The notes under the pieces are model-generated. The model did not search any database. It saw only the letters and a program-made list of their open reading frames with translations, and was not told where the DNA came from. A program made the position numbers and the translations under genes. 64,000 nucleotides of DNA from Collinsella bouchesdurhonensis (GTDB lineage: Bacteria > Actinomycetota > Coriobacteriia > Coriobacteriales > Coriobacteriaceae): the NCBI RefSeq assembly GCF_900155365.1, contig NZ_LT699739.1:1-64000 (forward strand). Reading direction: 5' to 3'. Position 1 is the stretch's first letter. Each line of letters starts with the position of its first letter. Below are positions 1 through 64,000 of this stretch, in pieces.

Positions 1-25
1 ACCCGTATATCGCGGGCTCGGGCGC

Positions 26-62
26 GGGGGCGCCGCGGGGGCATCCCCCCGCGGCGCCCCCT
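26..62 (+). terminator. Intrinsic terminator of the gene left of the window
   Basis: A 15-bp GC-only stem (GGGGGCGCCGCGGGG with its complement, loop around 41-46) is followed by a pyrimidine-rich CTTTCTCTTT tract. No coding signal precedes it in the window, so it probably ends transcription of a plus-strand gene beyond the left edge. Confidence 0.7.
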
Positions 63-90
63 TTCTCTTTCTCCCCGTATCGTTCAGCCG

Positions 91-113
91 AGGGCCCCGC
101 GGGGCCCTTTTTC
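91..113 (+). terminator. Second tandem intrinsic terminator
   Basis: A perfect palindrome AGGGCCCCGCGGGGCCCT is followed directly by a T run. It lies about 30 bp after the first hairpin, making a tandem pair that insulates glmM from upstream transcription. The rest of 1-243 holds only the glmM upstream region, which contains TTACTATAGTT near 186, a possible -10 region. Confidence 0.75.
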
Positions 114-243
114 CATGCCGCGGTTCATCTTCTTAATGCCAGTCCTGTCGATTTATTGGGACTTCGCAATCCGTGGGAATGCAGGGTTACTATAGTTTCA
201 TCGTTTAATACGTTTGCTTTTGTTTCCTTTTGAGAGGATTGCC

Positions 244-1581
244 ATGAAGTACTTCGGAACCGATGGTTTTCGCGGCGAAGCCAATAATGGCCTCAATGTC
301 GAGCATGCTTTTAAAATCGGTCGTTTTATTGGCTGGTACTATGGCGCGCGCCAGGACAAGAAGGGCCGTATTGTTGTCGGTAAGGACACGCGCCGTTCGA
401 GCTATATGTTCGAGGCCGCTATCGTTTCTGGACTCGTTGCTTCTGGTGCCGATGCGTATATGCTTCATGTTATCCCTACGCCCGGCGTTGCCTACGAGAC
501 TGTTGACGGTTGCTTTGATTGCGGCGTGATGATTAGTGCATCGCATAATCCTTATTCGGACAATGGTATCAAGCTCGTCAATGGTGACGGCTACAAGATG
601 GAGGAGTCTGTCTTGGAGCAAATCGAGAGCTATATTGACGATGAGTTTGAGATTCCTCTTGCTACTGGTGATTCGATCGGCGCTACGATTGATTACATGC
701 AGGGTCGAAATCGCTATATCGCTCACCTTATCTCGAGTGCTAACTTCTCCCTTCAGGGCGTTAAGATCGGCCTTGATTGCGCTAATGGCTCTGCGTCCTC
801 TGTTGCCAAGCCTGTCTTTGACGCTTTGGGTGCCGACGTTCGCGTTATCAACAACAATCCTGATGGCTTTAACATTAATGTCGATTGCGGCTCTACCCAT
901 CTTGACCGTCTTCGCCGCCATGTGGTTGAGCAGGGTCTCGATGTTGGCTTTGCCTACGATGGCGATGCGGATCGCTGCCTTGCCGTCGATGAGCGCGGTA
1001 ATGTCGTTGATGGCGATCTTATCCTGTACGTTTGCGGTGTTTATCTCAACAAGCATGGCCGTTTGACGGCTGGCACCGTTGTTCCTACCGTCATGAGCAA
1101 CTTCGGCCTTTTCCGCGCGTTTGACGAAGCTCATCTTTCCTATGAGACCACCGCTGTGGGCGATAAGAATGTGTATGCGTGCATGCGCAAGAATGGCTAT
1201 AGCCTTGGCGGCGAGCAGTCTGGACATATCATTTTTGGCGATATCGCGCAGACCGGTGACGGCATTCTAACAAGCTTGCGCATTATGGAGGTGCTGCGTG
1301 CCGAGCGCGAGACGCTTTCTCAGCTGTGCGCGCCGGTCAAGCTTTATCCGCAGCTACTCACCAATGTTCGCGTGACAGATAAGGAGGTCGCCATGAACGA
1401 CGAGGCTGTTCTCGCTTCCGTCGAGGCGGCCGAGGAATTCTTAGGCGAGCGCGGACGCGTCTTGTTGCGCGCGAGTGGCACCGAGCCTCTTGTTCGCGTT
1501 TTGGCGGAGGCGCCGACTGATGAGCTTTGCCAAGAGGCAAGCGCCTTCATGCTTGATGCGCTCGAGCGTTTTCGTGCGTAA
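244..1581 (+). CDS. glmM: Phosphoglucosamine mutase GlmM
   Basis: This enzyme interconverts glucosamine-6-phosphate and glucosamine-1-phosphate on the way to UDP-GlcNAc, the precursor of peptidoglycan. The protein has 445 residues, the usual family length. It opens with MKYFGTDGFRGEAN, has the phosphoserine loop ISASHNPYSDNG near residues 98-109, the metal-binding loop AYDGDADRCLAV near 239-250, the sugar loop GGEQSGH and the C-terminal phosphate-binding RASGTEPLVRV. The ATG at 244 follows a TTGAGAGGA ribosome site; an in-frame upstream codon at 214 is less likely. It appears monocistronic, with terminators on both sides. Codon use is rich in T-ending codons, which may reflect high expression. 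The identity is firm from motifs. Confidence 0.97.
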   Translation: MKYFGTDGFRGEANNGLNVEHAFKIGRFIGWYYGARQDKKGRIVVGKDTRRSSYMFEAAIVSGLVASGADAYMLHVIPTPGVAYETVDGCFDCGVMISASHNPYSDNGIKLVNGDGYKMEESVLEQIESYIDDEFEIPLATGDSIGATIDYMQGRNRYIAHLISSANFSLQGVKIGLDCANGSASSVAKPVFDALGADVRVINNNPDGFNINVDCGSTHLDRLRRHVVEQGLDVGFAYDGDADRCLAVDERGNVVDGDLILYVCGVYLNKHGRLTAGTVVPTVMSNFGLFRAFDEAHLSYETTAVGDKNVYACMRKNGYSLGGEQSGHIIFGDIAQTGDGILTSLRIMEVLRAERETLSQLCAPVKLYPQLLTNVRVTDKEVAMNDEAVLASVEAAEEFLGERGRVLLRASGTEPLVRVLAEAPTDELCQEASAFMLDALERFRA

Positions 1582-1606
1582 GAGTCGATTCGCTTCATAG
1601 CAATTG

Positions 1607-1638
1607 AAAGGGATTTGCCGTGTGCGATCCCTTTTTTA
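1607..1638 (+). terminator. Intrinsic terminator after glmM
   Basis: AAAGGGAT and ATCCCTTT form an 8-bp stem around a 12-nt loop, followed by a T run. It starts 25 bp after the glmM stop. Confidence 0.85.
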
Positions 1639-1723
1639 TATTGAATCGGTCTTTTACGAAATCAATGCTCGTTAACTGGGCATAAAAAGCTCAACGATTG
1701 GTGCCTCGGAAAGGAGATAGAAC

Positions 1724-2086
1724 ATGGCCGTATTCTATAAAGATCAGGCGGGAAACGTTCTTGCTGCGCTTTCGAGCGATATGCCCGCACCGGCTGGTTT
1801 TGAGGAGCTCGTGGCAGGAACGGTCGATGCTGCTCGCGAAAAGCACGTTCCCGTTGTTTCGCTTGAGCGAGACGCTCATGTAATCCGTGTTACCGTGGGC
1901 GAAGTTGAGCACCCTATGCTTCCAGAGCACTATATCGAATGGATTGCGCTTGAGGCTGAGGGGCGTCTTGAAATTCATCATCTCAAGCCAGGGCAGGTCC
2001 CTTCAACATTTTTTGCCGGTGGCGTTAAATCCGGCACCGTCTTTGCATTTTGCAATCTACATGGATTGTGGAGTGCTTCGTTTTAG
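1724..2086 (+). CDS. Superoxide reductase (desulfoferrodoxin family) lacking centre I cysteines
   Basis: This family reduces superoxide to hydrogen peroxide in anaerobes, using a mononuclear iron with four His and one Cys ligand. All five expected ligands are visible in the 120-residue protein: H41 (EKHVPVV), H63 (EHPM), H69 (EHYIEWI), C110 and H113 (FCNLHGLW). The N-terminal 35 residues still resemble the desulforedoxin-like domain of two-iron enzymes, but the four iron-binding cysteines are absent: YKDQAGN stands where YKCxxCGN would be. Only centre II should therefore bind iron. ATG 1724 follows AAAGGAGATAG. It stands alone between glmM and the NadE-like gene. Its electron donor (rubredoxin or similar) is not in the window. 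Confidence 0.88.
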   Translation: MAVFYKDQAGNVLAALSSDMPAPAGFEELVAGTVDAAREKHVPVVSLERDAHVIRVTVGEVEHPMLPEHYIEWIALEAEGRLEIHHLKPGQVPSTFFAGGVKSGTVFAFCNLHGLWSASF

Positions 2087-2250
2087 GGTTTGATTCGACC
2101 GGCGTCGAGGGACCACGTGTCTAGACTGCATTCGATTTCTCTTTGGTGAGGCGCGAGTGCGAGTTTTGGGCTGCGTGGTCCCTCGTTGCTATGTCGAGAA
2201 CCTCGGTGGACGAGTATGATGGAATGGATGAAATCGATGGAAGGGGCGAG

Positions 2251-4287
2251 ATGAGGCTGGCGTTGGCTCAGATGGATACGCGTTTGGGGGACATCGAGGG
2301 CATTTGCTCTCGCGTGTTCGATCAGGCCATGATAGCGTCATCGCATGGGGCGCACCTTATGTGCGTTCCGGCGCCGCTTACCGTCGGGATAGCGCCCACT
2401 TCGCTCATCGAGTGTGGCAACTTCCAGCATGCTTTGATTGTTGCTCTGCAGGCACTTGCGGAGAAGCTGGAGCCGTTGGGAATCGCTTGTCTATTCCCTT
2501 CCATCGTCTCGTTCGAGGGTGCGCCGATCTTTGAGATTTTTATTCTTCGAGATGGTCACGTCGTACCCGCCCGCTCCCTCATCGCGCGTGAGCGGGGCCC
2601 GCGTTCGGATGAGGCTTGGCTTCCACCCGTTTTTGACATTGCCGGTACTCGTGTTGCCGTTTCTTTTGATTTGGCTCGGGATATGGAATCTCTTCCCGTT
2701 GGAACCGACCTTGTCATTTATTTCCCTGCGTACGGCTACGACGATTCGAACGAGGAGACCGCTGCCGTCGCTTCGATTCGCGATGGCTTCTTTGTTGATA
2801 CGGTTGCCAAGACGGGTCTTTGGCTTGCCTGCATGGCACCTGTGGGCGCGTTTGACAGTGCGGTCTATACCGGCGGCTCATTTGTGATGGACGACTCCGA
2901 GCACGTTATCGCCGTGGCGCCTTGTTTTGAGGAAGGCCTACTTATTTCGGAAATCTCCCATGGGACTGTTCCGGACTCGATTGACCCAGATCTTTTGCCA
3001 CGCTGGAATCGTGAGGAATGGCTTTGGGAATCGACTCGTCTGTATCTGCGTGATGTCGTCGCTCGCCAGGCGTCTGGTAGGGTTGCGCTTTTACTAGCGG
3101 GCGATCTTGCTACGTCACTTCTTGCTGCGCTCGCGGTGGATGCCGTTGGCTCCCGAAACGTAATCGGCGTTGTCGTGCAACATGAAGGGGCATTGACTCC
3201 TCAGGAGGAATGTGCCGAGAACGAGCGTTTGCGTGTTGTTCGTCAAGTCGCAAGCAATCTTCGAATTCAGGTTGTCGAATGCGAGCCATCTTCGAGCTGT
3301 GGGTGCGAAGAGGCGTGGACGACCCTTGAATGCGACGGTGAGACGAAGCATTTTGGTAAGGCGACCTCGAACGCGCGGGGCGAGGATCTTGATGCTTTAC
3401 TCGGGCTTGCGCGCCGTGTTGATGCATGCTGCGTGAGCGCTATGACAAAAACCGAGTATGCTCTTTGTGCGCCTGCTGCCTTAAGGGATGGTCTCTCGCA
3501 CTGTGTGTGCGCGCCATTTGGCGATATCTATCTATCCAATCTTGAATTTATCGCACGTTGGCGTAATCGTCGCTCCCCTGTGATTCCGGAAACGCTCGTA
3601 TCTCTCGCATCGGTTGAGGGAGGCATGGGCTCGATTATCGAACGCGCGATTCCTGCGCTGACGGGAGATGGCGAGCTTGAGGAAAAGGTGGCGTCTGTTC
3701 TCCGCTCACAGGCACCCTCCAAAATCGACGAGGCTTTGAGGGCTCATATCGACAAGGGGCTGGACTTTGAAGAGAACCCACTTGCCGGTTCGTCTCCCCA
3801 GGCGCTTCGGGCTCTTATGCTCTTGATTCAATATGGCGAAGCGGCACGTCGAAAGCTCCCCGCCATGCCGGTTCTTTCTGCTCGTTCGCTTGCCGAGAGA
3901 AGCTGGCCGATCTCTTTGGGTTGGTCGGATATGGGACGCGATGGGGAAGACCTCATGACAGTTGATGCCCTTATCCAAATGGAGCAGGAGCGCTCCTCTA
4001 CGGAGGGCTCTTCGCATCGAGCTCAAGCTCGCGACGAGATTATGGGTTTGATTGGAAATCTTTTTGGGATAACGCCCGAACAGATGGCTCACATGCAGAG
4101 CGAAGAGGGGCAGCGTGAGCTTCGTCAAGGGCTTGGCGATATCGAGTCGATGCTGCGTAAGATGATGGAATCGTCCCCAGGCGCGATGGGCTCCGCTGGA
4201 CCCGATGGAGCAAACCAGGGCGCCCAATCTCGTGGCGCGTTTCCATTTACGCCTGGCGGCACGGCCCCGTTTTTCTCGCAAAACTAG
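2251..4287 (+). CDS. Degenerate nitrilase/NAD-synthetase-like protein (probable pseudoenzyme)
   Basis: The 678-residue protein has the two-domain plan of glutamine-dependent NAD synthetase: a nitrilase-like amidase domain (about 1-240) and an ATP-pyrophosphatase domain (about 260-520). Catalytic signatures are eroded. The amidase Glu position reads A41 (VPAPLT where family members have FPExxLT) and the nucleophile Cys position appears to be S138 (VAVSFD). The ATP loop, normally SGGxDS, reads AGDLAT at 283-288. Some relics remain, such as TKTEYAL near 399-405. The C-terminal ~80 residues are Met-, Gln- and Gly-rich and unlike NadE. I chose ATG 2251 because GGAAGGGG lies just upstream and the nitrilase fold begins there; ATG 2191 is an alternative. 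It sits upstream of ruvC, which has its own predicted promoter. Loss of NAD synthesis is inferred; the actual role is unknown. Confidence 0.75.
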   Translation: MRLALAQMDTRLGDIEGICSRVFDQAMIASSHGAHLMCVPAPLTVGIAPTSLIECGNFQHALIVALQALAEKLEPLGIACLFPSIVSFEGAPIFEIFILRDGHVVPARSLIARERGPRSDEAWLPPVFDIAGTRVAVSFDLARDMESLPVGTDLVIYFPAYGYDDSNEETAAVASIRDGFFVDTVAKTGLWLACMAPVGAFDSAVYTGGSFVMDDSEHVIAVAPCFEEGLLISEISHGTVPDSIDPDLLPRWNREEWLWESTRLYLRDVVARQASGRVALLLAGDLATSLLAALAVDAVGSRNVIGVVVQHEGALTPQEECAENERLRVVRQVASNLRIQVVECEPSSSCGCEEAWTTLECDGETKHFGKATSNARGEDLDALLGLARRVDACCVSAMTKTEYALCAPAALRDGLSHCVCAPFGDIYLSNLEFIARWRNRRSPVIPETLVSLASVEGGMGSIIERAIPALTGDGELEEKVASVLRSQAPSKIDEALRAHIDKGLDFEENPLAGSSPQALRALMLLIQYGEAARRKLPAMPVLSARSLAERSWPISLGWSDMGRDGEDLMTVDALIQMEQERSSTEGSSHRAQARDEIMGLIGNLFGITPEQMAHMQSEEGQRELRQGLGDIESMLRKMMESSPGAMGSAGPDGANQGAQSRGAFPFTPGGTAPFFSQN

Positions 4288-4335
4288 ACGTACGGCCTTA
4301 TCGATTAGACTGTGCTCAAAAGACGCCTCCCATCG

Positions 4336-4344
4336 TGGTATATT
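4336..4344 (+). promoter_or_regulatory. Extended -10 promoter of ruvCAB
   Basis: TGGTATATT fits an extended -10 element (TGN plus TATATT). No good -35 box is seen at 17-18 bp, which is common for extended -10 promoters. Transcription would begin near 4351, about 25 nt before the ruvC ATG. Confidence 0.5.
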
Positions 4345-4375
4345 AGAACAGATGTTCGTGCCTGAAGGGAGGCGC

Positions 4376-4900
4376 ATGATTATTCTCGGAATCGACCCCG
4401 GACTTGCTCATACGGGTTGGGGGATTGTTGAAGAACGGGGTGGCGATGTTCGCTGCCGCGCCTACGGATGCATCGAAACGGCAGCGGGGAATGATCTTGC
4501 TGTGCGCCTTCGGCATATCGCCGATGATTTGTCGGCTGTGGTTGAGCGATATCACCCTCAGGAGGCCTGTATCGAGAGCGTCTATTTTGGCGTTAACGTT
4601 AGGTCTGCGATTCCGACTGCGCATGCGCGCGGTGCCGCGCTGGTGGCGGTATCGTTATGCGGCGTCGAGGTGGGCGAGTACACCCCCATGCAGATTAAAC
4701 AGTCGGTTGTGGGGACTGGCGCTGCCGATAAGGGTCAAGTGACCTATATGGTTAGAAATCTTCTGCATTTGGATCATGACCCTAAACCCGATCATGCTGC
4801 GGACGCCTTGGCATGTGCCATCTGCCATGCCCATTTGCGTCATACCGATGCGGTGACGCGCGGTGAATTTGTTCAAAAGAGGGGAAACGGCTACTCATGA
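4376..4900 (+). CDS. ruvC: Crossover junction endodeoxyribonuclease RuvC
   Basis: RuvC cleaves Holliday junctions symmetrically while bound to the RuvAB branch-migration complex. The 174-residue protein begins MIILGIDPGLAHTGW, which supplies the first catalytic Asp (D7). The second acidic residue is in IESVYFG, and the C-terminal acidic pair is in HDPKPDHAADALACA. Length and motif order are those of active RuvC. ATG 4376 follows a GGGAGG ribosome site. Its stop overlaps the ruvA start in an ATGA junction, so ruvC, ruvA and ruvB form one translationally coupled operon. Confidence 0.96.
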   Translation: MIILGIDPGLAHTGWGIVEERGGDVRCRAYGCIETAAGNDLAVRLRHIADDLSAVVERYHPQEACIESVYFGVNVRSAIPTAHARGAALVAVSLCGVEVGEYTPMQIKQSVVGTGAADKGQVTYMVRNLLHLDHDPKPDHAADALACAICHAHLRHTDAVTRGEFVQKRGNGYS

Positions 4901-5517
4901 TCTCGTTGATACGCGGAACGCTCGTTGAAGCGACGGCTCAGTATGCCATCATCGATGCTGCGGGAGTTGGCTTCGAGCTGGGCATCTCGAGTATGACGGC
5001 AGCAGCGCTGCCGGCATTGGGTACTGAGTGCCGTCTTTACGCGCGCCTTCAGGTGCGCGAGGATTCTATGACGCTTTTTGGCTTTGCTTCGAAGGAAGAG
5101 CGTGCGATGTTCGATCACCTATTGAGCGTGTCGGGCGTGGGGCCCCGTCTGGCGTTAGCCATTCTTTCACGCTATAGCGTGTCGCAGCTATACTCCATTG
5201 TGATGGCCGAGGATGCGACGTCGATGTCTGCCGTGTCCGGTGTGGGGAAAAAGACCGCACAGCGATTAATTTTGGAATTGAAAAGCACCTTTGCAAAGGA
5301 CCACTCATTTGCCGTTGCCGAGGCTCCGGCTGCAAATCAGACGGTCATGACTTTTTCGCACGAGTCTTCTGTGCTTGAGGATGCGCGTCAGGCGCTTCTC
5401 TCCATGGGATTCAGCCCACAGGAGACGGAGCTTGCGCTTGACGGGTATGATGGCCAGGGGATGCGAGTTGAAGATTTGCTGGGTGCCGCGCTGCGTCGTC
5501 TTGGAATGGAAGCATAA
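4897..5517 (+). CDS. ruvA: Holliday junction branch migration protein RuvA
   Basis: RuvA tetramers bind the four-way junction and load the RuvB motor. The 206-residue protein shows the N-terminal OB fold (MISLIRGTL and following), the helix-hairpin-helix core with [13 protein letters not shown] near residues 78-90 and [16 protein letters not shown] near 113-128, and a C-terminal RuvB-contact domain ([15 protein letters not shown]). It overlaps ruvC by 4 bp, and its TAA stop shares one base with the ruvB ATG, so expression of the three subunits is coupled. Confidence 0.96.
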
Positions 5518-6596
5518 TGTGGGAAGTCGACGAATCTGAAGATCTCTGGGCTGATGCGCCGCGGGGAAATGCAGCCTCTCAGGGTAGGGAAGACGCCGAG
5601 CGCTTGGTGACGGGCGACCTGACTGCCGATGACCTTGATGTGGAACGCTCGCTTCGCCCTCAGCGTCTTGATGATTACTGCGGGCAGGAGCATATCAAGC
5701 AAAGTCTCCGTATTCTTATCCAGGCTGCTCAAAGCCGCGGCGAGTGTCTTGACCATGTTATTTTTTCGGGACCTCCCGGCCTGGGCAAGACGACCCTGGC
5801 GACTGTTATCGCTAACGAGCTGGGTGCGCAAATTAAAACAACGTCAGGACCGGCGATTGCTCGCACGGGGGACCTCGCGGCGATTCTCACTAATCTTCAA
5901 CCGGGCGATGTTCTCTTTATCGATGAGATCCATCGTCTCAATCGCTCCATCGAAGAGATTCTATATCCCGCGATGGAAGATTTTTCGCTCGATATCGTTA
6001 TTGGTAAAGGGCCTGCTGCGCGTTCGATTAGACTTGATATTCCCCATTTCACCTTGGTGGGAGCCACGACGCGCTCGGGTATGCTTACGGGTCCTCTACG
6101 CGACCGTTTTGGTATCTCATTTAGGCTCGACTACTATTCTGTTGAAGACCTTGCAGAGATCGTCGCGCGTTCGGCGAGCATCCTGGGGGTCACTATCGAT
6201 CGCCAGTCGGCCTTGGAGATCGCCTCTCGGTCCCGTGGAACCCCCCGTTTGGCAAACCGGTTGCTTAAGCGCGTGCGAGACTATGCCCAAGTGCGCGGTG
6301 ATGGTCCCATTGAGCTTGATATCGCACGGGAAGCGCTCTCTTTTTTCGAGATCGATGAGCTCGGTCTCGACTGGATGGACATTCGCATCCTTGAGACGCT
6401 CGTCAAAACATTTCGCGGTCGCGCCGTCGGGCTAACGACGCTTGCGAGCGCTGTGGGCGAAGACCCCTCGACGCTCGAAGATGTATATGAGCCTTATCTT
6501 CTCCAACGTGGACTTATCATCAGGACACCCCAGGGGCGCATCGCTACTCTTACCGCTTTCGACCACTTGGGAGTTACCCCGCCATCTGGAGTCTAG
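5517..6596 (+). CDS. ruvB: Holliday junction DNA helicase RuvB
   Basis: RuvB is the hexameric AAA+ motor for branch migration. The 359-residue protein has an acidic N-terminal extension, then [11 protein letters not shown], Walker [12 protein letters not shown], Walker [11 protein letters not shown], sensor 1 [18 protein letters not shown] including the arginine finger, and the C-terminal winged helix ([14 protein letters not shown]). Length is slightly above the usual 330-350 because of the N-terminal extension. It starts on the last base of the ruvA stop. No strong terminator is seen before fhs, 58 bp downstream, so read-through is possible. Confidence 0.97.
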
Positions 6597-6654
6597 GTTC
6601 TTGAGAAACGTTGTATGCTAAATGCACTGTGCAATTCGCGAGAAAGGCCTTCAT

Positions 6655-8340
6655 ATGCCAACCGATATTGAGATCGCCCACTCTGTCAAGCCGCTTCCCA
6701 TCACTCAGGTTGCCCAAGAGGCCGGTATCGATGAGAGCTATTTGACGCCCTATGGATTCGATAAAGCCAAGGTCGACTACGCTCTTCTTAATAGTCCCGA
6801 GCATGCGGATTCGATTTCCTCTTCTGCCCTGGTTTTGGTGACCGCCATCAATCCGACTCCTGCAGGCGAAGGTAAAACCACGACCACTATCGGCCTTGCT
6901 GATGGCCTGCGCCGTCGCGGTGTGAAGAGCGCTGTTGCACTTCGTGAGCCTTCGCTTGGTCCTGTCTTTGGCGTCAAAGGCGGCGCTGCCGGCGGCGGTT
7001 ACGCTCAGGTTATCCCCATGGAGGACATCAACTTGCACTTCACGGGCGATTTCCATGCTATTGGTGCCGCGAATAATCTGTTGGCGGCCATGCTTGATAA
7101 TCATATCCAGCAGGGTAACAAGCTTGGCATCGACGTTAAGCGCGTGACGTGGAAGCGCGTTGTCGACATGAACGATCGCCAGCTGCGCCATGTGATTGAC
7201 GGCATTGGCGGCAAGGCTCAGGGTGTGCCGCGTGAAGATGGATTTGATATCACCGTTGCCTCCGAGGTTATGGCGATCCTGTGCCTGGCGACCTCTATTG
7301 CCGACCTAAAGCAGCGTCTGGGCGAGATTGTGGTGGCCTACACCTATGAGGGAAAGCCCGTGACGGCTTCTGATCTTAAGGCCCAAGGTGCCATGGCCGC
7401 TCTGTTGAAGGACGCCTTAAAGCCCAATTTGGTCCAGACGCTCGAGCACACGCCTGCTTTTGTACATGGTGGGCCCTTTGCGAACATTGCCCATGGATGC
7501 AACTCTGTCATGGCAACGCGCATGGCTCTGTGCTTTGGCGACATTGCGATTACGGAGGCTGGGTTCGGTGCCGACCTCGGTGCCGAGAAATTCTTTGATA
7601 TCAAATGCCGCATGACGGGTCTCTATCCGCGTGCTGTGGTTGTTGTTGCAACGGCTCGTGCCCTTAAGTACAACGGCGGCGTTGCTAAGGCCAATCTGAA
7701 CGAAGAGAACCTCGATGCTCTTCGCGCTGGCCTGCCCAACCTGTTCCGTCACGTACAGAACATCAAGGATGTCTTTGGCGTCGAGACAATTGTCGCCATC
7801 AACCATTTCCCGACCGATACTGAAGCCGAGCTCAAGGTCATCGAGGACGAATGTGCCGCGCGCGGCATCTGTGTTTCCCTCTCTGATGCCTGGGCTGCTG
7901 GTGGCGAAGGTGCGCTTGATCTTGCAGATAAGGTTGTTGCGGCTGTCCAGAAGACTCCGGCTCCTATGCCTGCGTTTACGTATGAGATGGGTTCCGATGT
8001 CGCTGATGCCTTGGAGGCTATCGCCACAAAGATCTATCATGCCGATGGCGTCGATTTCACGCCGGCGGCGAAGCGCCAGCTCGCTGAACTGCGTGAGAAT
8101 GGATTCGGTAACTTGCCCGTCTGTGTTGCCAAGACGCAGTATAGCTTTAGCGACGACGCCAAGAAGCTCGGTGCCCCCGAGGGCTTCCGCATCACGGTGC
8201 GTGAACTCAAGGTTTCCGCCGGAGCCCACTTTGTGGTTGCTCTCACCGGCAGCGTTTTGACCATGCCGGGCCTTCCGCGCGTTCCGGCCGCCGAGAATAT
8301 CGATATCGACGACAACGGCGTCATTACCGGCCTGTTCTAA
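6655..8340 (+). CDS. fhs: Formate--tetrahydrofolate ligase
   Basis: Fhs makes 10-formyl-THF from formate, THF and ATP, feeding purine and formyl-methionine synthesis, or runs in reverse to make ATP during purine or amino-acid fermentation. The 561-residue protein has the family ATP loop [14 protein letters not shown] near residues 64-77, followed by [15 protein letters not shown], and the conserved [15 protein letters not shown]. Length matches family members at about 557. ATG 6655 follows AAAGG; the frame is open further upstream but no better start is seen. A terminator follows, so it is transcribed separately from fchA-folD, which act on the same C1-folate pool. Confidence 0.97.
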
Positions 8341-8383
8341 GCTGGGCGCCGTTTTCGGTGCCGGTGTTTTCTAGCTTGCTTGT

Positions 8384-8416
8384 AAGGGTGCGATCTGGAT
8401 GGGTCGCACCCTTTTT
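8384..8416 (+). terminator. Intrinsic terminator after fhs
   Basis: AAGGGTGCGA pairs perfectly with TCGCACCCTT around a 9-nt loop, followed by a T run. It separates fhs from fchA. Confidence 0.85.
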
Positions 8417-8452
8417 ATGGCTATCGATAGGAAACGACGATGGTGCTGCTTG

Positions 8453-8481
8453 CTGACAAGTTTTTAGTTATGGACTACACT
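8453..8481 (+). promoter_or_regulatory. Sigma70-type promoter of fchA-folD
   Basis: CTGACA (8453-8458) and TACACT (8476-8481) are spaced by 17 bp, close to the TTGACA/TATAAT consensus. It lies between the fhs terminator and fchA, about 50 bp before the fchA ATG. Confidence 0.55.
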
Positions 8482-8537
8482 TCACGGAACCGCACAAACG
8501 CATTATGGATGCAGTGCATACATGAGGGGCTATCAAA

Positions 8538-9170
8538 ATGGCGCAAGTGATGATGGATAAGACGTGCCGAGACTTCGCCGAGGCTCTGGCGGCGCGAGAG
8601 CCGGTTCCGGGCGGGGGGAGCGCAAGCGCTTACGTGGGGGCTCTGGGCGCTTCTCTGTGCTCCATGGTTGCGCGCTATGGTGCCAGCAATCCTCGTTTTG
8701 CCGAGGTTGAGGATGACCTTCGCCATGCTGTCGCAGCTTCGGGTCGTATTGGCTTTGAGCTGCTTGAGCTGGTGGAAGAAGATGTGCGAGCCTACGGTCT
8801 TGTCTCTGCGGCATATGGAATGGAGCGAGACAACCCGCATCGCTCCGAGGCGATTCAGGATGCTCTCCACGAGGCCGCCTTGCCGCCTTATCGCATTATG
8901 GTCGCCTGTTCGCGTGTGCTTGCCCTGCTTGAGGAAATGGCCGATAAGAGCTCCCGTCAACTTCTTTCAGACGTTGCCTGCGGCGCTGTGTTTTGCCGCG
9001 CTGCGTTGCAGGGCGCAAGTCTAACGCTTTTTGCGAACACGACGTCCATGAAGGATCGCGAGCGTGCCGAGGAACTCGAGCGCGAGTGCGACGCATTGCT
9101 CAATACCTGGTTGCCGCGGGCGGACGGTCTTGCCAAACGCGCGGCTGACGCCGCAAGGAAACGGAGCTGA
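8538..9170 (+). CDS. fchA: Formiminotransferase-cyclodeaminase-type cyclohydrolase (FchA family)
   Basis: Members of this four-helix family hydrolyse methenyl-THF or deaminate formimino-THF to methenyl-THF, linking formimino or formyl groups to the C1-folate pool. The 210-residue protein carries the signature EPVPGGGSASAYVGALGASL near residues 20-39, the folate-binding start of cyclodeaminases, and is helical throughout with no transferase domain. ATG 8538 has GAGGGG upstream; Met5 and Met6 are alternatives. The folD start lies 1 bp after the stop, so the pair form an operon. FolD usually has cyclohydrolase activity too, so FchA may act mainly on formimino-THF or add capacity. That is inference. 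Confidence 0.85.
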   Translation: MAQVMMDKTCRDFAEALAAREPVPGGGSASAYVGALGASLCSMVARYGASNPRFAEVEDDLRHAVAASGRIGFELLELVEEDVRAYGLVSAAYGMERDNPHRSEAIQDALHEAALPPYRIMVACSRVLALLEEMADKSSRQLLSDVACGAVFCRAALQGASLTLFANTTSMKDRERAEELERECDALLNTWLPRADGLAKRAADAARKRS

Positions 9171-9171
9171 T

Positions 9172-10047
9172 ATGGCCGCATTGCTTAAAGGCGCGCCTGT
9201 TGCAAAGGCGATTACCGCTGAGCTGGTCGAGCGGGCGCAGAAATTGGAATCGCTGGGGGTCGTGCCTACGCTGGCTATCGTGCGCGTGGGCGAGCGCGAG
9301 GACGACCTTTCCTATGAGCGTGGGGCTCTTAAACGCTGCGAAAAAGTTGGTATTTCCTGTTGTCGTTACCTTTTGCCCGCAGACGTTTCTCAAGAAGAGC
9401 TGCTGCGCGTCGTCGCCGAGGTCAATGAGGACCCTTCTATTCATGGATGCTTGATATTCCGCCCTCTTCCGGCGCATCTCAAAGAAGACATGGTCGCGGC
9501 AGCGCTTTTGCCAAAAAAGGATGTTGATAGCATGACATCTGCGTCGTTGCTGTCGACGCTGAGTGGTCTTGGTGCTGGTTATGCGCCCTGCACTGCCGAG
9601 GCGGTGCTGGCGATATTGGACCACTACGGAATCGATCTTGATGGTGCGAACGTTGTCGTGGTCGGCCGTTCGCTGGTGATTGGCAAGCCGGTTGCTTCTA
9701 TGCTTCTTGCGCGCAATGCCACGGTAACTACTTGCCATACGCACACAAGGGATTTGGCCGATGTGTGCCGTCGAGCGGATGTTGTCGTTGCCGCTGCGGG
9801 TCATGCCCGCACGCTGGGAGCGGATGCGGTGCGCCCGGGCCAAACCATTATCGATGTGGGAATCAACTGGGATGCACAGGCCAAAAAACTTGTGGGCGAT
9901 GTTGATTTTGAGGCTGTCGAACCTCTTGTCGATGCCGTGACGCCCGTTCCTGGAGGGGTTGGCGCGGTGACGACGGCAATACTTGCGCGCCATGTGATCT
10001 GTGCTGCAGAAGAAGCTTGCGAGCATGTTGTCCGTACAATGCAGTAA
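9172..10047 (+). CDS. folD: Bifunctional methylene-THF dehydrogenase / methenyl-THF cyclohydrolase FolD
   Basis: FolD interconverts 5,10-methylene-THF, methenyl-THF and 10-formyl-THF. The 291-residue protein contains the conserved FRPLPAHL and PKKDVDSMT, the nucleotide-binding VVVGRSLVIGKPVASMLL near residues 160-177, and the C-terminal PVPGGVGAVTTAIL. The family's usual catalytic Lys in YxxxK appears changed: the region reads SYERGALKRCEKVG, where Ser-Tyr is kept but the spacing Lys is not obvious, so cyclohydrolase activity may be reduced and taken over by the adjacent FchA. ATG 9172 follows GGAAACGGAG within the fchA end. Confidence 0.93.
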   Translation: MAALLKGAPVAKAITAELVERAQKLESLGVVPTLAIVRVGEREDDLSYERGALKRCEKVGISCCRYLLPADVSQEELLRVVAEVNEDPSIHGCLIFRPLPAHLKEDMVAAALLPKKDVDSMTSASLLSTLSGLGAGYAPCTAEAVLAILDHYGIDLDGANVVVVGRSLVIGKPVASMLLARNATVTTCHTHTRDLADVCRRADVVVAAAGHARTLGADAVRPGQTIIDVGINWDAQAKKLVGDVDFEAVEPLVDAVTPVPGGVGAVTTAILARHVICAAEEACEHVVRTMQ

Positions 10048-10072
10048 CCCCGCACTTGTACTTTATTGCATC

Positions 10073-10105
10073 AAAAAAGCCCGGGCAGACGCCTGGGCTT
10101 TTTGT
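10073..10105 (+). terminator. Bidirectional terminator between folD and csp
   Basis: AAAAAGCCCGGGC and GCCTGGGCTTTTT form a stem with A and T runs on both sides, so it can end folD on the plus strand and the converging cold-shock gene on the minus strand. Confidence 0.85.
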
Positions 10106-10150
10106 ATGGGACTGCCTGTGTTGGCAGATGCTATACAGGGCGACCCTGCT

Positions 10151-10381
10151 TTAGCCGATTTTGCGGACGTTGATGGCCTGGGTCTCGCCGGGCTTTTTGC
10201 CGGGGCCAACCTCGTACTCAACACGATCGCCCTCATCGAGGGTCTTGAAGCCGTCCATCTGGATAGCGCTAAAGTGAACAAAAATATCGGATTTCGCGCT
10301 GTCCTGCTGGGCCTCGTCGGGAGCGATGAAACCATAGCCCTTCTCGCGGAAGAACGATTTTTTAAGCGTACCGGTTGCCAT
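10151..10381 (-). CDS. Cold-shock domain protein (CspA family)
   Basis: Small single-stranded nucleic-acid-binding protein of the cold-shock family, expected to melt RNA structure or antiterminate. The 76-residue product has RNP1 as EKGYGFIAP near residues 13-21 and RNP2 as DIFVHFSAI near 34-42, and it ends in a basic tail. The ATG at 10381 follows AAAGG on the minus strand; codons further upstream lack a ribosome site. Compared with typical CspA it carries a few extra residues (DEAQQDSAKS) between the two RNP motifs. It is monocistronic and converges on folD. Confidence 0.92.
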   Translation of the reverse strand: MATGTLKKSFFREKGYGFIAPDEAQQDSAKSDIFVHFSAIQMDGFKTLDEGDRVEYEVGPGKKPGETQAINVRKIG

Positions 10382-10500
10382 GAGTGACCTTTCTTTCTGC
10401 GCCCATAAGGGCAATGCTGCGCGCAAACTGCACGTTGAGCGTCATAATACTCCAGTGCGATGCAGTGAATTTCATAAAACTCAATTGGTAACAAATGATG

Positions 10501-10528
10501 TTACAAAGGTTTTCCGGAGGTTTACACT
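10501..10528 (+). promoter_or_regulatory. Sigma70-type promoter of the C69 dipeptidase
   Basis: TTACAA (10501-10506) and TACACT (10523-10528) are 16 bp apart, giving a transcription start near 10535 and a leader of about 50 nt with AAGGAGGA before the ATG. The minus-strand csp gene must be promoted from the same 200-bp interval. Confidence 0.5.
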
Positions 10529-10584
10529 AGACACTCGATAGGGCAAACGCGCCTGCTGGCTCTGCCGGCAAGAAGGAGGATTTA

Positions 10585-12099
10585 ATGCCTTGTACGACGA
10601 TTTTGGTTGGTAAGCGAGCGAGCTATGATGGCTCGACGATTGTTGCGCGCAATGAAGATGCAAGCAACGGCAAGTTCACGCCAAAACAGATGATTGTTGT
10701 CGAACCCAAGCAGCAGCCCCGTCACTACAAAAGCGTTATCTCGCATCTGGCTATCGAGCTTGACGAGGAGCCCATGCGATACACGGCAGTCCCCGATGCG
10801 CTTCGTGAGGACGGAATTTGGGCCGAGGCTGGCATCAACGATGCCAATGTTGCCCTGAGCGCGACCGAGACCATCACTTCGAATGAGCGCGTGCTCGGTG
10901 CCGATCCTTTGGTCGAGCTGGTTCCCGCGTGCGGTACAGAGGGCGAGGAGGGCTATATTCCCGAGGTGCCGGGTGGTATCGGCGAAGAAGACATTACGAC
11001 GCTGGTTCTGCCTTACGCTACGTCTGCCCGCGATGGCGTGCGTAGGCTTGGAAGGCTGCTCGAGACGTGCGGAACGTACGAGATGAATGGCATTGCAATC
11101 TCGGATGTTGATGAGATTTGGTGGCTCGAGACGGTTGGCGGCCATCATTGGATCGCGAGGCGTGTACCGGATGACGCCTATGTGACGATGCCGAATCAGC
11201 TCGGTATCGATTCCTTTGATCTTGCAGATGCCGAGGGACAACAGCTGGAACATATGGCGAGCGCGGACCTTCGCGCTTGGATGAATATGCATCATTTGGA
11301 TTTGACGCTTCGTGAGGAGGGGGAGGAAGAAGATATCTTCAACCCGCGCGAGGCATTTGGATCGCACAGCGATTCCGACCACGTTTACAACACGCCGCGC
11401 GCATGGTATATGCAACGCTGCTTGAACCCCAGCGATTGCTGGGACGGCGATGAGGCGGTGTTCACACCCGAGTCCGACGATATCCCCTGGAGCCGGATTC
11501 CGGAGCGTAAGGTGACGATTGAAGACATCCGCTACGTCCTGGCCGCCCATTATCAGGGAACGCCGTATGACCCCTATGGCACGCTTGGTACCGACAAGAC
11601 GCGTTCGATGTATCGTCCTATCGGTATCAACAGGAACTGCCAGCTTGCCGTCTTACAGATCCGCCCCTACGTTCCTCAGAGCCATCGCGGCGTTCAGTGG
11701 ATGTCGTTTGGCTCCAATCCGTTCAATGCCCTCGTGCCGTTTTTCACCAATGTGCGCGAAGCGCCTGAGTATCTGGCAAACACGACAGCACGCGTTTCGA
11801 CCGATAGCTTCTATTGGGCAAATCGTCTGATTGCGGCCCTTGCCGATGCTCGTTTTCGTGATAACGAAAACGCTATCGATCGCTATCGCGAGAAGGTTGG
11901 CGCTTTTGGGCATAAGCTGATTCACGAGACCGATGAGGCCTTGGCCTGCTGCCCCGAGGAAGATGTCCAGGCGGTCCTTGCGGCGGCAAATCTGCGTATG
12001 GCAGATTATCTGCGAGAGCAAACCGATGCCCTTCTTTCAAAGGTGCTCTATACCACGAGCCTTGCCATGAAAAACCACTTTGCGATGTCGGACAACTAA
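10585..12099 (+). CDS. C69 family dipeptidase (PepD-like Ntn hydrolase)
   Basis: C69 dipeptidases hydrolyse a broad range of dipeptides and belong to the N-terminal-nucleophile superfamily. The 504-residue protein starts MPCTTILVGKRASYDGS; Cys3 is the expected nucleophile, exposed by removal of the first residues. The family segments ARNEDASNGKFTPKQ and TATETITSNERVLGADPLVE-like stretch (near residues 92-112) are present. There is no signal peptide, so it is probably cytoplasmic. ATG 10585 follows a strong AAGGAGGA. It stands in its own transcription unit, followed by the phasin-like and UbiB-like genes. The second Ntn hydrolase in the window, at 14527, is a separate family. Confidence 0.93.
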   Translation: MPCTTILVGKRASYDGSTIVARNEDASNGKFTPKQMIVVEPKQQPRHYKSVISHLAIELDEEPMRYTAVPDALREDGIWAEAGINDANVALSATETITSNERVLGADPLVELVPACGTEGEEGYIPEVPGGIGEEDITTLVLPYATSARDGVRRLGRLLETCGTYEMNGIAISDVDEIWWLETVGGHHWIARRVPDDAYVTMPNQLGIDSFDLADAEGQQLEHMASADLRAWMNMHHLDLTLREEGEEEDIFNPREAFGSHSDSDHVYNTPRAWYMQRCLNPSDCWDGDEAVFTPESDDIPWSRIPERKVTIEDIRYVLAAHYQGTPYDPYGTLGTDKTRSMYRPIGINRNCQLAVLQIRPYVPQSHRGVQWMSFGSNPFNALVPFFTNVREAPEYLANTTARVSTDSFYWANRLIAALADARFRDNENAIDRYREKVGAFGHKLIHETDEALACCPEEDVQAVLAAANLRMADYLREQTDALLSKVLYTTSLAMKNHFAMSDN

Positions 12100-12195
12100 C
12101 AGAAACGAGAGCGCTGTTATGGCGTCGTTTAATGGGGTACAAGGGGAGCAATGGTATGTACAGCAAAGCGTTGCTCTGTTTCGAGGAGGCAACTG

Positions 12196-12627
12196 ATGGT
12201 TACTAAATTCGAAGAGCTTGTCCACGGTATGGTCAACATTGGCTTTGGCGCTGCAGCACTTACGGCCGAGAAGGGCAAAGAGGTGCTCGACACGTTGAAT
12301 GCCAAGGGGGAACAGGTTCGCTCCGATGCAACGGCGCCCGACTTCGCGCGCTCCATGTCTGACATCTTCGAACAGGCGGGCGGCACGTTCTCCGATGTGA
12401 CCGAGCGTTTGAGCGCAAAGGGCGAGTCGACGGCTGAGCGCGTGCTCGACGAGCTCATCTTGGCGCGTGTTCGTTTCCTTACCAAAGCTGAGCGTACCGA
12501 GTTTTTGGCTCACGTGCGCGATCTGGTTGATTCGGTCGACGATGCGACGGTGACGGTCAAGGTCGAGGTCGAGTCCGCCGACGTGGAGGCAGATGAGACG
12601 AATCAGGCAGAGGGCCAGGACGAGTAG
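12196..12627 (+). CDS. Phasin-like helical protein
   Basis: The 143-residue protein is predicted to be mainly amphipathic helix, with residues 1-90 rich in Ala, Glu and Lys and an acidic tail after 120 (EVESADVEADE). The start MVTKFEELVHGMVNIGFGA and the general pattern resemble the short phasin-like proteins often found next to AarF/UbiB kinases. Phasins coat polyhydroxyalkanoate granules, but no PHA genes are seen here, so granule binding is not assumed. ATG 12196 follows GAGGAGG. The UbiB-like gene begins 6 bp after its stop, which implies an operon and a functional partnership. Confidence 0.7.
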   Translation: MVTKFEELVHGMVNIGFGAAALTAEKGKEVLDTLNAKGEQVRSDATAPDFARSMSDIFEQAGGTFSDVTERLSAKGESTAERVLDELILARVRFLTKAERTEFLAHVRDLVDSVDDATVTVKVEVESADVEADETNQAEGQDE

Positions 12628-12633
12628 CCGCAT

Positions 12634-14397
12634 ATGGCCTCCAACGTGAACGAAACCCATACGCATGATGTCGATGCCGACGTCGCTGCGGTGATGGAGG
12701 AAATGGAAGTGCAAGCGCGTGATGGGAAGCGTCACTCGCGCGCTGCCGATGTCTTTCCACAGGAGCCGGAGGTCATGGCTCCCACGGAGGAGTATCAGCT
12801 CTCTGCCGCCGGTCGACGCCAGCGTATCGCCGAGATTATCCGATTAGTGCGCAAGTACCAGGTGTGGAACAACCTCACGCCGGTTCGCCTGCGTTGCCTG
12901 ATCGAAGAGCTTGGCCCCATGTTTGTCAAGATGGGGCAGATTCTTGCCAACCGTTCTGAGATTTTGCCCCAGCCATTTTGCGATGAGCTGCGCCGCTTGC
13001 GCTCCGATGTGGACCCGGTTCCCTATCAAGTGGTCCTAGAGTGCCTTGAGGCTGAGTATGGTCAGGAGCTCGGCACTATTTTTGATGCGATCGACCCGAA
13101 CCCTTTGGGTAGCGCATCGCTTGCCCAAGTGCATCGCGCGCGCCTGGCAACGGGCGAGGATGTTGCCGTCAAGGTACAGCGACCCGGCGCGCAGCAGGTT
13201 ATGGCTCAAGATATCGACATCATGCGCTCGATTGTCCGTCATGCCTCTAAGTTTGTGAAAACCGATCAGTTCGTGGACCTCAAGGGCGTGGTCGAAGAGC
13301 TGTGGCAATCCTTCCGCGAGGAGACGAACTTCCTTATGGAGGCGCGCAACCTCGACGATTTTTACGCCTATCACAAGAACACGCGCGGCATCTCATGCCC
13401 GCGCTCATATTTGAAGTTCTGCACTGAGCATGTTGTGGTGATGGATTATATCGATGGCATCTCGATTGGCGATCCCGATCGTTTACGCACGGAGGGTTAC
13501 GACCTGGAGAAGATAGGCGGGCAAATTGTGGAGGACTATTCCACGCAGGTGCTCGACGATGGCTTTTTCCATGCCGATCCTCATGCGGGCAACATCATTC
13601 TTAAAGACGGTGTCATCTACTTTATAGACTTGGGCATGGTTGGGCGCATGTCGAGTCATGACCGCGGCATCGTGAAAGACATGATCTTTGCCGTTGCCGA
13701 GGGCGATGTCCCCAAGCTCAAGGATTCGCTGATGCGATTTGCGGTCACGCGTGGCGATTCCGCCTCGCTCGACCACACCGCCTTCTTGTCGGACCTTGAT
13801 TTCATCGTGGCCGATTTTGCCGGCCTTGACCTTAAGGACTTGGATATCGGAGAGTTTCTCACCTCGTTGGTGAGCCTTGCACGCAAGAACAATGTCGAAC
13901 TCCCCAGTGTGGTTACGATGTTCGCTCGCGGCATGGTGACGCTTGAGGGCTTGCTGACCGAGTATATGCCCAATGTCAATATGGTCCAGATTATCTCGGC
14001 GCATATCAAGAACGAGAAAAGCAGTTACAGGCGTATGCAGGAGGCTGCTCAGGATTTGGCACACGATGCCTATCGGGCGGCAAAGGGCCAACTCGAGGCA
14101 GCCGAGTATCTTGGCCTTGCGTCGCGCATGCTCACGCGTGGCCAGTTAAAAGTCAACACGCAAGTGCTGGGCTCTGAGGCTGTCTTGCGCCATCTTGGCA
14201 GCATCGTCGACCGCATGTCCATGGCTATCGTTATCGCTGGCCTATTTATCGGTTCGTCGGTGGTCTACTTTGCAAAAATCGAGCCGGTGGTTTTTGGTAT
14301 TCCGGTCATTGGCTTTATCGGCTATCTTTCGGCATTGATCCTTGCATTGGGCCTTGGCCGTGAGATATGGCGTAATAGTCACGGGAAAAAGCGATAG
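12634..14397 (+). CDS. ABC1/UbiB-family atypical kinase
   Basis: The 587-residue protein belongs to the ABC1 (AarF/UbiB/COQ8) atypical kinase family. Seen features: the diagnostic KxGQ motif in FVKMGQILANRSEILP (about 95-110), the Ala-rich nucleotide loop PLGSASLAQVHRARL (about 162-176), the VKVQRPG Lys, the catalytic HADPHAGNI (about 313-321) and DLGMVGRM. Two membrane helices lie near the C-terminus (about 530-580). The N-terminal 60 residues are acidic and variable. Family members support quinone or other lipid metabolism; ubiquinone is not expected in a strict anaerobe, so a menaquinone or general membrane-lipid role is possible. It is coupled to the phasin-like gene. Confidence 0.9.
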   Translation: MASNVNETHTHDVDADVAAVMEEMEVQARDGKRHSRAADVFPQEPEVMAPTEEYQLSAAGRRQRIAEIIRLVRKYQVWNNLTPVRLRCLIEELGPMFVKMGQILANRSEILPQPFCDELRRLRSDVDPVPYQVVLECLEAEYGQELGTIFDAIDPNPLGSASLAQVHRARLATGEDVAVKVQRPGAQQVMAQDIDIMRSIVRHASKFVKTDQFVDLKGVVEELWQSFREETNFLMEARNLDDFYAYHKNTRGISCPRSYLKFCTEHVVVMDYIDGISIGDPDRLRTEGYDLEKIGGQIVEDYSTQVLDDGFFHADPHAGNIILKDGVIYFIDLGMVGRMSSHDRGIVKDMIFAVAEGDVPKLKDSLMRFAVTRGDSASLDHTAFLSDLDFIVADFAGLDLKDLDIGEFLTSLVSLARKNNVELPSVVTMFARGMVTLEGLLTEYMPNVNMVQIISAHIKNEKSSYRRMQEAAQDLAHDAYRAAKGQLEAAEYLGLASRMLTRGQLKVNTQVLGSEAVLRHLGSIVDRMSMAIVIAGLFIGSSVVYFAKIEPVVFGIPVIGFIGYLSALILALGLGREIWRNSHGKKR

Positions 14398-14526
14398 CAG
14401 CACTTGGGCGCTTTGTATATGGAAGATATGAGGACGTCCGGCGTTTTGAGGCAGAGTTGCTCACCATATGGGTATGCATAGTAGAAGAAATAGCAGCTCG
14501 ATGCGCTTTGGAGATGAGGGTGAAGT

Positions 14527-15501
14527 ATGTGTACTGCCGTTAGGTTTACCGATGCCCAGGGGAATATGTATCTGGGCAGAAATCTCGACTGGGCGTTTGG
14601 ATATGGTGAGCGCCCGCGCGTTTGGTCAAAGGGCTCAAGCGTGCCCTATATGTTTTTGGATGACGCGCCTGCGGACCATGCCGTGATTGGCATGTGCATC
14701 GACTATCAGGGCTATCCCATGTTCTTTGATTGCGGAAACGACGCGGGCCTTGCTGTTGCAGGTCTTAATTTTCCTGGGTATGCTAAGTTTCCTTCCGCGC
14801 CCAAGAACGGTGCCACGAACGTTTGCGCGTATGAGTTTCCTTTTTGGGTAACGGCGAACTTCTCGACGGTCGACGAAGTTGAGGCGGCGCTTGCGAACAC
14901 GGTGATCGTGGGAAAGCCGGCAGGCGAGGGCTTGGGCGTTTCGTATCTGCACTGGATTATCGGTGATGCAAACCGCAGCATCGTGGTCGAGCAGATGGCA
15001 GACGGCCTGCATGTTCATAACGACCCGGTTGATGTTCTTGCCAATCAGCCCGCGTTCGATTGGCATATGGAAAACCTTCGCACCTATATCACTGCCAATA
15101 ACAGTTTTCCGCAGGCGGCCGTGTGGGGCAAGGCCGAACTCAAGCCCTTTGGTGCCGGTGCGGGCATGCGCGGCATCCCGGGCGACTGCTATTCGCCCTC
15201 GCGTTTTGTCAAGACGGCCTTCCTCAATGCGAACTATCCGACAAAAGACGGTACGGTGGACAACATCGCCCGCATGTTCCATACGCTGGGAAATGCATCG
15301 ATGGTCGAGGGTGCTGCCGCCATGGCTGACGGTCAGTTTGAGAAGACTATCTATACGGGCTGCTTTGAGGCGTCGACAGGGATGTATTACTACAACACCT
15401 ACGACGATCCTGCAATCTATTGCGTAAGCCTGGCGGATGCAGACGGAGCTGACGGATTGGTGACGCCTGAGCCGACCCGATTCGACCCGAGTTCCTGCTA
15501 G
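14527..15501 (+). CDS. bsh: Choloylglycine hydrolase family protein (probable bile salt hydrolase)
   Basis: This family deconjugates glycine- and taurine-conjugated bile acids, or cleaves penicillin V. The 324-residue protein begins MCTAVRF, placing the catalytic Cys at position 2 after Met removal. R18 and D21 (GRNLDW), N81 in GLNFPGYAKF, N173 in ANQPAFDWH and R226 in SPSRFVKT match the catalytic positions of bile salt hydrolases (usually C2, R18, D21, N82, N175, R228). No signal peptide is seen. ATG 14527 lies just after GAGGGTG. The bile-acid preference is inferred from the motif around N173 and the gut lifestyle; penicillin V acylase cannot be excluded. It has no partner genes, and a long hairpin follows. 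Confidence 0.88.
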   Translation: MCTAVRFTDAQGNMYLGRNLDWAFGYGERPRVWSKGSSVPYMFLDDAPADHAVIGMCIDYQGYPMFFDCGNDAGLAVAGLNFPGYAKFPSAPKNGATNVCAYEFPFWVTANFSTVDEVEAALANTVIVGKPAGEGLGVSYLHWIIGDANRSIVVEQMADGLHVHNDPVDVLANQPAFDWHMENLRTYITANNSFPQAAVWGKAELKPFGAGAGMRGIPGDCYSPSRFVKTAFLNANYPTKDGTVDNIARMFHTLGNASMVEGAAAMADGQFEKTIYTGCFEASTGMYYYNTYDDPAIYCVSLADADGADGLVTPEPTRFDPSSC

Positions 15502-15555
15502 CGCGAAGGTTACGTTCTGCTCAATTAAAAACCTGAGAGTTCATTACGTTGCAGT

Positions 15556-15674
15556 GGCCCCGGCAGAGAGGCTCCCGTTTTCGCTCGGTCAAGTCCTGGC
15601 TCGCACGAAGAGCACATTTAGTGCTCTTCGGCTCGTGCGGAATCTACGAAAACGGGAGCCCCTCCGCCGGGGCT
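15556..15674. repeat. Long nested inverted repeat (about 119 nt)
   Basis: An outer arm at 15556-15583 (GGCCCCGGCAGAG, then GCTCCCGTTTTCG) pairs with 15647-15674; the inner 13 bp GCTCCCGTTTTCG match perfectly. A second nested stem pairs AAGAGCAC at 15608-15615 with GTGCTCTT at 15621-15628, extended by GCACG and CGTGC. No T run follows on either strand, so it is not a standard terminator. It fills most of the convergent interval between bsh and the metG-like gene. It could be a REP- or MITE-like element or a structured RNA. Confidence 0.7.
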
Positions 15675-15698
15675 GGCTTTCGTGTTCGAGGGCTCTCA

Positions 15699-15731
15699 AA
15701 AATGAAGACCCCGCACAGGCAGGGTCTTCAA
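15699..15731 (-). terminator. Intrinsic terminator of the metG-like gene
   Basis: GAAGACCC and GGGTCTTC pair around a 10-nt loop; on the minus strand the stem is followed by ATTTTTG. It lies about 40 bp beyond the minus-strand stop at 15772. Confidence 0.8.
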
Positions 15732-15771
15732 TCAAGACGAAGTTATTTGAAGTGCGTCAGACGCCGACGTC

Positions 15772-17913
15772 TTAGTACTGGCTCGGATGCTTGGCAAAGA
15801 AATCGAAGCGCGGTGGAAGCGGCTTGACGGCATGTTCTCCTGCTGTCTCGCCCAGGCTCTCGATGAAGCAATCGGTGGACTCGAAGATGTGATCCCAGCT
15901 AAAGAAGGAAACGGGGTCGATGTCGAAGTATTCGCAGATGAGCTCGCAGCCGGCGGGAACAATGCCATGCATGAGGATGGTCGCTACGCGTAGCTCGTGG
16001 AAGGCGTTGACGAGAGCCTGCGTCATGGCGTTGTCGTCCTCGGCGTTCTTTGCGGCCTTGGAGGCATCGGACCAGCGCTTGTTCGCAGCGCGGAGATACT
16101 CGTCGCATACCGAAAGAGCGTGGTGCGTCTCGAACTTGTACATGTACTGCTCGAAGGCGAGGGCGGCCTGCTGAGAGGCCTCCATGATCTCGTCGCTGGG
16201 CTCGCCCGCGGGGATGCAGCCAGTGCGGTAGCTTGCCTCGTCGCCTTCCTTTACGGCGACACCATAGAAGCAGGAGCGGGCAAGGCGGTTGAACACGCCG
16301 GTGAGAAGCGCGCCCTCTTTGAGGGCGGGGTCGATCACGCGCTTGTCGTCGCATGCGCGAATCTCGTTGCCGTCCTTGTCTTTTCCGCTCACGCGCGTGT
16401 CGTACGCCTTGGGGCTAAAGCTGACGGGCTTCTCGGAGAGGCCAAGCGACAGCCAGTGGGCGCGCATCTGCTCGCACGTATAGTGGTTGAGCAGGTCGTC
16501 TGCCGGCGGGGGAGGCGTCTGCGAGGAAGAGCTTGCCTTTTTGCCCATGTAGAGCAGGTGGTAGTTGGCGCTTACCGTCGACTGATGCAAATTCCAGCCG
16601 AGTGCCTCCCACATGGCGGTCTGTGCGATGCAGTAGAAGTAGATATTGTCCTGGCCAATAAACTGGTAGATGGCAGCGTCGTCGGAGCACCACCAGTCAT
16701 GCCAGTCGAGAGACCCGTGTGCATATGGAGGTTCGGGCACCTGTGTGGAATCGACCGAGGGCTCGCCCATGAGGGCCGCGTCCTGTGCTGCCACGCCCTC
16801 GGTGATGCCCAAGCGCTTGGCATCGCGGGCGAGGACGGCACGCGTATAGCTGATGGGCGCCCAGAGGCTTTCGGGCCAGCACCAACAGGTTACGTCATGC
16901 ACGCCGTCGATTTCGGGAACGGGGACGCCCCAGGTGATGTTGCCGGTGATGCGGAAGGGTACAAGTGCCTTGCCGGAGCGGAAGCGAACGCCTCCGCGTC
17001 CCAAGACCGCATGGGCCTCGTCGCGCTCTTTCCAGCTGGGGAAGACCACGGTGAAGGAGCTCTTGTTGCCCTCGGGCTCCACGATGGTGTGCTCGGGCAG
17101 CTCGGATTCGATGGCGTCGAATGCCTCGCGGAATTTATTTTGAATATAGAGCTGTGCGGGAAGCAGCCACTCCTCCATGGTCTTGGATACAACGGAGCGA
17201 ACCTGTGGATCGCGCGCGAGCTCGGTGGTGTAATCCTTCATGAAGTCGAGGTAGGCAGGCAGATCAAAATAGAGGTTGTCGACCGGGCGAAGCTCGGGCA
17301 CCTCACCCGTGAGCTGGCTTTTTGGTGCAATGAGCTCCTCGGGTTCAAACTGATGACCCAGATCACACTCGTCAGCGTAGGCCTTCTCGGACTTGCAGCC
17401 CTGGATGGGACAACGGCCGATGACCTGGCGGCCATTGAGGAAGGTATTCGCGCTTGTGTCGAAGAACTGCAGGGTGCTGCGCTTCGAGATCACGCCACGC
17501 TCATGCAGACGGTTGACGACCTCGGCGGTTACCTGCTCATGGATGGGGGCTGCGGGCTCGAGTCCCGAGCCGCCATAGATATCGCAGCTGATGCCGTAGT
17601 TGTTGAGAGTCGCTGCCTGACGACTGTGATTTGACTCGACGTATTCGCTGATGCTCTTGTCGTAGCCCTCGTTTTCGCGAAGCTTGCGGTAGCTCTCCAT
17701 GATGGGGGAGCCGTAGCAGTCGGTGCCCGAGGTGAAGATCACGTTCTCGCGCCCCAATCGATCGCGCAAAAAGCGCGCGAAGAAATCGGCGGGCACAAAG
17801 ACGCCTCCCACGTGGCCAAAGTGCAGGCCCTTGTTGCCATAGGGCTCGCCGGCGGTGACGATGGCACGGCGCGGCCAGGCGGGACGGGATTCCATATCAT
17901 ACGTTGCGGCCAT
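15772..17913 (-). CDS. Methionyl-tRNA-synthetase-like class I tRNA ligase
   Basis: Class I aminoacyl-tRNA synthetase of the methionyl type, 713 residues. The HIGH motif appears as LHFGHVGG near residues 31-38 and a zinc-knuckle-like CPIQGC near 178-183 is kept. The KMSKS position reads GKKASSSS near 488-495, which departs from the consensus but keeps two lysines. The anticodon-binding helical domain follows (VFNRLARSCF and onward). No C-terminal EMAP-type tRNA-binding domain is present. Divergent MetRS relatives with KKASSS are known to me as a distinct group, so it may or may not be the cell's main MetRS. ATG 17913 opens just after a divergent promoter region shared with the DUF3267 gene. 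Confidence 0.85.
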   Translation of the reverse strand: MAATYDMESRPAWPRRAIVTAGEPYGNKGLHFGHVGGVFVPADFFARFLRDRLGRENVIFTSGTDCYGSPIMESYRKLRENEGYDKSISEYVESNHSRQAATLNNYGISCDIYGGSGLEPAAPIHEQVTAEVVNRLHERGVISKRSTLQFFDTSANTFLNGRQVIGRCPIQGCKSEKAYADECDLGHQFEPEELIAPKSQLTGEVPELRPVDNLYFDLPAYLDFMKDYTTELARDPQVRSVVSKTMEEWLLPAQLYIQNKFREAFDAIESELPEHTIVEPEGNKSSFTVVFPSWKERDEAHAVLGRGGVRFRSGKALVPFRITGNITWGVPVPEIDGVHDVTCWCWPESLWAPISYTRAVLARDAKRLGITEGVAAQDAALMGEPSVDSTQVPEPPYAHGSLDWHDWWCSDDAAIYQFIGQDNIYFYCIAQTAMWEALGWNLHQSTVSANYHLLYMGKKASSSSQTPPPPADDLLNHYTCEQMRAHWLSLGLSEKPVSFSPKAYDTRVSGKDKDGNEIRACDDKRVIDPALKEGALLTGVFNRLARSCFYGVAVKEGDEASYRTGCIPAGEPSDEIMEASQQAALAFEQYMYKFETHHALSVCDEYLRAANKRWSDASKAAKNAEDDNAMTQALVNAFHELRVATILMHGIVPAGCELICEYFDIDPVSFFSWDHIFESTDCFIESLGETAGEHAVKPLPPRFDFFAKHPSQY

Positions 17914-18012
17914 AAGGCTCCTATCAATGCGTTCCCGCTAGGCGGGTTTTGCTGCTCTTCGGTATCCGTAGCATTATCGCACATGCGGCGCGACCGTGCC
18001 TAAAATGCGTGT

Positions 18013-18618
18013 ATGCTGGATGGCATGCACGAAATCGGTAACATACATACGTTTGAGGATTCCGCGTTCCTGCAGTCCGTCTGCCGGGCGTCTTATGCGG
18101 TGCTGCTGGCGGGGACGTTTGGGGGAGTGGCCCTTTTTCTTTGCGGCGCCCCTTGCGAGTTGCCCACGGCCATTGCCGGAGGAATTGGGGGAGTTGCCCT
18201 CTTGCTTGCCGGCATTGCGGCGGCGACGTTTGTGTCCTTCGCGCTTCATGAGTGCGTTCACGCCTTGTTTTTCAAGGTGTTTGGTCCCAGCGGTTCGCAT
18301 GTTACCTTTGGCTGGAATCTCGACGTCGCCATGATATACGCGTGCGCTGAGGGGATTGTCTATTCAAGGGAGCGCTACCTTGCAATCGTGCTGGCACCGA
18401 CCATTATCGTGACGGGTGCCGCCTTCGCTCTGGGTGCTTTCTCTGGATACAGCCTTGCTTCCTGGGTAGTTTGCGTGCTCCATTTCTCCGGGTGCACCGG
18501 CGACTGGTTTTACGCGCGTGCTATTGTTTCCGACCCCCGGATACGTTGGTGTGAAGACAAGGCCTGGGGCGTTCGCTTTTACGGTGAGGAAGAAGGCGAG
18601 GGGAATGACTGTGAATAA
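18013..18618 (+). CDS. DUF3267-type putative membrane metalloprotease
   Basis: The 201-residue protein has about four hydrophobic segments (near 25-50, 55-80, 120-140 and 145-165) and the zinc-protease-like motif FALHECVHALFF, which holds HExxH (HECVH) at the end of the second segment, as in the DUF3267 putative zincin family. Its substrate is unknown. ATG 18013 or Met5 could be the start; no strong ribosome site is evident. Its end overlaps the queH start by 14 bp, which implies co-transcription, although a functional link with queuosine synthesis is not obvious. Confidence 0.8.
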   Translation: MLDGMHEIGNIHTFEDSAFLQSVCRASYAVLLAGTFGGVALFLCGAPCELPTAIAGGIGGVALLLAGIAAATFVSFALHECVHALFFKVFGPSGSHVTFGWNLDVAMIYACAEGIVYSRERYLAIVLAPTIIVTGAAFALGAFSGYSLASWVVCVLHFSGCTGDWFYARAIVSDPRIRWCEDKAWGVRFYGEEEGEGNDCE

Positions 18619-19204
18619 CAGCTCTGCGATACCGTTATTGCTGCATGCGTGCTGCGCTCCATGCTCCCTGGAGCCGGTCCGTCTTTTGATGGAAGAGGGG
18701 TTTGCGCCTACGATCTGCTGGACCAATCCCAATATTCAGCCCATGCAAGAGCACGAGCGCCGTTTTGCAGAGCTTCGCCGCTGGTGCTCGGCTGAAGGGA
18801 TTGCGCTTATCGAGGCGGACGAGGACAGCGCCGCGTGGGAGCGAGCGGTCGCGCCGATCGGTGCGCGAGATCGCGAGCGCCGATGTCGGGCCTGCTATGG
18901 CCTTCGCCTGGCCGAGGCGTGTCGTGTGGCGAAGCGCGAGGGGTTTGATCATATTGCTACGACGCTTGCGGTGTCTCCCTATCAGTTGTTTGAGACATGC
19001 AACGACGTTCTTGTTCGCCTCGCTGAATCGCATGGCCTTACGCCTGTAATTCGTGACTTTAGACCCTGGTACCCGCAGGCAACGCTTCGCTCGCGCGAAT
19101 TGGGGATGTATCGTCAAAACTACTGCGGATGCCGTTTTTCGGCTGCCGAGGCGGCAATGGACCGCGCGCGGCTGCGCGATGAGCGAAAGGAGTCTCGCAA
19201 ATAG
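18605..19204 (+). CDS. queH: Epoxyqueuosine reductase QueH
   Basis: QueH catalyses the last step of queuosine tRNA modification, reducing epoxyqueuosine to queuosine, and replaces the unrelated QueG in many anaerobes. The 199-residue protein has the adjacent-Cys motif HACCAPCSLEPV near residues 15-26, a second Cys set RRCRACYGLRLAEA near 95-108, and YCGCRFSAAE near the C-terminus; these bind the Fe-S cluster and metal site. ATG 18605 lies inside the end of the DUF3267 gene behind GAAGGCGAGGGG. Other queuosine genes are not in the window. Confidence 0.92.
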   Translation: MTVNNSSAIPLLLHACCAPCSLEPVRLLMEEGFAPTICWTNPNIQPMQEHERRFAELRRWCSAEGIALIEADEDSAAWERAVAPIGARDRERRCRACYGLRLAEACRVAKREGFDHIATTLAVSPYQLFETCNDVLVRLAESHGLTPVIRDFRPWYPQATLRSRELGMYRQNYCGCRFSAAEAAMDRARLRDERKESRK

Positions 19205-19381
19205 CGCCGCTGCTGGGGTGCGGTGCGATCGATACTGCGCCCGTTTTGCCGGCCGTTTTACGTGCAGCATGTGTGGCTTGCCCGATTGCACTGAGCTTGC
19301 CCCTGCGATGGGGAACAATACATCGCATTGTGTGGATGTATTGCATGCCATGCGCGCGCATGCTTCTTGGAAAGGATGGTC

Positions 19382-20080
19382 ATGAATCAGACGTCGAGCA
19401 AGGGCGACGTGAACGCAGCTAGGGTTTTCCGACGCCTCAAGAGGCTTGTTCGCGCCAATTGGCGTGTCATCGTTTGCGCTTCATGTCTTGCAGTCTTTCT
19501 CTACTTGCTTGACGAGGTGCTCGAGGGCGAAATCATGCGCCTTGATTCCTTGGCCTATAGCCTCATTGTCGAGCGCTTGCGCAGCGATGCGCTTACTCCG
19601 GTGATGGAGGGCTTTTCCGCCCTGGCGACACCGGCTGTATTGGTGGTTATGACCCTTGCCATCGCGGCTTTCGCGCCTGGCAGGCGACCGGGATGGTGCT
19701 GCGCGGTGAATCTCGTACTTGTTGCGAGCCTCAACGTTTTTATTAAATCGCTTGTTCAGCGTCCTCGTCCCGAGGGTTTTAGGCTTGCGGTCGAGACTGG
19801 CTTTAGTTTTCCTTCGGGTCACTCTATGGCGGCTATGGCGTTTTACGGTCTGATTGTTTGGCTTATTTGGCGGCACGAAAAGGACCGTCGCCAACGCAAC
19901 CTGTTCACGATTGCGTTTGGCTTCATCATCTTGATGATTGGCATCAGTCGTATTTATCTGGGTGTGCACTATGCTTCCGATGTCTTGGGAGGTTTCTGCG
20001 CGGCTTTGATTTGGCTCGCGCTTTTCACGCGCTTGGGCGCCCCGCTCTTCATGGACGAATCAAAGGTTACCCAAGGTTAA
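19382..20080 (+). CDS. PAP2-family membrane phosphatase
   Basis: Membrane-bound type 2 phosphatidic-acid phosphatase, expected to dephosphorylate a lipid phosphate such as undecaprenyl pyrophosphate. The 232-residue protein has six predicted membrane helices and the three active-site motifs in order: KSLVQRPRP, FPSGHSM and SRIYLGVHYASD, with the catalytic His in the last. The ATG at 19382 is spaced correctly from GGAAAGG; the ATG at 19376 overlaps that site. The gap back to queH is 177 bp, so it may have its own promoter. A terminator follows at 20242. Confidence 0.9.
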   Translation: MNQTSSKGDVNAARVFRRLKRLVRANWRVIVCASCLAVFLYLLDEVLEGEIMRLDSLAYSLIVERLRSDALTPVMEGFSALATPAVLVVMTLAIAAFAPGRRPGWCCAVNLVLVASLNVFIKSLVQRPRPEGFRLAVETGFSFPSGHSMAAMAFYGLIVWLIWRHEKDRRQRNLFTIAFGFIILMIGISRIYLGVHYASDVLGGFCAALIWLALFTRLGAPLFMDESKVTQG

Positions 20081-20124
20081 CTTATGGAGGGAGTATGAAG
20101 GCGGGGATTTAGAAGGGGAGAGCG

Positions 20125-20152
20125 CGTTGAGTTTACTATAGTTAACTCAACG
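20125..20152. promoter_or_regulatory. 28-bp palindrome, possible operator or promoter
   Basis: CGTTGAGTTTACTA is followed by TAGTTAACTCAACG: a 28-bp palindrome with one mismatched pair. Its centre TTACTATAGTT is identical to the 11 bp found upstream of glmM near 186-196 and resembles a -10 region. It lies between two converging genes, where an operator is not expected. It has no T run, so it is not an intrinsic terminator. Confidence 0.55.
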
Positions 20153-20241
20153 ACGAAACAGGTCACAGGCGATATTCGATCGTTTCGTTGGAGTTTGATT
20201 GCATCCCTCCCCTCTGTGCGGTCAACGGTGTACTTCGAAGG

Positions 20242-20277
20242 CGACCCGCCATCTGAAATCAGGTGACGGGTCGTTTT
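20242..20277 (+). terminator. Intrinsic terminator downstream of the PAP2 gene
   Basis: CGACCCG pairs with CGGGTCG around an inner stem ATCTGAAATCAGGT, followed by TTTT. It ends the PAP2 transcript or a short transcript starting near 20140. Apart from this hairpin and the palindrome, 20081-20312 holds no gene that I can see. Confidence 0.75.
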
Positions 20278-20312
20278 CGTTAGTACGGTATGCGTTTGTG
20301 GCGGGTTGTGGA

Positions 20313-21149
20313 CTAGGGTTCCAAAAAACGCTCGACGAGTTCGGGCAGCGCTCCGTCGAAACAAGTTGAATTGAGCACGACGTCACAATGCTCGCGCGCG
20401 TCATCGGTGGCGTTTGCAACACCGACACCCAGGCCTGCAGCATCGAGCATGGCGATATCGTTAGCCGAATCGCCGATGCCGATGATCTGGTCGAGGCCAA
20501 TGCCCAGAATCTCGGCAAGCTTTGCCAGACCAGTTGCTTTGGTTACGCCCTGGGGCATGAACTCCATGTATCGATTGGAGGAGAACGTGATGGCCGTTCC
20601 GAGGTCTTCGGCAAAATCACCCATCGTAGCCCCCAGTTCACGCAGCGCATCAAAGTCATCGCTCATGTAGAGCACCTTGACGATGGGCTTTGCCTCGAGG
20701 AACGAAAGGTCGGGGTGACCCTCGCAGGTTTGATAGCGAATCGACGGATAGCTAGCCAGGAAATCGCGCTCAGAGGCTGGCGGGTCAAAGACGTTGTAGG
20801 TGCCGTCGTCAAAGCAAACGTGGACGCACAGTCCCAGCTCACGTCCGCGGCGGTAAATCGTGTCTGCGGCTTCATGGGAAAGCCCGCAGGTGCACAGCGG
20901 CTTAGGGTCGCCGTAGCGATTGATAAAACCGCCGTTGTAGGAAACGATATAGGTCTCGCCCAAAAGCTCGGGGTCGAGCGTGTCGAGGTTCGCGGCAATC
21001 GAGTTATATGCGCGTCCAGAGCAGGGGACGAAAAGCACGCCCAGTTCGCGCATGCGCGCGAGGGCGGCCTTGTTGCCCTCGGGGATAATGCAGCTGTCGT
21101 GCAGGAACGTTTCGTCCATATCGCTTGCGACGAGTTTGTAGCGAGACAT
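20313..21149 (-). CDS. Cof-type HAD phosphatase
   Basis: HAD-superfamily hydrolase with a type IIB cap, of the Cof/YidA group, expected to act on small phosphorylated metabolites. The 278-residue protein has motif I SDMDETFL (D10 and D12), motif II CSGRAY, the motif III Lys in PQGVTKATGL and motif IV GIGDSANDIAMLD. Its ATG overlaps the trpS stop by one base (TAATG), so it is translated from the trpS message. The substrate is unknown. It is one of four HAD phosphatases in this window. Confidence 0.9.
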   Translation of the reverse strand: MSRYKLVASDMDETFLHDSCIIPEGNKAALARMRELGVLFVPCSGRAYNSIAANLDTLDPELLGETYIVSYNGGFINRYGDPKPLCTCGLSHEAADTIYRRGRELGLCVHVCFDDGTYNVFDPPASERDFLASYPSIRYQTCEGHPDLSFLEAKPIVKVLYMSDDFDALRELGATMGDFAEDLGTAITFSSNRYMEFMPQGVTKATGLAKLAEILGIGLDQIIGIGDSANDIAMLDAAGLGVGVANATDDAREHCDVVLNSTCFDGALPELVERFLEP

Positions 21150-22210
21150 TAATAGACCATCCCCATTGCCTCGGCCACTTCGGCGAGCGTTGCCTTGGCG
21201 ATCTCGTTGGCGCGGCGGTTGCCCTCGGCAAGGACGTCCTTCACGTAGTCAAGGTCGTTCTCAAAGCGATGGCGGCGTTCGCGGATGGGCTCGAAGTAGT
21301 TGTTGACGGCTTCCGTGACGTATTTCTTGAGCTGGCCAGATCCGCCCATGCCGATTTCTTCTGCAATCTCAATCTCGGACCTGCCGGTGCAGATGGCAGC
21401 CGTGGAGAGAAGACCCGATACGCCGGGGCGGTTCTCGGGATCAAATGTGATCATGCGCTCGGAGTCGGTCTGGCTCTTCTTGATGCGCTTGGCGGTCTCC
21501 TCTGCCGTCATAGAGATGTTGATGGCGTTGCCGTAGCTCTTGCTCATCTTGCGACCGTCAAGGCCGGAAAGCAGGGGCACGTCGGAGAGAAGGGCGTCGA
21601 CCTCGGGGAAGACCGGGTCGCAGTTCTTGCAGAAGCGGTTGTTAAAGCGGCGGGCGATGGTGCGCGTGAGCTCGATGTGGGGCAGCTGGTCGCGACCGAC
21701 GGGAACCACGTTGCCCTTGCAGAAGAGGATGTCGCAGGCCTGGTGCACGGGATAGGTGAGGAGCAGGCCCGTGAGCTCGTGGCCGCTGGCCTCTTGCTCG
21801 GCCTTGACGGTGGGGTTGCGCAGGAGCTCCGCCTCGGACACGAGCGAGAGGAACGGAAGCATGAGCTGATTTGCCGCTGGCACTGCGGAATGCGCATAAA
21901 TCATGGTCTTGTCGGGATCGATGCCGCAGGCGAGGTAATCCATGACCATGTTGTAGACGTTGTCCTGGATTTGGTCGGTGGTGTCGCGGTCGGTGATCAC
22001 CTGATAGTCGGCGATGAGCACGTTGGTGTGGCAGCCTTTGTTTTGAAGTTCGACGCGGCCCTTGAGAGTGCCGAAGTAATGGCCGAGGTGCAGGCGGCCG
22101 GTGGGGCGGTCTCCGGTGAGCATGGTGTAGTTTTGCGGGTTCACGTCAAGATCGGCGCGAATGGCGTCAGATTTCTTGAGGGCAACCTCGTAGCTGTTCT
22201 CGTTGGGCAT
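21149..22210 (-). CDS. trpS: Tryptophan--tRNA ligase
   Basis: TrpRS charges tRNA-Trp. The 353-residue protein shows the HIGH motif as GRLHLGHYFG near residues 38-47, an exact KMSKS in GRKMSKSYGNAI, and the family segments PVGRDQLPHIELTR and ANQLMLPFLSL. Length fits bacterial TrpRS. ATG 22210 follows AGGAGA on the minus strand. It begins 12 bp after the TagO/WecA-like gene ends and overlaps the HAD gene, so the three form an operon. I found no T-box leader between the first two genes. Confidence 0.95.
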   Translation of the reverse strand: MPNENSYEVALKKSDAIRADLDVNPQNYTMLTGDRPTGRLHLGHYFGTLKGRVELQNKGCHTNVLIADYQVITDRDTTDQIQDNVYNMVMDYLACGIDPDKTMIYAHSAVPAANQLMLPFLSLVSEAELLRNPTVKAEQEASGHELTGLLLTYPVHQACDILFCKGNVVPVGRDQLPHIELTRTIARRFNNRFCKNCDPVFPEVDALLSDVPLLSGLDGRKMSKSYGNAINISMTAEETAKRIKKSQTDSERMITFDPENRPGVSGLLSTAAICTGRSEIEIAEEIGMGGSGQLKKYVTEAVNNYFEPIRERRHRFENDLDYVKDVLAEGNRRANEIAKATLAEVAEAMGMVY

Positions 22211-22222
22211 GCGAATGATCTC

Positions 22223-23449
22223 CTATCGGTTATCGGTGCGGCGGTCGTTACGGTTTCTATGCTTCTTTTGATGCCGGGGGTGCCTGGCTTCTGCGACAGC
22301 TTCCTCGTCAGCGAATGCGGGGTCGTCGGGGGTGACTATTTCATCTTCATGGGTGCCTGCGTTGTAGTGATGGCGCAAAACGGGTTCGAAGAGATGCAGA
22401 TGTATTGCGAAGGCGGCAGAGCATGCTAAAAGTGCCAAGAAGATGAGGACGCGCCAAATGACGCCTACCTGATTGATGGCCGCGGCGCCCAGCGAGAGCA
22501 AGATGCACCACGCGTAGATGAGCAGCACGGCTTGCTTCTGGTTGTAGCCCTCTTGGATCAGGCGATGGTGAATATGCCCCTTGTCGGCCTGACCGATGCT
22601 CACGTGCGCACGCGTGCGTCTGATGATTGCAGAGAACGTGTCGATGATGGGCACGCCTGCTACGATCAACGGGATGAGCAGGGAGGTGACGGCGGCGGTG
22701 CGCGAAACATTGAGCAGCGAGATGATGCCTAGTGAGAATCCCAGCAGCAGCGAACCCGAGTCGCCAAGAAAAATCGATGCGGGGTTGAAGTTATAGCGCA
22801 GGAATGCGAGGCAAGAGCCGGCGAGCGCAAGGGAAAACGCTGCTGCATCATGCCTGCCGGCGAGGATGGCAAAGGAGAACATCGAGAGCGCGGCGATGCA
22901 GGAGATGCCGGAGGCGAGTCCGTCCAAGCCATCGATAAGATTGATGATATTGGTAAAGGCAGCCAGGTAGATGACGGTAATGGGGTAAGCGAGCCAGCCG
23001 AGTTCAATGTAGGTGTCGCCTGCAAAGGGGTTGACGATCTGGTGAATCACCAGGCCTCCCGCAACGGCAACGCTCGCGGCGATGATCTGGCCTGCGAATT
23101 TGGCCTTTGGGGAGAGCTGGACAATATCGTCTGCGGTACCCGTTGCCACCATGAGCAGGACGGCGACCGCAAGCAGATGATAATCGACGGCGAGGCTGGG
23201 GTGCGATACCAGGACAGGCGGCCATCCGAGGTGCGTGCCGCCAAAAACGGCAACGACCATTGCGACCAGGAGGCCGAGGAAAACGGCGAGTCCACCGAGG
23301 CGAGGCGTCGGCTGCGTGTTGATGCGTCGTTTGGATGGGTAGTCGACGGCGTCGAGACGTATGGCCAAGCGCTTTGCTGCAGGCGTGCAGACAAAGGTCA
23401 CAACGAACGCCGTGGCTGCCACGGCGATATATGGAAGGAATCGTTCCAT
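22223..23449 (-). CDS. Undecaprenyl-phosphate N-acetylhexosamine-1-phosphate transferase (TagO/WecA-like)
   Basis: This MraY-superfamily integral membrane enzyme transfers a sugar-1-phosphate from a UDP-sugar to undecaprenyl phosphate, starting wall-polymer or surface-polysaccharide synthesis. The 408-residue protein has about eleven membrane helices. Active-site motifs are PTPRLGG, GTADDIVQLSP with the Asp pair, NLIDGLDGLA, NFNPASIFLGDSG and the C-terminal GHIHHRL. The tail after residue 375 is hydrophilic, acidic then basic and His-rich. These motifs favour TagO/WecA over MraY. It leads an operon with trpS. No clear ribosome site is visible before ATG 23449. Confidence 0.9.
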   Translation of the reverse strand: MERFLPYIAVAATAFVVTFVCTPAAKRLAIRLDAVDYPSKRRINTQPTPRLGGLAVFLGLLVAMVVAVFGGTHLGWPPVLVSHPSLAVDYHLLAVAVLLMVATGTADDIVQLSPKAKFAGQIIAASVAVAGGLVIHQIVNPFAGDTYIELGWLAYPITVIYLAAFTNIINLIDGLDGLASGISCIAALSMFSFAILAGRHDAAAFSLALAGSCLAFLRYNFNPASIFLGDSGSLLLGFSLGIISLLNVSRTAAVTSLLIPLIVAGVPIIDTFSAIIRRTRAHVSIGQADKGHIHHRLIQEGYNQKQAVLLIYAWCILLSLGAAAINQVGVIWRVLIFLALLACSAAFAIHLHLFEPVLRHHYNAGTHEDEIVTPDDPAFADEEAVAEARHPRHQKKHRNRNDRRTDNR

Positions 23450-23684
23450 GCGAAAAGTAATACGCCCGTCTGGTAGATGGTCAGATGCGTGCGGATAATG
23501 GAGCGGGTGGGGCGATTATCTGCACAAGTCATATCATGATACCCCATATACCTGGATACGCGCAGCGCACGGCGCTCATCACCATCACGCCAGATTCGCT
23601 CTCCTTTTGCGACGCCTACGCGCTATCATGGGCAAAGTTCGATATCATGCGCCCCTTGGCGGCAAAGGCGAAAGGAAGACGAGC

Positions 23685-24647
23685 ATGGCAAGCACCAACA
23701 CGAACGGACGTAATCGAGCGGGCCGCAGGGATGGGGCTCCGCGTGACGGAAGGCGTGAGCAGCGCGCTCGCGAGCGCGAGGCCTACACCCGCCAGGTTGG
23801 CGAGCGTCTTGCGGCCGAGATCGATCGCGCTTGCGCGCAGTGTCAGCGCATCGACGGCGCGCCCGCTTCGGTGGCAAAAGAGGCAACGGAAGGCGAGCAG
23901 CCGCGTCTGCCCGAGGTCCGTGTCCTCGATACCGACGCCTGCGCGGCAATTCTGGAAAACGGCCGAGGCCGCGCCCAGTTCTGCGACTTGACGGTCCTCG
24001 ATTTTGGTTCGTATACCAATCCCGCGGGCGGATTCGATAAGGGCTTCATGGGTTTCGAGCAGTCTTTGTGCGAGCACTCGTTTCTCTATAACGTTCTTTC
24101 CCAGCAACGCGACTGGTATGGCGAAAACCGCCGCCGCAACATCAACTGCGAGCTTTATCGCGATCGCGCGCTGGTGGTTCCCGCTGTTCGTTTTACCCGC
24201 GATCGTCTCCATGCCTATGCAGACGTCGTTGTGCTTGCGGCGCCCAATGTGCGCCGTGCGCGTTCGGAGTACAACATGAGCGACGAACAGCTTGCCGACG
24301 CTATGCGCGAGCGCATCCGTTTTGCCCTGGCGGTTGCCGACAACTTGGGCCACGAGAAGCTCGTTTTGGGTGCCCCCGGCTGCGACGCGAGCGGCTGGGA
24401 TGCCTCCGTTGTGGCCGAGATGCTTCGCGAGGAGCTGGCGAGCGGCGAGCACGTGGCGACCACGGTGATCTTTGCCGTCAAGCGTGAGCGCTTCGGCCAA
24501 AACCACGAGCGTCTGGCTCATGCATTTGAGACCTTCCCGGCCAAAAATGAGACCTCGTATGAGGATGTCCGCGCGCACGAAGAGGCGGCTCAGGCTCAAG
24601 CCCATAAAGACGATGATGACGAAGATTGGCGTGCATACCTAAAATAA
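23685..24647 (+). CDS. TIGR02452-type macrodomain protein (microbial PARG-like)
   Basis: The 320-residue protein resembles the TIGR02452 / bacterial poly(ADP-ribose) glycohydrolase family, macrodomain proteins that act on ADP-ribosylated substrates. The core reads VLDFGSYTNPAGGF near residues 106-119, then FEQSLCEHSFLYNVL. In active PARGs the loop is GGG with a QEE motif; here one Gly of the GGG and the second Glu are replaced, so catalysis is uncertain. LVLGAPGCDASGW later in the protein matches the phosphate-binding part of the fold. The first 60 residues are basic and low-complexity. ATG 23685 follows AAAGGAAG. The next gene is an SGNH hydrolase in the same direction. Confidence 0.75.
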   Translation: MASTNTNGRNRAGRRDGAPRDGRREQRAREREAYTRQVGERLAAEIDRACAQCQRIDGAPASVAKEATEGEQPRLPEVRVLDTDACAAILENGRGRAQFCDLTVLDFGSYTNPAGGFDKGFMGFEQSLCEHSFLYNVLSQQRDWYGENRRRNINCELYRDRALVVPAVRFTRDRLHAYADVVVLAAPNVRRARSEYNMSDEQLADAMRERIRFALAVADNLGHEKLVLGAPGCDASGWDASVVAEMLREELASGEHVATTVIFAVKRERFGQNHERLAHAFETFPAKNETSYEDVRAHEEAAQAQAHKDDDDEDWRAYLK

Positions 24648-24707
24648 ACATGACAAAAGTCCACAGGTTTGTTCTGTCATATTTTGCGCGGAGAGGCGGG
24701 AGGCGTT

Positions 24708-25367
24708 ATGCGTAACGTACTGTTTTTTGGTGATAGCAACACGTACGGATTCGATCCCGAATCCCGCGCTGCCGGCACAGGCGAGCGCTTCCCGGCCGAT
24801 GTTCGCTGGTGCGGCGTGGCCGCGCACGAGTTGGGCTCGAGCTGGCATGTGATCGAGGAGGGTCTCAACGGTCGTACGACGGTTCATGAAGATCCGTATC
24901 GCCTGACCACCCATCTTTCTGGCGGGGCGCTTTTGCCCACCCTGCTTAAATCGCACCTTCCCCTCGATGTGGTTGTCATCATGTTGGGCACGAACGACCT
25001 CAAGCCCGTGTATAGCCTTGGGCTTGCGGACATCGCCCGCGGTATGGCGGTGCTCGCCGAGGCGGTTCGGGAATTTCCGTGGCCGTCATGCGCGCCCTGC
25101 CCGCAGATTTTGCTCGTGTCCCCTCCGTCTTTGACAGATGCGGCGACATGCGGGCTGCTGGCCGAGTTTGACGCCCGCGGCGTCGCGCTGTCAAAGCAGC
25201 TTGCGGACGCATATGCCGGCGTGGCGGAGCTTGAGGGGTGCGACTTTCTCGATGCGGGGAAGGTGACAAAGGTCGGTGACTTCGACGGTGTTCACTTGGA
25301 TGCTGCCGGCCATCATGCTCTGGGGCTTGCCGTGGCGACCAAGTTGCGGGAAATGGCGGTTCGCTAG
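24708..25367 (+). CDS. SGNH/GDSL-family hydrolase
   Basis: The 219-residue protein has all SGNH blocks: block I FFGDSNTYG with the nucleophile Ser10, block II Gly in NGRTTV, block III MLGTNDL with the oxyanion Asn, and block V DGVHLDAAGHHAL with the Asp-His pair. Family members are esterases or acetylxylan/arylesterases. There is no signal peptide, so it is probably cytoplasmic. ATG 24708 follows GGGAGG. It starts 60 bp after the macrodomain gene; shared transcription is plausible, with O-acetyl-ADP-ribose or another ester as speculative substrate. Confidence 0.9.
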   Translation: MRNVLFFGDSNTYGFDPESRAAGTGERFPADVRWCGVAAHELGSSWHVIEEGLNGRTTVHEDPYRLTTHLSGGALLPTLLKSHLPLDVVVIMLGTNDLKPVYSLGLADIARGMAVLAEAVREFPWPSCAPCPQILLVSPPSLTDAATCGLLAEFDARGVALSKQLADAYAGVAELEGCDFLDAGKVTKVGDFDGVHLDAAGHHALGLAVATKLREMAVR

Positions 25368-25405
25368 CCGTCGTCGCTCATCGCGGCTTTGTCTTAAAAC
25401 CGATG

Positions 25406-25443
25406 AAAAAAAGAGGCGTCCTCCTGAGAGAGAACGCCTCTTT
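25406..25443. terminator. Bidirectional terminator between the SGNH and MATE genes
   Basis: AAAAAAAGAGGCGT and ACGCCTCTTT pair around a 14-nt loop with an A run before and a T-rich end after. It can serve both converging transcripts. Confidence 0.85.
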
Positions 25444-25474
25444 CGTATGGGTAGGGCCGTTGCTTCCGGTGCTG

Positions 25475-26854
25475 TTATCCGATGAGCTTGTTCAGACGCT
25501 TCTGCTCGTTCAGCGCAAGGCCGATGGAGATGATTCCGGTGATGGCGTCGGCCACCACAAGAGCGATCCAGATGCCCTGGACGCCCATCATGTTGCCCAG
25601 CAGGTACATGAGGGGCACCGAGCAGATCACGTAACGAAGCAGGCTGCAGAAGGTGGAGAGAACGACTTTCTCAACCGACTGGAAATAGATGGATACGGTC
25701 ATCGCAAGATAGCCCAGGCATACGGCGATGATGATGATACGCGTGGCGCTGGCGGTAACTTCTACGAGTTCGGCGTCGCTTCCGGCAAAGAAGGCGCAGA
25801 CGGGGGTTGCTGCGAGCCAGATCACGATCGACACAATGAGGAGAACGATAATCTGGTACTTGATGGCGCAGGAGAGCGACTGCTTGAGGCGATCCCAGGC
25901 CTTGGCGCCAGCGTTGAAGGCGGCGATGGGCTGCAGGCCGTAGGAGAAGCACTGGGCGACCATCATGACGATGTAGAGGATGTAGCCGTTGATGACGGCG
26001 AAGGCGGCGATGTAGAGCGAGCCGAGTTCGCCGCCGAGGGTGCCGAGCAGCGTGTTTGCAACCGTGTTGAAGATGAACGTAGCCGCCTGGACCAGGAAGA
26101 ACGGGAAGCCGATCTTGAAGATCTGACCGCAGATGGCCATGTCGAGCTTGAGGTCTGCAAGCTTGATCTGGAGCTGCGACTTCTTACCGCCGATGAACCA
26201 GAAGGCGCCGATGGCCCAGATGCCGATGGACAGGCCGTAGTAGATACCGGCGCCCATGGTGCCGAGCTTGAAGATGAAGGTCGAGAGGGCGAGCCAGACG
26301 ATGGCGATGATAGCGGAGACCGTCATGAGGTTGGCCTGGATCTGTACCTTCTCGTCAACGCGCATGACCGCGGTGACCATCTGGCCCACGACCGTGAGGG
26401 GCAACAGGATGGAGAAGGTGCGAACGCCCAGGACCGTATCGGCCATGATGTCGGGGGTTGCGCCAAAGAACGCACAGATGGGCTCGGTGAAGACCGCCAT
26501 GATCACCGCGAGGATGATAGAGACGATCGAGGTGAGCCAGAAGCCCTGGCTAAAGGCCTTGCTCGCACCCCTGACGTCGCCGGCGCCCAAAAGGTTGCCC
26601 ACGATGGCGGGAACGCCCGTGCCAAAGAGGTTGCCGAAGGCCAGGTTGAGGAACTCGGCGGACATGATGATCGAGACGCATGCCAGGCCGTGGGCGCCCA
26701 GGCCCCAGCCCATGACAAGTCCCTCGAGGATGACCATGATGATCTGGGCGAGCATACCCTGACCGGTCACGATCGTGTAGCGGCGTACCAGGCTGGGAAT
26801 CGGCTTTGATGCGAGTTCGCGATCCTCCTCGTTGGCAATCAATTCTTCTGCCAT
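25475..26854 (-). CDS. MATE family efflux transporter
   Basis: Multidrug and toxin extrusion protein that uses a Na+ or H+ gradient to export organic compounds. The 459-residue protein has twelve predicted membrane helices in two six-helix halves and the typical loop GNLLGAGDVRGASKAFSQGF in the first half, with the matching QPIAAFNAGAKAWDRLKQSL in the second. ATG 26854 follows AAAGGAGAG. It begins 45 bp after the end of the amidohydrolase gene on the same strand, so the two may be one operon, and the exporter may handle the product or substrate of that enzyme. Confidence 0.92.
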   Translation of the reverse strand: MAEELIANEEDRELASKPIPSLVRRYTIVTGQGMLAQIIMVILEGLVMGWGLGAHGLACVSIIMSAEFLNLAFGNLFGTGVPAIVGNLLGAGDVRGASKAFSQGFWLTSIVSIILAVIMAVFTEPICAFFGATPDIMADTVLGVRTFSILLPLTVVGQMVTAVMRVDEKVQIQANLMTVSAIIAIVWLALSTFIFKLGTMGAGIYYGLSIGIWAIGAFWFIGGKKSQLQIKLADLKLDMAICGQIFKIGFPFFLVQAATFIFNTVANTLLGTLGGELGSLYIAAFAVINGYILYIVMMVAQCFSYGLQPIAAFNAGAKAWDRLKQSLSCAIKYQIIVLLIVSIVIWLAATPVCAFFAGSDAELVEVTASATRIIIIAVCLGYLAMTVSIYFQSVEKVVLSTFCSLLRYVICSVPLMYLLGNMMGVQGIWIALVVADAITGIISIGLALNEQKRLNKLIG

Positions 26855-26899
26855 TGGTCTCTCCTTTCCTTGGGAGTCAAAACGTGATGGATGGTGGCG

Positions 26900-28528
26900 C
26901 TACGCCTCGAAGACCACCTTGCCGGCGATCATCGTGAGCAGCGAGGTCGCTTCGAGTACGTCTGCTGGCTCGCATTCAAAGAGGTTGCGGTCGAGTACGC
27001 AGATGTCAGCCTGCTTGCCGCAGGCGAGGGTGCCAATGCGGTCTTCGGCATGCATGGCATAGGCGCTGCCGTAGGTGTAGGCGCGCAGGGCGTCGCCCAT
27101 CGTGATGCGCTCCTCGGCAAACCAGCCCTCCGGATTCGAGCCGTCTTCGAGCATGCGGAAGACGGCGCCATAGACCTCTTCCATGGGCTCGAGGCCCACG
27201 ACGGGGAAATCCGATCCCAGGTGCACGCAGGCCCCGCTTGCCAGCAGGCTGTGGAGAGGCCAGGAGAGCGCGGCGCGCTCAGGGCCCACTGCGTCGTCTT
27301 TGGCGCGATCGGGCATATCGAGTAGCATGTGCCACGGTTGCATACCGGCACTTACACCCAGCTTGGCGTAGCGAGGCAGGTCCTCGGGCTGGACAGTTTC
27401 GTTGTGCTCCATGGAATGTCGGCATTCGCCCCTGCCATGGAGGTGTTCTCCTTCTTCAAAGCAATCAAGAACAAAGCGCACGGAGCGGTCGCCGATTGTG
27501 TGGATGCGCGTGTCCACACCCCACTGAGTCGCCTTGAGAATGGCGGTGCGGATGCGCTCGGGGTCCTCGGCGGGCTCGCCGCACGTCTCGGGGGCATTTG
27601 AGTAGGGCTCGAGCATCCAAGCAGTGTGGTCGGAGCACACGCCGTCGAGGAACTGTTTGAAGCCGTGCCATTCAACCTGCGTATCGGGGAAGTTGTACTT
27701 CTCCTGGATCTCATGGAGCTCCAGACGCTCGTTCTCAAACAAATCGGTGTACAGGAAAACGCGCAGGGGGAGGTCGCCGCGGGCGTTGAGGTCGGCGAGC
27801 ACAGCGTAGGGATTGTCCATGCTCACGAAAGTGGGGTTAACCATGCCGACGGTGGTGATGCCCAGGGCGTTTGCGCGCTTGGCCGTCTTGCTAAACGAAG
27901 CTTCGACGACGTCCATCGCCGGGTTGTATACATCGTCCAAGAAGATGGCGCCGGCGTTGTTGGAGAACACGCCGGTAGGGTTGCCATCTGTGTCTTTGAG
28001 AATCTTGCCGCCTGCGGGGTCAGGTGTGTCGCGCGTGACGCCCACCTTGTTGATGGCGTAGGTGTTGGCGCTAAAGGTGTGAAGGTCGACTTGCTGTAGA
28101 AATACCGGTCGGTCGCTCACGTACTGGTCGATCATCGCTGCGGTGGGCATCTCGGGAATTTCCCACTGGAATTGGATGATCTGGCAGCCTACGATCCACT
28201 CGTTGTCGGGGTGGCTGTCGGCAAATGCACAAACGCGCTCCATCGCCTGCTCAAAGCTCGTGCAGTCGATGAGGTTGACGGCAAAGTCGGGGTCGGTCAT
28301 GAAGGCGCCCTGCGCGAAGTGCGTGTGCGAGTCGATGAGGCCCGGTATGATGAGCTTGTCGCCATAATCGCGAATTTCGGTATCGGGGCCAATGAAGGTA
28401 TCGAGATACTTGTCTTCGCCGCACGCGACGATTGTATCTCCCTTGACGGCCACGCCGCCCTTGAAGGGCGCAAGGCCCGTTCCGGTGAAGACGGCGTTGC
28501 TTCGAATGACTACCTCTGCTTTGTCCAT
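26900..28528 (-). CDS. YtcJ-type metal-dependent amidohydrolase
   Basis: The 542-residue protein belongs to the Amidohydro_3 (YtcJ-like) group, enzymes related to N-substituted formamide deformylase. The N-terminal metal motif is PGLIDSHTHFAQG with HxH near residues 63-65. Later metal or catalytic segments are RIHTIGDRSVRFVLDC, RHSMEHNETVQ and LGSDFPVVGLEP. The small beta-sandwich domain is split between the N-terminus (VIRSNAVFTGTG) and C-terminus (ICVLDRNLFEC). ATG 28528 is set by GAGGAGG. No signal peptide is present. The substrate is unknown; the MATE gene downstream suggests a small organic amide or imide handled together with export. A 7TM-LuxR gene lies 356 bp upstream on the same strand. 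Confidence 0.88.
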   Translation of the reverse strand: MDKAEVVIRSNAVFTGTGLAPFKGGVAVKGDTIVACGEDKYLDTFIGPDTEIRDYGDKLIIPGLIDSHTHFAQGAFMTDPDFAVNLIDCTSFEQAMERVCAFADSHPDNEWIVGCQIIQFQWEIPEMPTAAMIDQYVSDRPVFLQQVDLHTFSANTYAINKVGVTRDTPDPAGGKILKDTDGNPTGVFSNNAGAIFLDDVYNPAMDVVEASFSKTAKRANALGITTVGMVNPTFVSMDNPYAVLADLNARGDLPLRVFLYTDLFENERLELHEIQEKYNFPDTQVEWHGFKQFLDGVCSDHTAWMLEPYSNAPETCGEPAEDPERIRTAILKATQWGVDTRIHTIGDRSVRFVLDCFEEGEHLHGRGECRHSMEHNETVQPEDLPRYAKLGVSAGMQPWHMLLDMPDRAKDDAVGPERAALSWPLHSLLASGACVHLGSDFPVVGLEPMEEVYGAVFRMLEDGSNPEGWFAEERITMGDALRAYTYGSAYAMHAEDRIGTLACGKQADICVLDRNLFECEPADVLEATSLLTMIAGKVVFEA

Positions 28529-28884
28529 AAGTGCCTCCTCAGACGTTTCTGGACTATGCATGAATCGCGGCGATCCGCGCATGCGTTTGCTCGGGGTGCG
28601 GCTTTCCGCGCGGCGCATCTCGTGCGTTTGGCGGAAAGCCCGGCTCGTACGCTGCCTGTTGCCTTGAACTCATTTACGCATGACTTGCCGGCCTCGCCAA
28701 GATAGAGCTCGATGGAAGGTGGGTTAAGCCGGTTTACATTGTTTAACAGGTATTTTATTGTTCTGGTTTATTGCTGTTTCGTTACTGTGGACGGACAGGG
28801 TTAGGGCTCGCGTCAAAAGAGATTCCCGTTTTACAAACCTTTGGGCGGCAGTAAAACGGGCGTTTCGCTTTTGCGACAGATGCG
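28529..28884. other. Intergenic region upstream of the amidohydrolase
   Basis: These 356 bp carry no credible gene. They hold the LuxR-gene terminator (28825-28860) and an AT-rich core at 28731-28790 with three loosely repeated units beginning GGTTTACATTG, GGTATTTTATTG and GGTTTATTGCTG at 28731, 28749 and 28765. The AT-rich core is the likely promoter or regulator-binding region of the amidohydrolase-MATE operon. Confidence 0.5.
28825..28860 (-). terminator. Probable terminator of the 7TM-LuxR gene
   Basis: CCCGTTTTAC and GTAAAACGGG form a perfect 10-bp stem with a 16-nt loop, 24 bp after the minus-strand stop at 28885. On the minus strand it is followed by AATCTCTTTTG, a weak U tract. Confidence 0.6.
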
Positions 28885-29877
28885 TTAGGAGCGCCAGAAG
28901 GTTTCGATTAACTCGTCGCGGGTCTTTACGTTCGACTTAACGTAGATGCGGTGCAGATGCGCCTTGACGGTGCCGGGGCTAATCACCAGCTCGCTCGCGA
29001 TGTTTTGGGCGTCCAGTCCGCGCAGCACGAGGGACAGTACCTCCTGCTCGCGGTTGGACAGGCTATTCCTATCGGAGAAAATCACAATACGGGACGCAAG
29101 ATCTTCTTGCGAGTCGCGTCGTTCGGTTGCAACGTCTTCGTCGGCACGTGGATGCTTGGCATAGACCCTCAGCATGTGAGCAAATTGCTTGAAAAGCTGC
29201 GCCGCAGCTACGATCATCAATACGTTTTCCGAAATGTTGCGCTCGCTTAGGTACCACAGGAAGGTGCCGACCAAAGGATTGCTCATGTCGGGCCGGCAGA
29301 GCAGGATCATGTAGGTGTCCTCGAAGATAACCAGGACGGCGAGGACGCAGGCGATTTTGAAAAAAGTTTTGCTCCGCTCCAGGTCAAGCCTCTCGGCTTT
29401 GTTCGCCATGTGCCGATAGCGCCAGTACACATAACCAAGGCAGGCGATATTGCAAAGATCGCGGCTGAGCCAGAAGAGATACTGCTGCATCGTGCTTGCA
29501 AGACTCGGGCGGGGAACCAGAAGAAACTGTACTATTGCAAGCGGAAGGAGCACGATTGTCAGCCGCTTAATCGTCAGCTTGTCGCGCAGGCGCAGGATTG
29601 TCCAGGCGAAGAGGCATCCGATGATCACGATACCCAGCAGGCAGCGCGTTGTGGGGTGCTGCAGCGGCATCTCAAAGCTTACGGCATAGTCGTATTTCAT
29701 GCGGTTGTACTCGTCAAAAAAGATGACCGAGAGGTCGAGCATGTAGGCGAGAAAGCCGATAGCCGAGATAATCGCATCGCGACGACGCGTCATGAGCCAG
29801 ACCACAAGCGCGACCGAGCTGGTTACTAGCGCCACGCCCATGATAAGGATGGTGTAGATGTAAAACGAAAAGCTCAT
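28885..29877 (-). CDS. Membrane-bound LuxR-family transcriptional regulator
   Basis: The 330-residue protein has about seven N-terminal membrane helices (1-230) followed by a soluble linker and a C-terminal LuxR-type helix-turn-helix (about 268-328) with LSNREQEVLSLVLRGL, IASELVISPGTVKAHLHRIY and VKTRDELIE. This 7TM-plus-HTH plan is common in Coriobacteriia such as Eggerthella, where such regulators often sit next to catabolic enzymes and transporters. ATG 29877 follows GAGGGTGGGG; GTG 29886 is an alternative. It likely controls the neighbouring amidohydrolase-MATE genes, which is inference from position only. Confidence 0.9.
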   Translation of the reverse strand: MSFSFYIYTILIMGVALVTSSVALVVWLMTRRRDAIISAIGFLAYMLDLSVIFFDEYNRMKYDYAVSFEMPLQHPTTRCLLGIVIIGCLFAWTILRLRDKLTIKRLTIVLLPLAIVQFLLVPRPSLASTMQQYLFWLSRDLCNIACLGYVYWRYRHMANKAERLDLERSKTFFKIACVLAVLVIFEDTYMILLCRPDMSNPLVGTFLWYLSERNISENVLMIVAAAQLFKQFAHMLRVYAKHPRADEDVATERRDSQEDLASRIVIFSDRNSLSNREQEVLSLVLRGLDAQNIASELVISPGTVKAHLHRIYVKSNVKTRDELIETFWRS

Positions 29878-29954
29878 GTGCCCCACCCTCGAACGGTTTC
29901 AAGCGATGCTGCCCCGGGTTTTTGAGACCTTGTAACAGGGGATCTTGCGAGGCT

Positions 29955-30776
29955 CTAACAATATCCTTGGCGATAGCGCCACATGTGGTCAAGGGGACCG
30001 GAGCCCTGGCCAAGGTCGAGCTGAGCCTCAAGGGCGCCGGTGAGATAGCGCTTCGCCGCTTCTACGGCGTCGACGAGCGACAGATTTTGGGCGAGCCCGC
30101 AGGAGATAGCCGAGGAGAGCGTGCACCCGGTGCCATGGGTGTTGGGGTTATCGACGCGCGGATGGGTGAACCAAGTCGTTTGGAGCCCATCGTTCGTTTC
30201 GCATGCCAGCACGTCGCTTGCTTCGTTAACGCGATGGCCCCCCTTTACCAGCGTTGCGCATCCGTATCGCTGTACGAGGAGACGGGCGGCTTGCTCTTGG
30301 GATTTTTCGTCTTTGATGGGTGCGCCTGCAAGGAGTTCGGCTTCCGGGATATTGGGAGTGATGAGCGTTGCAAGAGGGAAGAGCTGCAAGGTGAGCGCCT
30401 CCTGTGCCCCCGCATCGATAAGGCGGGCACCGCTCGTTGCCACCATAACGGGGTCGACAACGATGTTTTGCGCCTCCCAGCGCTTCAAACGCTCGGCGAT
30501 CTTCTCGATGATCGCCGACGACGAGACCATGCCGATCTTTACCGCTGCGGGCCGGATATCCTCAAATACCATGTCGATCTGGTCGGCCACGACGGCGGGG
30601 TCGATGTTTTGGATACTGCGCACGCCGCGGGTGTTTTGAGCGGTAATCGCCGTGATGGCGCATTCGGCAAACAGGCCGTGTGCGGCGATGGTCTTGACGT
30701 CTGCCTGGATGCCTGCCCCTCCGCTCGAATCGGAGCCTGCAATGGTCAGGACGGCCGGCAATGTCGATGTGCCCAT
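29955..30776 (-). CDS. thiD: Hydroxymethylpyrimidine/phosphomethylpyrimidine kinase ThiD
   Basis: ThiD phosphorylates HMP and HMP-phosphate to HMP-PP, the pyrimidine half of thiamine. The 273-residue ribokinase-family protein has [19 protein letters not shown] near residues 12-30, [33 protein letters not shown] and the ATP/anion-hole motif [13 protein letters not shown] with the catalytic Asp replaced by its usual position nearby. ATG 30776 is the first in-frame ATG, with GAGGCG upstream. It follows thiC at 87 bp and completes the pyrimidine branch under the same riboswitch. Confidence 0.95.
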
Positions 30777-30799
30777 GTGAACGCCTCGCAATGTGAAAG

Positions 30800-30837
30800 C
30801 GGGCCCACGGCGCCGGGTGAAGAACGCTATGGGCCCG
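30800..30837 (-). other. Hairpin between thiC and thiD
   Basis: CGGGCCCA and TGGGCCCG pair around a 22-nt loop in the thiC-thiD gap. There is no T run, so it may act as an RNA stability element or partial attenuator within the operon. Confidence 0.45.
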
Positions 30838-30863
30838 ATAGGAATCGAAAAAAAGAGGAGAGA

Positions 30864-32201
30864 TTACTCGTCATCCATGCCGAGGTCGATCGTTGTTCCC
30901 TCAAACACTTTGTTGACGGTGCGCACGGCGCACATCTTGCCGCACATGGTGCAGGTTCCTTCGGTTGCGGCGGGCGAGCTCTCGTAGCGCTCGCGGGCAC
31001 GTTCGAGATCAAGGGCGTGCTTCCACATCTCTTCCCAGTCGAGCTTGCGGCGCGCTTGGCCCATGCGGTCGTCTTCATCGCGAGCATGGGGGACCTTCTT
31101 GGCGATGTCTGCTGCATGCGCCGCGATCTTGGTGGCAATCAAGCCGTCGCGTACGTCCTGCGCATCGGGCAGGCACAGATGCTCGGAGGGGGTGACGTAG
31201 CACAGGAAATCTGCGCCCGCGCTCGCGCTGATGGCACCGCCAATGGCAGCGGTGATATGGTCGTAGCCTACGCCGATATCGGTGACGAGCGGCCCCAGCA
31301 CGTAGAAGGGGGCGTTATGGCATAGGCGCTTTTCCATCTTCATGTTGGCAGCTATCTCGTCGATAGCCATGTGGCCCGGCCCCTCGATCATCACCTGCAC
31401 GCCGCGCTTCCAGGCGCGCACGGCGAGCTTGCCCAGTTCGATGATCTCGGCGGTCTCGGTGGCGTCGTTGGCGTCGTAGAGGCACCCCGGACGGCAGGAA
31501 TCGCCCAAGCTGATGGTGACGTCGTACTCGTGGCAGATGTCGAGGACCTCGTCGTAAAACTCGTAGAAGGGGTTCTCGTTGCCGGTGACTTCCATCCAGC
31601 CAAAGAGCAGCGACCCTCCGCGGCTCACGATGTTCATGAGACGGCCGGTCTCCTTGAAGGTCTTGATGACAGAGCGGTTGATGCCTGCATGGATGGTCAC
31701 GAAGTCCACGCCGTCCTCGGCATGCGCCCGCACGGTTGCCAGCAGGTCGTCTTTGGTGAGCTTGACGAGCGGCTTTTCCATATACCCGATAGCGTCGTAC
31801 ATGGGGACGGTCCCCACCATAAGCGGGGTCTCGTCGATGAGCTGTTGGCGGAACTTGCGCGTCTTGCCCGAGTTGGAGAGGTCCATGATGGCGTCGGCGC
31901 CCAGGTCCTCGGCAATTTTCACTTTCTTCCACTCCTCGGCGGCGTCTGCCTTGTCGCCGGAGATGCCAAGGTTTACGTTCACCTTGGTGGAAAGGCCTTC
32001 GCCTACGCCAAAGGCACGCATGCCCTTTTTGATGTGGACGATATTTGCGGGGATGGCGATGCGGCCGTCTGCCACGCGCTCACGGATGTATTCGGGGTCG
32101 CGATGCTCTCGCTCGGCAACCTCTTTCATCTGCGGGGTGATCTGTCCTGTGCGCGCATAGTCCATCTGCGTGACGAGCTTATCGGCTTGGAGTTCGGTCA
32201 T
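30864..32201 (-). CDS. thiC: Phosphomethylpyrimidine synthase ThiC
   Basis: Radical-SAM enzyme that converts aminoimidazole ribotide to HMP-phosphate. The 445-residue protein has the family core ANIVHIKKGMRAFGVGEG, NVNLGISGD, TVPMYDA, TIHAGI, SRGGSLLFGWM, LGDSCRPGC and YVTPSEHL, and a C-terminal cluster motif TCTMCGKMC near residue 420. Cys spacing there is C-x2-C-x3-C; the usual enzyme has four residues between the second and third Cys, so the spacing is worth noting. Length is that of the shorter bacterial form without the long N-terminal extension. Its ribosome site GAAGGGAG is the 3' end of the TPP riboswitch. Confidence 0.96.
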   Translation of the reverse strand: MTELQADKLVTQMDYARTGQITPQMKEVAEREHRDPEYIRERVADGRIAIPANIVHIKKGMRAFGVGEGLSTKVNVNLGISGDKADAAEEWKKVKIAEDLGADAIMDLSNSGKTRKFRQQLIDETPLMVGTVPMYDAIGYMEKPLVKLTKDDLLATVRAHAEDGVDFVTIHAGINRSVIKTFKETGRLMNIVSRGGSLLFGWMEVTGNENPFYEFYDEVLDICHEYDVTISLGDSCRPGCLYDANDATETAEIIELGKLAVRAWKRGVQVMIEGPGHMAIDEIAANMKMEKRLCHNAPFYVLGPLVTDIGVGYDHITAAIGGAISASAGADFLCYVTPSEHLCLPDAQDVRDGLIATKIAAHAADIAKKVPHARDEDDRMGQARRKLDWEEMWKHALDLERARERYESSPAATEGTCTMCGKMCAVRTVNKVFEGTTIDLGMDDE

Positions 32202-32208
32202 GAACGAT

Positions 32209-32298
32209 GTCTCCCTTCGTTGGCATTACCCATGTCAGGTTCTGTGGGTCCTCGGCGGGCGCGCCCAATCTCAGCCTGCCGTCCCCGCAAGCTCCCCA
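32209..32298 (-). promoter_or_regulatory. TPP riboswitch (THI element) of thiC-thiD
   Basis: On the minus strand the conserved blocks appear in order: GGGGAGC near 32295, GGCTGAGATT near 32270, GGACCCACAGAACCTGA near 32245, and GGGTAATGCCAACGAAGGGA near 32215. These match the TPP aptamer blocks CTGAGA, ACC...GAACCTGA and TAATGCC...GAAGGGA. The aptamer ends in the thiC ribosome site about 10 nt before the ATG, which suggests that thiamine pyrophosphate binding blocks translation initiation. Confidence 0.92.
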
Positions 32299-32390
32299 TG
32301 TTTGTTTGGCCTGCTGCTGTGATGCGGGCCTGTGCACAGTATACTCCGCGTCGCGTTTCGCTTCATCCGGCGGAGGCAGAGGCTGCGCGC

Positions 32391-33203
32391 CTAAAAAGAA
32401 GCGGCGTTATTAAGAAAGATCAGGGTATCTTCGCTCGAAAGCTCTGGTGCATAGCGGTAACCGATGTCGAAAGCGGGGAGCTGGCGGAAGTCTTCGATGG
32501 CATGCTCTGCCATCCAGCGAACCATTGAACCGCGTGCCTTCTTACTGGCGTTTGCTCGTTGGACGGGTTTGCCATGACGTAGCTCTTCACCGAAGATGCA
32601 GGTGATAACGGTCACTTCGGAATCAAGGTGGGGAAGCACCGCTCGAGCGTACTCTACGCTCGCAAGATTTACGACTGTGGCAGCATTGCCGCTCGATGCG
32701 ATGGCGTGCGCGAGCCTATCGCCCCAAAAGGCATAGAGGTCACGCTTATCGTCGATGGCGAGTTTGGCGCCCATCTCTAGTCGGTAGGGCATTACCGCAT
32801 CGAAAGGGCGCACGCATCCGTAAAGGCCGGAGAGAATCCACAGGTGGCTTTGTAGCCATCTAAGTTCCGATGCCCGCATAACAGAGGGCGCCATGCTTTG
32901 ATACTGGATACCGTGGTAGCTCATGATAGCCGGGGATGCATGTCGGGCGATGTCCGGGATGCATAGATTGTCGGCATCGGTCACGGGCGTAAAGGCACGC
33001 AGTGCGTCCAGACAGCTGACGAGCAGGCGGTCGCTTACGCCCCAAAGGTTTTGTAGGCCATGGGCGCCCTCGATTCGCTCGATATCCAGCAATGCGTTAT
33101 GGAGACGTTCCGTCTCGCGCGGAAACGGCGGAATTCCCTGTGGCTCAAATGCGTCTTGTGCCCTTTGCATTTGTTTGGCGGGAGAGATAATAGCTTGCAG
33201 CAT
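32391..33203 (-). CDS. yaaA: Peroxide stress protein YaaA (DUF328/UPF0246)
   Basis: YaaA limits intracellular free iron and so reduces peroxide damage to DNA and proteins. The 270-residue protein begins MLQAIISPAKQMQ, the family signature, and keeps YHGIQYQSM near residues 70-78, LSGLYGCVRPFDAVMPYRLE near 104-123 and a C-terminal Lys-rich RANASKKARGSMVRW. ATG 33203 follows GAGGAGG; the frame is open for another 190 bp upstream but without family similarity. It stands between the thiC riboswitch and the M18 gene, facing the same way. With the superoxide reductase it makes up the oxidative-stress genes seen here. Confidence 0.92.
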   Translation of the reverse strand: MLQAIISPAKQMQRAQDAFEPQGIPPFPRETERLHNALLDIERIEGAHGLQNLWGVSDRLLVSCLDALRAFTPVTDADNLCIPDIARHASPAIMSYHGIQYQSMAPSVMRASELRWLQSHLWILSGLYGCVRPFDAVMPYRLEMGAKLAIDDKRDLYAFWGDRLAHAIASSGNAATVVNLASVEYARAVLPHLDSEVTVITCIFGEELRHGKPVQRANASKKARGSMVRWMAEHAIEDFRQLPAFDIGYRYAPELSSEDTLIFLNNAASF

Positions 33204-33263
33204 GGGGCCTCCTCGTTGAAAACGGATCATCGCATCTACTGCGTCCCTTGCCTCGAATTGAAA

Positions 33264-33297
33264 ATGGCGGTGCCGACCAATATGTCGACACCGCCAT
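33264..33297 (-). terminator. Intrinsic terminator of the M18 aminopeptidase gene
   Basis: ATGGCGGTG and CACCGCCAT pair, extended by CGAC with GTCG around CAATAT. On the minus strand the stem is followed by TTTTC. It lies 26 bp after the stop of the M18 gene. Confidence 0.85.
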
Positions 33298-33322
33298 ATA
33301 AAGGGGCGATTGAGGGTGAGTC

Positions 33323-34729
33323 TTACGCGCGCTCGAGGAACGCCTTGTAGCCGCGATATGCCTCGTAGATATCGGCCTTGTTGGCAACCTCCCACAGGGC
33401 ATGCATCGAGAGAACGGGCACGCCGGAGTCGATGACATTCATACCGTATTTGGCCATGATGAAGGCGATGGTTCCGCCGCCGCCCACATTGACGCGGCCG
33501 AGCTCGCAGGTCTGGAAGTTCACGCCGGCCTCGTCCATGATGTCACGGACAAGTGCCATGTACTCGGCGTCGGCGTCGTTGGAGCCACTCTTGCCGCGAG
33601 AGCCCGTGTACTTGTTAAAGCACAGGCCGCGACCCATATAAGCGGCGTTCTTGGTCTCGAACTTGGAGGCGTAGCTCGGGTCGAAGCCAGCAGAGACGTC
33701 AGAAGAGAGCATACGCGAGTTGGCGAGCGCGCGACGCAGGGCAAGGGAGCTCTCCTCGCCTGCGAGTGCCATGACCTCGGCGACGGTGTTCTCAAAGAAG
33801 CGGCTGGTCATGCCACTGGCGCCTACGGAGCCGATCTCCTCTTTGTCCACGAGCAGACAGATGCTCGTGCGCTCGGGAGCCTCAACCTCGATCTGGGCGA
33901 GCAGGCTCGGATAGGAGCAGACGCGATCGTCCTGGCCGTAGCCCAAGATCATCGAGCGATCGAGGCCCATGTCGCGAGCGGGGCCGGCGGGCACGACCTC
34001 GATTTCGGCAGAGAGGAAGTCCTCCTCGTCGATGCCGTAGCGCTCAGAGAGCAGGTTGAGGAAGAGTTGCTTGACCGGATCTTTCTCGTCGGCCTCGGAG
34101 TCCTTGTCGGCCTCGTCGATCACCACGGGACGACCGCCCACGATGACGTCGAGCAACTCAGCATCGACAACGTCTTTGGCGGGCTTGGACATGAGCTCAC
34201 CGGAAAGGTGGATGAGCAAATCGGAGATGGTGAACACGGGGTCATCCGCGCCGTCGCCGATGTTGATGTCGATAACGCTGCCATCCTTTTTGGCAACGAC
34301 GCCCACGAGGGCGAGAGGGGAAGCGACCCAGTGGTAGGCCTTCACGCCGCCGTAGTAGTGCGTGTCGAGGTACGCCATATCGCCTGCCTCGAAGGCGGGG
34401 TTTTGCTTGAGGTCGAGACGCGGGCTGTCCACGTGCGCGCCCAGGATATTGAATCCTTCCTGCAGCGGGCGCTTGCCGATCTGCATGAGCATGAGGGTCT
34501 TGCCGTGGTTTACGGCATAGACCTTGTCGCCGGGCTTGAGCGTTTTGCCTGCGTCAACCGCCTGACCAAGCTCGACATAGCCTGCCTGCTCGGCGAGCGC
34601 AGCGCCGGTGCGAACGCAGAGACGCTCGGTCTTGTTCTCACTGATGAATTCTTTGTAGCCGGAGCAGATCTTTTCGAGCTCGACGAGCTGCTCGGGGGTG
34701 TACTTTTTCCATGCGCAGGGGCGTTCCAT
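33323..34729 (-). CDS. M18 family aminopeptidase
   Basis: Zinc-dependent tetrahedral aminopeptidase of the M18 family (aspartyl aminopeptidase-like), releasing N-terminal residues from peptides in the cytoplasm. The 468-residue protein has the metal motifs GAHVDSPRLDLK near residues 82-93 (His and Asp), the catalytic Glu pair in DKEEIGSVGA, the bridging Asp in SAGFDPSY, and the C-terminal metal His in LSMHALWE. Length fits the family. Two ATGs are close; 34729 is preferred because GAAAGG ends 7 nt before it, whereas it abuts 34735. It diverges from polA across 110 bp. Confidence 0.93.
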   Translation of the reverse strand: MERPCAWKKYTPEQLVELEKICSGYKEFISENKTERLCVRTGAALAEQAGYVELGQAVDAGKTLKPGDKVYAVNHGKTLMLMQIGKRPLQEGFNILGAHVDSPRLDLKQNPAFEAGDMAYLDTHYYGGVKAYHWVASPLALVGVVAKKDGSVIDINIGDGADDPVFTISDLLIHLSGELMSKPAKDVVDAELLDVIVGGRPVVIDEADKDSEADEKDPVKQLFLNLLSERYGIDEEDFLSAEIEVVPAGPARDMGLDRSMILGYGQDDRVCSYPSLLAQIEVEAPERTSICLLVDKEEIGSVGASGMTSRFFENTVAEVMALAGEESSLALRRALANSRMLSSDVSAGFDPSYASKFETKNAAYMGRGLCFNKYTGSRGKSGSNDADAEYMALVRDIMDEAGVNFQTCELGRVNVGGGGTIAFIMAKYGMNVIDSGVPVLSMHALWEVANKADIYEAYRGYKAFLERA

Positions 34730-34839
34730 GTTCATCCTTTCGATGCATGTGGTCTTGTATCCGTCCGCCATGGTATCACGGGCGCCTCCTTTAAGCGTGT
34801 ACACTGGTGGGGAGAAACCGGTAAACGAAAGGCTCACTC

Positions 34840-37593
34840 ATGCCAGTTCAAGATAATTCACGCAAGACCGTCGCCGTGGTGGACGGCAATTCGCTCATGC
34901 ATCGTGCGTTCCACGCGGTGCCGCCCACGATGAACGCTCCCGATGGCCGTCCGACGAACGCGGTCTTCGGCTTTTTGAATATGTTTCTCAAGATGGTCGA
35001 CGAGTTTAGGCCCGATGCTATCGCGGTTGCCTTTGACAAGGGCCGCCCTCGCGTGCGCATGGAGATGCTGCCGCAGTACAAGGCCCAACGTCCTCCGATG
35101 GATCCCGATCTGCACGCGCAGTTCCCTATGATCAAGCAGCTGCTCACCACGCTCAACATCCCCATCTTGGAGTCGGAGGGCTGGGAAGGCGACGACATCT
35201 TGGGAACCCTTGCCCGCGCGGGCGAGGAGGCTGGATGCGATATGTACCTGGTCACGGGCGACCGCGACATGTACCAGCTGGTTACCGAGCACATCAACGT
35301 GGTGTCTACGCGCAAAGGACTCTCGGACGTGGCCATCATGACGCCGGAGAGCGTAGACGACCTCTATCACGGAATCACTCCCGCCCTCGTGCCCGATTTC
35401 TATGGACTCAAGGGCGATAGCTCCGATAACATCCCCGGCGTGCCGGGCATCGGTCCCAAGAAGGCGAGCGCGCTCATCGCGCAGTACGGCAGTCTCGACG
35501 AGGTGATTGCCCACGCCGACGAGGTTAAGGGCAAGATGGGCGAGAACCTCCGAGCGCATATCGATGACGCTCTGCTCTCACGCAAGGTGGCTACGATTCG
35601 TACCGATGCCCCCGTTGCGTACGATTTTGAGAACGAGGCGTTTCCCGCGTTCGACGCCCAAGCGGTAAACGATGCCTTGGGCGAGCTCGGTATCATGGCG
35701 ATGCAAAATCGCTTTCTTGCGCTGATCGACGGCGGGGAGGTGCCTGCTTCTGCTGCATTTGAGATGTCGAAGCCGGCCATGGTGACGGGGTCGGACCGAG
35801 GCGCCCTCGCGGATGCCGCAGATGAGCTTTCCCGTGCGCTCGAGGCGGGGGAATGGGTTGCGGCCGTGCTCGATGACGATTGCGAGGAGGGCGCTCTTTT
35901 TGGTATGACGCACACCCTTTGGGTGGCGACAGGACGTTGTCTATTTGGCTTTGAGCAGCAGCTGGGCGGCGCCGTAGAAGATATTCCAGGGTTCGATTTC
36001 TCCCGTGGCTTGGTTGCAGGCGTGCTTTCTCGCCTGTTGCGTGAAGGCCGCGTGGTCTCGCCTGATATCAAGGGGCTCATTCACGAGCTTTCGCCGGTCG
36101 ATTCGAGCGAAGCCGAACAACTCGACCCGCTGACGCTCGATTCGGCGCGGCTGTTCGACACCGTCGTTGCCGCCTACCTGCTCGATTCCTCGCGCGATGC
36201 CTTTGATGACGCCTATCTTGCCGATCGCTATCTGCAGGTTTCGCTTGCGCCCGCACGCGGAGAGGAGGGAGCCGCGAATGATGCCCCCGCTCGTGCGGCG
36301 CGCACCGCCGCGCTTGCCCTGGCGATTCGCGAGCCGCTCGAGAATGCCCTTGAGCGCGAGGGCGCGACGCGTGTTTTTTCCGAAATTGAGATGCCTCTTG
36401 TGCCGGTGCTTGCTTCCATGGAACGCACGGGTATGCTTGTCGACCCCGAACGCCTGCATGCGCTATCGGAGGGCCTCGAAGGCCAGATCGATGAACTGGC
36501 GTGCAAGATCCGCTCACTTGCGGGTGACGATACGTTCAACATCTCGAGCCCTATGCAGCTCAGCCATATCCTGTTCGACGTGATGGGCCTGCCCACCAAG
36601 GGTCTGAAGAAGACCCAGCGTGGCTACTACTCCACCAACGCCAAGAAACTCGAGGAGCTTGCTCGCGACCACGAGATCGTGCGTCTGATTCTCAAATATC
36701 GCGAGATGACCAAGATCAAGTCGACCTATCTGGATACGTTGGGCCCGCTGCGCCAGGGGGACGGCCGCGTGCACACCACGTACAACCAGACCATCACGGC
36801 GACGGGTCGCCTGTCCTCGTCTAATCCCAACCTGCAAAACATCCCGACGCGCTCCGAGTTGGGCCGTACCGTCAAGACGGCGTTCTCTGCGGGCGAGGGG
36901 TCGGTTTTCCTTGCGGTCGACTACAGCCAAATCGAATTGCGTCTTCTGGCGCACCTTTCGGGAGACGAGCACTTGGTGCGCGCTTTCAACGAGGGCGAGG
37001 ATTTCCACGCCGAGACCGCTTCGCGCGTGTTTGGCGTGCCGGTCGATCAGGTGACGCCGCAGCTGCGTAGCCGCGCCAAAGCCGTTAACTTTGGCATCGT
37101 GTATGGCCAGCAGGCCTACGGGCTTTCTCAGACGCTCGACATTCCGATGTCCGAGGCCCGTGAGATGATCGATCGCTATTACGAGGCCTATCCGGGCGTG
37201 CGCGTGTTCTTGGATCGCGTGGTGGAGCAGGCCAAGCAGACAGGTTATGCCGAGACTATGTTCGGTCGTCGGCGCCATATCCCTGAGCTCAAGATGAAAA
37301 ATCCCATCCAGCGCGGTTTTGGTGAGCGCACGGCCATGAATCATCCCATGCAGGGAAGCGCCGCGGACATCATCAAGATCGCCATGATTCGTGTGGCGCG
37401 TCGCCTGGAGGCGGAGGGTTTTGCTGCTCGTATGATCTTGCAGGTACACGACGAACTTGACTTCGAGTGCCCCGAGGCAGAGGTCGAACGCCTCACGTTG
37501 ATGGTGCGCGAGGAGATGGAAAACGTCGTTGAGCTGCGCGTTCCGCTTATCGCCGAGGCATCCACGGGTATCACCTGGGCCGACGCCAAGTAG
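34840..37593 (+). CDS. polA: DNA polymerase I
   Basis: DNA repair and Okazaki-fragment processing polymerase of family A, 917 residues. The 5' nuclease domain occupies about 1-300 (VVDGNSLMHRAF, GDRDMYQLV, GLKGDSSDNIPGVPGIGPK). The middle domain (about 310-500) has the 3'-5' exonuclease fold position, but the catalytic DxE motif reads LDDDCEEG, so proofreading is probably lost. The polymerase domain carries motif A AVDYSQIELRLLAHLSGD, the O-helix RSRAKAVNFGIVYGQ and motif C QVHDELDFE. ATG 34840 follows AAAGG. It is monocistronic, with a hairpin after it. Confidence 0.97.
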   Translation: MPVQDNSRKTVAVVDGNSLMHRAFHAVPPTMNAPDGRPTNAVFGFLNMFLKMVDEFRPDAIAVAFDKGRPRVRMEMLPQYKAQRPPMDPDLHAQFPMIKQLLTTLNIPILESEGWEGDDILGTLARAGEEAGCDMYLVTGDRDMYQLVTEHINVVSTRKGLSDVAIMTPESVDDLYHGITPALVPDFYGLKGDSSDNIPGVPGIGPKKASALIAQYGSLDEVIAHADEVKGKMGENLRAHIDDALLSRKVATIRTDAPVAYDFENEAFPAFDAQAVNDALGELGIMAMQNRFLALIDGGEVPASAAFEMSKPAMVTGSDRGALADAADELSRALEAGEWVAAVLDDDCEEGALFGMTHTLWVATGRCLFGFEQQLGGAVEDIPGFDFSRGLVAGVLSRLLREGRVVSPDIKGLIHELSPVDSSEAEQLDPLTLDSARLFDTVVAAYLLDSSRDAFDDAYLADRYLQVSLAPARGEEGAANDAPARAARTAALALAIREPLENALEREGATRVFSEIEMPLVPVLASMERTGMLVDPERLHALSEGLEGQIDELACKIRSLAGDDTFNISSPMQLSHILFDVMGLPTKGLKKTQRGYYSTNAKKLEELARDHEIVRLILKYREMTKIKSTYLDTLGPLRQGDGRVHTTYNQTITATGRLSSSNPNLQNIPTRSELGRTVKTAFSAGEGSVFLAVDYSQIELRLLAHLSGDEHLVRAFNEGEDFHAETASRVFGVPVDQVTPQLRSRAKAVNFGIVYGQQAYGLSQTLDIPMSEAREMIDRYYEAYPGVRVFLDRVVEQAKQTGYAETMFGRRRHIPELKMKNPIQRGFGERTAMNHPMQGSAADIIKIAMIRVARRLEAEGFAARMILQVHDELDFECPEAEVERLTLMVREEMENVVELRVPLIAEASTGITWADAK

Positions 37594-37625
37594 TGATTGC
37601 GCTCCGCCTGCTGGACGGATGTAGG

Positions 37626-37692
37626 AAAACCCACGCACAAACGTCAACTTTTGTCCCAAAAGAGGGAAAAGCGAACGTTTCTGCGTGGGTTT
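37626..37692. terminator. Bidirectional terminator between polA and the HAD gene
   Basis: AAACCCACGCA pairs with TGCGTGGGTTT, and next to them AAACG pairs with CGTTT, enclosing a small CTTTTG/CAAAAG hairpin. T-rich ends on both strands suit the two converging genes. Confidence 0.7.
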
Positions 37693-37746
37693 CGCATTTT
37701 GGCGGGCAGGCTTTCGGGTGAATGCCGTGCATTGGCTGGCTGCTTC

Positions 37747-38589
37747 TTACGCGGAGGCCTTCTTCGCGGCGAGGATCGCATCGATAAGGGCGAGGACACC
37801 GGCGTCGTTGTTGCTGGGAACGCGCCAGGAGGCATGCTCTTCCATGTGCGCCTCCGCGTTTGCAACGATAAAGCTGTGGCCCACGCGCTCGAGCATGGGG
37901 ATGTCGTTATAGGTATCGCCCACGGCTGCAGCGTCTGCCTCGTCGATGCCGAGCTGTGCGCACAGATGCGCCACGCCCGAGCCCTTATCGACCCCAAGAT
38001 TCATGAAGTCGATCCACTCGCGGCCCGCGTTGGTGATATACAGTCGGTCGCCAAATGTGGGTCCGTACACATCGGCGTAGGCGGGCTCGGCATCCCACTC
38101 AGGGAAGAACAAGCTGATTTTGTTGGCGTCAGCGTCGACCTCGTCAAAGGAATCGACAAAGATGATGTCTTCGTAATAAACGCCCACCTCGCCCGCGTAC
38201 TCGCGGTCGCGCTTGAGCATATAGACGTGGTTAAAGGCGCAAAGTACGCAGGCGCAGTTGCCGCACTGCGCCGCAAAGTTGAGCACCTCGCGGTAGAGGT
38301 CGTGGTCGAGGAGGTCGCGAAAGACGTATTCGTCGTGCCAGAGAGCGCAAGCCCCGTTATCGGAGCAGAAGGAGAGCTTATGTGCATGCCCGGAGAACAT
38401 CTCCTGCAGCTTGGGCGCCGGCCGTCCGCTTGCGGGGCAAAAGACCACGCCGGCCTCGTAAAGCGCATCGAGACGCTCGAAAAGACCCTCGGGAAATCCT
38501 CGGTCGTCGGTGAGGAGCGTTTTGTCCATATCGACGGCGAGCAGCTTGATGTCGTCGAGGCGGGGGTCCTGGAGATAATCCGGCAGCAT
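37747..38589 (-). CDS. Cof-type HAD phosphatase
   Basis: HAD phosphatase with a type IIB cap, 280 residues. Motif I is AVDMDKTLLTDD (D20 and D22), motif II PASGRPAPKL, motif III uses the Lys of GVDKGSGVAHL, and motif IV is AVGDTYNDIPMLE. The cap (about 90-200) is unusually Cys- and aromatic-rich, with CGNCACVLCAFN. The substrate is unknown. ATG 38589 follows AAAGGAAA. It diverges from argG over 278 bp and converges on polA. Confidence 0.88.
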   Translation of the reverse strand: MLPDYLQDPRLDDIKLLAVDMDKTLLTDDRGFPEGLFERLDALYEAGVVFCPASGRPAPKLQEMFSGHAHKLSFCSDNGACALWHDEYVFRDLLDHDLYREVLNFAAQCGNCACVLCAFNHVYMLKRDREYAGEVGVYYEDIIFVDSFDEVDADANKISLFFPEWDAEPAYADVYGPTFGDRLYITNAGREWIDFMNLGVDKGSGVAHLCAQLGIDEADAAAVGDTYNDIPMLERVGHSFIVANAEAHMEEHASWRVPSNNDAGVLALIDAILAAKKASA

Positions 38590-38782
38590 GGGTTTCCTTT
38601 TCTTCGATTCGGCTGAGCTCAGTATAGCCAAGCCGCTTTGACATTGTTTTCTCCGTGTTACGTGATGTTCATCACTGAGGGGATGGTTTCACGGGCGCGG
38701 CAGGTAGAGCGTTTTGTAGATACGGGGAGGATGCGTTTTTGCGCGAATTTATTCATATCGCGTGCAGAAAAGGCAGAGAAGC

Positions 38783-38791
38783 TGCTATAAC
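38783..38791 (+). promoter_or_regulatory. Extended -10 promoter of argG
   Basis: TGCTATAAC fits an extended -10 (TGN plus TATAAC). Transcription would start near 38798, leaving a leader of about 70 nt. An AT-rich half-palindrome GCGAATTTATTCAT at 38743-38756 lies just upstream of where a -35 would be. Confidence 0.5.
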
Positions 38792-38797
38792 AAGTAC

Positions 38798-38822
38798 CGC
38801 GAGTCTTCGAACGGCTCGCGGA
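38798..38822 (+). promoter_or_regulatory. Hairpin in the argG leader
   Basis: CCGCGAG and CTCGCGG form a perfect 7-bp stem with an 11-nt loop, about 45 nt before the argG start. It lies at the predicted 5' end of the transcript, where it could stabilise the message or take part in regulation. Confidence 0.45.
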
Positions 38823-38867
38823 CATATTCGTTGCTCCAATAGCTATCAAGGGTGAAAGGAAGCAAAC

Positions 38868-40088
38868 ATGAGCAAGGAAAAGGTAGTACTGGCTTATTCC
38901 GGCGGTCTCGACACCTCCGTCTGCGTCAAATGGCTGCAGACCGAGAAGAACCTCGACGTTATCTGCGTGTGCGGAAACGTCGGCCAGGAGGAGACCGATC
39001 TTGAGAAGAAGCGTCAAAAGGCTCTGAGCCTTGGCGTTCTCGACTGCAAGGTGCTCGACCTTCGCGATGAGTTCTCCGATGAGTACCTCACTCATGCCAT
39101 CGCTGCTAACTCCATGTATGAAAACAAATACCCGCTGCTGAGCGCCCTTTCGCGCCCGCTGCTCGCCGCCAAGCTCGTTGAGGTTGCCCACGAGTACGGT
39201 GCCACGTACGTTGCTCATGGCTGCACGGGTAAGGGTAACGACCAGGTTCGTTTCGAGGCAGGCGTGCTGGCTCTCGATCCCGACCTCAAGGTTATCGCTC
39301 CTGTGCGCGAGTGGGACCTCAAGTGCCGCCCGGACGAGGTTGCCTATGCTCACGAGCACGGCATCCCTGTTCCCGAGGGCGCTAACGACAACCCCTATTC
39401 CATCGACGATAACCTGTGGGGCCGCGCAATCGAGTGTGGTCACATGGAGGACCCCTGGAACGAGCCGCTCGATGACGCTTGGACGATGACCAAGAGCCCC
39501 GAGAACACCCCGGATACTCCCACCTATGTGGAGATCGGCTTTGAGGCCGGCAAGCCCGTATCCATCGATGGCGAGCAGATGAAGCTCTCCGAGCTCATCA
39601 TCAAGCTCAACAAGATCGCTGGCGACAACGGCTTTGGACGTCTCGACCTCGTTGAGGATCGCCTCGTGGGCCTGAAGTCTCGCGAGTGCTATGAGGTTCC
39701 GGCTGCGCTCACACTCCTGCAGGCCCACAAGGCGCTTGAGGACCTGACCGTCGAGGGTGACGTGCTGCGTGCCAAGTTTGCGCTTGAGCAGCAGTGGGCC
39801 ACGACTGTCTACAACGGCAAGTGGTTTAGCCCCCTCAAGGCCGCGCTCGATGCCTTTATGGACGAGACCCAGAAGTTTGTGACCGGCACTGTGCGACTCA
39901 AGTTCTTCAAGGGCAATCTCACCATCGTGGGCCGCAAATCCCCGCACTCACTCTACGATTACGGTCTGGCTACCTACGACCGCGACACCACGTTTGACGA
40001 GAAGAGCGCCGCTGGTTTCATCTATCTCGACACGCTGTCGCTCAAGACTTGGTCCAAGGTCCAAGGCCCCGGTTCCGGTATCGCATAA
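38868..40088 (+). CDS. argG: Argininosuccinate synthase
   Basis: ArgG joins citrulline and aspartate with ATP to make argininosuccinate, the penultimate step of arginine synthesis. The 406-residue protein has the PP-loop LAYSGGLDTSVCVKWL near residues 8-23, AHGCTGKGNDQVRFE near 115-129, and NDNPYSIDDNLWGR. Its C-terminus is short, as in bacterial type enzymes. ATG 38868 follows AAAGGAAG. argH follows after a terminator, so the two genes share a pathway but perhaps not one transcript. The other arginine genes lie outside the window. Confidence 0.97.
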   Translation: MSKEKVVLAYSGGLDTSVCVKWLQTEKNLDVICVCGNVGQEETDLEKKRQKALSLGVLDCKVLDLRDEFSDEYLTHAIAANSMYENKYPLLSALSRPLLAAKLVEVAHEYGATYVAHGCTGKGNDQVRFEAGVLALDPDLKVIAPVREWDLKCRPDEVAYAHEHGIPVPEGANDNPYSIDDNLWGRAIECGHMEDPWNEPLDDAWTMTKSPENTPDTPTYVEIGFEAGKPVSIDGEQMKLSELIIKLNKIAGDNGFGRLDLVEDRLVGLKSRECYEVPAALTLLQAHKALEDLTVEGDVLRAKFALEQQWATTVYNGKWFSPLKAALDAFMDETQKFVTGTVRLKFFKGNLTIVGRKSPHSLYDYGLATYDRDTTFDEKSAAGFIYLDTLSLKTWSKVQGPGSGIA

Positions 40089-40121
40089 AAGCTCGGGTGC
40101 CGGCAGCAATGCACTTTATTC

Positions 40122-40157
40122 GCGGCGCCGCAGCTAATGAGCTGCGACGTCGCTTTT
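40122..40157 (+). terminator. Intrinsic terminator after argG
   Basis: GCGGCG and CGTCGC flank an inner perfect stem GCAGCT/AGCTGC with an AATG loop, and six Ts follow. It lies only 46 bp before the argH start, so it may also act as an attenuator. Confidence 0.8.
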
Positions 40158-40202
40158 TTCTATACACTAAAGCTGTTTGAAATCGATTTGAGGAGGTTTC
40201 CC

Positions 40203-41633
40203 ATGGCGTTGTGGGGAGGCCGTTTTGAGGCGGGCGTGGCGCAGGTTACGCAGGAGTTTGGCGCGTCGTTGCCCGTCGACAAGCATCTGTACCGTCAGGA
40301 TATCGCGGGTTCCAAGGCTCATGCCAAAATGCTTGCAGCTCAGGGCATCATTAGCCAAGCCGATGCTGAGTTGATTTGCTCTGGACTCGATGGGATCGGC
40401 GCCGATATCGATGCTGGCAAATTCACGTTCGATATCAACGACGAGGACATTCACATGTCCATTGAGTCCGAGCTTACGCGTCGTATCGGCGAGGCGGGAA
40501 AGCGTCTGCATACTGGTCGTTCGCGCAATGACCAGGTTGCAACCGACACGCGCCTTGGATGCAAGGCTTTGGCCAAGGAGCTTATGGAGGCGAACCTTCA
40601 TCTCCGTCAGGTCCTAATTGCCGCGGCGCAAAAGTACTCCGATGTGATTCTGCCCGGCTACACACACCTGCAGCATGCACAGCCCGTGCTTTTCTCCCAT
40701 CACCTGCTTGCCTATGTCTGGATGTTTACCCGCGACTTCCAGCGTCTTGTTGCCGCGTTCGACGCTGCCGATGCCTCGCCTTTGGGGGCTGCCGCTCTTG
40801 CTGGTACCACCTATCCGCTTGACCGTCAGATGACCGCTGCCGAGCTTGGCTTTTCGCGCGTGATTCCCAATTCGCTCGATGCCGTCTCCGATCGTGACTT
40901 CCTGCTCGATCTTCATTACGCGGGCTCTGTGATGGCCATGCACCTCTCACGCTTGTCCGAAGAGATCGTCTTGTGGTCTACGTCCGAATTTGGTTTCATC
41001 ACGCTTTCCGATAGCTATTCTACGGGCTCGTCCATTATGCCGCAGAAAAAGAACCCCGATTTTGCCGAGCTTATCCGCGGCAAGAGCGGCCGCGTGTATG
41101 GCAACCTTACGCAGCTGCTCGTGACCATGAAGGGCCTTCCCCTTGCCTACAACAAGGATTTGCAGGAGGACAAGGAGGGCGCTCTCGATACGGCGCATAC
41201 GCTCATGCAATGTCTTTCGGTCATGGCCGGCATGATCGAAACCTGGACGGTCAATGAGGACGCCATGCGCCGCGAGTGCGGCGTGGGCCACCTTGCCGCA
41301 ACCGATGTTGCCGATTATCTGGCCAAGCGAGGTCTGCCGTTTCGCGAGGCACACGCCGTCGTGGGCCATCTTGTGCTTACGTGCGAGAAGCGCGGCTGCA
41401 ACCTTGAGGATCTTCCTTTCGAGGTGTTCCAGGAGGCAAGCCCTCTGTTCGAGCGCGATATTACCGAGGCGCTCGACATCCCGTCGATCGTGGCGGCGCG
41501 TATCACCGAAGGCGGTACGGCACCCGCAGCCGTGGCCGAGCAGCTCTCTTCTGCTCAAAAGCAGCTTTCTCTCGATGAGGCCAGACTTTCCGAGTTGACT
41601 CCTGTAGTCGAGATGGGCTCTGGGGCAAACTAG
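40203..41633 (+). CDS. argH: Argininosuccinate lyase
   Basis: ArgH splits argininosuccinate into arginine and fumarate. The 476-residue protein of the fumarase/aspartase superfamily has the start MALWGGRFEAG, the HTGRSRNDQVATDTRL block near residues 104-119, the catalytic His in PGYTHLQHAQPV near 150-161, and the signature loop GSSIMPQKKNPDFAELIRG near 270-288 carrying the catalytic Ser. ATG 40203 follows a strong GAGGAGG; the frame is open to 40137 but without family similarity. It lies 114 bp after argG with the terminator between them. Confidence 0.96.
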   Translation: MALWGGRFEAGVAQVTQEFGASLPVDKHLYRQDIAGSKAHAKMLAAQGIISQADAELICSGLDGIGADIDAGKFTFDINDEDIHMSIESELTRRIGEAGKRLHTGRSRNDQVATDTRLGCKALAKELMEANLHLRQVLIAAAQKYSDVILPGYTHLQHAQPVLFSHHLLAYVWMFTRDFQRLVAAFDAADASPLGAAALAGTTYPLDRQMTAAELGFSRVIPNSLDAVSDRDFLLDLHYAGSVMAMHLSRLSEEIVLWSTSEFGFITLSDSYSTGSSIMPQKKNPDFAELIRGKSGRVYGNLTQLLVTMKGLPLAYNKDLQEDKEGALDTAHTLMQCLSVMAGMIETWTVNEDAMRRECGVGHLAATDVADYLAKRGLPFREAHAVVGHLVLTCEKRGCNLEDLPFEVFQEASPLFERDITEALDIPSIVAARITEGGTAPAAVAEQLSSAQKQLSLDEARLSELTPVVEMGSGAN

Positions 41634-42001
41634 GAACGTTTGTATTTTAGGGGCGCAAACAATCAATGTTTTCCGCGAGGTGCTCACGCAATTGCGTAGG
41701 GCACCTCTTTTTATATGTGGGCGAGCCTGCGCTTTGAATTGCGGAGAACTCTTGTGGGAGTGGTGCGCAACGGCGTGAAATAGCCCACTCGCGGGCGTTA
41801 AACGACTCTTCACTCGCTTCATTGCCTGCGAACGTTGTGCTGATGGTAGGCTAATCGCGCTTCGAAGGCAGGAGGTTACATATACGGAGATCCCAGTAAG
41901 TTGCTACTTGCTGTTTCGAATGGAACTCTGCAGCGATGCAATCCCGAGCGGGTGCCCCAACGGACGTGGGCACGTACGAACCTACTTGAAAGGCTACAAC
42001 T
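41634..42001. other. Intergenic region between argH and ndk
   Basis: These 368 bp hold the argH terminator (41677-41713) and the ndk upstream region. No credible gene is seen. Near the ndk end, GTGCCC and GGGCAC (about 41951-41972) can form a short hairpin 30 nt before the ndk start, and AGGAGG occurs at 41869-41875 without a convincing reading frame after it. Confidence 0.5.
41677..41713 (+). terminator. Intrinsic terminator after argH
   Basis: GAGGTGC and GCACCTC pair, with an inner CGCAATTGCG stem, and TTTTT follows. It lies 44 bp after the argH stop. Confidence 0.85.
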
Positions 42002-42406
42002 ATGGCTATCGAGAAGACATTTATCATGATCAAGCCCGACGCCGTGCGCGATCGCAAGATCGGCGAGATCGTCACGCGTATCGAGCGCATCGGTCTTGTC
42101 ATCGAACGCATGGAGATGACCACCCTTGACCGTCCGACGGTCGAGGAGCACTACGCCCATTTGGCAGACAAGCCGTTCTTTGGTGGCCTTTGCGACTTTA
42201 TGACCAGCGGTCCTGTTGTTAAGATGATTGTTTCTGGCCCTTCTGCCGTGGCTAAGATGCGCACCCTTATGGGCGCTACCAATCCACTCGACGCTGCTCC
42301 TGGCACCATCCGCGGCGACTTTGCCGTCGATGTCGACGCTAACGTGATCCACGGCTCCGACTGTGTCGAGAACGGCGAGATCGAGATCAAGCGTTTCTTT
42401 GGCTAA
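42002..42406 (+). CDS. ndk: Nucleoside diphosphate kinase
   Basis: Ndk balances nucleoside triphosphate pools by moving the gamma-phosphate from ATP to NDPs through a phospho-histidine. The 134-residue protein has the start EKTFIMIKPDAVRDR, GPVVKMIVSGP, NPLDAAPGTIRGDFA and the catalytic H117 in NVIHGSDC. Length is near the usual 140. ATG 42002 is preceded by GAAAGG. The long upstream gap and following terminator make it monocistronic. Confidence 0.97.
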   Translation: MAIEKTFIMIKPDAVRDRKIGEIVTRIERIGLVIERMEMTTLDRPTVEEHYAHLADKPFFGGLCDFMTSGPVVKMIVSGPSAVAKMRTLMGATNPLDAAPGTIRGDFAVDVDANVIHGSDCVENGEIEIKRFFG

Positions 42407-42446
42407 TCAGCTTTGGCTCCTCAGAGCTGTTGGCGTGTGGCATGGG

Positions 42447-42475
42447 CGCCGTGGAATTGCATCCACGGCGTTTTT
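42447..42475 (+). terminator. Intrinsic terminator after ndk
   Basis: CGCCGTGG and CCACGGCG pair around an 8-nt loop, followed by TTTTT. Confidence 0.85.
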
Positions 42476-42606
42476 CATGGCGGTGCTTTGCCGCCTGTCG
42501 GAAGGCGACTTGCGATTTTGTCCCTGTTGCTATCAAATGCTAATGGTTAAAAGAGATATTCGTTTATTCGCCACCTTGTTGCGGGGTGCGAATTAAGGAG
42601 ATTGCC

Positions 42607-43929
42607 ATGCCCGCCGATCCCATCCGCGATGTCGCATATTGTGAGACCCTTAATCGCGAACTTGTTTGCGCGCTTGGTTGCACCGAGCCGATTGCCGTCG
42701 CATACGCCGCAGCGCTGGCGAGCCAGACCTTATGTGGCGAGCCCGAGCATATGGATGTCGCTTGTTCCGGCAATATCATCAAAAACGTGAAGAGCGTGAC
42801 GGTGCCCAATTCGGGCGGGATGCGCGGCATCGAGGCGGCAGCCGTCTTGGGCGCCGTGGGCGGTGACGCAAAGAGCGCCCTCGAGGTGCTGGAAAGCGTA
42901 GATGACGCCGCGCGCGCCCGTGCGAACGAGCTGCTGGTCGACTCTTCGTACTGTAATGTTTCGCTGGTCGAGGGCGTTCCCAATTTGTATATCAAGGTGA
43001 CTGCAACGTACGGGAGCCATGTTGCCGTCGTCGAGATTATCGACCATCACACCAACGTGACATGCCATACGTTGGACGGCATCCCAGTGTGCGGCAAGTC
43101 GGCGGGGGAGTGCGCGGCTTGCGCCGAGCGCGTGGTGGCCGAGCGCGCCTCCGTTAGCGCCGAGGCGCCCATGACCGTCGAGTCCATCATCGACTTCATC
43201 GAGAACGGCGATATCGACGCTGCGCGCGAAGCGGTTGAGCGCCAGATCGAACTCAATGGTGCCATCAGTGCCGAGGGCCTGGCTCACTCCTGGGGAGCCG
43301 AGGTCGGTCGCACCCTGTTGGGGGCTCGTGCGGCCGATGTCGCCTGCCGTGCCCGCGCACGTGCTGCTGCCGGCTCAGACGCTCGCATGAATGGCTGCGC
43401 GCTGCCGGTGGTTATCGTATGCGGATCGGGCAATCAGGGCATCACCTGCGCGCTCCCCGTTATGGAATATGCCGAGTTCTTGCGCTGCGACCATGAACGT
43501 CTGGTGCGTGCCGTCATGCTGTCCGACCTCATTGCCGTGCACGTTAAAAGCTATATTGGCGCGCTTTCCGCTTTTTGCGGTGCCATCTGTGCCGCCTGCG
43601 GTGCGGGCGCTGCCATCACCTGGCTGTGCGGCGGTACGCGCGAGCAGATCGGTGCCACCGTTTCCAATACGCTGGGCAATGTTGGCGGCATCGTGTGCGA
43701 CGGTGCCAAGGCGAGCTGTGCTGCCAAGATTTCGGCTGCGGTGGACGCGGCGATTCTTGGACACGACATGGCCATGCAGGGTCGTGGCTTCCGTGCGGGA
43801 GAGGGTCTTATTCAGGATACGGTTGAGCAGACGATCGCCAGCATGGGCTACGTTGGCCGTGTGGGCATGAAGGACGCCGACGTGGAGATTCTCAACATCA
43901 TGATCGGCAAGACTCAAGTCGAGTGCTAG
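42607..43929 (+). CDS. cyuA: UPF0597 / L-cysteine desulfidase-like protein (CyuA/YhaM family)
   Basis: Members of this Fe-S family break L-cysteine into pyruvate, ammonia and hydrogen sulfide, or act in related serine dehydratase-like reactions. The 440-residue protein shows the family cysteine motif ALGCTEPIAVAYAAA near residues 24-38, CSGNIIKNVKSVTVPNSGG near 53-71, and the glycine loop CGSGNQGITCALPV near 277-290, with cluster-binding Cys residues later (CGAICAACGAG, GIVCDGAKASCA). Length fits. ATG 42607 follows AAGGAGA. It stands alone; no cysteine transporter or CyuR-type regulator lies beside it. Substrate assignment is by family. Confidence 0.88.
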   Translation: MPADPIRDVAYCETLNRELVCALGCTEPIAVAYAAALASQTLCGEPEHMDVACSGNIIKNVKSVTVPNSGGMRGIEAAAVLGAVGGDAKSALEVLESVDDAARARANELLVDSSYCNVSLVEGVPNLYIKVTATYGSHVAVVEIIDHHTNVTCHTLDGIPVCGKSAGECAACAERVVAERASVSAEAPMTVESIIDFIENGDIDAAREAVERQIELNGAISAEGLAHSWGAEVGRTLLGARAADVACRARARAAAGSDARMNGCALPVVIVCGSGNQGITCALPVMEYAEFLRCDHERLVRAVMLSDLIAVHVKSYIGALSAFCGAICAACGAGAAITWLCGGTREQIGATVSNTLGNVGGIVCDGAKASCAAKISAAVDAAILGHDMAMQGRGFRAGEGLIQDTVEQTIASMGYVGRVGMKDADVEILNIMIGKTQVEC

Positions 43930-44223
43930 GGACGCTGGGTGGAGAAAATAAACCGCTGACCGCTCATCGACAACTTGCTACCGCCCATATTAGAGGTATT
44001 GCGGAAAAGTCTCCACACGCCCAAAAAATGGCAGTTCGCGCTTGAAATCGAAGCCGATTCACCGTAACCTATACCATCGTGATTGCATAAGCGTCACGTC
44101 AGTATCTGTTGGCCCCCGAGATATATCCAAACGGTGCGCGCGCCGGATGGCTTCTTTGTCCGTTCCTACCGCACATCTGCAGGCTTGCAATCGGGGCCCC
44201 GTAAGTTCGAAAGGGGTCCACCT

Positions 44224-45405
44224 TTGAGTGAGATTCAGAACACGTCCGTTTTTTCGCTGGATGAGGGTGCGGACGACGAGATGGAGAAGAGCCTGAACGA
44301 CCTTCCCACCTTTGACGAGGGCGACCTTGTCACCGGTACGGTCGCTTCCATCGGTCGCGATGAGGTCCTGGTAGACCTTCACTCCAAGTCCGAGGGCGTT
44401 ATTCCCGTTCGCGAGCTTTCCATCCGCAAGGATATCAACCCTGCAGATATCGTCGCTCTTGGCGATACCGTTGAGGCCCAGGTTGTCCAGAAAGAGGACA
44501 AGGAGGGCCGCATGGTCCTCTCCAAGCGTCGTGCTGAGTACGAGCGCGCTTGGAACCGCATCGAGGAGAAGTTCAACTCTGGCGAGAACGTCGAGGGCGA
44601 GGTCATCGAGGTCGTCAAGGGCGGTCTTATCCTCGACATCGGCCTGCGCGGCTTCCTGCCCGCTTCCCTCGTGGACCTGCGCCGCGTGAAGGATCTCACC
44701 TCCTACCTGCACACTTCCATCGAGGCTCGCGTTATCGAGATGGATCGCAACCGCAACAACGTCGTTCTCTCCCGCCGCGTGGTGCTCGAGGAGTCCCGCA
44801 AGGCCGAGCGTTCCGAGATTCTCTCCAAGCTCAAGAGCGGCATGCGTCTCAAGGGCACTGTTTCCTCCATCGTGGATTTCGGTGCATTTGTGGACCTCGG
44901 CGGCATCGACGGCCTGATTCACATCTCCGAGCTCTCTTGGAACCACGTTAACCATCCCTCCGAGGTCGTCAAGGTCGGCCAGGAGGTTGAGGTCGAGGTG
45001 CTCGACGTCGACCTGAACCGCGAGCGCATCTCCCTCGGTCTCAAGCAGACCACCGAGGATCCTTGGCGTGCACTCGTCAAGAAGTATCCCGTGGGCGCTA
45101 TCGTCGAGGGTTCCGTCACCAAGCTCGTGCCGTTCGGCGCTTTCGTCGACCTCGGCGAGGGCATCGAGGGCCTGGTGCACATCTCCGAGATGGCCAACAA
45201 GCATGTCGACCAGCCTTCTCAGGTCACCCACGTGGGCGACAAGGTGCAGGTCAAGGTTATGGAGATCGACCTCGACCGTCGTCGTATCTCCCTGTCCATG
45301 AAGTCTGCTGCTGAGACCCTGGGCTTCGAGATTGACGTCACCCCGCTTCCCAACGAGAAGAAGGATGACGAGACTGAGGCCGAGGCTGAAGCTGACGCCG
45401 AGTAG
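44224..45405 (+). CDS. rpsA: Ribosomal protein S1
   Basis: S1 binds mRNA and assists translation initiation. The 393-residue protein carries four S1 RNA-binding domains, at about 33-103, 120-187, 204-276 and 289-362; the last two are the best match, with SSIVDFGAFVDLGGIDGLIH and KLVPFGAFVDLGEGIEGLVH. The tail is acidic (DDETEAEAEADAE). The likely start is TTG at 44224, because GAAAGGGG lies 7 nt before it; the first internal ATG (44281) has no ribosome site and would cut into the N-terminal segment. The region 43930-44223 upstream holds no gene that I can see, and presumably the promoter and leader. Confidence 0.93.
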   Translation: MSEIQNTSVFSLDEGADDEMEKSLNDLPTFDEGDLVTGTVASIGRDEVLVDLHSKSEGVIPVRELSIRKDINPADIVALGDTVEAQVVQKEDKEGRMVLSKRRAEYERAWNRIEEKFNSGENVEGEVIEVVKGGLILDIGLRGFLPASLVDLRRVKDLTSYLHTSIEARVIEMDRNRNNVVLSRRVVLEESRKAERSEILSKLKSGMRLKGTVSSIVDFGAFVDLGGIDGLIHISELSWNHVNHPSEVVKVGQEVEVEVLDVDLNRERISLGLKQTTEDPWRALVKKYPVGAIVEGSVTKLVPFGAFVDLGEGIEGLVHISEMANKHVDQPSQVTHVGDKVQVKVMEIDLDRRRISLSMKSAAETLGFEIDVTPLPNEKKDDETEAEAEADAE

Positions 45406-45429
45406 CGCTTCTTTTCATAGAACGTGATA

Positions 45430-45464
45430 ACGACCCCCGGTGTATTTCTACCGGGGGTCGTTTT
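45430..45464 (+). terminator. Intrinsic terminator after rpsA
   Basis: AACGACCCCCGGT and ACCGGGGGTCGTT form a perfect 13-bp stem with an 8-nt loop and a T-rich end. It is one of the strongest hairpins in the window. Confidence 0.92.
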
Positions 45465-45567
45465 GTTATCGCCCATGCCGTCCGCGTGCCGATGCTCGCC
45501 TGTGCACGGTTTACAGCGCATGCTATGATGGGCAGCGTTTGGATTCGATCGATTGGTGGTTTCGGTG

Positions 45568-46245
45568 ATGAGTCAATACACGGCGGCTCCTTTTGCCGAC
45601 CGTTCGGCGGTTCTGCTGGATTTTGATGGCACTATTGCCAATACCGGCACGTTTATTATGCGTTGTGCGCGTGAGGCCTTAATCGAGTGCGGCTATCCCA
45701 GAGAAGCCGAAGGCGATTTGCATTCCTTAATCGGCCCGCCGCTCTGCAATGGCTTTGCTGATCTCTGTCATCAGTCTCTCGAAGAGGGCATACGTATCAC
45801 CGAGGTGTACCGTCGGATTTTTGATGGGGATATGTCGCCCGATTATTACCCGGTCTTTCCCGGCATGCGCGAGCTGATTGCTGCCCTCCACGAACAGGGT
45901 AGGCGGGTTGCCGTCGCGACGTCTCGTCTTGAGACAACGGCATGCCAAATGATCGATTCGCTCAATCTCCCTCCCTTTGATGCGGTTGTGGGCAGATTGG
46001 AGCCCGGTCGCGATACCAAGGCGGAATCCATTCGCGACGCTATGGCGCAGCTTGGTGCCACTATCGATGACTCCGTGATGGTGGGCGATCGTTTTCATGA
46101 TGTCCGTGGTGCGCACGAGCGGGGGATTCCCTGTATTGGTATCTATACCGGCGCGGCTGATGAGGGGGAGCATGAACGAGCTGGAGCGGATTTCGCGGCG
46201 CATGACGTTGCGGAGCTTGCTTGGGCTTTGGGCGTTGAGCTTTAA
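45568..46245 (+). CDS. HAD-superfamily phosphatase (phosphoglycolate phosphatase-like)
   Basis: The 225-residue protein is a HAD hydrolase with a small alpha-helical cap, like the Gph group. Motif I is LLDFDGTIANTG (D18 and D20), motif II VATSRLE with Ser instead of the usual Thr, motif III the Lys in GRDTKAES, and motif IV VMVGDRFHDVRGA. The substrate is not known. The ATG at 45568 is preferred over a GTG at 45553; neither has a strong ribosome site. The M20 dipeptidase follows 53 bp later on the same strand. Confidence 0.88.
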   Translation: MSQYTAAPFADRSAVLLDFDGTIANTGTFIMRCAREALIECGYPREAEGDLHSLIGPPLCNGFADLCHQSLEEGIRITEVYRRIFDGDMSPDYYPVFPGMRELIAALHEQGRRVAVATSRLETTACQMIDSLNLPPFDAVVGRLEPGRDTKAESIRDAMAQLGATIDDSVMVGDRFHDVRGAHERGIPCIGIYTGAADEGEHERAGADFAAHDVAELAWALGVEL

Positions 46246-46298
46246 GGTGTTCGCCTATTTTGACACATATGGTTGTACACGGCTTGGATTGGAGCTAC

Positions 46299-47714
46299 AT
46301 GATGGATAAAGAACTCGAGAAGCGCGTTGACGAGTACGTCGATGAGGTATGGGGCAACGTCCTCGACGATATCGCCACTCTGGTGGCGGTGCCTTCTGTG
46401 GCGATTGAAGGTGCAAACGAGCCAGGCGCTCCGTTTGGTAAGGACTCGCGCGCTGCTCTCGACTGTGCACTGGGCATCGCCGCGAAGCTTGGTTATCAGA
46501 CCTCCGATGACGAGGGCTATATGGGCATGGCAGATATTCCCGGCGAGTCGGAGCGCCAGATCGCCACGATTGCTCATGTCGATGTGGTCCCTGCCGGCCC
46601 CGGCTGGAACACCGATCCGTTTACCATGGTGCGCCGTGACGGTTGGCTTTTGGGCCGCGGCGTTATCGACGACAAGGGCCCTGCCGTTCTTGGCCTGTAC
46701 GCTGGCGCATTTCTTCTTCGCGAGGGCGTGACTCCCAGATACACGTTCCGTGCGCTTTTGGGCTGCGATGAGGAGACGGGCATGAAGGATGTGCCTCATT
46801 ACCTGTCGACTCATGAGGACCCGGCGTTCCTGTTTACCCCGGATGCAGAGTTCCCGGTTTGCAATGCGGAGAAGGGCCAGTTTGGCGCTACCTTTACCAG
46901 CGGCGTGATTGCCGATGGCAAGATTTTGTCCTGGAGCGGTGCCGAGGCCACCAACGCCGTGCCGTCTCAGTCCATCTGCGAGGTTGCCGTCGATGCCTCT
47001 GAGCTTCCTGCCCCCGTGGCCAATGCCGATCGTCTGACGATTGAGCCCGTAGGCGACGGTCGCACCCGCATTATGGCTCAGGGTATTGGCGGGCATGCCT
47101 CCATGCCCGAGGGTACGCTCAACGCCATCGCGCTCGTACTTGGCTACCTCAAGGAAACGGGCATCTGCAAGGGTGACGAGGCGCAGGCGCTCGAGCTGCT
47201 CTCGATCATTCATGCCGATACTACAGGTTCCGCTTTGGGTGTCGCCGCCTCGAACGATGCTTTTGGACCCCTTACGCTCAACGGCGGCACCATCGAGGTC
47301 AAGGAGGGTCGCATCCTACAGACCATCGACGTTCGCCTGCCCAACTGCGTGAACCTGACCGAGCTTGAGGATACCTGCCGCGCGGTGGCAGAGCGCTTTG
47401 GCGCGACGCTGAATGTTGACCATGCGGTCGAGGCCTTCTATATCCCCGCGGATAGCCCGGCGGTTAAGACGCTTATCGATACGTATAACGATGTGACGGG
47501 TGAAAACGCCACCCCGTTTTCCATGGGTGGCGGCACCTATGCGCGTAAGTTCAAAAGCGCCGTTTCCTTTGGCGCCGAGACCCATGGCCTGGTCTTGCCT
47601 GAGTGGGCCGGTCTCATGCATGGGCCCAACGAGGCCGCAAGCGAGGTGCAGCTCAAGCAGGCGCTTAAGATTTACATCCTGGCGATTTTCCGTCTGATGG
47701 AGCTCGATCTGTAA
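46299..47714 (+). CDS. M20 family dipeptidase (PepV/Sapep-like)
   Basis: Metal-dependent peptidase with the two-zinc active site of the M20A family, expected to cleave dipeptides in the cytoplasm. The 471-residue protein has the first His in TIAHVDVVPAGPGW near residues 88-101, the bridging Asp in GVIDDKGPAVL, the catalytic Glu pair in CDEETGMKD, a later metal Asp in FTPDAEFPV, and the final metal His in GLMHGPNEAAS. The lid domain lies between (about 180-400), as in PepV. ATGs at 46299 and 46302 both suit GGAG at 46291; the former is used. Confidence 0.92.
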   Translation: MMDKELEKRVDEYVDEVWGNVLDDIATLVAVPSVAIEGANEPGAPFGKDSRAALDCALGIAAKLGYQTSDDEGYMGMADIPGESERQIATIAHVDVVPAGPGWNTDPFTMVRRDGWLLGRGVIDDKGPAVLGLYAGAFLLREGVTPRYTFRALLGCDEETGMKDVPHYLSTHEDPAFLFTPDAEFPVCNAEKGQFGATFTSGVIADGKILSWSGAEATNAVPSQSICEVAVDASELPAPVANADRLTIEPVGDGRTRIMAQGIGGHASMPEGTLNAIALVLGYLKETGICKGDEAQALELLSIIHADTTGSALGVAASNDAFGPLTLNGGTIEVKEGRILQTIDVRLPNCVNLTELEDTCRAVAERFGATLNVDHAVEAFYIPADSPAVKTLIDTYNDVTGENATPFSMGGGTYARKFKSAVSFGAETHGLVLPEWAGLMHGPNEAASEVQLKQALKIYILAIFRLMELDL

Positions 47715-47739
47715 ACAGAACGCGGATTTTCCTTTCTGG

Positions 47740-47771
47740 TGCCCCGGTGGCTTTGCTGCCGGGGCATTTTT
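47740..47771 (+). terminator. Intrinsic terminator after the M20 dipeptidase
   Basis: TGCCCCGG and CCGGGGCA form an 8-bp stem with an 11-nt loop, followed by TTTTT. Confidence 0.87.
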
Positions 47772-48121
47772 GCGCTGAATTTCCGGCGGGGGAGATCAGG
47801 GTGTTCTTCGCACGAAATTAACCAAACGAACCTTTTGTAAAGAGCGCGTAAATGACGCACGAGAGCTGCGTAATGTTTAGTCACGTGCGCGTAATGAGGT
47901 GTCGTTGAGCAAAAAAACGCATTGGCGTGCGCCTAAAGTTCTCATCAAGGATTTAGCAGGTGGGGTTGCACCGGACGGTTTCTCGCAAGGGCCTCGGCAT
48001 CTGTTCTCATGCGGGGAGCCGCGCGATGCAACCAGATCTACTCGTCGAGCACAGGGCGCGACGATGATCTAGACGCCATCTGCGTTGATGTGCGAACGGG
48101 TATGTTCGCGAAAGGAGAACC
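47772..48121. other. Long upstream region of the pst operon
   Basis: About 350 bp with no credible gene. It contains three direct repeats (47846-47896) and, nearer pstS, a stem of GGTTGCA (47964-47970) with TGCAACC (48027-48033) that encloses a smaller GCAT/ATGC hairpin. It ends in GAAAGGAG before the pstS ATG. The layout suggests a regulated promoter and a structured leader. Confidence 0.55.
47846..47896 (+). promoter_or_regulatory. Three direct repeats upstream of pstS (candidate Pho box)
   Basis: GCGTAAATG at 47846, GCGTAATG at 47868 and GCGTAATG at 47889 recur every 22 and 21 bp, two helical turns, as expected for tandem regulator dimers on one DNA face. PhoB/PhoP-type response regulators bind direct repeats with 11-bp phasing upstream of pst genes, so this is a candidate Pho box; the sequence is not a known consensus. 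Confidence 0.5.
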
Positions 48122-49063
48122 ATGTTCGACTATTCTTGCTCTCGTCGTCAGTTCCTGGGTCTTGCTGGCGGTATTGCTGCTATGGCCGGTCTTGGCCTTG
48201 CTGGCTGCGGCAACTCTGCTGCTTCCGCTGCCAAGGGCTCCGCTGCCGGCTCTGCTGCTGCCAAGGATATCGCGGGTGAGGTGACGTATGACGGCGCTTC
48301 TTCGTTCCAGGCGCTCGTTGAGGCCGCTGCTGAGAAGTTCATGGACAAGTATCCCGACGTCATCATCTCCGGTTCTGGTAACGGCTCGGGCAAGGGCCTG
48401 ACCGCTGTTACCGCCGGCACCGTGACTATTGGTAACTCCGATGTCTTCGCCGAGACCAAGCTCGAGAAGGACGATGTCAAGAACCTCGTCGATCACGAGG
48501 TCGCTGTTGTGGGCATGGGCCCTGTGGTTTCCAAGAACGTGAAGGTTGACGACCTTTCCCTCGAGCAGCTGAAGGGCATCTTCTCCGGCACCATTACCAA
48601 CTGGAAAGAGGTCGGTGGTGACGACGTTACCATCGTTGTGCTCAACCGTAAGGCCGGTTCTGGTACGCGTGCCACCTTTGAGGCCGCTGTCTTTGGTTCT
48701 GAGGCAAACGAGTTCAAGGGCGATGCGGAGCTCGACAAGTCCGGCGACGTTCAGACTCAGCTTTCCAGCACCGACAACGCCATCTCCTACCTTGACTTTT
48801 CTCACTACGACGATTCCAAGTTCAACGCCGTCAAGGTCGAGGGCGTCGAGCCCAAGAGCGAGAACGTCTTCGACAACAAGTTCCCCATCTGGGCAACCGA
48901 GCATATGTACTGCGCCAAGGACGCCGATGAGGCTACCACTGCCTTCCTGGACTTCATGCTTTCCGATGATGTCCAGAAGGAGCTCGTTGAGCAGCAGGGC
49001 TTTATTCCTGTTTCCGAGATGAAGGTTGTCAAGGACGCTTCCGGCAAGGTGACCGAGAAATAA
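48122..49063 (+). CDS. pstS: Phosphate ABC transporter substrate-binding lipoprotein PstS
   Basis: PstS captures phosphate outside the membrane and delivers it to PstCA. The 313-residue protein has a signal sequence with a twin-arginine-like SRRQFLG at residues 7-13, a hydrophobic stretch, and a lipobox ending at C29 (GLAGC), followed by an Ala/Ser-rich linker. The binding domain shows DGASSFQAL, SGNGSGKGL near residues 81-90, IGNSDVFAE and NRKAGSGTRATFE, the last two contributing phosphate-binding loops. ATG 48122 follows AAAGGAG. It leads pstSCAB. Confidence 0.95.
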   Translation: MFDYSCSRRQFLGLAGGIAAMAGLGLAGCGNSAASAAKGSAAGSAAAKDIAGEVTYDGASSFQALVEAAAEKFMDKYPDVIISGSGNGSGKGLTAVTAGTVTIGNSDVFAETKLEKDDVKNLVDHEVAVVGMGPVVSKNVKVDDLSLEQLKGIFSGTITNWKEVGGDDVTIVVLNRKAGSGTRATFEAAVFGSEANEFKGDAELDKSGDVQTQLSSTDNAISYLDFSHYDDSKFNAVKVEGVEPKSENVFDNKFPIWATEHMYCAKDADEATTAFLDFMLSDDVQKELVEQQGFIPVSEMKVVKDASGKVTEK

Positions 49064-49119
49064 CGGCGCTGCCTTCCGATCTATTCCCTGCTTACTGTTG
49101 CTACAACGAAAGGTGCGTA

Positions 49120-50028
49120 ATGGCAAAGCAGATGCCAAAACGCAACCTTGAAAAAGTGGGTTTGGGTGTCACGGGCGCGTGCGTCGTGCTCGTGACACTT
49201 GTTGTGTTGGCCCTGATCATCATGGTCGCCCAGAAGGGTCTCTCCGCCTTTTTCAAGGATGGCGTCAACATTGCCGGGTTCTTTGGGGGAACCAAATGGG
49301 ATCTCTCGAACTCGGATCAAAACGGTATGCCCTATACCGGTGCTCTTCCCCTGATCGTCACTTCTTTTTCTGTGACGATCCTCTCCACGATCATCGCGCT
49401 GCCCGTCTCGCTGGGCTCGGCGATTTTTGCTGTCGAGATTCGTCCGCGTTTTGGCTCAAAGGTTTTTCAACCTTTGATTGAGCTTTTGACGGGTATTCCG
49501 TCGGTCGTGTTCGGTCTTATTGGCTTTCATGTTGTCGTGGGTGCATGCAAAGCGATCTTTGGGGTCTCGACCGGTTTGGGTATCCTTCCCGGTTCTATCG
49601 TTTTGGCTGTCATGATCCTGCCGACCGTAACCACGCTTTCCATTGACGCCTTGCGCGCCGTGCCGGATGGCTACCGTCAGGGTTCTTTGGCGCTTGGTTA
49701 CACGCGCTGGCAGACCATTTGGCACGTTGTGCTTAAAAGCGCCCTTCCTTCGCTTATGACCGCCGTGATCTTGGGCATGACTCGTGCCTTTGGAGAGACG
49801 CTTGCCGTGCGCATGGTGATCGGTGGTATCGAGAAGATGCCCACCGGTTTGCTCGATGCCGCATCTACCATTACCACCACGCTTACCACCAGCATGGCAG
49901 TCTATGCGGAAGGTTCTGCACAGGACGATATCTTGTGGGCGCTTGGCCTGTTGCTCATGGGTATGTCGCTCATCTTCATTTTGATCATCCATCTCATCGG
50001 TCGTAAGGGGGCGAAGGCTCGTGGCTAG
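49120..50028 (+). CDS. pstC: Phosphate ABC transporter permease PstC
   Basis: One of the two membrane subunits of the high-affinity phosphate importer. The 302-residue protein has six predicted membrane helices and the permease signature with the ATPase-contact loop DALRAVPDGYRQGSLALGYT near residues 176-195, followed by TRAFGETLAVRMVIGG. ATG 49120 follows GAAAGG 56 bp after pstS. Its stop overlaps the pstA start by 8 bp. Confidence 0.95.
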   Translation: MAKQMPKRNLEKVGLGVTGACVVLVTLVVLALIIMVAQKGLSAFFKDGVNIAGFFGGTKWDLSNSDQNGMPYTGALPLIVTSFSVTILSTIIALPVSLGSAIFAVEIRPRFGSKVFQPLIELLTGIPSVVFGLIGFHVVVGACKAIFGVSTGLGILPGSIVLAVMILPTVTTLSIDALRAVPDGYRQGSLALGYTRWQTIWHVVLKSALPSLMTAVILGMTRAFGETLAVRMVIGGIEKMPTGLLDAASTITTTLTTSMAVYAEGSAQDDILWALGLLLMGMSLIFILIIHLIGRKGAKARG

Positions 50029-50947
50029 GTCTGCGGCTCAGGCACAAGATGCCTATCTTGAACGCTCGCAGCGTAACGACAAGATTGCGACCGGCGTGCT
50101 CACGCTCATCGTGGGCCTTGTGATGCTCATTGTCGTGTCGATGGTGCTCTTCATTTTGAGCCAGGGTATCGAAACGCTTTTCAAGCCCGGTTTTCTTACC
50201 GAGGCCTCGCGTGCCAATGGTACTCAAGGCGGTGTGGCGTATCAGCTATTTGACTCGTTTTACCTGCTGATTCTGACACTTGCCATCTCGCTTCCCATCA
50301 GCTTGGGCGGTGCTGTGTTTTTGGTCGAATATGCGCCCGACGGCCCCATCACAAGCATTGCATCGACGGCTATCGAGACCCTTTCGTCACTGCCGTCAAT
50401 CGTCGTGGGCATGTTTGGCTTTCTGGTCTTTAGCGTGAACTTTGGCTGGAAATACTCGATTCTATCCGGCGCCGTTGCGCTCACCATGTTCAACATCCCC
50501 ATTCTTGTGCGCGTGATCCAGCAGGCACTGGAAGACGTTCCCGCCTCTCAGCGCGATGCATGTCTTGCTATGGGCCTCACGCGTTGGGAGACCACGGTGC
50601 ACGTCTTGATTCCCGTGGCTATGCCGGCCATCGTTACGGGCGTGGTGCTTTCGGCTGGTCGCGTGTTTGGCGAGGCTGCTGCTTTGTTGTTCACCTCTGG
50701 TATGAGCTCGCCGGTGCGTCTTAATTTCTTTACGCTTAACTTTGCAAGCCCTACCTGCGCCTGGAATGTCTTTAGGCCGGCCGAGTCGCTTGCCGTGCAC
50801 ATCTACAAGATTTACGGCGAGGGAAGCCCCGAGGCTCAAACTATCGTTTGGGGCACCGCCGCTCTATTGATGACCTGCGTGCTTTTATTCAACGTTGCCG
50901 CACGCATCGTCGGCAAGGCCCTTGCAAGGAGGATGACGGCCGAATGA
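50021..50947 (+). CDS. pstA: Phosphate ABC transporter permease PstA
   Basis: Partner permease of PstC. The 308-residue protein has six membrane helices, the segment LPSIVVGMFGF, and the EAA-type loop QALEDVPASQRDACLAMGLT near residues 168-187, followed by AGRVFGEAAALLF. It starts with GTG at 50021, inside the pstC end, and its TGA stop overlaps the pstB ATG, so subunit synthesis is coupled along the operon. Confidence 0.95.
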   Translation: MARSAAQAQDAYLERSQRNDKIATGVLTLIVGLVMLIVVSMVLFILSQGIETLFKPGFLTEASRANGTQGGVAYQLFDSFYLLILTLAISLPISLGGAVFLVEYAPDGPITSIASTAIETLSSLPSIVVGMFGFLVFSVNFGWKYSILSGAVALTMFNIPILVRVIQQALEDVPASQRDACLAMGLTRWETTVHVLIPVAMPAIVTGVVLSAGRVFGEAAALLFTSGMSSPVRLNFFTLNFASPTCAWNVFRPAESLAVHIYKIYGEGSPEAQTIVWGTAALLMTCVLLFNVAARIVGKALARRMTAE

Positions 50948-51807
50948 GCGTAGAGACTTCTGCGGTGGAGACCGACTCCACAAGCGCCGATTTTATGGCG
51001 AGCGTGAGCTCGAGTGAGAAGCAGAACCGCGTGTCGGGCTTCGCCATCTCCGACGAGGTGGTGCTCGAGACCAAGGACGTAAACGTCTATTACGGCAATC
51101 ACCATGCATTGCACGACACCTCGCTAGCGTTCCATAAAGACGAGATCACAGCCCTCATCGGGCCTTCCGGCTGTGGTAAATCGACGTTCTTGCGCAGTCT
51201 TAACCTTATGAATCGCGAGATTCGAGGCTGTCGTGTCGATGGCGAGATCGAGTATCGCGGACACAACATCAATACTCCAAGCGAGAACCTCTATGAGCTG
51301 CGCAAATCCATTGGCATGGTGTTCCAGCAGCCCAATCCGTTTCATATGTCCATCTACGACAACATCACGTTTGCCCCTCGTCGTCACGGCGTGCGGGGCA
51401 AGGACGTCCTTGATCAGATGGTCGAGGAGAGTCTGCGCGGGGCGGCCTTGTGGGATGAGGTTAAAGACAAACTCGACAAAAGCGCCTTTGCCTTATCCGG
51501 TGGCCAGCAGCAGCGCCTGTGCATCGCGCGCACCCTTGCCGTGCATCCCGATGTGATTTTGTTTGACGAGCCGTGCTCGGCGCTCGATCCCATCTCGACC
51601 CTGGCTATCGAGGACCTTATGCGCAATGTGGTTAAGGACCGTGCCATCGTCATCGTTACGCACAACATGGAGCAAGCGAGCCGCGTGTCGAATCGCACCG
51701 CTTTCTTCTACATGGGCGATATGGTTGAGTACGGCGAGACCGAGCAGATTTTCCAGCGCCCAAACGACGCTCGTCTTAACGATTACCTCACGGGCATGTT
51801 CTCCTAG
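50944..51807 (+). CDS. pstB: Phosphate ABC transporter ATPase PstB
   Basis: ATPase subunit energising PstSCA. The 287-residue protein has Walker A GPSGCGKST near residues 75-83, Q-loop VFQQPNPFHMS, signature ALSGGQQQRLCIAR near 179-192, Walker B VILFDEPCSALDP and the H-loop Thr-His in VTHNMEQ. The first 38 residues are a Ser/Thr-rich extension not found in typical PstB of about 250 residues. It overlaps pstA by 4 bp (ATGA). No phoU or sensor kinase gene follows; the next gene is an ABC-F ATPase behind a terminator. Confidence 0.96.
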   Translation: MSVETSAVETDSTSADFMASVSSSEKQNRVSGFAISDEVVLETKDVNVYYGNHHALHDTSLAFHKDEITALIGPSGCGKSTFLRSLNLMNREIRGCRVDGEIEYRGHNINTPSENLYELRKSIGMVFQQPNPFHMSIYDNITFAPRRHGVRGKDVLDQMVEESLRGAALWDEVKDKLDKSAFALSGGQQQRLCIARTLAVHPDVILFDEPCSALDPISTLAIEDLMRNVVKDRAIVIVTHNMEQASRVSNRTAFFYMGDMVEYGETEQIFQRPNDARLNDYLTGMFS

Positions 51808-51885
51808 TCGGAATATGTTCCGCTGGCCCGCCGGAAGACGGCGCGCGTTTCTATCGTGTGCGCCACCGGTGCGGCGCTTTGCACA

Positions 51886-51925
51886 GGGGTGCTGCGGTCG
51901 TCCTTTCGGTCGCAGTGCCCTTTTC
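51886..51925 (+). terminator. Intrinsic terminator after pstB
   Basis: GGGTGCTGCG pairs with CGCAGTGCCC (two G-T pairs) around a small GTCGTCC/GGTCGC-like inner part, and TTTTC follows. It separates pst from the ABC-F gene. Confidence 0.75.
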
Positions 51926-51993
51926 TTATGCGTGGACGGAGTCGCGTGCTAGCATGGGTACTTGACTGAACATGTACGTTAGGCGGTATTTCT

Positions 51994-53826
51994 ATGGCGG
52001 CTCTTCTTGGCTGTGACGCGGTTTCACTCGAATATCCCACCAAGGTCATTCTTAAAGATGTGACGCTGGGCGTGGCGGAAGGCGACCGAATCGGCATCGT
52101 TGGCAAGAACGGTGACGGCAAGTCGACGCTTCTTTCGGTGCTTGCTGGAATTGCCGAGCCCGATGAGGGCAGGGTCACGCATCGTCGCGACCTCCGTGTG
52201 GGCGTGCTCGGCCAGCGCGATGCACTTTGCGATACCGATACCGTGCATCACGCTGTGGTGGGCGATTTGCCCGAATACGAGTGGGCGGCCTCGCCTGTGG
52301 TACGCAGTATTTTGGATGGCCTGATTGCAGATGTCCCTTGGGAGGGAACCGTGGGGGAGCTTTCGGGCGGTCAGAGGCGTCGCGTGGACCTTGCTCGCCT
52401 GCTTATTGGCGACTATGACGTGCTGATGCTCGACGAGCCCACAAACCACTTGGATATGCGAACTATCAATTGGCTCGCCGAGCATCTTAAAAGCCGCTGG
52501 CAAGCGGGCGTCGGCGCTCTTTTGGTGGTTACGCACGATCGCTGGTTTCTGGACGAGGTCTGTACGTCGATGTGGGAGGTGCACGACGGCTGCGTCGACC
52601 CCTTCGAGGGCGGCTATTCCGCCTATATTCTGCAGCGCGTCGAGCGTGACCGCATGGCGCGCGTGACCGAGGAGCGTCGTCGCAACATGGCCCGCAAGGA
52701 ACTCGCATGGCTATCGCGTGGGGCCCAGGCGCGCAGCACCAAGCCAAAATTTCGCGTCGATGCGGCTCGCGAACTCATCGCCGATGTTCCTCCCGTGCGC
52801 GATGAGCTGGAGCTTAAACGCCTGGCGGTTTCGCGCCTAGGCAAGCAAGTCATCGACGTGCTCGATGTGACGGCAGGCTACGATACGGCCGATTCGGAGG
52901 CTGGGTCCGCTTTGCGTCCTGTTCTCAATGATGTGACCTGGCTTATCGGCGCCGGCGACCGCTTTGGTCTTTTGGGCGAGAACGGAGCGGGAAAATCGAC
53001 GCTTCTTAACGTGATCCAGGGCAAGATAGCCCCGTTTTGCGGGCGAGTGAAGATCGGCCAAACCGTACGTTTTGGTGTGCTCTCTCAGCAGCTCGAGGAA
53101 CTCGACCCTCATATGGACGAGACCATTCGCGAGGTTCTTTCCACGTACAAGCGCGTATATATCGTTGATGGCAAGGAGACGAGCCCTGAGAAGCTCTGCG
53201 AGCGCCTGGGGTTCACAACCAAGCAGCTCTGGAGCCGTATCAAGGACCTATCGGGTGGCCAGCGTCGTCGCCTCTCCCTGCTCCTCACGATTCTTGACGA
53301 GCCCAACGTGCTCATTTTGGACGAGCCGGGCAACGACCTCGACACCGATATGCTTGCGATTGTGGAGGACCTGCTGGACGGTTGGCCCGGCACGCTTATC
53401 CTCGTGACGCACGATCGCTTCTTGATGGAGCGCGTGACCGATTCCCAGTTCGCGTTAATCGATGGGCGCCTGCGCCATGTTCCCGGCGGTGTCGATCAGT
53501 ATCTCAAGCTTGTAAACGAGGCGAGTACTGCCGCGTCTGAAATCCCTGCATCGCGCACACAGGAGTGTGCCGCCTCTCCGTCTCAGGCGTCCTCGGGGCT
53601 TTCCAACGCAGAGCGTCAGCGCTTGCGTCGTGAGGTATCCTCGCTTGAGCGCAAGATGGAGGCGCGTCGCGCCGAGCTCGAAAAACTGCAGGCAGGTATG
53701 GCCGATGTCGACCCCACCGATTACGCGGCGCTCGAGGCTCAGCAAAAAAAGATTGATGATAAGCAAGATGAGCTCGATGATCTAGAGACGTCGTGGCTCG
53801 AAACCTCCGAGCAGCTTGGAGAATAG
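51994..53826 (+). CDS. ABC-F family ATPase (Uup-like)
   Basis: Soluble twin-ATPase of the ABC-F class, which acts on ribosomes or, for Uup, on branched DNA intermediates and ribosome assembly. The 610-residue protein has two ATPase domains: the first with Walker A GKNGDGKSTLL near residues 37-47 and signature LSGGQRRRVDLARLL, the second with GENGAGKSTLL near 329-339 and LSGGQRRRLSLLLTI. The linker between (about 230-290) has the ABC-F arm position. A C-terminal coiled coil (about 545-605, LERKMEARRAELEKLQ) favours Uup over antibiotic-resistance types. Only GGCGG is seen before ATG 51994. Confidence 0.92.
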   Translation: MAALLGCDAVSLEYPTKVILKDVTLGVAEGDRIGIVGKNGDGKSTLLSVLAGIAEPDEGRVTHRRDLRVGVLGQRDALCDTDTVHHAVVGDLPEYEWAASPVVRSILDGLIADVPWEGTVGELSGGQRRRVDLARLLIGDYDVLMLDEPTNHLDMRTINWLAEHLKSRWQAGVGALLVVTHDRWFLDEVCTSMWEVHDGCVDPFEGGYSAYILQRVERDRMARVTEERRRNMARKELAWLSRGAQARSTKPKFRVDAARELIADVPPVRDELELKRLAVSRLGKQVIDVLDVTAGYDTADSEAGSALRPVLNDVTWLIGAGDRFGLLGENGAGKSTLLNVIQGKIAPFCGRVKIGQTVRFGVLSQQLEELDPHMDETIREVLSTYKRVYIVDGKETSPEKLCERLGFTTKQLWSRIKDLSGGQRRRLSLLLTILDEPNVLILDEPGNDLDTDMLAIVEDLLDGWPGTLILVTHDRFLMERVTDSQFALIDGRLRHVPGGVDQYLKLVNEASTAASEIPASRTQECAASPSQASSGLSNAERQRLRREVSSLERKMEARRAELEKLQAGMADVDPTDYAALEAQQKKIDDKQDELDDLETSWLETSEQLGE

Positions 53827-53988
53827 CCCGTCCGAGGTAGGGAGAAATTCATCGTTTCGAGAGCGTTTCTTGTCGATTAATGCTTGTGTGCGCCTGCGTT
53901 AACCCTCTTTGATTATCCCCGCATCAGCCCTTCTTGCCTGCATACTCAGCAGGTAATGATTGTTAGTGGCTGCGGCGAAGAAGGGTTT

Positions 53989-55206
53989 ATGCTCATGGAT
54001 CGTTTCAGTTATTGCCTGCCCACGCATTTTGAGTTTGGCGAAGATGCCGAGCTTGAGGTTGGCCGTTTAGTGAGTCGTTTTTCGGGCACGAAGGCGCTTA
54101 TCGTTTTAGGCGAAGGGTCTGCGCGTCGCTCGGGTCTTTACGCCCGTGTTCGGACCTCGCTCGATAGAGCGCTTTTGGAGTATGCGGTGCTTTCGGGGGT
54201 GCAACCGGCGTCTCAGCTTGAGCTGGTGCGAGAGGGTATCGATTTGGCGCGTGATGAGCGGGTCGACTTTATTTTGGCGATTGGCGGCGGCAGCGTAATC
54301 GATGTTGCCAAAGCGATTGCTGCAGGCGTGCGCTATCGCGGCGATGTGCTCGATTTCTTTTGCGGCGAGGCCGTGCTCGACGATGCGCTTCCCATTGGCT
54401 GCGTGCTTACGACGGCGGCTTCGGGATCGGAGGCGTCTGCTACGGCTATGCTGCAGCTTGAAGAGGGCAGAGGAGTTGCAGAGGCGACCTCCAACGTTTT
54501 GATTCCTTCGTTTTCGGTGCTCAATCCTGCTCTGACCGAAACGCTTCCTGCGTATCAGGTCTCTTGCGGCATCTGTGAGACGCTAGCCTATCTATTTGGT
54601 TTGTACCTTGAAGATTCCCAGGCAACGGGTGTGAGCGATCGATTGATCGAAGGACTGATGGGCGCGATCGTCGAGGAGACGCCGCTTGTCTTGTCGGATC
54701 CTGCCGACGTGCAGGCGCGTGCCGATCTGATGTGGGCTTCCTGCATGGCGCATAACAATATGTGCATGCCGGGTCGCGTTCCGCATCCCGTGAGCCGAGA
54801 GATTGCGCTCGTGCTCTCCGCGCGCTTAAAAAAGCCGCTGGGATCGTGCCTCTCTGTTGTGCTGCCGCCGGTTTTGAACTTGGTTATGGAGCGTGACGCT
54901 GTACGCCTTGCCCGGTTGGGACGGCGTGTGTGGGGGCTTTCCTCGTGCGGAAACGAGCTTGAAGATGCGCGTGCGGCTATCGAGTGCCTGGGCAATTATC
55001 TTGGTGCGTTGCAGCTGCCTCGCTCGCTTGCGGAGCTTGGGGCAACGGGAAAAGACCTGGAGGATGCCGTCGAAGGCACCGGTTTGGTGAAAGAAGCCCT
55101 TGAGACGGGAAACTCGCAGGTAATCGAGCATTTTACCAGAGGGGAAGCCCATAGCCTTCTCGTTGCGCTCGCCGGTCGTTCACGAACTGCAGACGTTGCG
55201 GCATAG
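53989..55206 (+). CDS. Iron-containing alcohol dehydrogenase-like protein with altered metal site
   Basis: The 405-residue protein has the fold of group III (iron-type) alcohol dehydrogenases. The NAD(P)-binding part is intact: LAIGGGSVIDVAKAIA near residues 97-112 and LTTAASGSEAS near 140-150. The metal site is not. By alignment to YqhD/FucO (Asp, His, His, His), the positions read E197 and Y201 (GICETLAYL), H266 (RVPHPVSRE) and L284, so only one of the three His remains. It is probably not a classical iron dehydrogenase, although another metal or a structural role is possible. ATG 53989 follows GAAGAAGG. The ABC-F gene lies upstream and pgi downstream, each apparently in its own unit. Confidence 0.8.
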   Translation: MLMDRFSYCLPTHFEFGEDAELEVGRLVSRFSGTKALIVLGEGSARRSGLYARVRTSLDRALLEYAVLSGVQPASQLELVREGIDLARDERVDFILAIGGGSVIDVAKAIAAGVRYRGDVLDFFCGEAVLDDALPIGCVLTTAASGSEASATAMLQLEEGRGVAEATSNVLIPSFSVLNPALTETLPAYQVSCGICETLAYLFGLYLEDSQATGVSDRLIEGLMGAIVEETPLVLSDPADVQARADLMWASCMAHNNMCMPGRVPHPVSREIALVLSARLKKPLGSCLSVVLPPVLNLVMERDAVRLARLGRRVWGLSSCGNELEDARAAIECLGNYLGALQLPRSLAELGATGKDLEDAVEGTGLVKEALETGNSQVIEHFTRGEAHSLLVALAGRSRTADVAA

Positions 55207-55345
55207 TGTTATCAAGGTCTCTGGCACGCGTTGCAACACTTGGGTGTGCATTGCATTAAAATGAGGGCATCGTCTTATTACGTGCGAGCGCCGCGACGTC
55301 GGTTTTGTGGCAAGGGCGCAGCCCGGCTCGCAAAAGGAGGATTTT

Positions 55346-57037
55346 ATGCCTGTTGTTTCTGCTCCTGTTGATGCGACGCAGACCCCGGAGTGGGCGGCGC
55401 TTGTCGACCACCAAAAAGAGATTGCTGCGAATTTCACGTTGAAGAAGGCATTTGCCGACGATCCCGATCGTGTTTCCAAGTTCTCACGCGATATGGGCGA
55501 GCTGCATTTCGACTTCTCCAAGAACCTCATCAACGAGAAGACACTTAGGCTGCTGCTCGATTTGGCTCGTGCCGTGCACATCGAGGAGCGTCGCGACGCG
55601 ATGCTTGCTGGCGAGCATGTGAACACGACCGAGGATCGTGCGGTGCTTCATTCCGCCCTGCGCGCTCCCGAGTCCGACCGCGGCTCGCTTATGGTCGATG
55701 GACAAGATGTCGTGGGCGACGTTCACGACGTTCTCAATCGCATGTATGCCTTTGCCGACAAAGTACGCAGCGGCGCTTGGACCGGCGTAACGGGCAAGAA
55801 GATCGAGCACGTGGTTTCCATTGGTATCGGCGGCTCCGACCTTGGCCCGGTTATGGTCTACGAGGGCCTCAAGCCCTTTGCAAATGCCGGTATCGACTGC
55901 ACGTATGTGTCGAATATCGACCCCAATGACATTGTCGAGAAGCTGCGCCCCCTCGATCCCGAGACCACGCTCATGATCGTTGTCTCCAAGACCTTTACGA
56001 CCCTCGAAACGCTTACTAACGCCCGTGAGGCAAAGGCCTGGATGCTCGAAGGCCTCGAGCGCAATGGCGCCATCGACGGTTCCGACGCGAGCCGCATCGA
56101 CGCCATCAAGAAGCATTTCGTCGCCGTCTCCACTGCGCTTGACCGCGTTGAGGAGTTTGGCATTGATCCCGAGAACGCGTTTGGCTTCTGGAACTGGGTT
56201 GGCGGCCGCTATTCCGTCGACTCTGCGGTGGGTCTGTCGCTTATCGTTGCTTTTGGGCGCGAAGTCTTCGAGGAGTTCCTCCGCGGATTCCACGATGTGG
56301 ACGTCTACTTTAAGGAGACCCCGCTCGAGAACAACGTCCCCGTCCTCATGGGCATGATCAACGTCTGGTACTCCAATTTCTGGCACACCGAGACGCATGC
56401 CGTGCTGCCCTATAACCAGTATATGCACCGTTTCCCGGCCTACCTCCAGCAACTCACCATGGAGTCCAACGGCAAGAGCGTGCGCTGGGACGGAAGCCCC
56501 GTTTCTTGCGATACCGGTGAGATTTTCTGGGGTGAGCCGGGTACGAACGGTCAGCACTCCTTCTATCAGTTGATTCATCAGGGCACGCGCATGATCCCTG
56601 CCGATTTCATCGCCTTCGTGAACACTGCAAATCCCTTGAAGGACGGCGACCAGGATACCCATGAGCTGCTGCTGGGCAACTTCCTTGCTCAGACCAAAGC
56701 CCTGGCGTTTGGCAAGACGGCCGACGAGGTGCGTGCCGAGGGTACGCCCGAACCGATTGTCCCCGCCCGCTGCTTTGCCGGCAACAAGCCGTCCACGTCC
56801 ATTTTGGGCACGGCCCTAACGCCGCATTCGCTGGGTGCCTTCGTGGCGCTCTACGAGTACATCGTGTTCGTCGAGGGCACGGTGTGGGGCGTTGACTCCT
56901 TTGATCAGTGGGGCGTCGAGCTTGGTAAGCAGCTCGCTCGCGAGATCACCGTCGCTTTCCATGACGACGAGGCTCTTGCCGAGCAGGATGCGAGTACGCA
57001 GGCGCTTATCGCGTTCTACCACGAGCATCGCGCCTAG
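55346..57037 (+). CDS. pgi: Glucose-6-phosphate isomerase
   Basis: Pgi interconverts glucose-6-phosphate and fructose-6-phosphate in glycolysis and gluconeogenesis. The 563-residue protein has the family motifs [14 protein letters not shown] near residues 157-170, [13 protein letters not shown] near 212-224, the signature [20 protein letters not shown] near 277-296, and the C-terminal [16 protein letters not shown] with the catalytic region. Length is typical of the E. coli-type enzyme. ATG 55346 follows AAAAGGAGG. It is monocistronic; a strong terminator follows. Confidence 0.97.
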
Positions 57038-57053
57038 ACGCATGTTGCGATTT

Positions 57054-57087
57054 GGGGCCCAGGGTGCGTTTCCTGGGCCCCATTTTT
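57054..57087 (+). terminator. Intrinsic terminator after pgi
   Basis: GGGGCCCAGG and CCTGGGCCCC form a perfect 10-bp stem with an 8-nt loop, followed by ATTTTT. The ribosome site GGAAAGGG of the next gene begins right after, so some read-through may serve that gene. Confidence 0.9.
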
Positions 57088-57104
57088 ATGGAAAGGGATA
57101 AGGC

Positions 57105-57782
57105 ATGGTCTTCAACGTGCCCTTTCGCGCCGTTATCTTCGATATGGATGGCGTGCTGTTTGACTCCGAGTGGTATTACTATCACGAGCTCGCTGTCTTT
57201 AGTGACGCGTTTGGACTGGGCGTGACGGAGGAAGAGCGCCGCCATATGGTGGGCAATTCGTCACAGAACTTCTTCGCGACCATTCAGGCGTGGTGGCAGC
57301 GCGCAGGACATGGCCAGATTGATGCCGGGCGCGTGCGAAAAGTCTATTACGATTGGGCTGCGACGCGCAGCATGGACTATCGGGCACTTTTAAATCCTGG
57401 TGTGCCGCAGGCCCTCGATGCTCTTGAGGCCCATGGAGTTCGCTGCGCACTTGCGTCGTCGTCGCCGTTGGAGAGCATCAATCAGGCGCTTGATGAGTGT
57501 GGCCTGCGCCGTTCATTCGAGACGATCGTCTCGGGCGAACAGTTTCGTGAGAGTAAGCCCAATCCCGAGATTTACCTGCATACACTTGGGGCCTTAGGGC
57601 TGGATGCGCAGGAGTGCTGCTGCGTGGAAGATTCGCTCTATGGTATCGAGGCGGGTTGCCGAGCCGGGTTGACGGTAATCGCCAAGCGCGAGGACCGTTT
57701 TGGTTTTAGTCAAGCCGAGGCCGATGTCATTATCGATCAGATTCCCGATGTACTGAACATAGGCGAGCATCTGGAGCGTTAA
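57105..57782 (+). CDS. HAD-superfamily phosphatase/beta-phosphoglucomutase-like
   Basis: The 225-residue protein is a HAD hydrolase with a helical cap, resembling beta-phosphoglucomutase and related sugar phosphatases. Motif I is IFDMDGVLFDSE (D13 and D15), motif II LASSSPLES, motif III the Lys in ESKPNPEIYL, and motif IV CVEDSLYGIEAG. The Glu-Asp in motif IV and the Asp two residues after the nucleophile are typical of this group. The substrate is unknown. ATG 57105 follows GGAAAGGG just after the pgi terminator. The gene converges on tatD. Confidence 0.9.
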   Translation: MVFNVPFRAVIFDMDGVLFDSEWYYYHELAVFSDAFGLGVTEEERRHMVGNSSQNFFATIQAWWQRAGHGQIDAGRVRKVYYDWAATRSMDYRALLNPGVPQALDALEAHGVRCALASSSPLESINQALDECGLRRSFETIVSGEQFRESKPNPEIYLHTLGALGLDAQECCCVEDSLYGIEAGCRAGLTVIAKREDRFGFSQAEADVIIDQIPDVLNIGEHLER

Positions 57783-57800
57783 CGTGCGGCCGCTTTGTCG

Positions 57801-58568
57801 CTAGGCGGTTGCGCTGGTAAGGAGCCTCTTGCTGGTTTGGGCGATGAGCTCGCCCAGCGCCTCGGCGTCTGTTTTGCGTAGCTGCGCAAGCTTTTCGAGG
57901 GTCGTGTTGAGAGAAGTGCATATCTGTCGTGCCGTGCACATGCTGCCTGGTTTGAGGGGGAAGTCTGTTTCAAGTAGAAGGCATTCCTCTTCTATCTGTG
58001 CGGCATAGGCGCGCCCTCGGCGGCTTTGAAGCATACGTTCATTGATTGAGAAGTAGCAACCGAGCTTGCGCGCTCGCGTGAGGTCCTTGCTTGTGCCGGA
58101 AAACCAATGGAAGATGACATTTGCCTGTTGGCAAGTACCGTTGGCCTCCAGAATGTCGAGCACGTTTGATGCCGACTGTACGGCATGGATTGAAAGAAGA
58201 CGACCTTCGACCTTGTTGGCAGAACAGGCTGATACGAGACGTTCGAATACCCGAATCTGACGTGCGGCGTATTGCGCGTGCGCATTCGAGAAGTCGAGGC
58301 CCACCTCGCCAATCAGGGGATAGCTGCGGGCGCGTTCAATAAGCTGCTCGATTTCGCTGTCCTTCAATGTATCGGTGACCCACCAAGGGTGAAGCCCGCA
58401 AGCGACATACACGGAGTCGTTAGACGCATGACGGCGTTGCTCCGTCTCAAATTCAGACGGGAGTACTCCGGTGTCTAGAAGCGTGAGCTCGCAGGATTTT
58501 GCTTGCTGGGCCACGTCCTCTCCATTCGCCATCAATTCCAGATGACAGTGCATATCAAATAGGTGCAT
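57801..58568 (-). CDS. TatD family metal-dependent hydrolase
   Basis: TatD proteins are magnesium-dependent DNases or tRNA-quality enzymes with a TIM-barrel. The 255-residue protein has the first metal motif DMHCHLEL (H7 and H9), GEVGLDFSNAHAQY with the bridging Glu, SIHAVQSA with a metal His, VIFHWFSG, and the C-terminal metal Asp in LETDFPLKP. Length is usual. It begins 5 bp after the tcdA stop on the same strand, so the two are co-transcribed. No special ribosome site is needed to decide the start. Confidence 0.9.
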   Translation of the reverse strand: MHLFDMHCHLELMANGEDVAQQAKSCELTLLDTGVLPSEFETEQRRHASNDSVYVACGLHPWWVTDTLKDSEIEQLIERARSYPLIGEVGLDFSNAHAQYAARQIRVFERLVSACSANKVEGRLLSIHAVQSASNVLDILEANGTCQQANVIFHWFSGTSKDLTRARKLGCYFSINERMLQSRRGRAYAAQIEEECLLLETDFPLKPGSMCTARQICTSLNTTLEKLAQLRKTDAEALGELIAQTSKRLLTSATA

Positions 58569-58573
58569 CGTTG

Positions 58574-59365
58574 CTATCCAATGACGGCGCCATCTGGACG
58601 TACCTGTTCGCAGCCGATGCCCGAGATGCGGCGAATAACTTCACCGGCAATCATCTGTCCCATGATGGGGGGCATGAAGCTCGCGGTGCCAAGCTCGGAG
58701 CGCTCGTGAATGTCGGCGGTGTCGCGTGGACGTGTGCGCACTGATTCCTCGCAGCTTGAAAGCACCCAGAGTGATTTAATTCCGCGCTTCTTGCACTCTT
58801 TGCGCATGATGCGACTCATGGGGTCGCGAACGGTCTTGAAGATATCGGAGAAGTGCAGGCATTCGGGATGAAGCTTGTTTCCTCCTCCCATGGAGCTTAC
58901 CAGGCGCAAACCGTGCTCTTGGGCGTAGAGGGCGATTGAGAGCTTGGCTGAGATGGTGTCGATGGCGTCGACCACATAGTCGATCTTGCCGCCTGCCTGT
59001 TCAAGCACGCTGTTAAAAAAGTCATCGGTATTTTCGGAAAGAATGTATTCAGTGCGTTTGATAACTGTGGCCGCAGGGTTGATGTCATGGATCATCGCTT
59101 CCATTACGTCGACCTTGCGCTGCCCTATGGTGCTGTGAAAGGCGATTGCCTGACGGTTGATATTGCTGGGGGCGACGATGTCTTTATCGAGGATGATGAA
59201 GTGTCCTACGCCGCCGCGAGCGAGCGCTTCGATGCAATTGGAGCCTACACCGCCACAGCCGAGCACGAGCACGTTGGATGCAGCGAGCTTGTTGAGCGCG
59301 GGGCGCCCCATGATGATCTCGAGCTTAGTGTCGCGCGTTTCTGCGGCTGTAGTGCTGTCTGGCAT
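58574..59365 (-). CDS. tcdA: tRNA threonylcarbamoyladenosine dehydratase (TcdA-like)
   Basis: E1-like adenylating enzyme that cyclises t6A to ct6A on tRNAs decoding ANN codons. The 263-residue protein has the ATP loop LGCGGVGSNCIEALARGG near residues 35-52, DKDIVAPSNINRQ with the conserved Asn-Arg, VVDAIDTISAKL, and SSMGGGNKLHPE. The MoeB/ThiF zinc cysteines are lacking, as in YgdL/TcdA. ATG 59365 follows AGGAGG. It is first in an operon with tatD. Confidence 0.9.
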   Translation of the reverse strand: MPDSTTAAETRDTKLEIIMGRPALNKLAASNVLVLGCGGVGSNCIEALARGGVGHFIILDKDIVAPSNINRQAIAFHSTIGQRKVDVMEAMIHDINPAATVIKRTEYILSENTDDFFNSVLEQAGGKIDYVVDAIDTISAKLSIALYAQEHGLRLVSSMGGGNKLHPECLHFSDIFKTVRDPMSRIMRKECKKRGIKSLWVLSSCEESVRTRPRDTADIHERSELGTASFMPPIMGQMIAGEVIRRISGIGCEQVRPDGAVIG

Positions 59366-59508
59366 GTGTAGCCTCCTGGATAGGGAGTCGTTTCGAATTG
59401 GCTACCGATATTATAGGGAAGGAAGGTGCTGTTCGCTTTTGGTTACTGGACTCCAAAAAGGTGCCAGGGTTGTCGCATGCGCATCGTACCGAGTTTTTCC
59501 TTCGCGGG

Positions 59509-59688
59509 ATGCTGCGAATGGCTCCCGTCTTGTTGTTTTTGATGTCCCTCGCTGCGCTGAATGCATGCGAGTACTTCGCTTTTGGCGGAAAAACTAAAAT
59601 ATGTACTATTGGAGCTTCTCCGTTTGGCCTGTATATCGAGCACTGCGGCGAAATAATTCTCAAGGGTCCTGCAAAACAGTGTTCGTAG
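59509..59688 (+). CDS. Doubtful small lipoprotein-like reading frame
   Basis: A 59-codon frame starts MLRMAPVLLFLMSLAALNAC, which resembles a lipoprotein signal with a Cys at the lipobox end, followed by about 39 residues with four more cysteines or polar residues. The ribosome site is weak (CGCGGG), codon use is not like the neighbours, and its stop lies inside the inverted repeat at 59655-59702. It may be a chance frame; the same region is open in other frames as well. Confidence 0.2.
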   Translation: MLRMAPVLLFLMSLAALNACEYFAFGGKTKICTIGASPFGLYIEHCGEIILKGPAKQCS

Positions 59689-59702
59689 GGCCCTTGAGAA
59701 TT
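59655..59702. repeat. 16-bp inverted repeat
   Basis: AATTCTCAAGGGTCCT at 59655-59670 pairs with AGGGCCCTTGAGAATT at 59687-59702 with one G-T or mismatched pair, around a 16-nt spacer. There is no T run after it on the plus strand. It may be a terminator-like hairpin or the remnant of a mobile-element end. Confidence 0.6.
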
Positions 59703-59856
59703 GCTTAAAAGGACTGGAGGGTATAGAGGAGACGGCTGCATCGTACATATTTTGATTTTTCCGCCATTTTTGAGTATGGGTGCTGCGGATTGGGACCTCT
59801 TATTTTGTAAGCGTCATTTTTTATGCAAATAAGCCTGTCTTTTATACATTGTTATG

Positions 59857-59892
59857 CAACAACCCTTGGAATATCCGTTCCAAGGGTTGTTG
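59857..59892. repeat. Perfect 15-bp hairpin downstream of the TSUP gene
   Basis: CAACAACCCTTGGAA and TTCCAAGGGTTGTTG pair perfectly around TATCCG. It lies 65 bp past the minus-strand TSUP stop. No T run follows on the minus strand, so factor-independent termination is uncertain; it could also protect the mRNA 3' end. Confidence 0.65.
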
Positions 59893-59956
59893 ACGGTTCG
59901 TTTTGCTTGATATTTGGGAGGCGAGTCATACTTGCCGCCTCATTCCGTGCCCCGTG

Positions 59957-60760
59957 CTAGATGAGCAGCTTGATGACTGCAAATACCGAGAGCACATAGA
60001 TGAGCTTGGTAAAGACTTCCTGGCTCACATGGCTTGCGATGGCACGGCCGATCATCACGGTGACGATGATTAAGGGGATGGTCCAAGCCATGGAAAGGAA
60101 GCCTGCCCAGGTGATCATGCCCAGGTGAATGGAGATGGGCAGCTTGATGAGGTTCACAATGAGGTAGAACCAAGCGGTGGTACCCAAGAAGCGAATGACG
60201 GGAAGATTTTCGGACAAAAAGAAGATGGCGGTAACAGGGCCCGCGGCGTTGGCAACCATGGTGGTGAAGCCGGCCAGGACGCCGCAAACGATGCGTTTGA
60301 GCCATGAGAACGTCGCGGCTTTGCCTCCGCGCTCTGCATCGGAGACGCCATCGGTCTCTTCGGGCGACTTTTTTGTCGGTACTTCTGTATTTCCGCTCAG
60401 GCGCTTTCGGATGAGATTTAAAAAGTACATGCCCACAAATATGGCGAGGATGATGCCGATCGTGCGGCGCATGGCGGTGTTGTCGGCAACATACAAAAAC
60501 GCGATGCCGCCGCAGATGCCCACGATTACAAAGGGAATCAGACGTACGAGTGATTTGACCGATACGTTGCCACGATATGCCCAGATAGCGCTCCAGTCGG
60601 CGCAGATGGCCATCAATAGCGTGAGTCCGGATGCCTGGTGAGCGGGCATCACTGCGGTGAGGGTTGCTACCGAAAGCAGGCCGGCACCCGAAGCGAGTGA
60701 TTTGTCGATGCCGAACATCACGGCGGCAAAACCGATAGCGAGATAGGTCATTGGTGTCAT
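59957..60760 (-). CDS. TSUP family membrane permease (TauE/SafE type)
   Basis: Sulfite-exporter TauE/SafE family protein, expected to move small sulfur-containing or organic anions across the membrane. The 267-residue protein has about eight membrane helices in two halves, each starting with a Gly-rich segment (ASGAGLLSVATL near 24-35 and GVLAGFTTMVANAAGP near 158-173), the duplicated family signature. The loop between (about 120-150) is charged. Substrate cannot be told from sequence. A sulfur link is plausible because it follows the suf cluster, but it is separated by 128 bp and a hairpin. Confidence 0.9.
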   Translation of the reverse strand: MTPMTYLAIGFAAVMFGIDKSLASGAGLLSVATLTAVMPAHQASGLTLLMAICADWSAIWAYRGNVSVKSLVRLIPFVIVGICGGIAFLYVADNTAMRRTIGIILAIFVGMYFLNLIRKRLSGNTEVPTKKSPEETDGVSDAERGGKAATFSWLKRIVCGVLAGFTTMVANAAGPVTAIFFLSENLPVIRFLGTTAWFYLIVNLIKLPISIHLGMITWAGFLSMAWTIPLIIVTVMIGRAIASHVSQEVFTKLIYVLSVFAVIKLLI

Positions 60761-60789
60761 GAGCGTTCCCTATGTTGCTCAATGAGATG

Positions 60790-60817
60790 GCCCCGACCGC
60801 GCGAAGGCGACCGGGGC
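60790..60817 (-). terminator. Hairpin after sufU, possible terminator
   Basis: CCCCG and CGGGG flank an inner CCGC/GGCG-type stem, giving an imperfect GC-rich hairpin 70 bp beyond the sufU stop. It lacks a clear T run on the minus strand. Confidence 0.4.
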
Positions 60818-60887
60818 ATCCTACGTCTTCTCTGGTTAATACGAGCACTATTGTAGCGCTCGTACGGCGGACGCGCGGGGCATGAAC

Positions 60888-61313
60888 CTATTGTTTATCA
60901 AGCATGCCGTCGAGCGTGCGCCAGGCGAGCTCCGCGCATTTCACACGCGCGGGCATATGGGAGATGTCCTTGAGCTGAGCAGCTTCATCAAGGTCTTCAT
61001 AGTCTTCTTCGGTGAGCTCATCGCCGCGGATCATGGAGAGGAACAGGCCGGCTAGGCGCTTTGCCTCCTCGATCGTCTCGCCGGTGATGAGGTCGGCCAT
61101 GATGTCGGCGGAGGCTTGGCTGATGGCGCAGCCGTGGCCCACGAAGGATGCCTCCTCGATCACGTCGTTCTCCACGCGCAGCTGCAGCGTGAGTTCGTCG
61201 CCGCAACTGGGGTTGATGCCGTCGTGAGTAAGAGTGGGGGAGTCCATCTCGTACTTATAGTCGGGATGCGAGTTGTGTTCCATGAAGGTGGTCGAAGTAT
61301 AGAGGTTGCCCAT
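60888..61313 (-). CDS. sufU: SufU-type iron-sulfur cluster assembly protein
   Basis: SufU receives sulfur from SufS and passes it on for Fe-S cluster assembly, and is a zinc protein in Gram-positive bacteria. The 141-residue protein has the three conserved cysteines C37 (NPSCGD, with D39), C62 (GHGCAIS) and C126 (ARVKCAEL). The 18-20 residue insert between the second and third Cys region that marks SufU relative to IscU is present (RLAGLFLSMIRGDEL region). The ATG at 61313 is 10 nt from AAGGAG; the ATG at 61322 is too close to it. It is the last gene of the suf cluster. Confidence 0.93.
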   Translation of the reverse strand: MGNLYTSTTFMEHNSHPDYKYEMDSPTLTHDGINPSCGDELTLQLRVENDVIEEASFVGHGCAISQASADIMADLITGETIEEAKRLAGLFLSMIRGDELTEEDYEDLDEAAQLKDISHMPARVKCAELAWRTLDGMLDKQ

Positions 61314-61363
61314 GGGGTACATGCTCCTTGAGTCGTGTGCGTCGCGTCGTGTTCGTTTGAGGC

Positions 61364-62617
61364 CTAGCCGTTAAAGGTGGACCAAACCTGCTTGACGCCG
61401 GCAATAAAGGCATCGATATCCGCAGCGTCGTTGTAGAATGCGACGCTTGCGCGGCAGCAGGCAAGATTCTCGACGCCAAGCCATGTGAGGAGCGGTTGGG
61501 CGCAGTGATGGCCCGCGCGGATGCACACGCCGGACATATCCATGATGCTCGCCACGTCGTGCGGATGAATGCCTTGCACGTTGAAGCTCACGACGCCGTG
61601 GTGAAGCGCGGGATCATCCGGGCCGATGACGTCAACATAATCGAGTTCGGCAAGCTGCTGCATGAGATAGACGACAAGCGCCTGCTCGCGATCTTGCACG
61701 GCTTCATAGCCAACGGTATTTGCAAGGTAATCAAGCGCCACGCCAGTCGCATAGATGCTTGCGGCGTCTTGTGTGCCGGCTTCGAACTTCTCGGGAACAG
61801 GGGCCCAGACGGCATCTTGCTCGGTGACGGAATCGATCATCTCGCCACCGGTGAGCATAGGCGGCATCTGGTCGAGCAGCTCGTGCTTACCCCAAAGGAC
61901 GCCGATGCCCATGGGGCCAAGCGCCTTATGGGCGCTAAAGGCAAAGAAATCGGCGCCGAGCTCGCGCACGTCGACTGCCATGTGCGGCGCCGATTGCGCA
62001 CCGTCCACCACTACGTAGGCGCCGTTGGCATGTGCCGCGGCGGCAATCTTTTCTACCGGGTTGCGCACGCCGAGAACATTCGAGACCTCGCCGATGGCGA
62101 CAATCTTGGTGGCAGGGCCGATCTTTGCGGCAATCTCGCTGTCCGTGATGACTCCCTGGTCATCGGGGCGCAGGTAGACCAGCGTGGCACCGGCTTTGCG
62201 GCAAGCTTGCTGCCAGGGAATGAGATTGGAGTGATGCTCCATGATGCTGATGACAACCTCGTCGCCAGCTTTGAGCACCGTGGGCGCAAAGCTCTTGGCA
62301 ACAAGATTGAGCGACTCGCTCGTATTGCGCGTGAACACGACGTCGTTTGCAAGGGGCTTGCCCGTGTTGTCGACGGCGCCAATCAAGGTGGCGATTTGTG
62401 CGCGCACCTTCGCAATCGCCTCGGTTGCCTCGACGGAAAGCGAGTAGAGTCCGCGCAGCGGGTTGGCGTTCATCGTCTCATAGAAATGTCGGGACGCGTC
62501 AAGCACACAGGCGGGGCGCTGCGCGGTGGCGGCGCTGTCTAAAAACGCGATCTCGGGATGGTTTGCCAGAAGTGGAAAATCTTGTTTATACGGGTTGGCG
62601 TGGATATCGATGGCCAT
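61364..62617 (-). CDS. sufS: Cysteine desulfurase SufS
   Basis: PLP enzyme that removes sulfur from cysteine and delivers it to SufU. The 417-residue protein has the start FPLLANHPEIAFLDSAATAQ, GAQSAPHMAVD for PLP contacts, the PLP Lys in FAFSAHKALGPMG, and the active-site Cys in IRAGHHCAQPLL, which is the short type II loop of SufS. ATG 62617 follows GAGGAGATCG and is 1 bp after the sufD stop, so translation is coupled. The frame is open upstream through sufD but with no family similarity. Confidence 0.95.
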   Translation of the reverse strand: MAIDIHANPYKQDFPLLANHPEIAFLDSAATAQRPACVLDASRHFYETMNANPLRGLYSLSVEATEAIAKVRAQIATLIGAVDNTGKPLANDVVFTRNTSESLNLVAKSFAPTVLKAGDEVVISIMEHHSNLIPWQQACRKAGATLVYLRPDDQGVITDSEIAAKIGPATKIVAIGEVSNVLGVRNPVEKIAAAAHANGAYVVVDGAQSAPHMAVDVRELGADFFAFSAHKALGPMGIGVLWGKHELLDQMPPMLTGGEMIDSVTEQDAVWAPVPEKFEAGTQDAASIYATGVALDYLANTVGYEAVQDREQALVVYLMQQLAELDYVDVIGPDDPALHHGVVSFNVQGIHPHDVASIMDMSGVCIRAGHHCAQPLLTWLGVENLACCRASVAFYNDAADIDAFIAGVKQVWSTFNG

Positions 62618-62618
62618 G

Positions 62619-63866
62619 CTAGGCGATCTCCTCTTCAAAGTTGCTAACGAGCTTGTTGCCCAGGCGTACGATGCCGGCGCGAATGCGCTCGTCCGGAGCG
62701 GTGATGGCGGCATTTTCGAGCTTGGCGGTAATGAATAGCTGCTCCGCTTCTTCTGCCGAGATACCGCGGCAGGCCATGTAGAACAGTTGCTCGTCGCGCA
62801 CGTGTCCGATGGTGGCACCGTGGTTGCCGGCGACGTCGTCCTCGTCGCACAGGATGACGGGGACGGTCTTGTTGTCGACACCCTTATTGGCCAAAAGAAC
62901 GCTCTCGCGCTCGGTGCCTTCCGATCCGCGACAGCCGTGAACAAGGTCGATCGTTCCGCGCAGAACCTTCTTGGAGGCGCCGGTGAGGACGCCGTTGGCG
63001 TCCATGTTCGACTCGGTCTTGCGACCCAGCTGACGAATCGAGTAGTTGAAGTCGCGCGACTGATCGCGAGCAGCCAGGTAATCGGTATCGACAGAGATCT
63101 TCGAGGTGTCTCCCCACAGCTCGCTGGCAAGCCCGGTAACGCTCTTGCCAGCTCCGAGCACCGTATGCTGCACATGTACGCGGGCGCCCTCGTCGAGGAA
63201 GAAGCCCGAAGCGTCAAGCGCTGTCCAAGAATCATCGAGCGTCTGCACACAGGTGACGTTTACGCGTGCCTGTTCGGCGGCGACGACAGAGAGCAGCGAG
63301 CCCACAAGGCCAGTACCGATGACAGGGGAGTCGAGTGCGACGATGAAGTCGAGCTCGGCGTGCTCGCCGGCGATGACCTGAATATCTGCGGCGGAGATGG
63401 CGCCGTCTACACCGTTGATGCGAACCGTGACGCACTCTTTTTGATACGGTGCGAGCTTGAGCACTACGGGCATCTGGGCGACGGATCTTAGGTAGTTTGC
63501 CGTCTCGCTGCCGCAGCCGTGCGAGAATGACTCGGCGGGACCGCATTTCTCCTCGAGATGCACGGCTTGCGTCTGATACGTAGAAAGCGCAGGGACGTCA
63601 AGCTGGTCAAGGTTGCCTGCATCGACGCGCTCGCGGTCGGAGGCGTCGCCCGGCGCCGCCGCGCGGCGTGCGGGAAAACGGCTATCAGCGAGTTTCAGGG
63701 CGGCCTCAAAGTCGCCGTCGTTGCCCCTGCAGGCGTCTGCCCCCTCGACTTCGACGGCCGCAGCGCCCGCCGGGGCAAGCTCGGGGTCGATCTCCAGGGA
63801 GGTTGAGTTCATCTTGAGCCAGCTCCAGGTCGGAGCGGGCATTGCGTTAAGATTCTCGATCTTCAT
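62619..63866 (-). CDS. sufD: Fe-S cluster assembly scaffold protein SufD
   Basis: SufD pairs with SufB in the SufBC2D scaffold on which Fe-S clusters are built. The 415-residue protein has the right-handed beta-helix core typical of SufBD (about 150-380) and the conserved C-terminal segments EDDVAGNHGATIGHVRDEQLFYMACRG-like region near 330-360 and the RGIS helix start. The N-terminal 110 residues are variable, acidic and Ala-rich. It overlaps nothing but starts directly after the sufB stop (63867-63869) and ends 1 bp before sufS. Confidence 0.93.
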   Translation of the reverse strand: MKIENLNAMPAPTWSWLKMNSTSLEIDPELAPAGAAAVEVEGADACRGNDGDFEAALKLADSRFPARRAAAPGDASDRERVDAGNLDQLDVPALSTYQTQAVHLEEKCGPAESFSHGCGSETANYLRSVAQMPVVLKLAPYQKECVTVRINGVDGAISAADIQVIAGEHAELDFIVALDSPVIGTGLVGSLLSVVAAEQARVNVTCVQTLDDSWTALDASGFFLDEGARVHVQHTVLGAGKSVTGLASELWGDTSKISVDTDYLAARDQSRDFNYSIRQLGRKTESNMDANGVLTGASKKVLRGTIDLVHGCRGSEGTERESVLLANKGVDNKTVPVILCDEDDVAGNHGATIGHVRDEQLFYMACRGISAEEAEQLFITAKLENAAITAPDERIRAGIVRLGNKLVSNFEEEIA

Positions 63867-64000
63867 CTATCCGATCGCTCCTTCCATCTCGAGCTTGATC
63901 AGGTTGTTCATCTCTACCGCGTATTCGAGCGGCAATTCCTTGCTCACGGGGTTGGCAAAGCCGTTGACGATCATCGTGCGTGCTTCTTCCTCGGAAATGC
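63867..64000 (-). CDS. sufB: Fe-S cluster assembly protein SufB (C-terminal end, cut by window edge)
   Basis: Only the last 44 codons lie in the window. They read [17 protein letters not shown], then [20 protein letters not shown] and a stop, which is the conserved C-terminus of SufB, the main scaffold subunit carrying the nascent cluster. The stop directly precedes the sufD ATG. The rest of the gene, and presumably sufC, lie to the right. Confidence 0.9.

Follow-up and report, generated by a model that had tools for sequence, protein, structure and literature searches.

The analysed DNA (the window, 64,000 nucleotides of Collinsella bouchesdurhonensis) encodes a NadE-like pseudoenzyme, which we call NadEL (protein P0001), that descends from the native NAD synthetase of its class, has lost both catalytic sites, and has been conserved across its lineage after a different NAD synthetase displaced it. 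We interpret NadEL as a displaced enzyme that would be retained as a non-catalytic docking protein, a reading to which we give a probability of roughly 0.55. The features on which this interpretation is based are collected in Table 1.

Fold and lost catalytic sites of NadEL

The frame is open from 2251 to 4287 across 678 codons, as a sequence-only reading of this DNA had stated, and its start site lies at the same place in relatives. The same reading had recognized the nitrilase plus ATP-pyrophosphatase layout of glutamine-dependent NadE, which agrees with both the domain order and the two-domain fold that we obtained from Pfam, NCBIfam, AlphaFold2 and comparison with structure 3n05. Pfam finds carbon-nitrogen hydrolase and NAD synthase domains, both scoring slightly below cut-off, and the NCBIfam NAD+ synthase model NF010588 aligns to residues 1-558 at 93.4 bits without passing its cut-off of 479 bits. 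With the same model, a comparison row from family f2 scores 139.8 bits and a control outgroup row 746.8 bits. The AlphaFold2 model, made from an alignment of 50 rows, has a pTM of 0.79 and a mean pLDDT of 82.5, with most of the two domains above 90. Among the structural neighbors listed by VIA-align, the best solved match is the NAD synthetase 3n05_A (Z 27.7, 461 residues, rmsd 2.9), and the model has the two-domain fold of a NadE.

NadEL is most readily compared with the type-2 homodimeric glutamine-dependent NAD synthetases (PRK13981/NF010588; 3n05, 4f4h, 5kha), which it resembles in domain order, in fold over residues 1-551 and in its place in the tree of the class. Unlike these, it has neither the Glu-Lys-Cys triad nor the SGGxDS loop, falls far short of the NF010588 cut-off, and carries an extra tail ending in F-S-x-N. 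The long Mycobacterium tuberculosis-type NadE (PRK02628), the type to which a second protein of the same genome (P0002) belongs, also joins a nitrilase to a synthetase domain, but NadEL is of another subfamily, with 13% identity in a structural alignment of the P0001 model to M. tuberculosis NadE.

Table 1. Features of the NadEL locus (coordinates in the window)
Feature	Position	Strand	Basis
Desulfoferrodoxin gene (dfx), upstream neighbor	1724..2086	+	PF01880; upstream of NadEL in 60/60 named loci
NadEL (NadE-like pseudoenzyme, P0001)	2251..4287	+	678-aa open reading frame; full-length NF010588 match under cut-off; AlphaFold2; 3n05
Nitrilase-like (glutaminase) domain, triad lost	2251..2970	+	Residues 1-240; alignment; AlphaFold2; amidase 5jqn, Z 22.1 over 1..237
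A41, catalytic Glu position	2371..2373	+	E in 5/5 outgroup rows; never E in 61 family rows
D140, catalytic Cys column (F139 in another alignment)	2668..2670	+	Two alignments
ATP-pyrophosphatase (synthetase) domain, ATP loop lost	3007..3885	+	Residues 253-545; alignment; AlphaFold2; structural match
AGDLAT replacing SGGxDS	3097..3114	+	Residues 283-288; family consensus [EA]GDLP[ST]
C-terminal tail	3961..4284	+	Helices 571-604, 609-616 and 618-640, then disordered linker (AlphaFold2 prediction)
F-S-Q-N end (F-S-x-N-COOH)	4273..4284	+	f1 C-termini; f2 22/22; f5 2/2
LexA (SOS) box-like palindrome GAACAGATGTTC	4346..4357	+	Between NadEL and ruvC; pattern GAAC-N4-GTTC
ruvC, ruvA, ruvB, downstream neighbors	4376..6596	+	PF02075, PF01330, PF05496

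The glutaminase triad of NAD synthetases is given as Glu-Lys-Cys in PMC6946656. Compared with five intact relatives, taken from other families of the class, NadEL has Ala, Leu and Asp in these columns. Our alignments agree with the sequence-only reading that the Glu of intact NadEs is replaced by Ala at residue 41, but not with its choice of S138 for the catalytic Cys: one alignment puts that column at D140 and another at F139, and no Cys is found near it in NadEL. The Lys, which had not been mentioned, is lost as well. Glu, Lys and Cys are absent from all three columns in 27 of 27 rows (14 f1 and 13 f2), f1 being the Coriobacteriaceae, since the relatives that carry names belong to Collinsella, Enorma and other Coriobacteriaceae, with one Olsenella besides, and f2 presumably the Atopobiaceae. 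Each of the ten order-level rows that keep their ATP loop (families f3 to f8) shows the same triad loss.

At the second site, residues 283-288 read AGDLAT in place of the SGGIDS of intact NadEs, as had been reported. In an alignment of 61 rows, nearly all of the NadEL family, G284 is present in 59, D285 in 56 and L286 in 60. The former ATP loop has thus been re-fixed as [EA]-G-D-L-P-[ST], so that this stretch is still under constraint, in a form other than that of an ATP loop. NadEL keeps 18 of the 59 synthetase columns that are invariant among 15 rows with an intact loop (5 outgroup and 10 order-level). We also searched the alignment for catalytic residues supplied from shifted positions, and saw none.

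Certain residues of the pocket (G284, D285, L286, K400 and T401) have become fixed anew, which leaves room for a new ligand or a new activity. The main rival to a docking role is that NadEL is an allosteric sensor of NAD+ or a nucleotide, signaling through its tail, which we regard as unlikely. In its favor, PMC7196632 describes a non-competitive allosteric NAD+ inhibition site and PII binding in dimeric type-2 NadEs, and NadEL keeps the fold, with K400-T401 fixed in the family and G284-D285-L286 nearly so. However, the conserved synthetase positions are mostly lost, and PII is missing from 9 of the 18 f1 and f2 genomes tested, including that of the window, an absence that also eliminates PII as an obligatory partner. 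Considerably less probable is a new catalytic activity on the old fold by way of GDLxS, P-x-R108 and K400-T401, all fixed in the dead families. In its favor, the changes in the former loop are not random, but the S, G and D of the loop are gone together with the triad, and we found no hints of a substrate.

The neighborhood of ruvCAB

The location of the gene beside ruvCAB, already pointed out from the sequence, is conserved. A contig scan with P0001 alone returned no loci, and one with an alignment (A1) returned 64, of which 60 were used (L170-L229) and four remote ones (L230-L233) were left out. Downstream of NadEL is ruvC in 59 of the 60 named loci, the other being at a contig end; in 18 further f1 and f2 loci NadEL is accompanied by ruvC, ruvA and ruvB, one of them without a desulfoferrodoxin match. 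The pattern GAAC-N4-GTTC, which we take to be the LexA box of the Gram-positive and actinobacterial type, lies between NadEL and ruvC in 59 of 59 loci and upstream of NadEL in none of them (62 sites in total), and each of the 18 further loci has a site of this pattern near the start of ruvC. The window contains one such site, about the number expected by chance, so it is the fixed place in 59 loci that counts.

This arrangement bears on the idea that NadEL is an accessory factor of RuvCAB in Holliday-junction repair. Adjacency to ruvC speaks for it, as does the one sampled f1 or f2 genome without a NadEL match (G087), which also lacks a RuvC match, although this co-loss may be a single deletion. 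Against it, the LexA-like box separates the genes, and NadE relatives lie away from ruvC in the genomes examined from other families of the order and from outgroup families. Together these two observations make a functional link to Holliday-junction processing weak, and we consider such a factor very improbable. Membership of NadEL in a ruvCAB operon is weakened by the conserved box as well, and the neighborhood is probably incidental. Beyond ruvB, positions 6622-10047 of the window contain a formate-tetrahydrofolate ligase gene followed by probable fchA and folD (named from sequence alone), an ordinary set of one-carbon genes.

Distribution, the intact NadE and selection

We sampled 296 genomes of the class (54 f1, 85 f2 and 157 others) and tallied family counts for NadEL and long NadE by hand from the match listings. 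P0001 has matches at E<=1e-3 in 54/54 f1 and 84/85 f2 genomes, some of the f2 matches being weak, and weaker matches in many other genomes; the gene is thus conserved in the lineage, as had been supposed. The long M. tuberculosis-type NadE has nearly the same distribution at E<1e-100: 54/54 f1, 84/85 f2 and only 1 of the 157 others (G089, in f3). The exceptions are G276, without long NadE, and G087, whose lack of a NadEL match implies that the gene is dispensable at least there. In the genome of the window, the second, intact nadE that the sequence-only reading had proposed looking for is P0002 (C11:86524-88521), the only long NadE present. It scores 853 bits against PRK02628 (cut-off 473), keeps the catalytic motifs and is probably active as a NadE. 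P0002 (loci L002 and L081) is 82% identical to its counterparts in two f2 genomes (G114 and G151) and 56-60% identical to those of its own genus over full-length matches, suggesting a second, recent horizontal replacement. One f4 genome, G194, has no strong NadE match.

The nearly perfect co-occurrence of NadEL and long NadE in f1 and f2 could also mean that NadEL activates the long enzyme, in the manner of the trypanosome prozyme, a dead AdoMetDC paralogue that activates AdoMetDC according to PMC5201418. The likeness is that a conserved dead relative of a metabolic enzyme exists beside an active one; however, prozyme as described there pairs with its own paralogue, and the active enzyme in the NadEL genome is of another subfamily. 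Moreover, G286 (f5) has the dead protein and the tail but no long NadE match, so NadEL does not always occur with that enzyme; G219 (f5) has the tail without long NadE; and G089 has long NadE but is not among the genomes listed with a P0001 match. Such an activator is accordingly a very doubtful alternative.

Selection on NadEL is purifying. Among 191 close pairs, which overlap and are not independent, many being Collinsella aerofaciens-like, the NG86 dN/dS has a median of 0.06 and a maximum of 0.25; the median is 0.047 for the core and 0.072 for the tail. No stop interrupts the NadEL match in 42 of 43 genus genomes, and a single stop does so in the other. Low identity within the genus (32-48%) does point to fast change, but given the open frames, the dN/dS values and the fixed C-terminal end, a decaying pseudogene can be dismissed, in line with the earlier argument from the intact frame, to which the conserved locus adds. 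With lineage-wide loss of catalytic residues, purifying selection and a second enzyme in the genome for its former reaction, NadEL has the characteristics of a conserved pseudoenzyme.

The C-terminal tail and the path to displacement

The tail had been noted as an added Met/Gln/Gly-rich segment. It is present, but composition is not its only feature, as it comprises predicted helices, a disordered linker and a nearly fixed end. Residues 641-678 (38 residues, end included) are predicted to be disordered, with pLDDT below 50, and finish in FFSQN. In relatives, F-S-x-N is nearly invariant: in 58 complete f1 C-termini, F occurs in 58, S in 57 and N in 58, and the motif is present in 22/22 f2 C-termini (20 rows, Olsenella and G232) and in both from f5 (G219, ...FPIFSKN; G286, ...MPLFSKN). 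In f6, a comparable short stretch leads to a terminal [FI]-L-x-N in all four rows, which we tentatively read as a homologous tail, and the F-S-x-N tail is found in 0/10 rows of f3, f4, f7, f8 and the outgroup.

F-S-x-N is therefore an island of conservation within a predicted disordered end, and linear docking motifs typically show this combination of a disordered linker and a short invariant terminus. The C-terminal peptide of SSB, a docking hub, is likewise a fixed short motif at the end of a flexible linker, differing from that of NadEL in sequence. In eight family genomes, FFSxN followed by a stop occurs in NadEL and otherwise only at the control level, so the candidate of a C-terminal motif common to other proteins was set aside. 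A regulatory or scaffold role had been suggested for the protein; of these, the fixed F-S-x-N would favor scaffolding or docking, and its four residues are likely to be the functional part of NadEL. The fixed end could alternatively be used for stability, turnover or assembly.

To place the tail in the history of the protein, we used a 43-row tree, which included tail and loop columns and several rows that were long-branched or of odd composition. It joins f1 and f2 in one clade (100/99) within an order-wide clade (100/100) of native NadEs. The protein had been proposed to be a paralogue, but it did not arise by duplication; tree and distribution identify it as the type-2 NadE native to the class, whose place was taken by a long-type NadE acquired later. 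Both sites are intact outside the order, the glutaminase is dead inside it, and both sites are dead in f1 and f2. G219 has an intact SGGIDS, a dead triad and the tail, with no other PF02540 match above 30 bits in its genome. G286 has kept the tail but not the ATP loop; its genome, which is 90% complete, encodes a short NadE of a different kind and gave no match to a long one. The presence of F-S-x-N on G219, where the ATP loop is kept in the sole NadE, suggests that docking through the tail probably began while the enzyme was still active and persisted once catalysis was gone. The tree puts G219 outside G286+f1+f2 (94/69, 92/90), but f5 as a single clade is not rejected (AU p 0.228); one or two losses of the ATP loop are therefore possible, and whether the tail was gained before the loop was lost must be judged from G219 and f6, or from G219 by itself if the f6 tail is unrelated.

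Relatives elsewhere in the order retain other combinations. Nine genomes of f3, f4 and f6-f8 (G291, G282, G288, G277, G293, G246, G296, G300 and G157) have an intact ATP loop and no triad, with the dead nitrilase domain retained; judging from these residues, their NadEs are probably ammonia-dependent, and the ammonia-rich gut may explain why the glutaminase was dispensable. One of these genomes, G246 (f6), has two NadE-like genes (C44:19387 and C44:131063), a tailed one of 660 aa and a short one of 300 aa, each with the ATP loop. In 8 of 10 f3 genomes tested, a short NadE with an open frame of 274-377 aa is found instead.

Returning to retention for docking, we propose the following series of events. 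Alignment and tree show that the glutaminase triad of the homodimer-type native NadE of the class disappeared close to, or at, the base of the order. A tail ending in F-S-x-N ([FI]-L-x-N in f6) is found on relatives in which the ATP loop is intact; that it preceded loss of the loop is the parsimonious reading. As the distribution shows, f1 and f2 have a long glutamine-dependent NadE of the M. tuberculosis type that hardly occurs in the rest of the class. There, the old protein has given up its ATP loop and most pocket residues, with fold, locus and tail kept under purifying selection. We have high confidence in these four steps jointly, and less in the second as an order of events. In a final step, to which we give even odds, the rigid two-domain platform would offer its flexible F-S-x-N end to the pocket of a partner, and selection would act on binding instead of catalysis. 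A more specific path, which we put forward tentatively, is that an F-S-x-N-COOH docking motif evolved on a working ammonia-dependent NadE as a second job, that newly arrived NadEs from other subfamilies took over catalysis (in f1 and f2 one of the long type, in G286 a short one), and that two bacterial families retained the emptied enzyme for docking alone.

Pseudoenzymes are a known kind of protein, but in the open-licence literature searched we came across none derived from NadE that has a fixed C-terminal motif and living intermediates, no paper joining NAD synthetase and pseudoenzyme, and nothing on NadEL. In practical terms, the gene should not be annotated as nadE. Pseudoenzymes are usually encountered after the fact, whereas the relatives of NadEL show successive living states: some keep both sites, some lack the glutaminase, some combine the tail with an intact ATP loop, and some have lost both sites but have another enzyme in the genome. 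As such, whether a second job came before or after the loss of catalysis becomes testable. Collinsella, a common gut genus, gains a conserved gene in which four residues probably do the work, and if the docking motif did arise on the working enzyme, NadEL would define a new hub of protein interactions in Collinsella and related bacteria.
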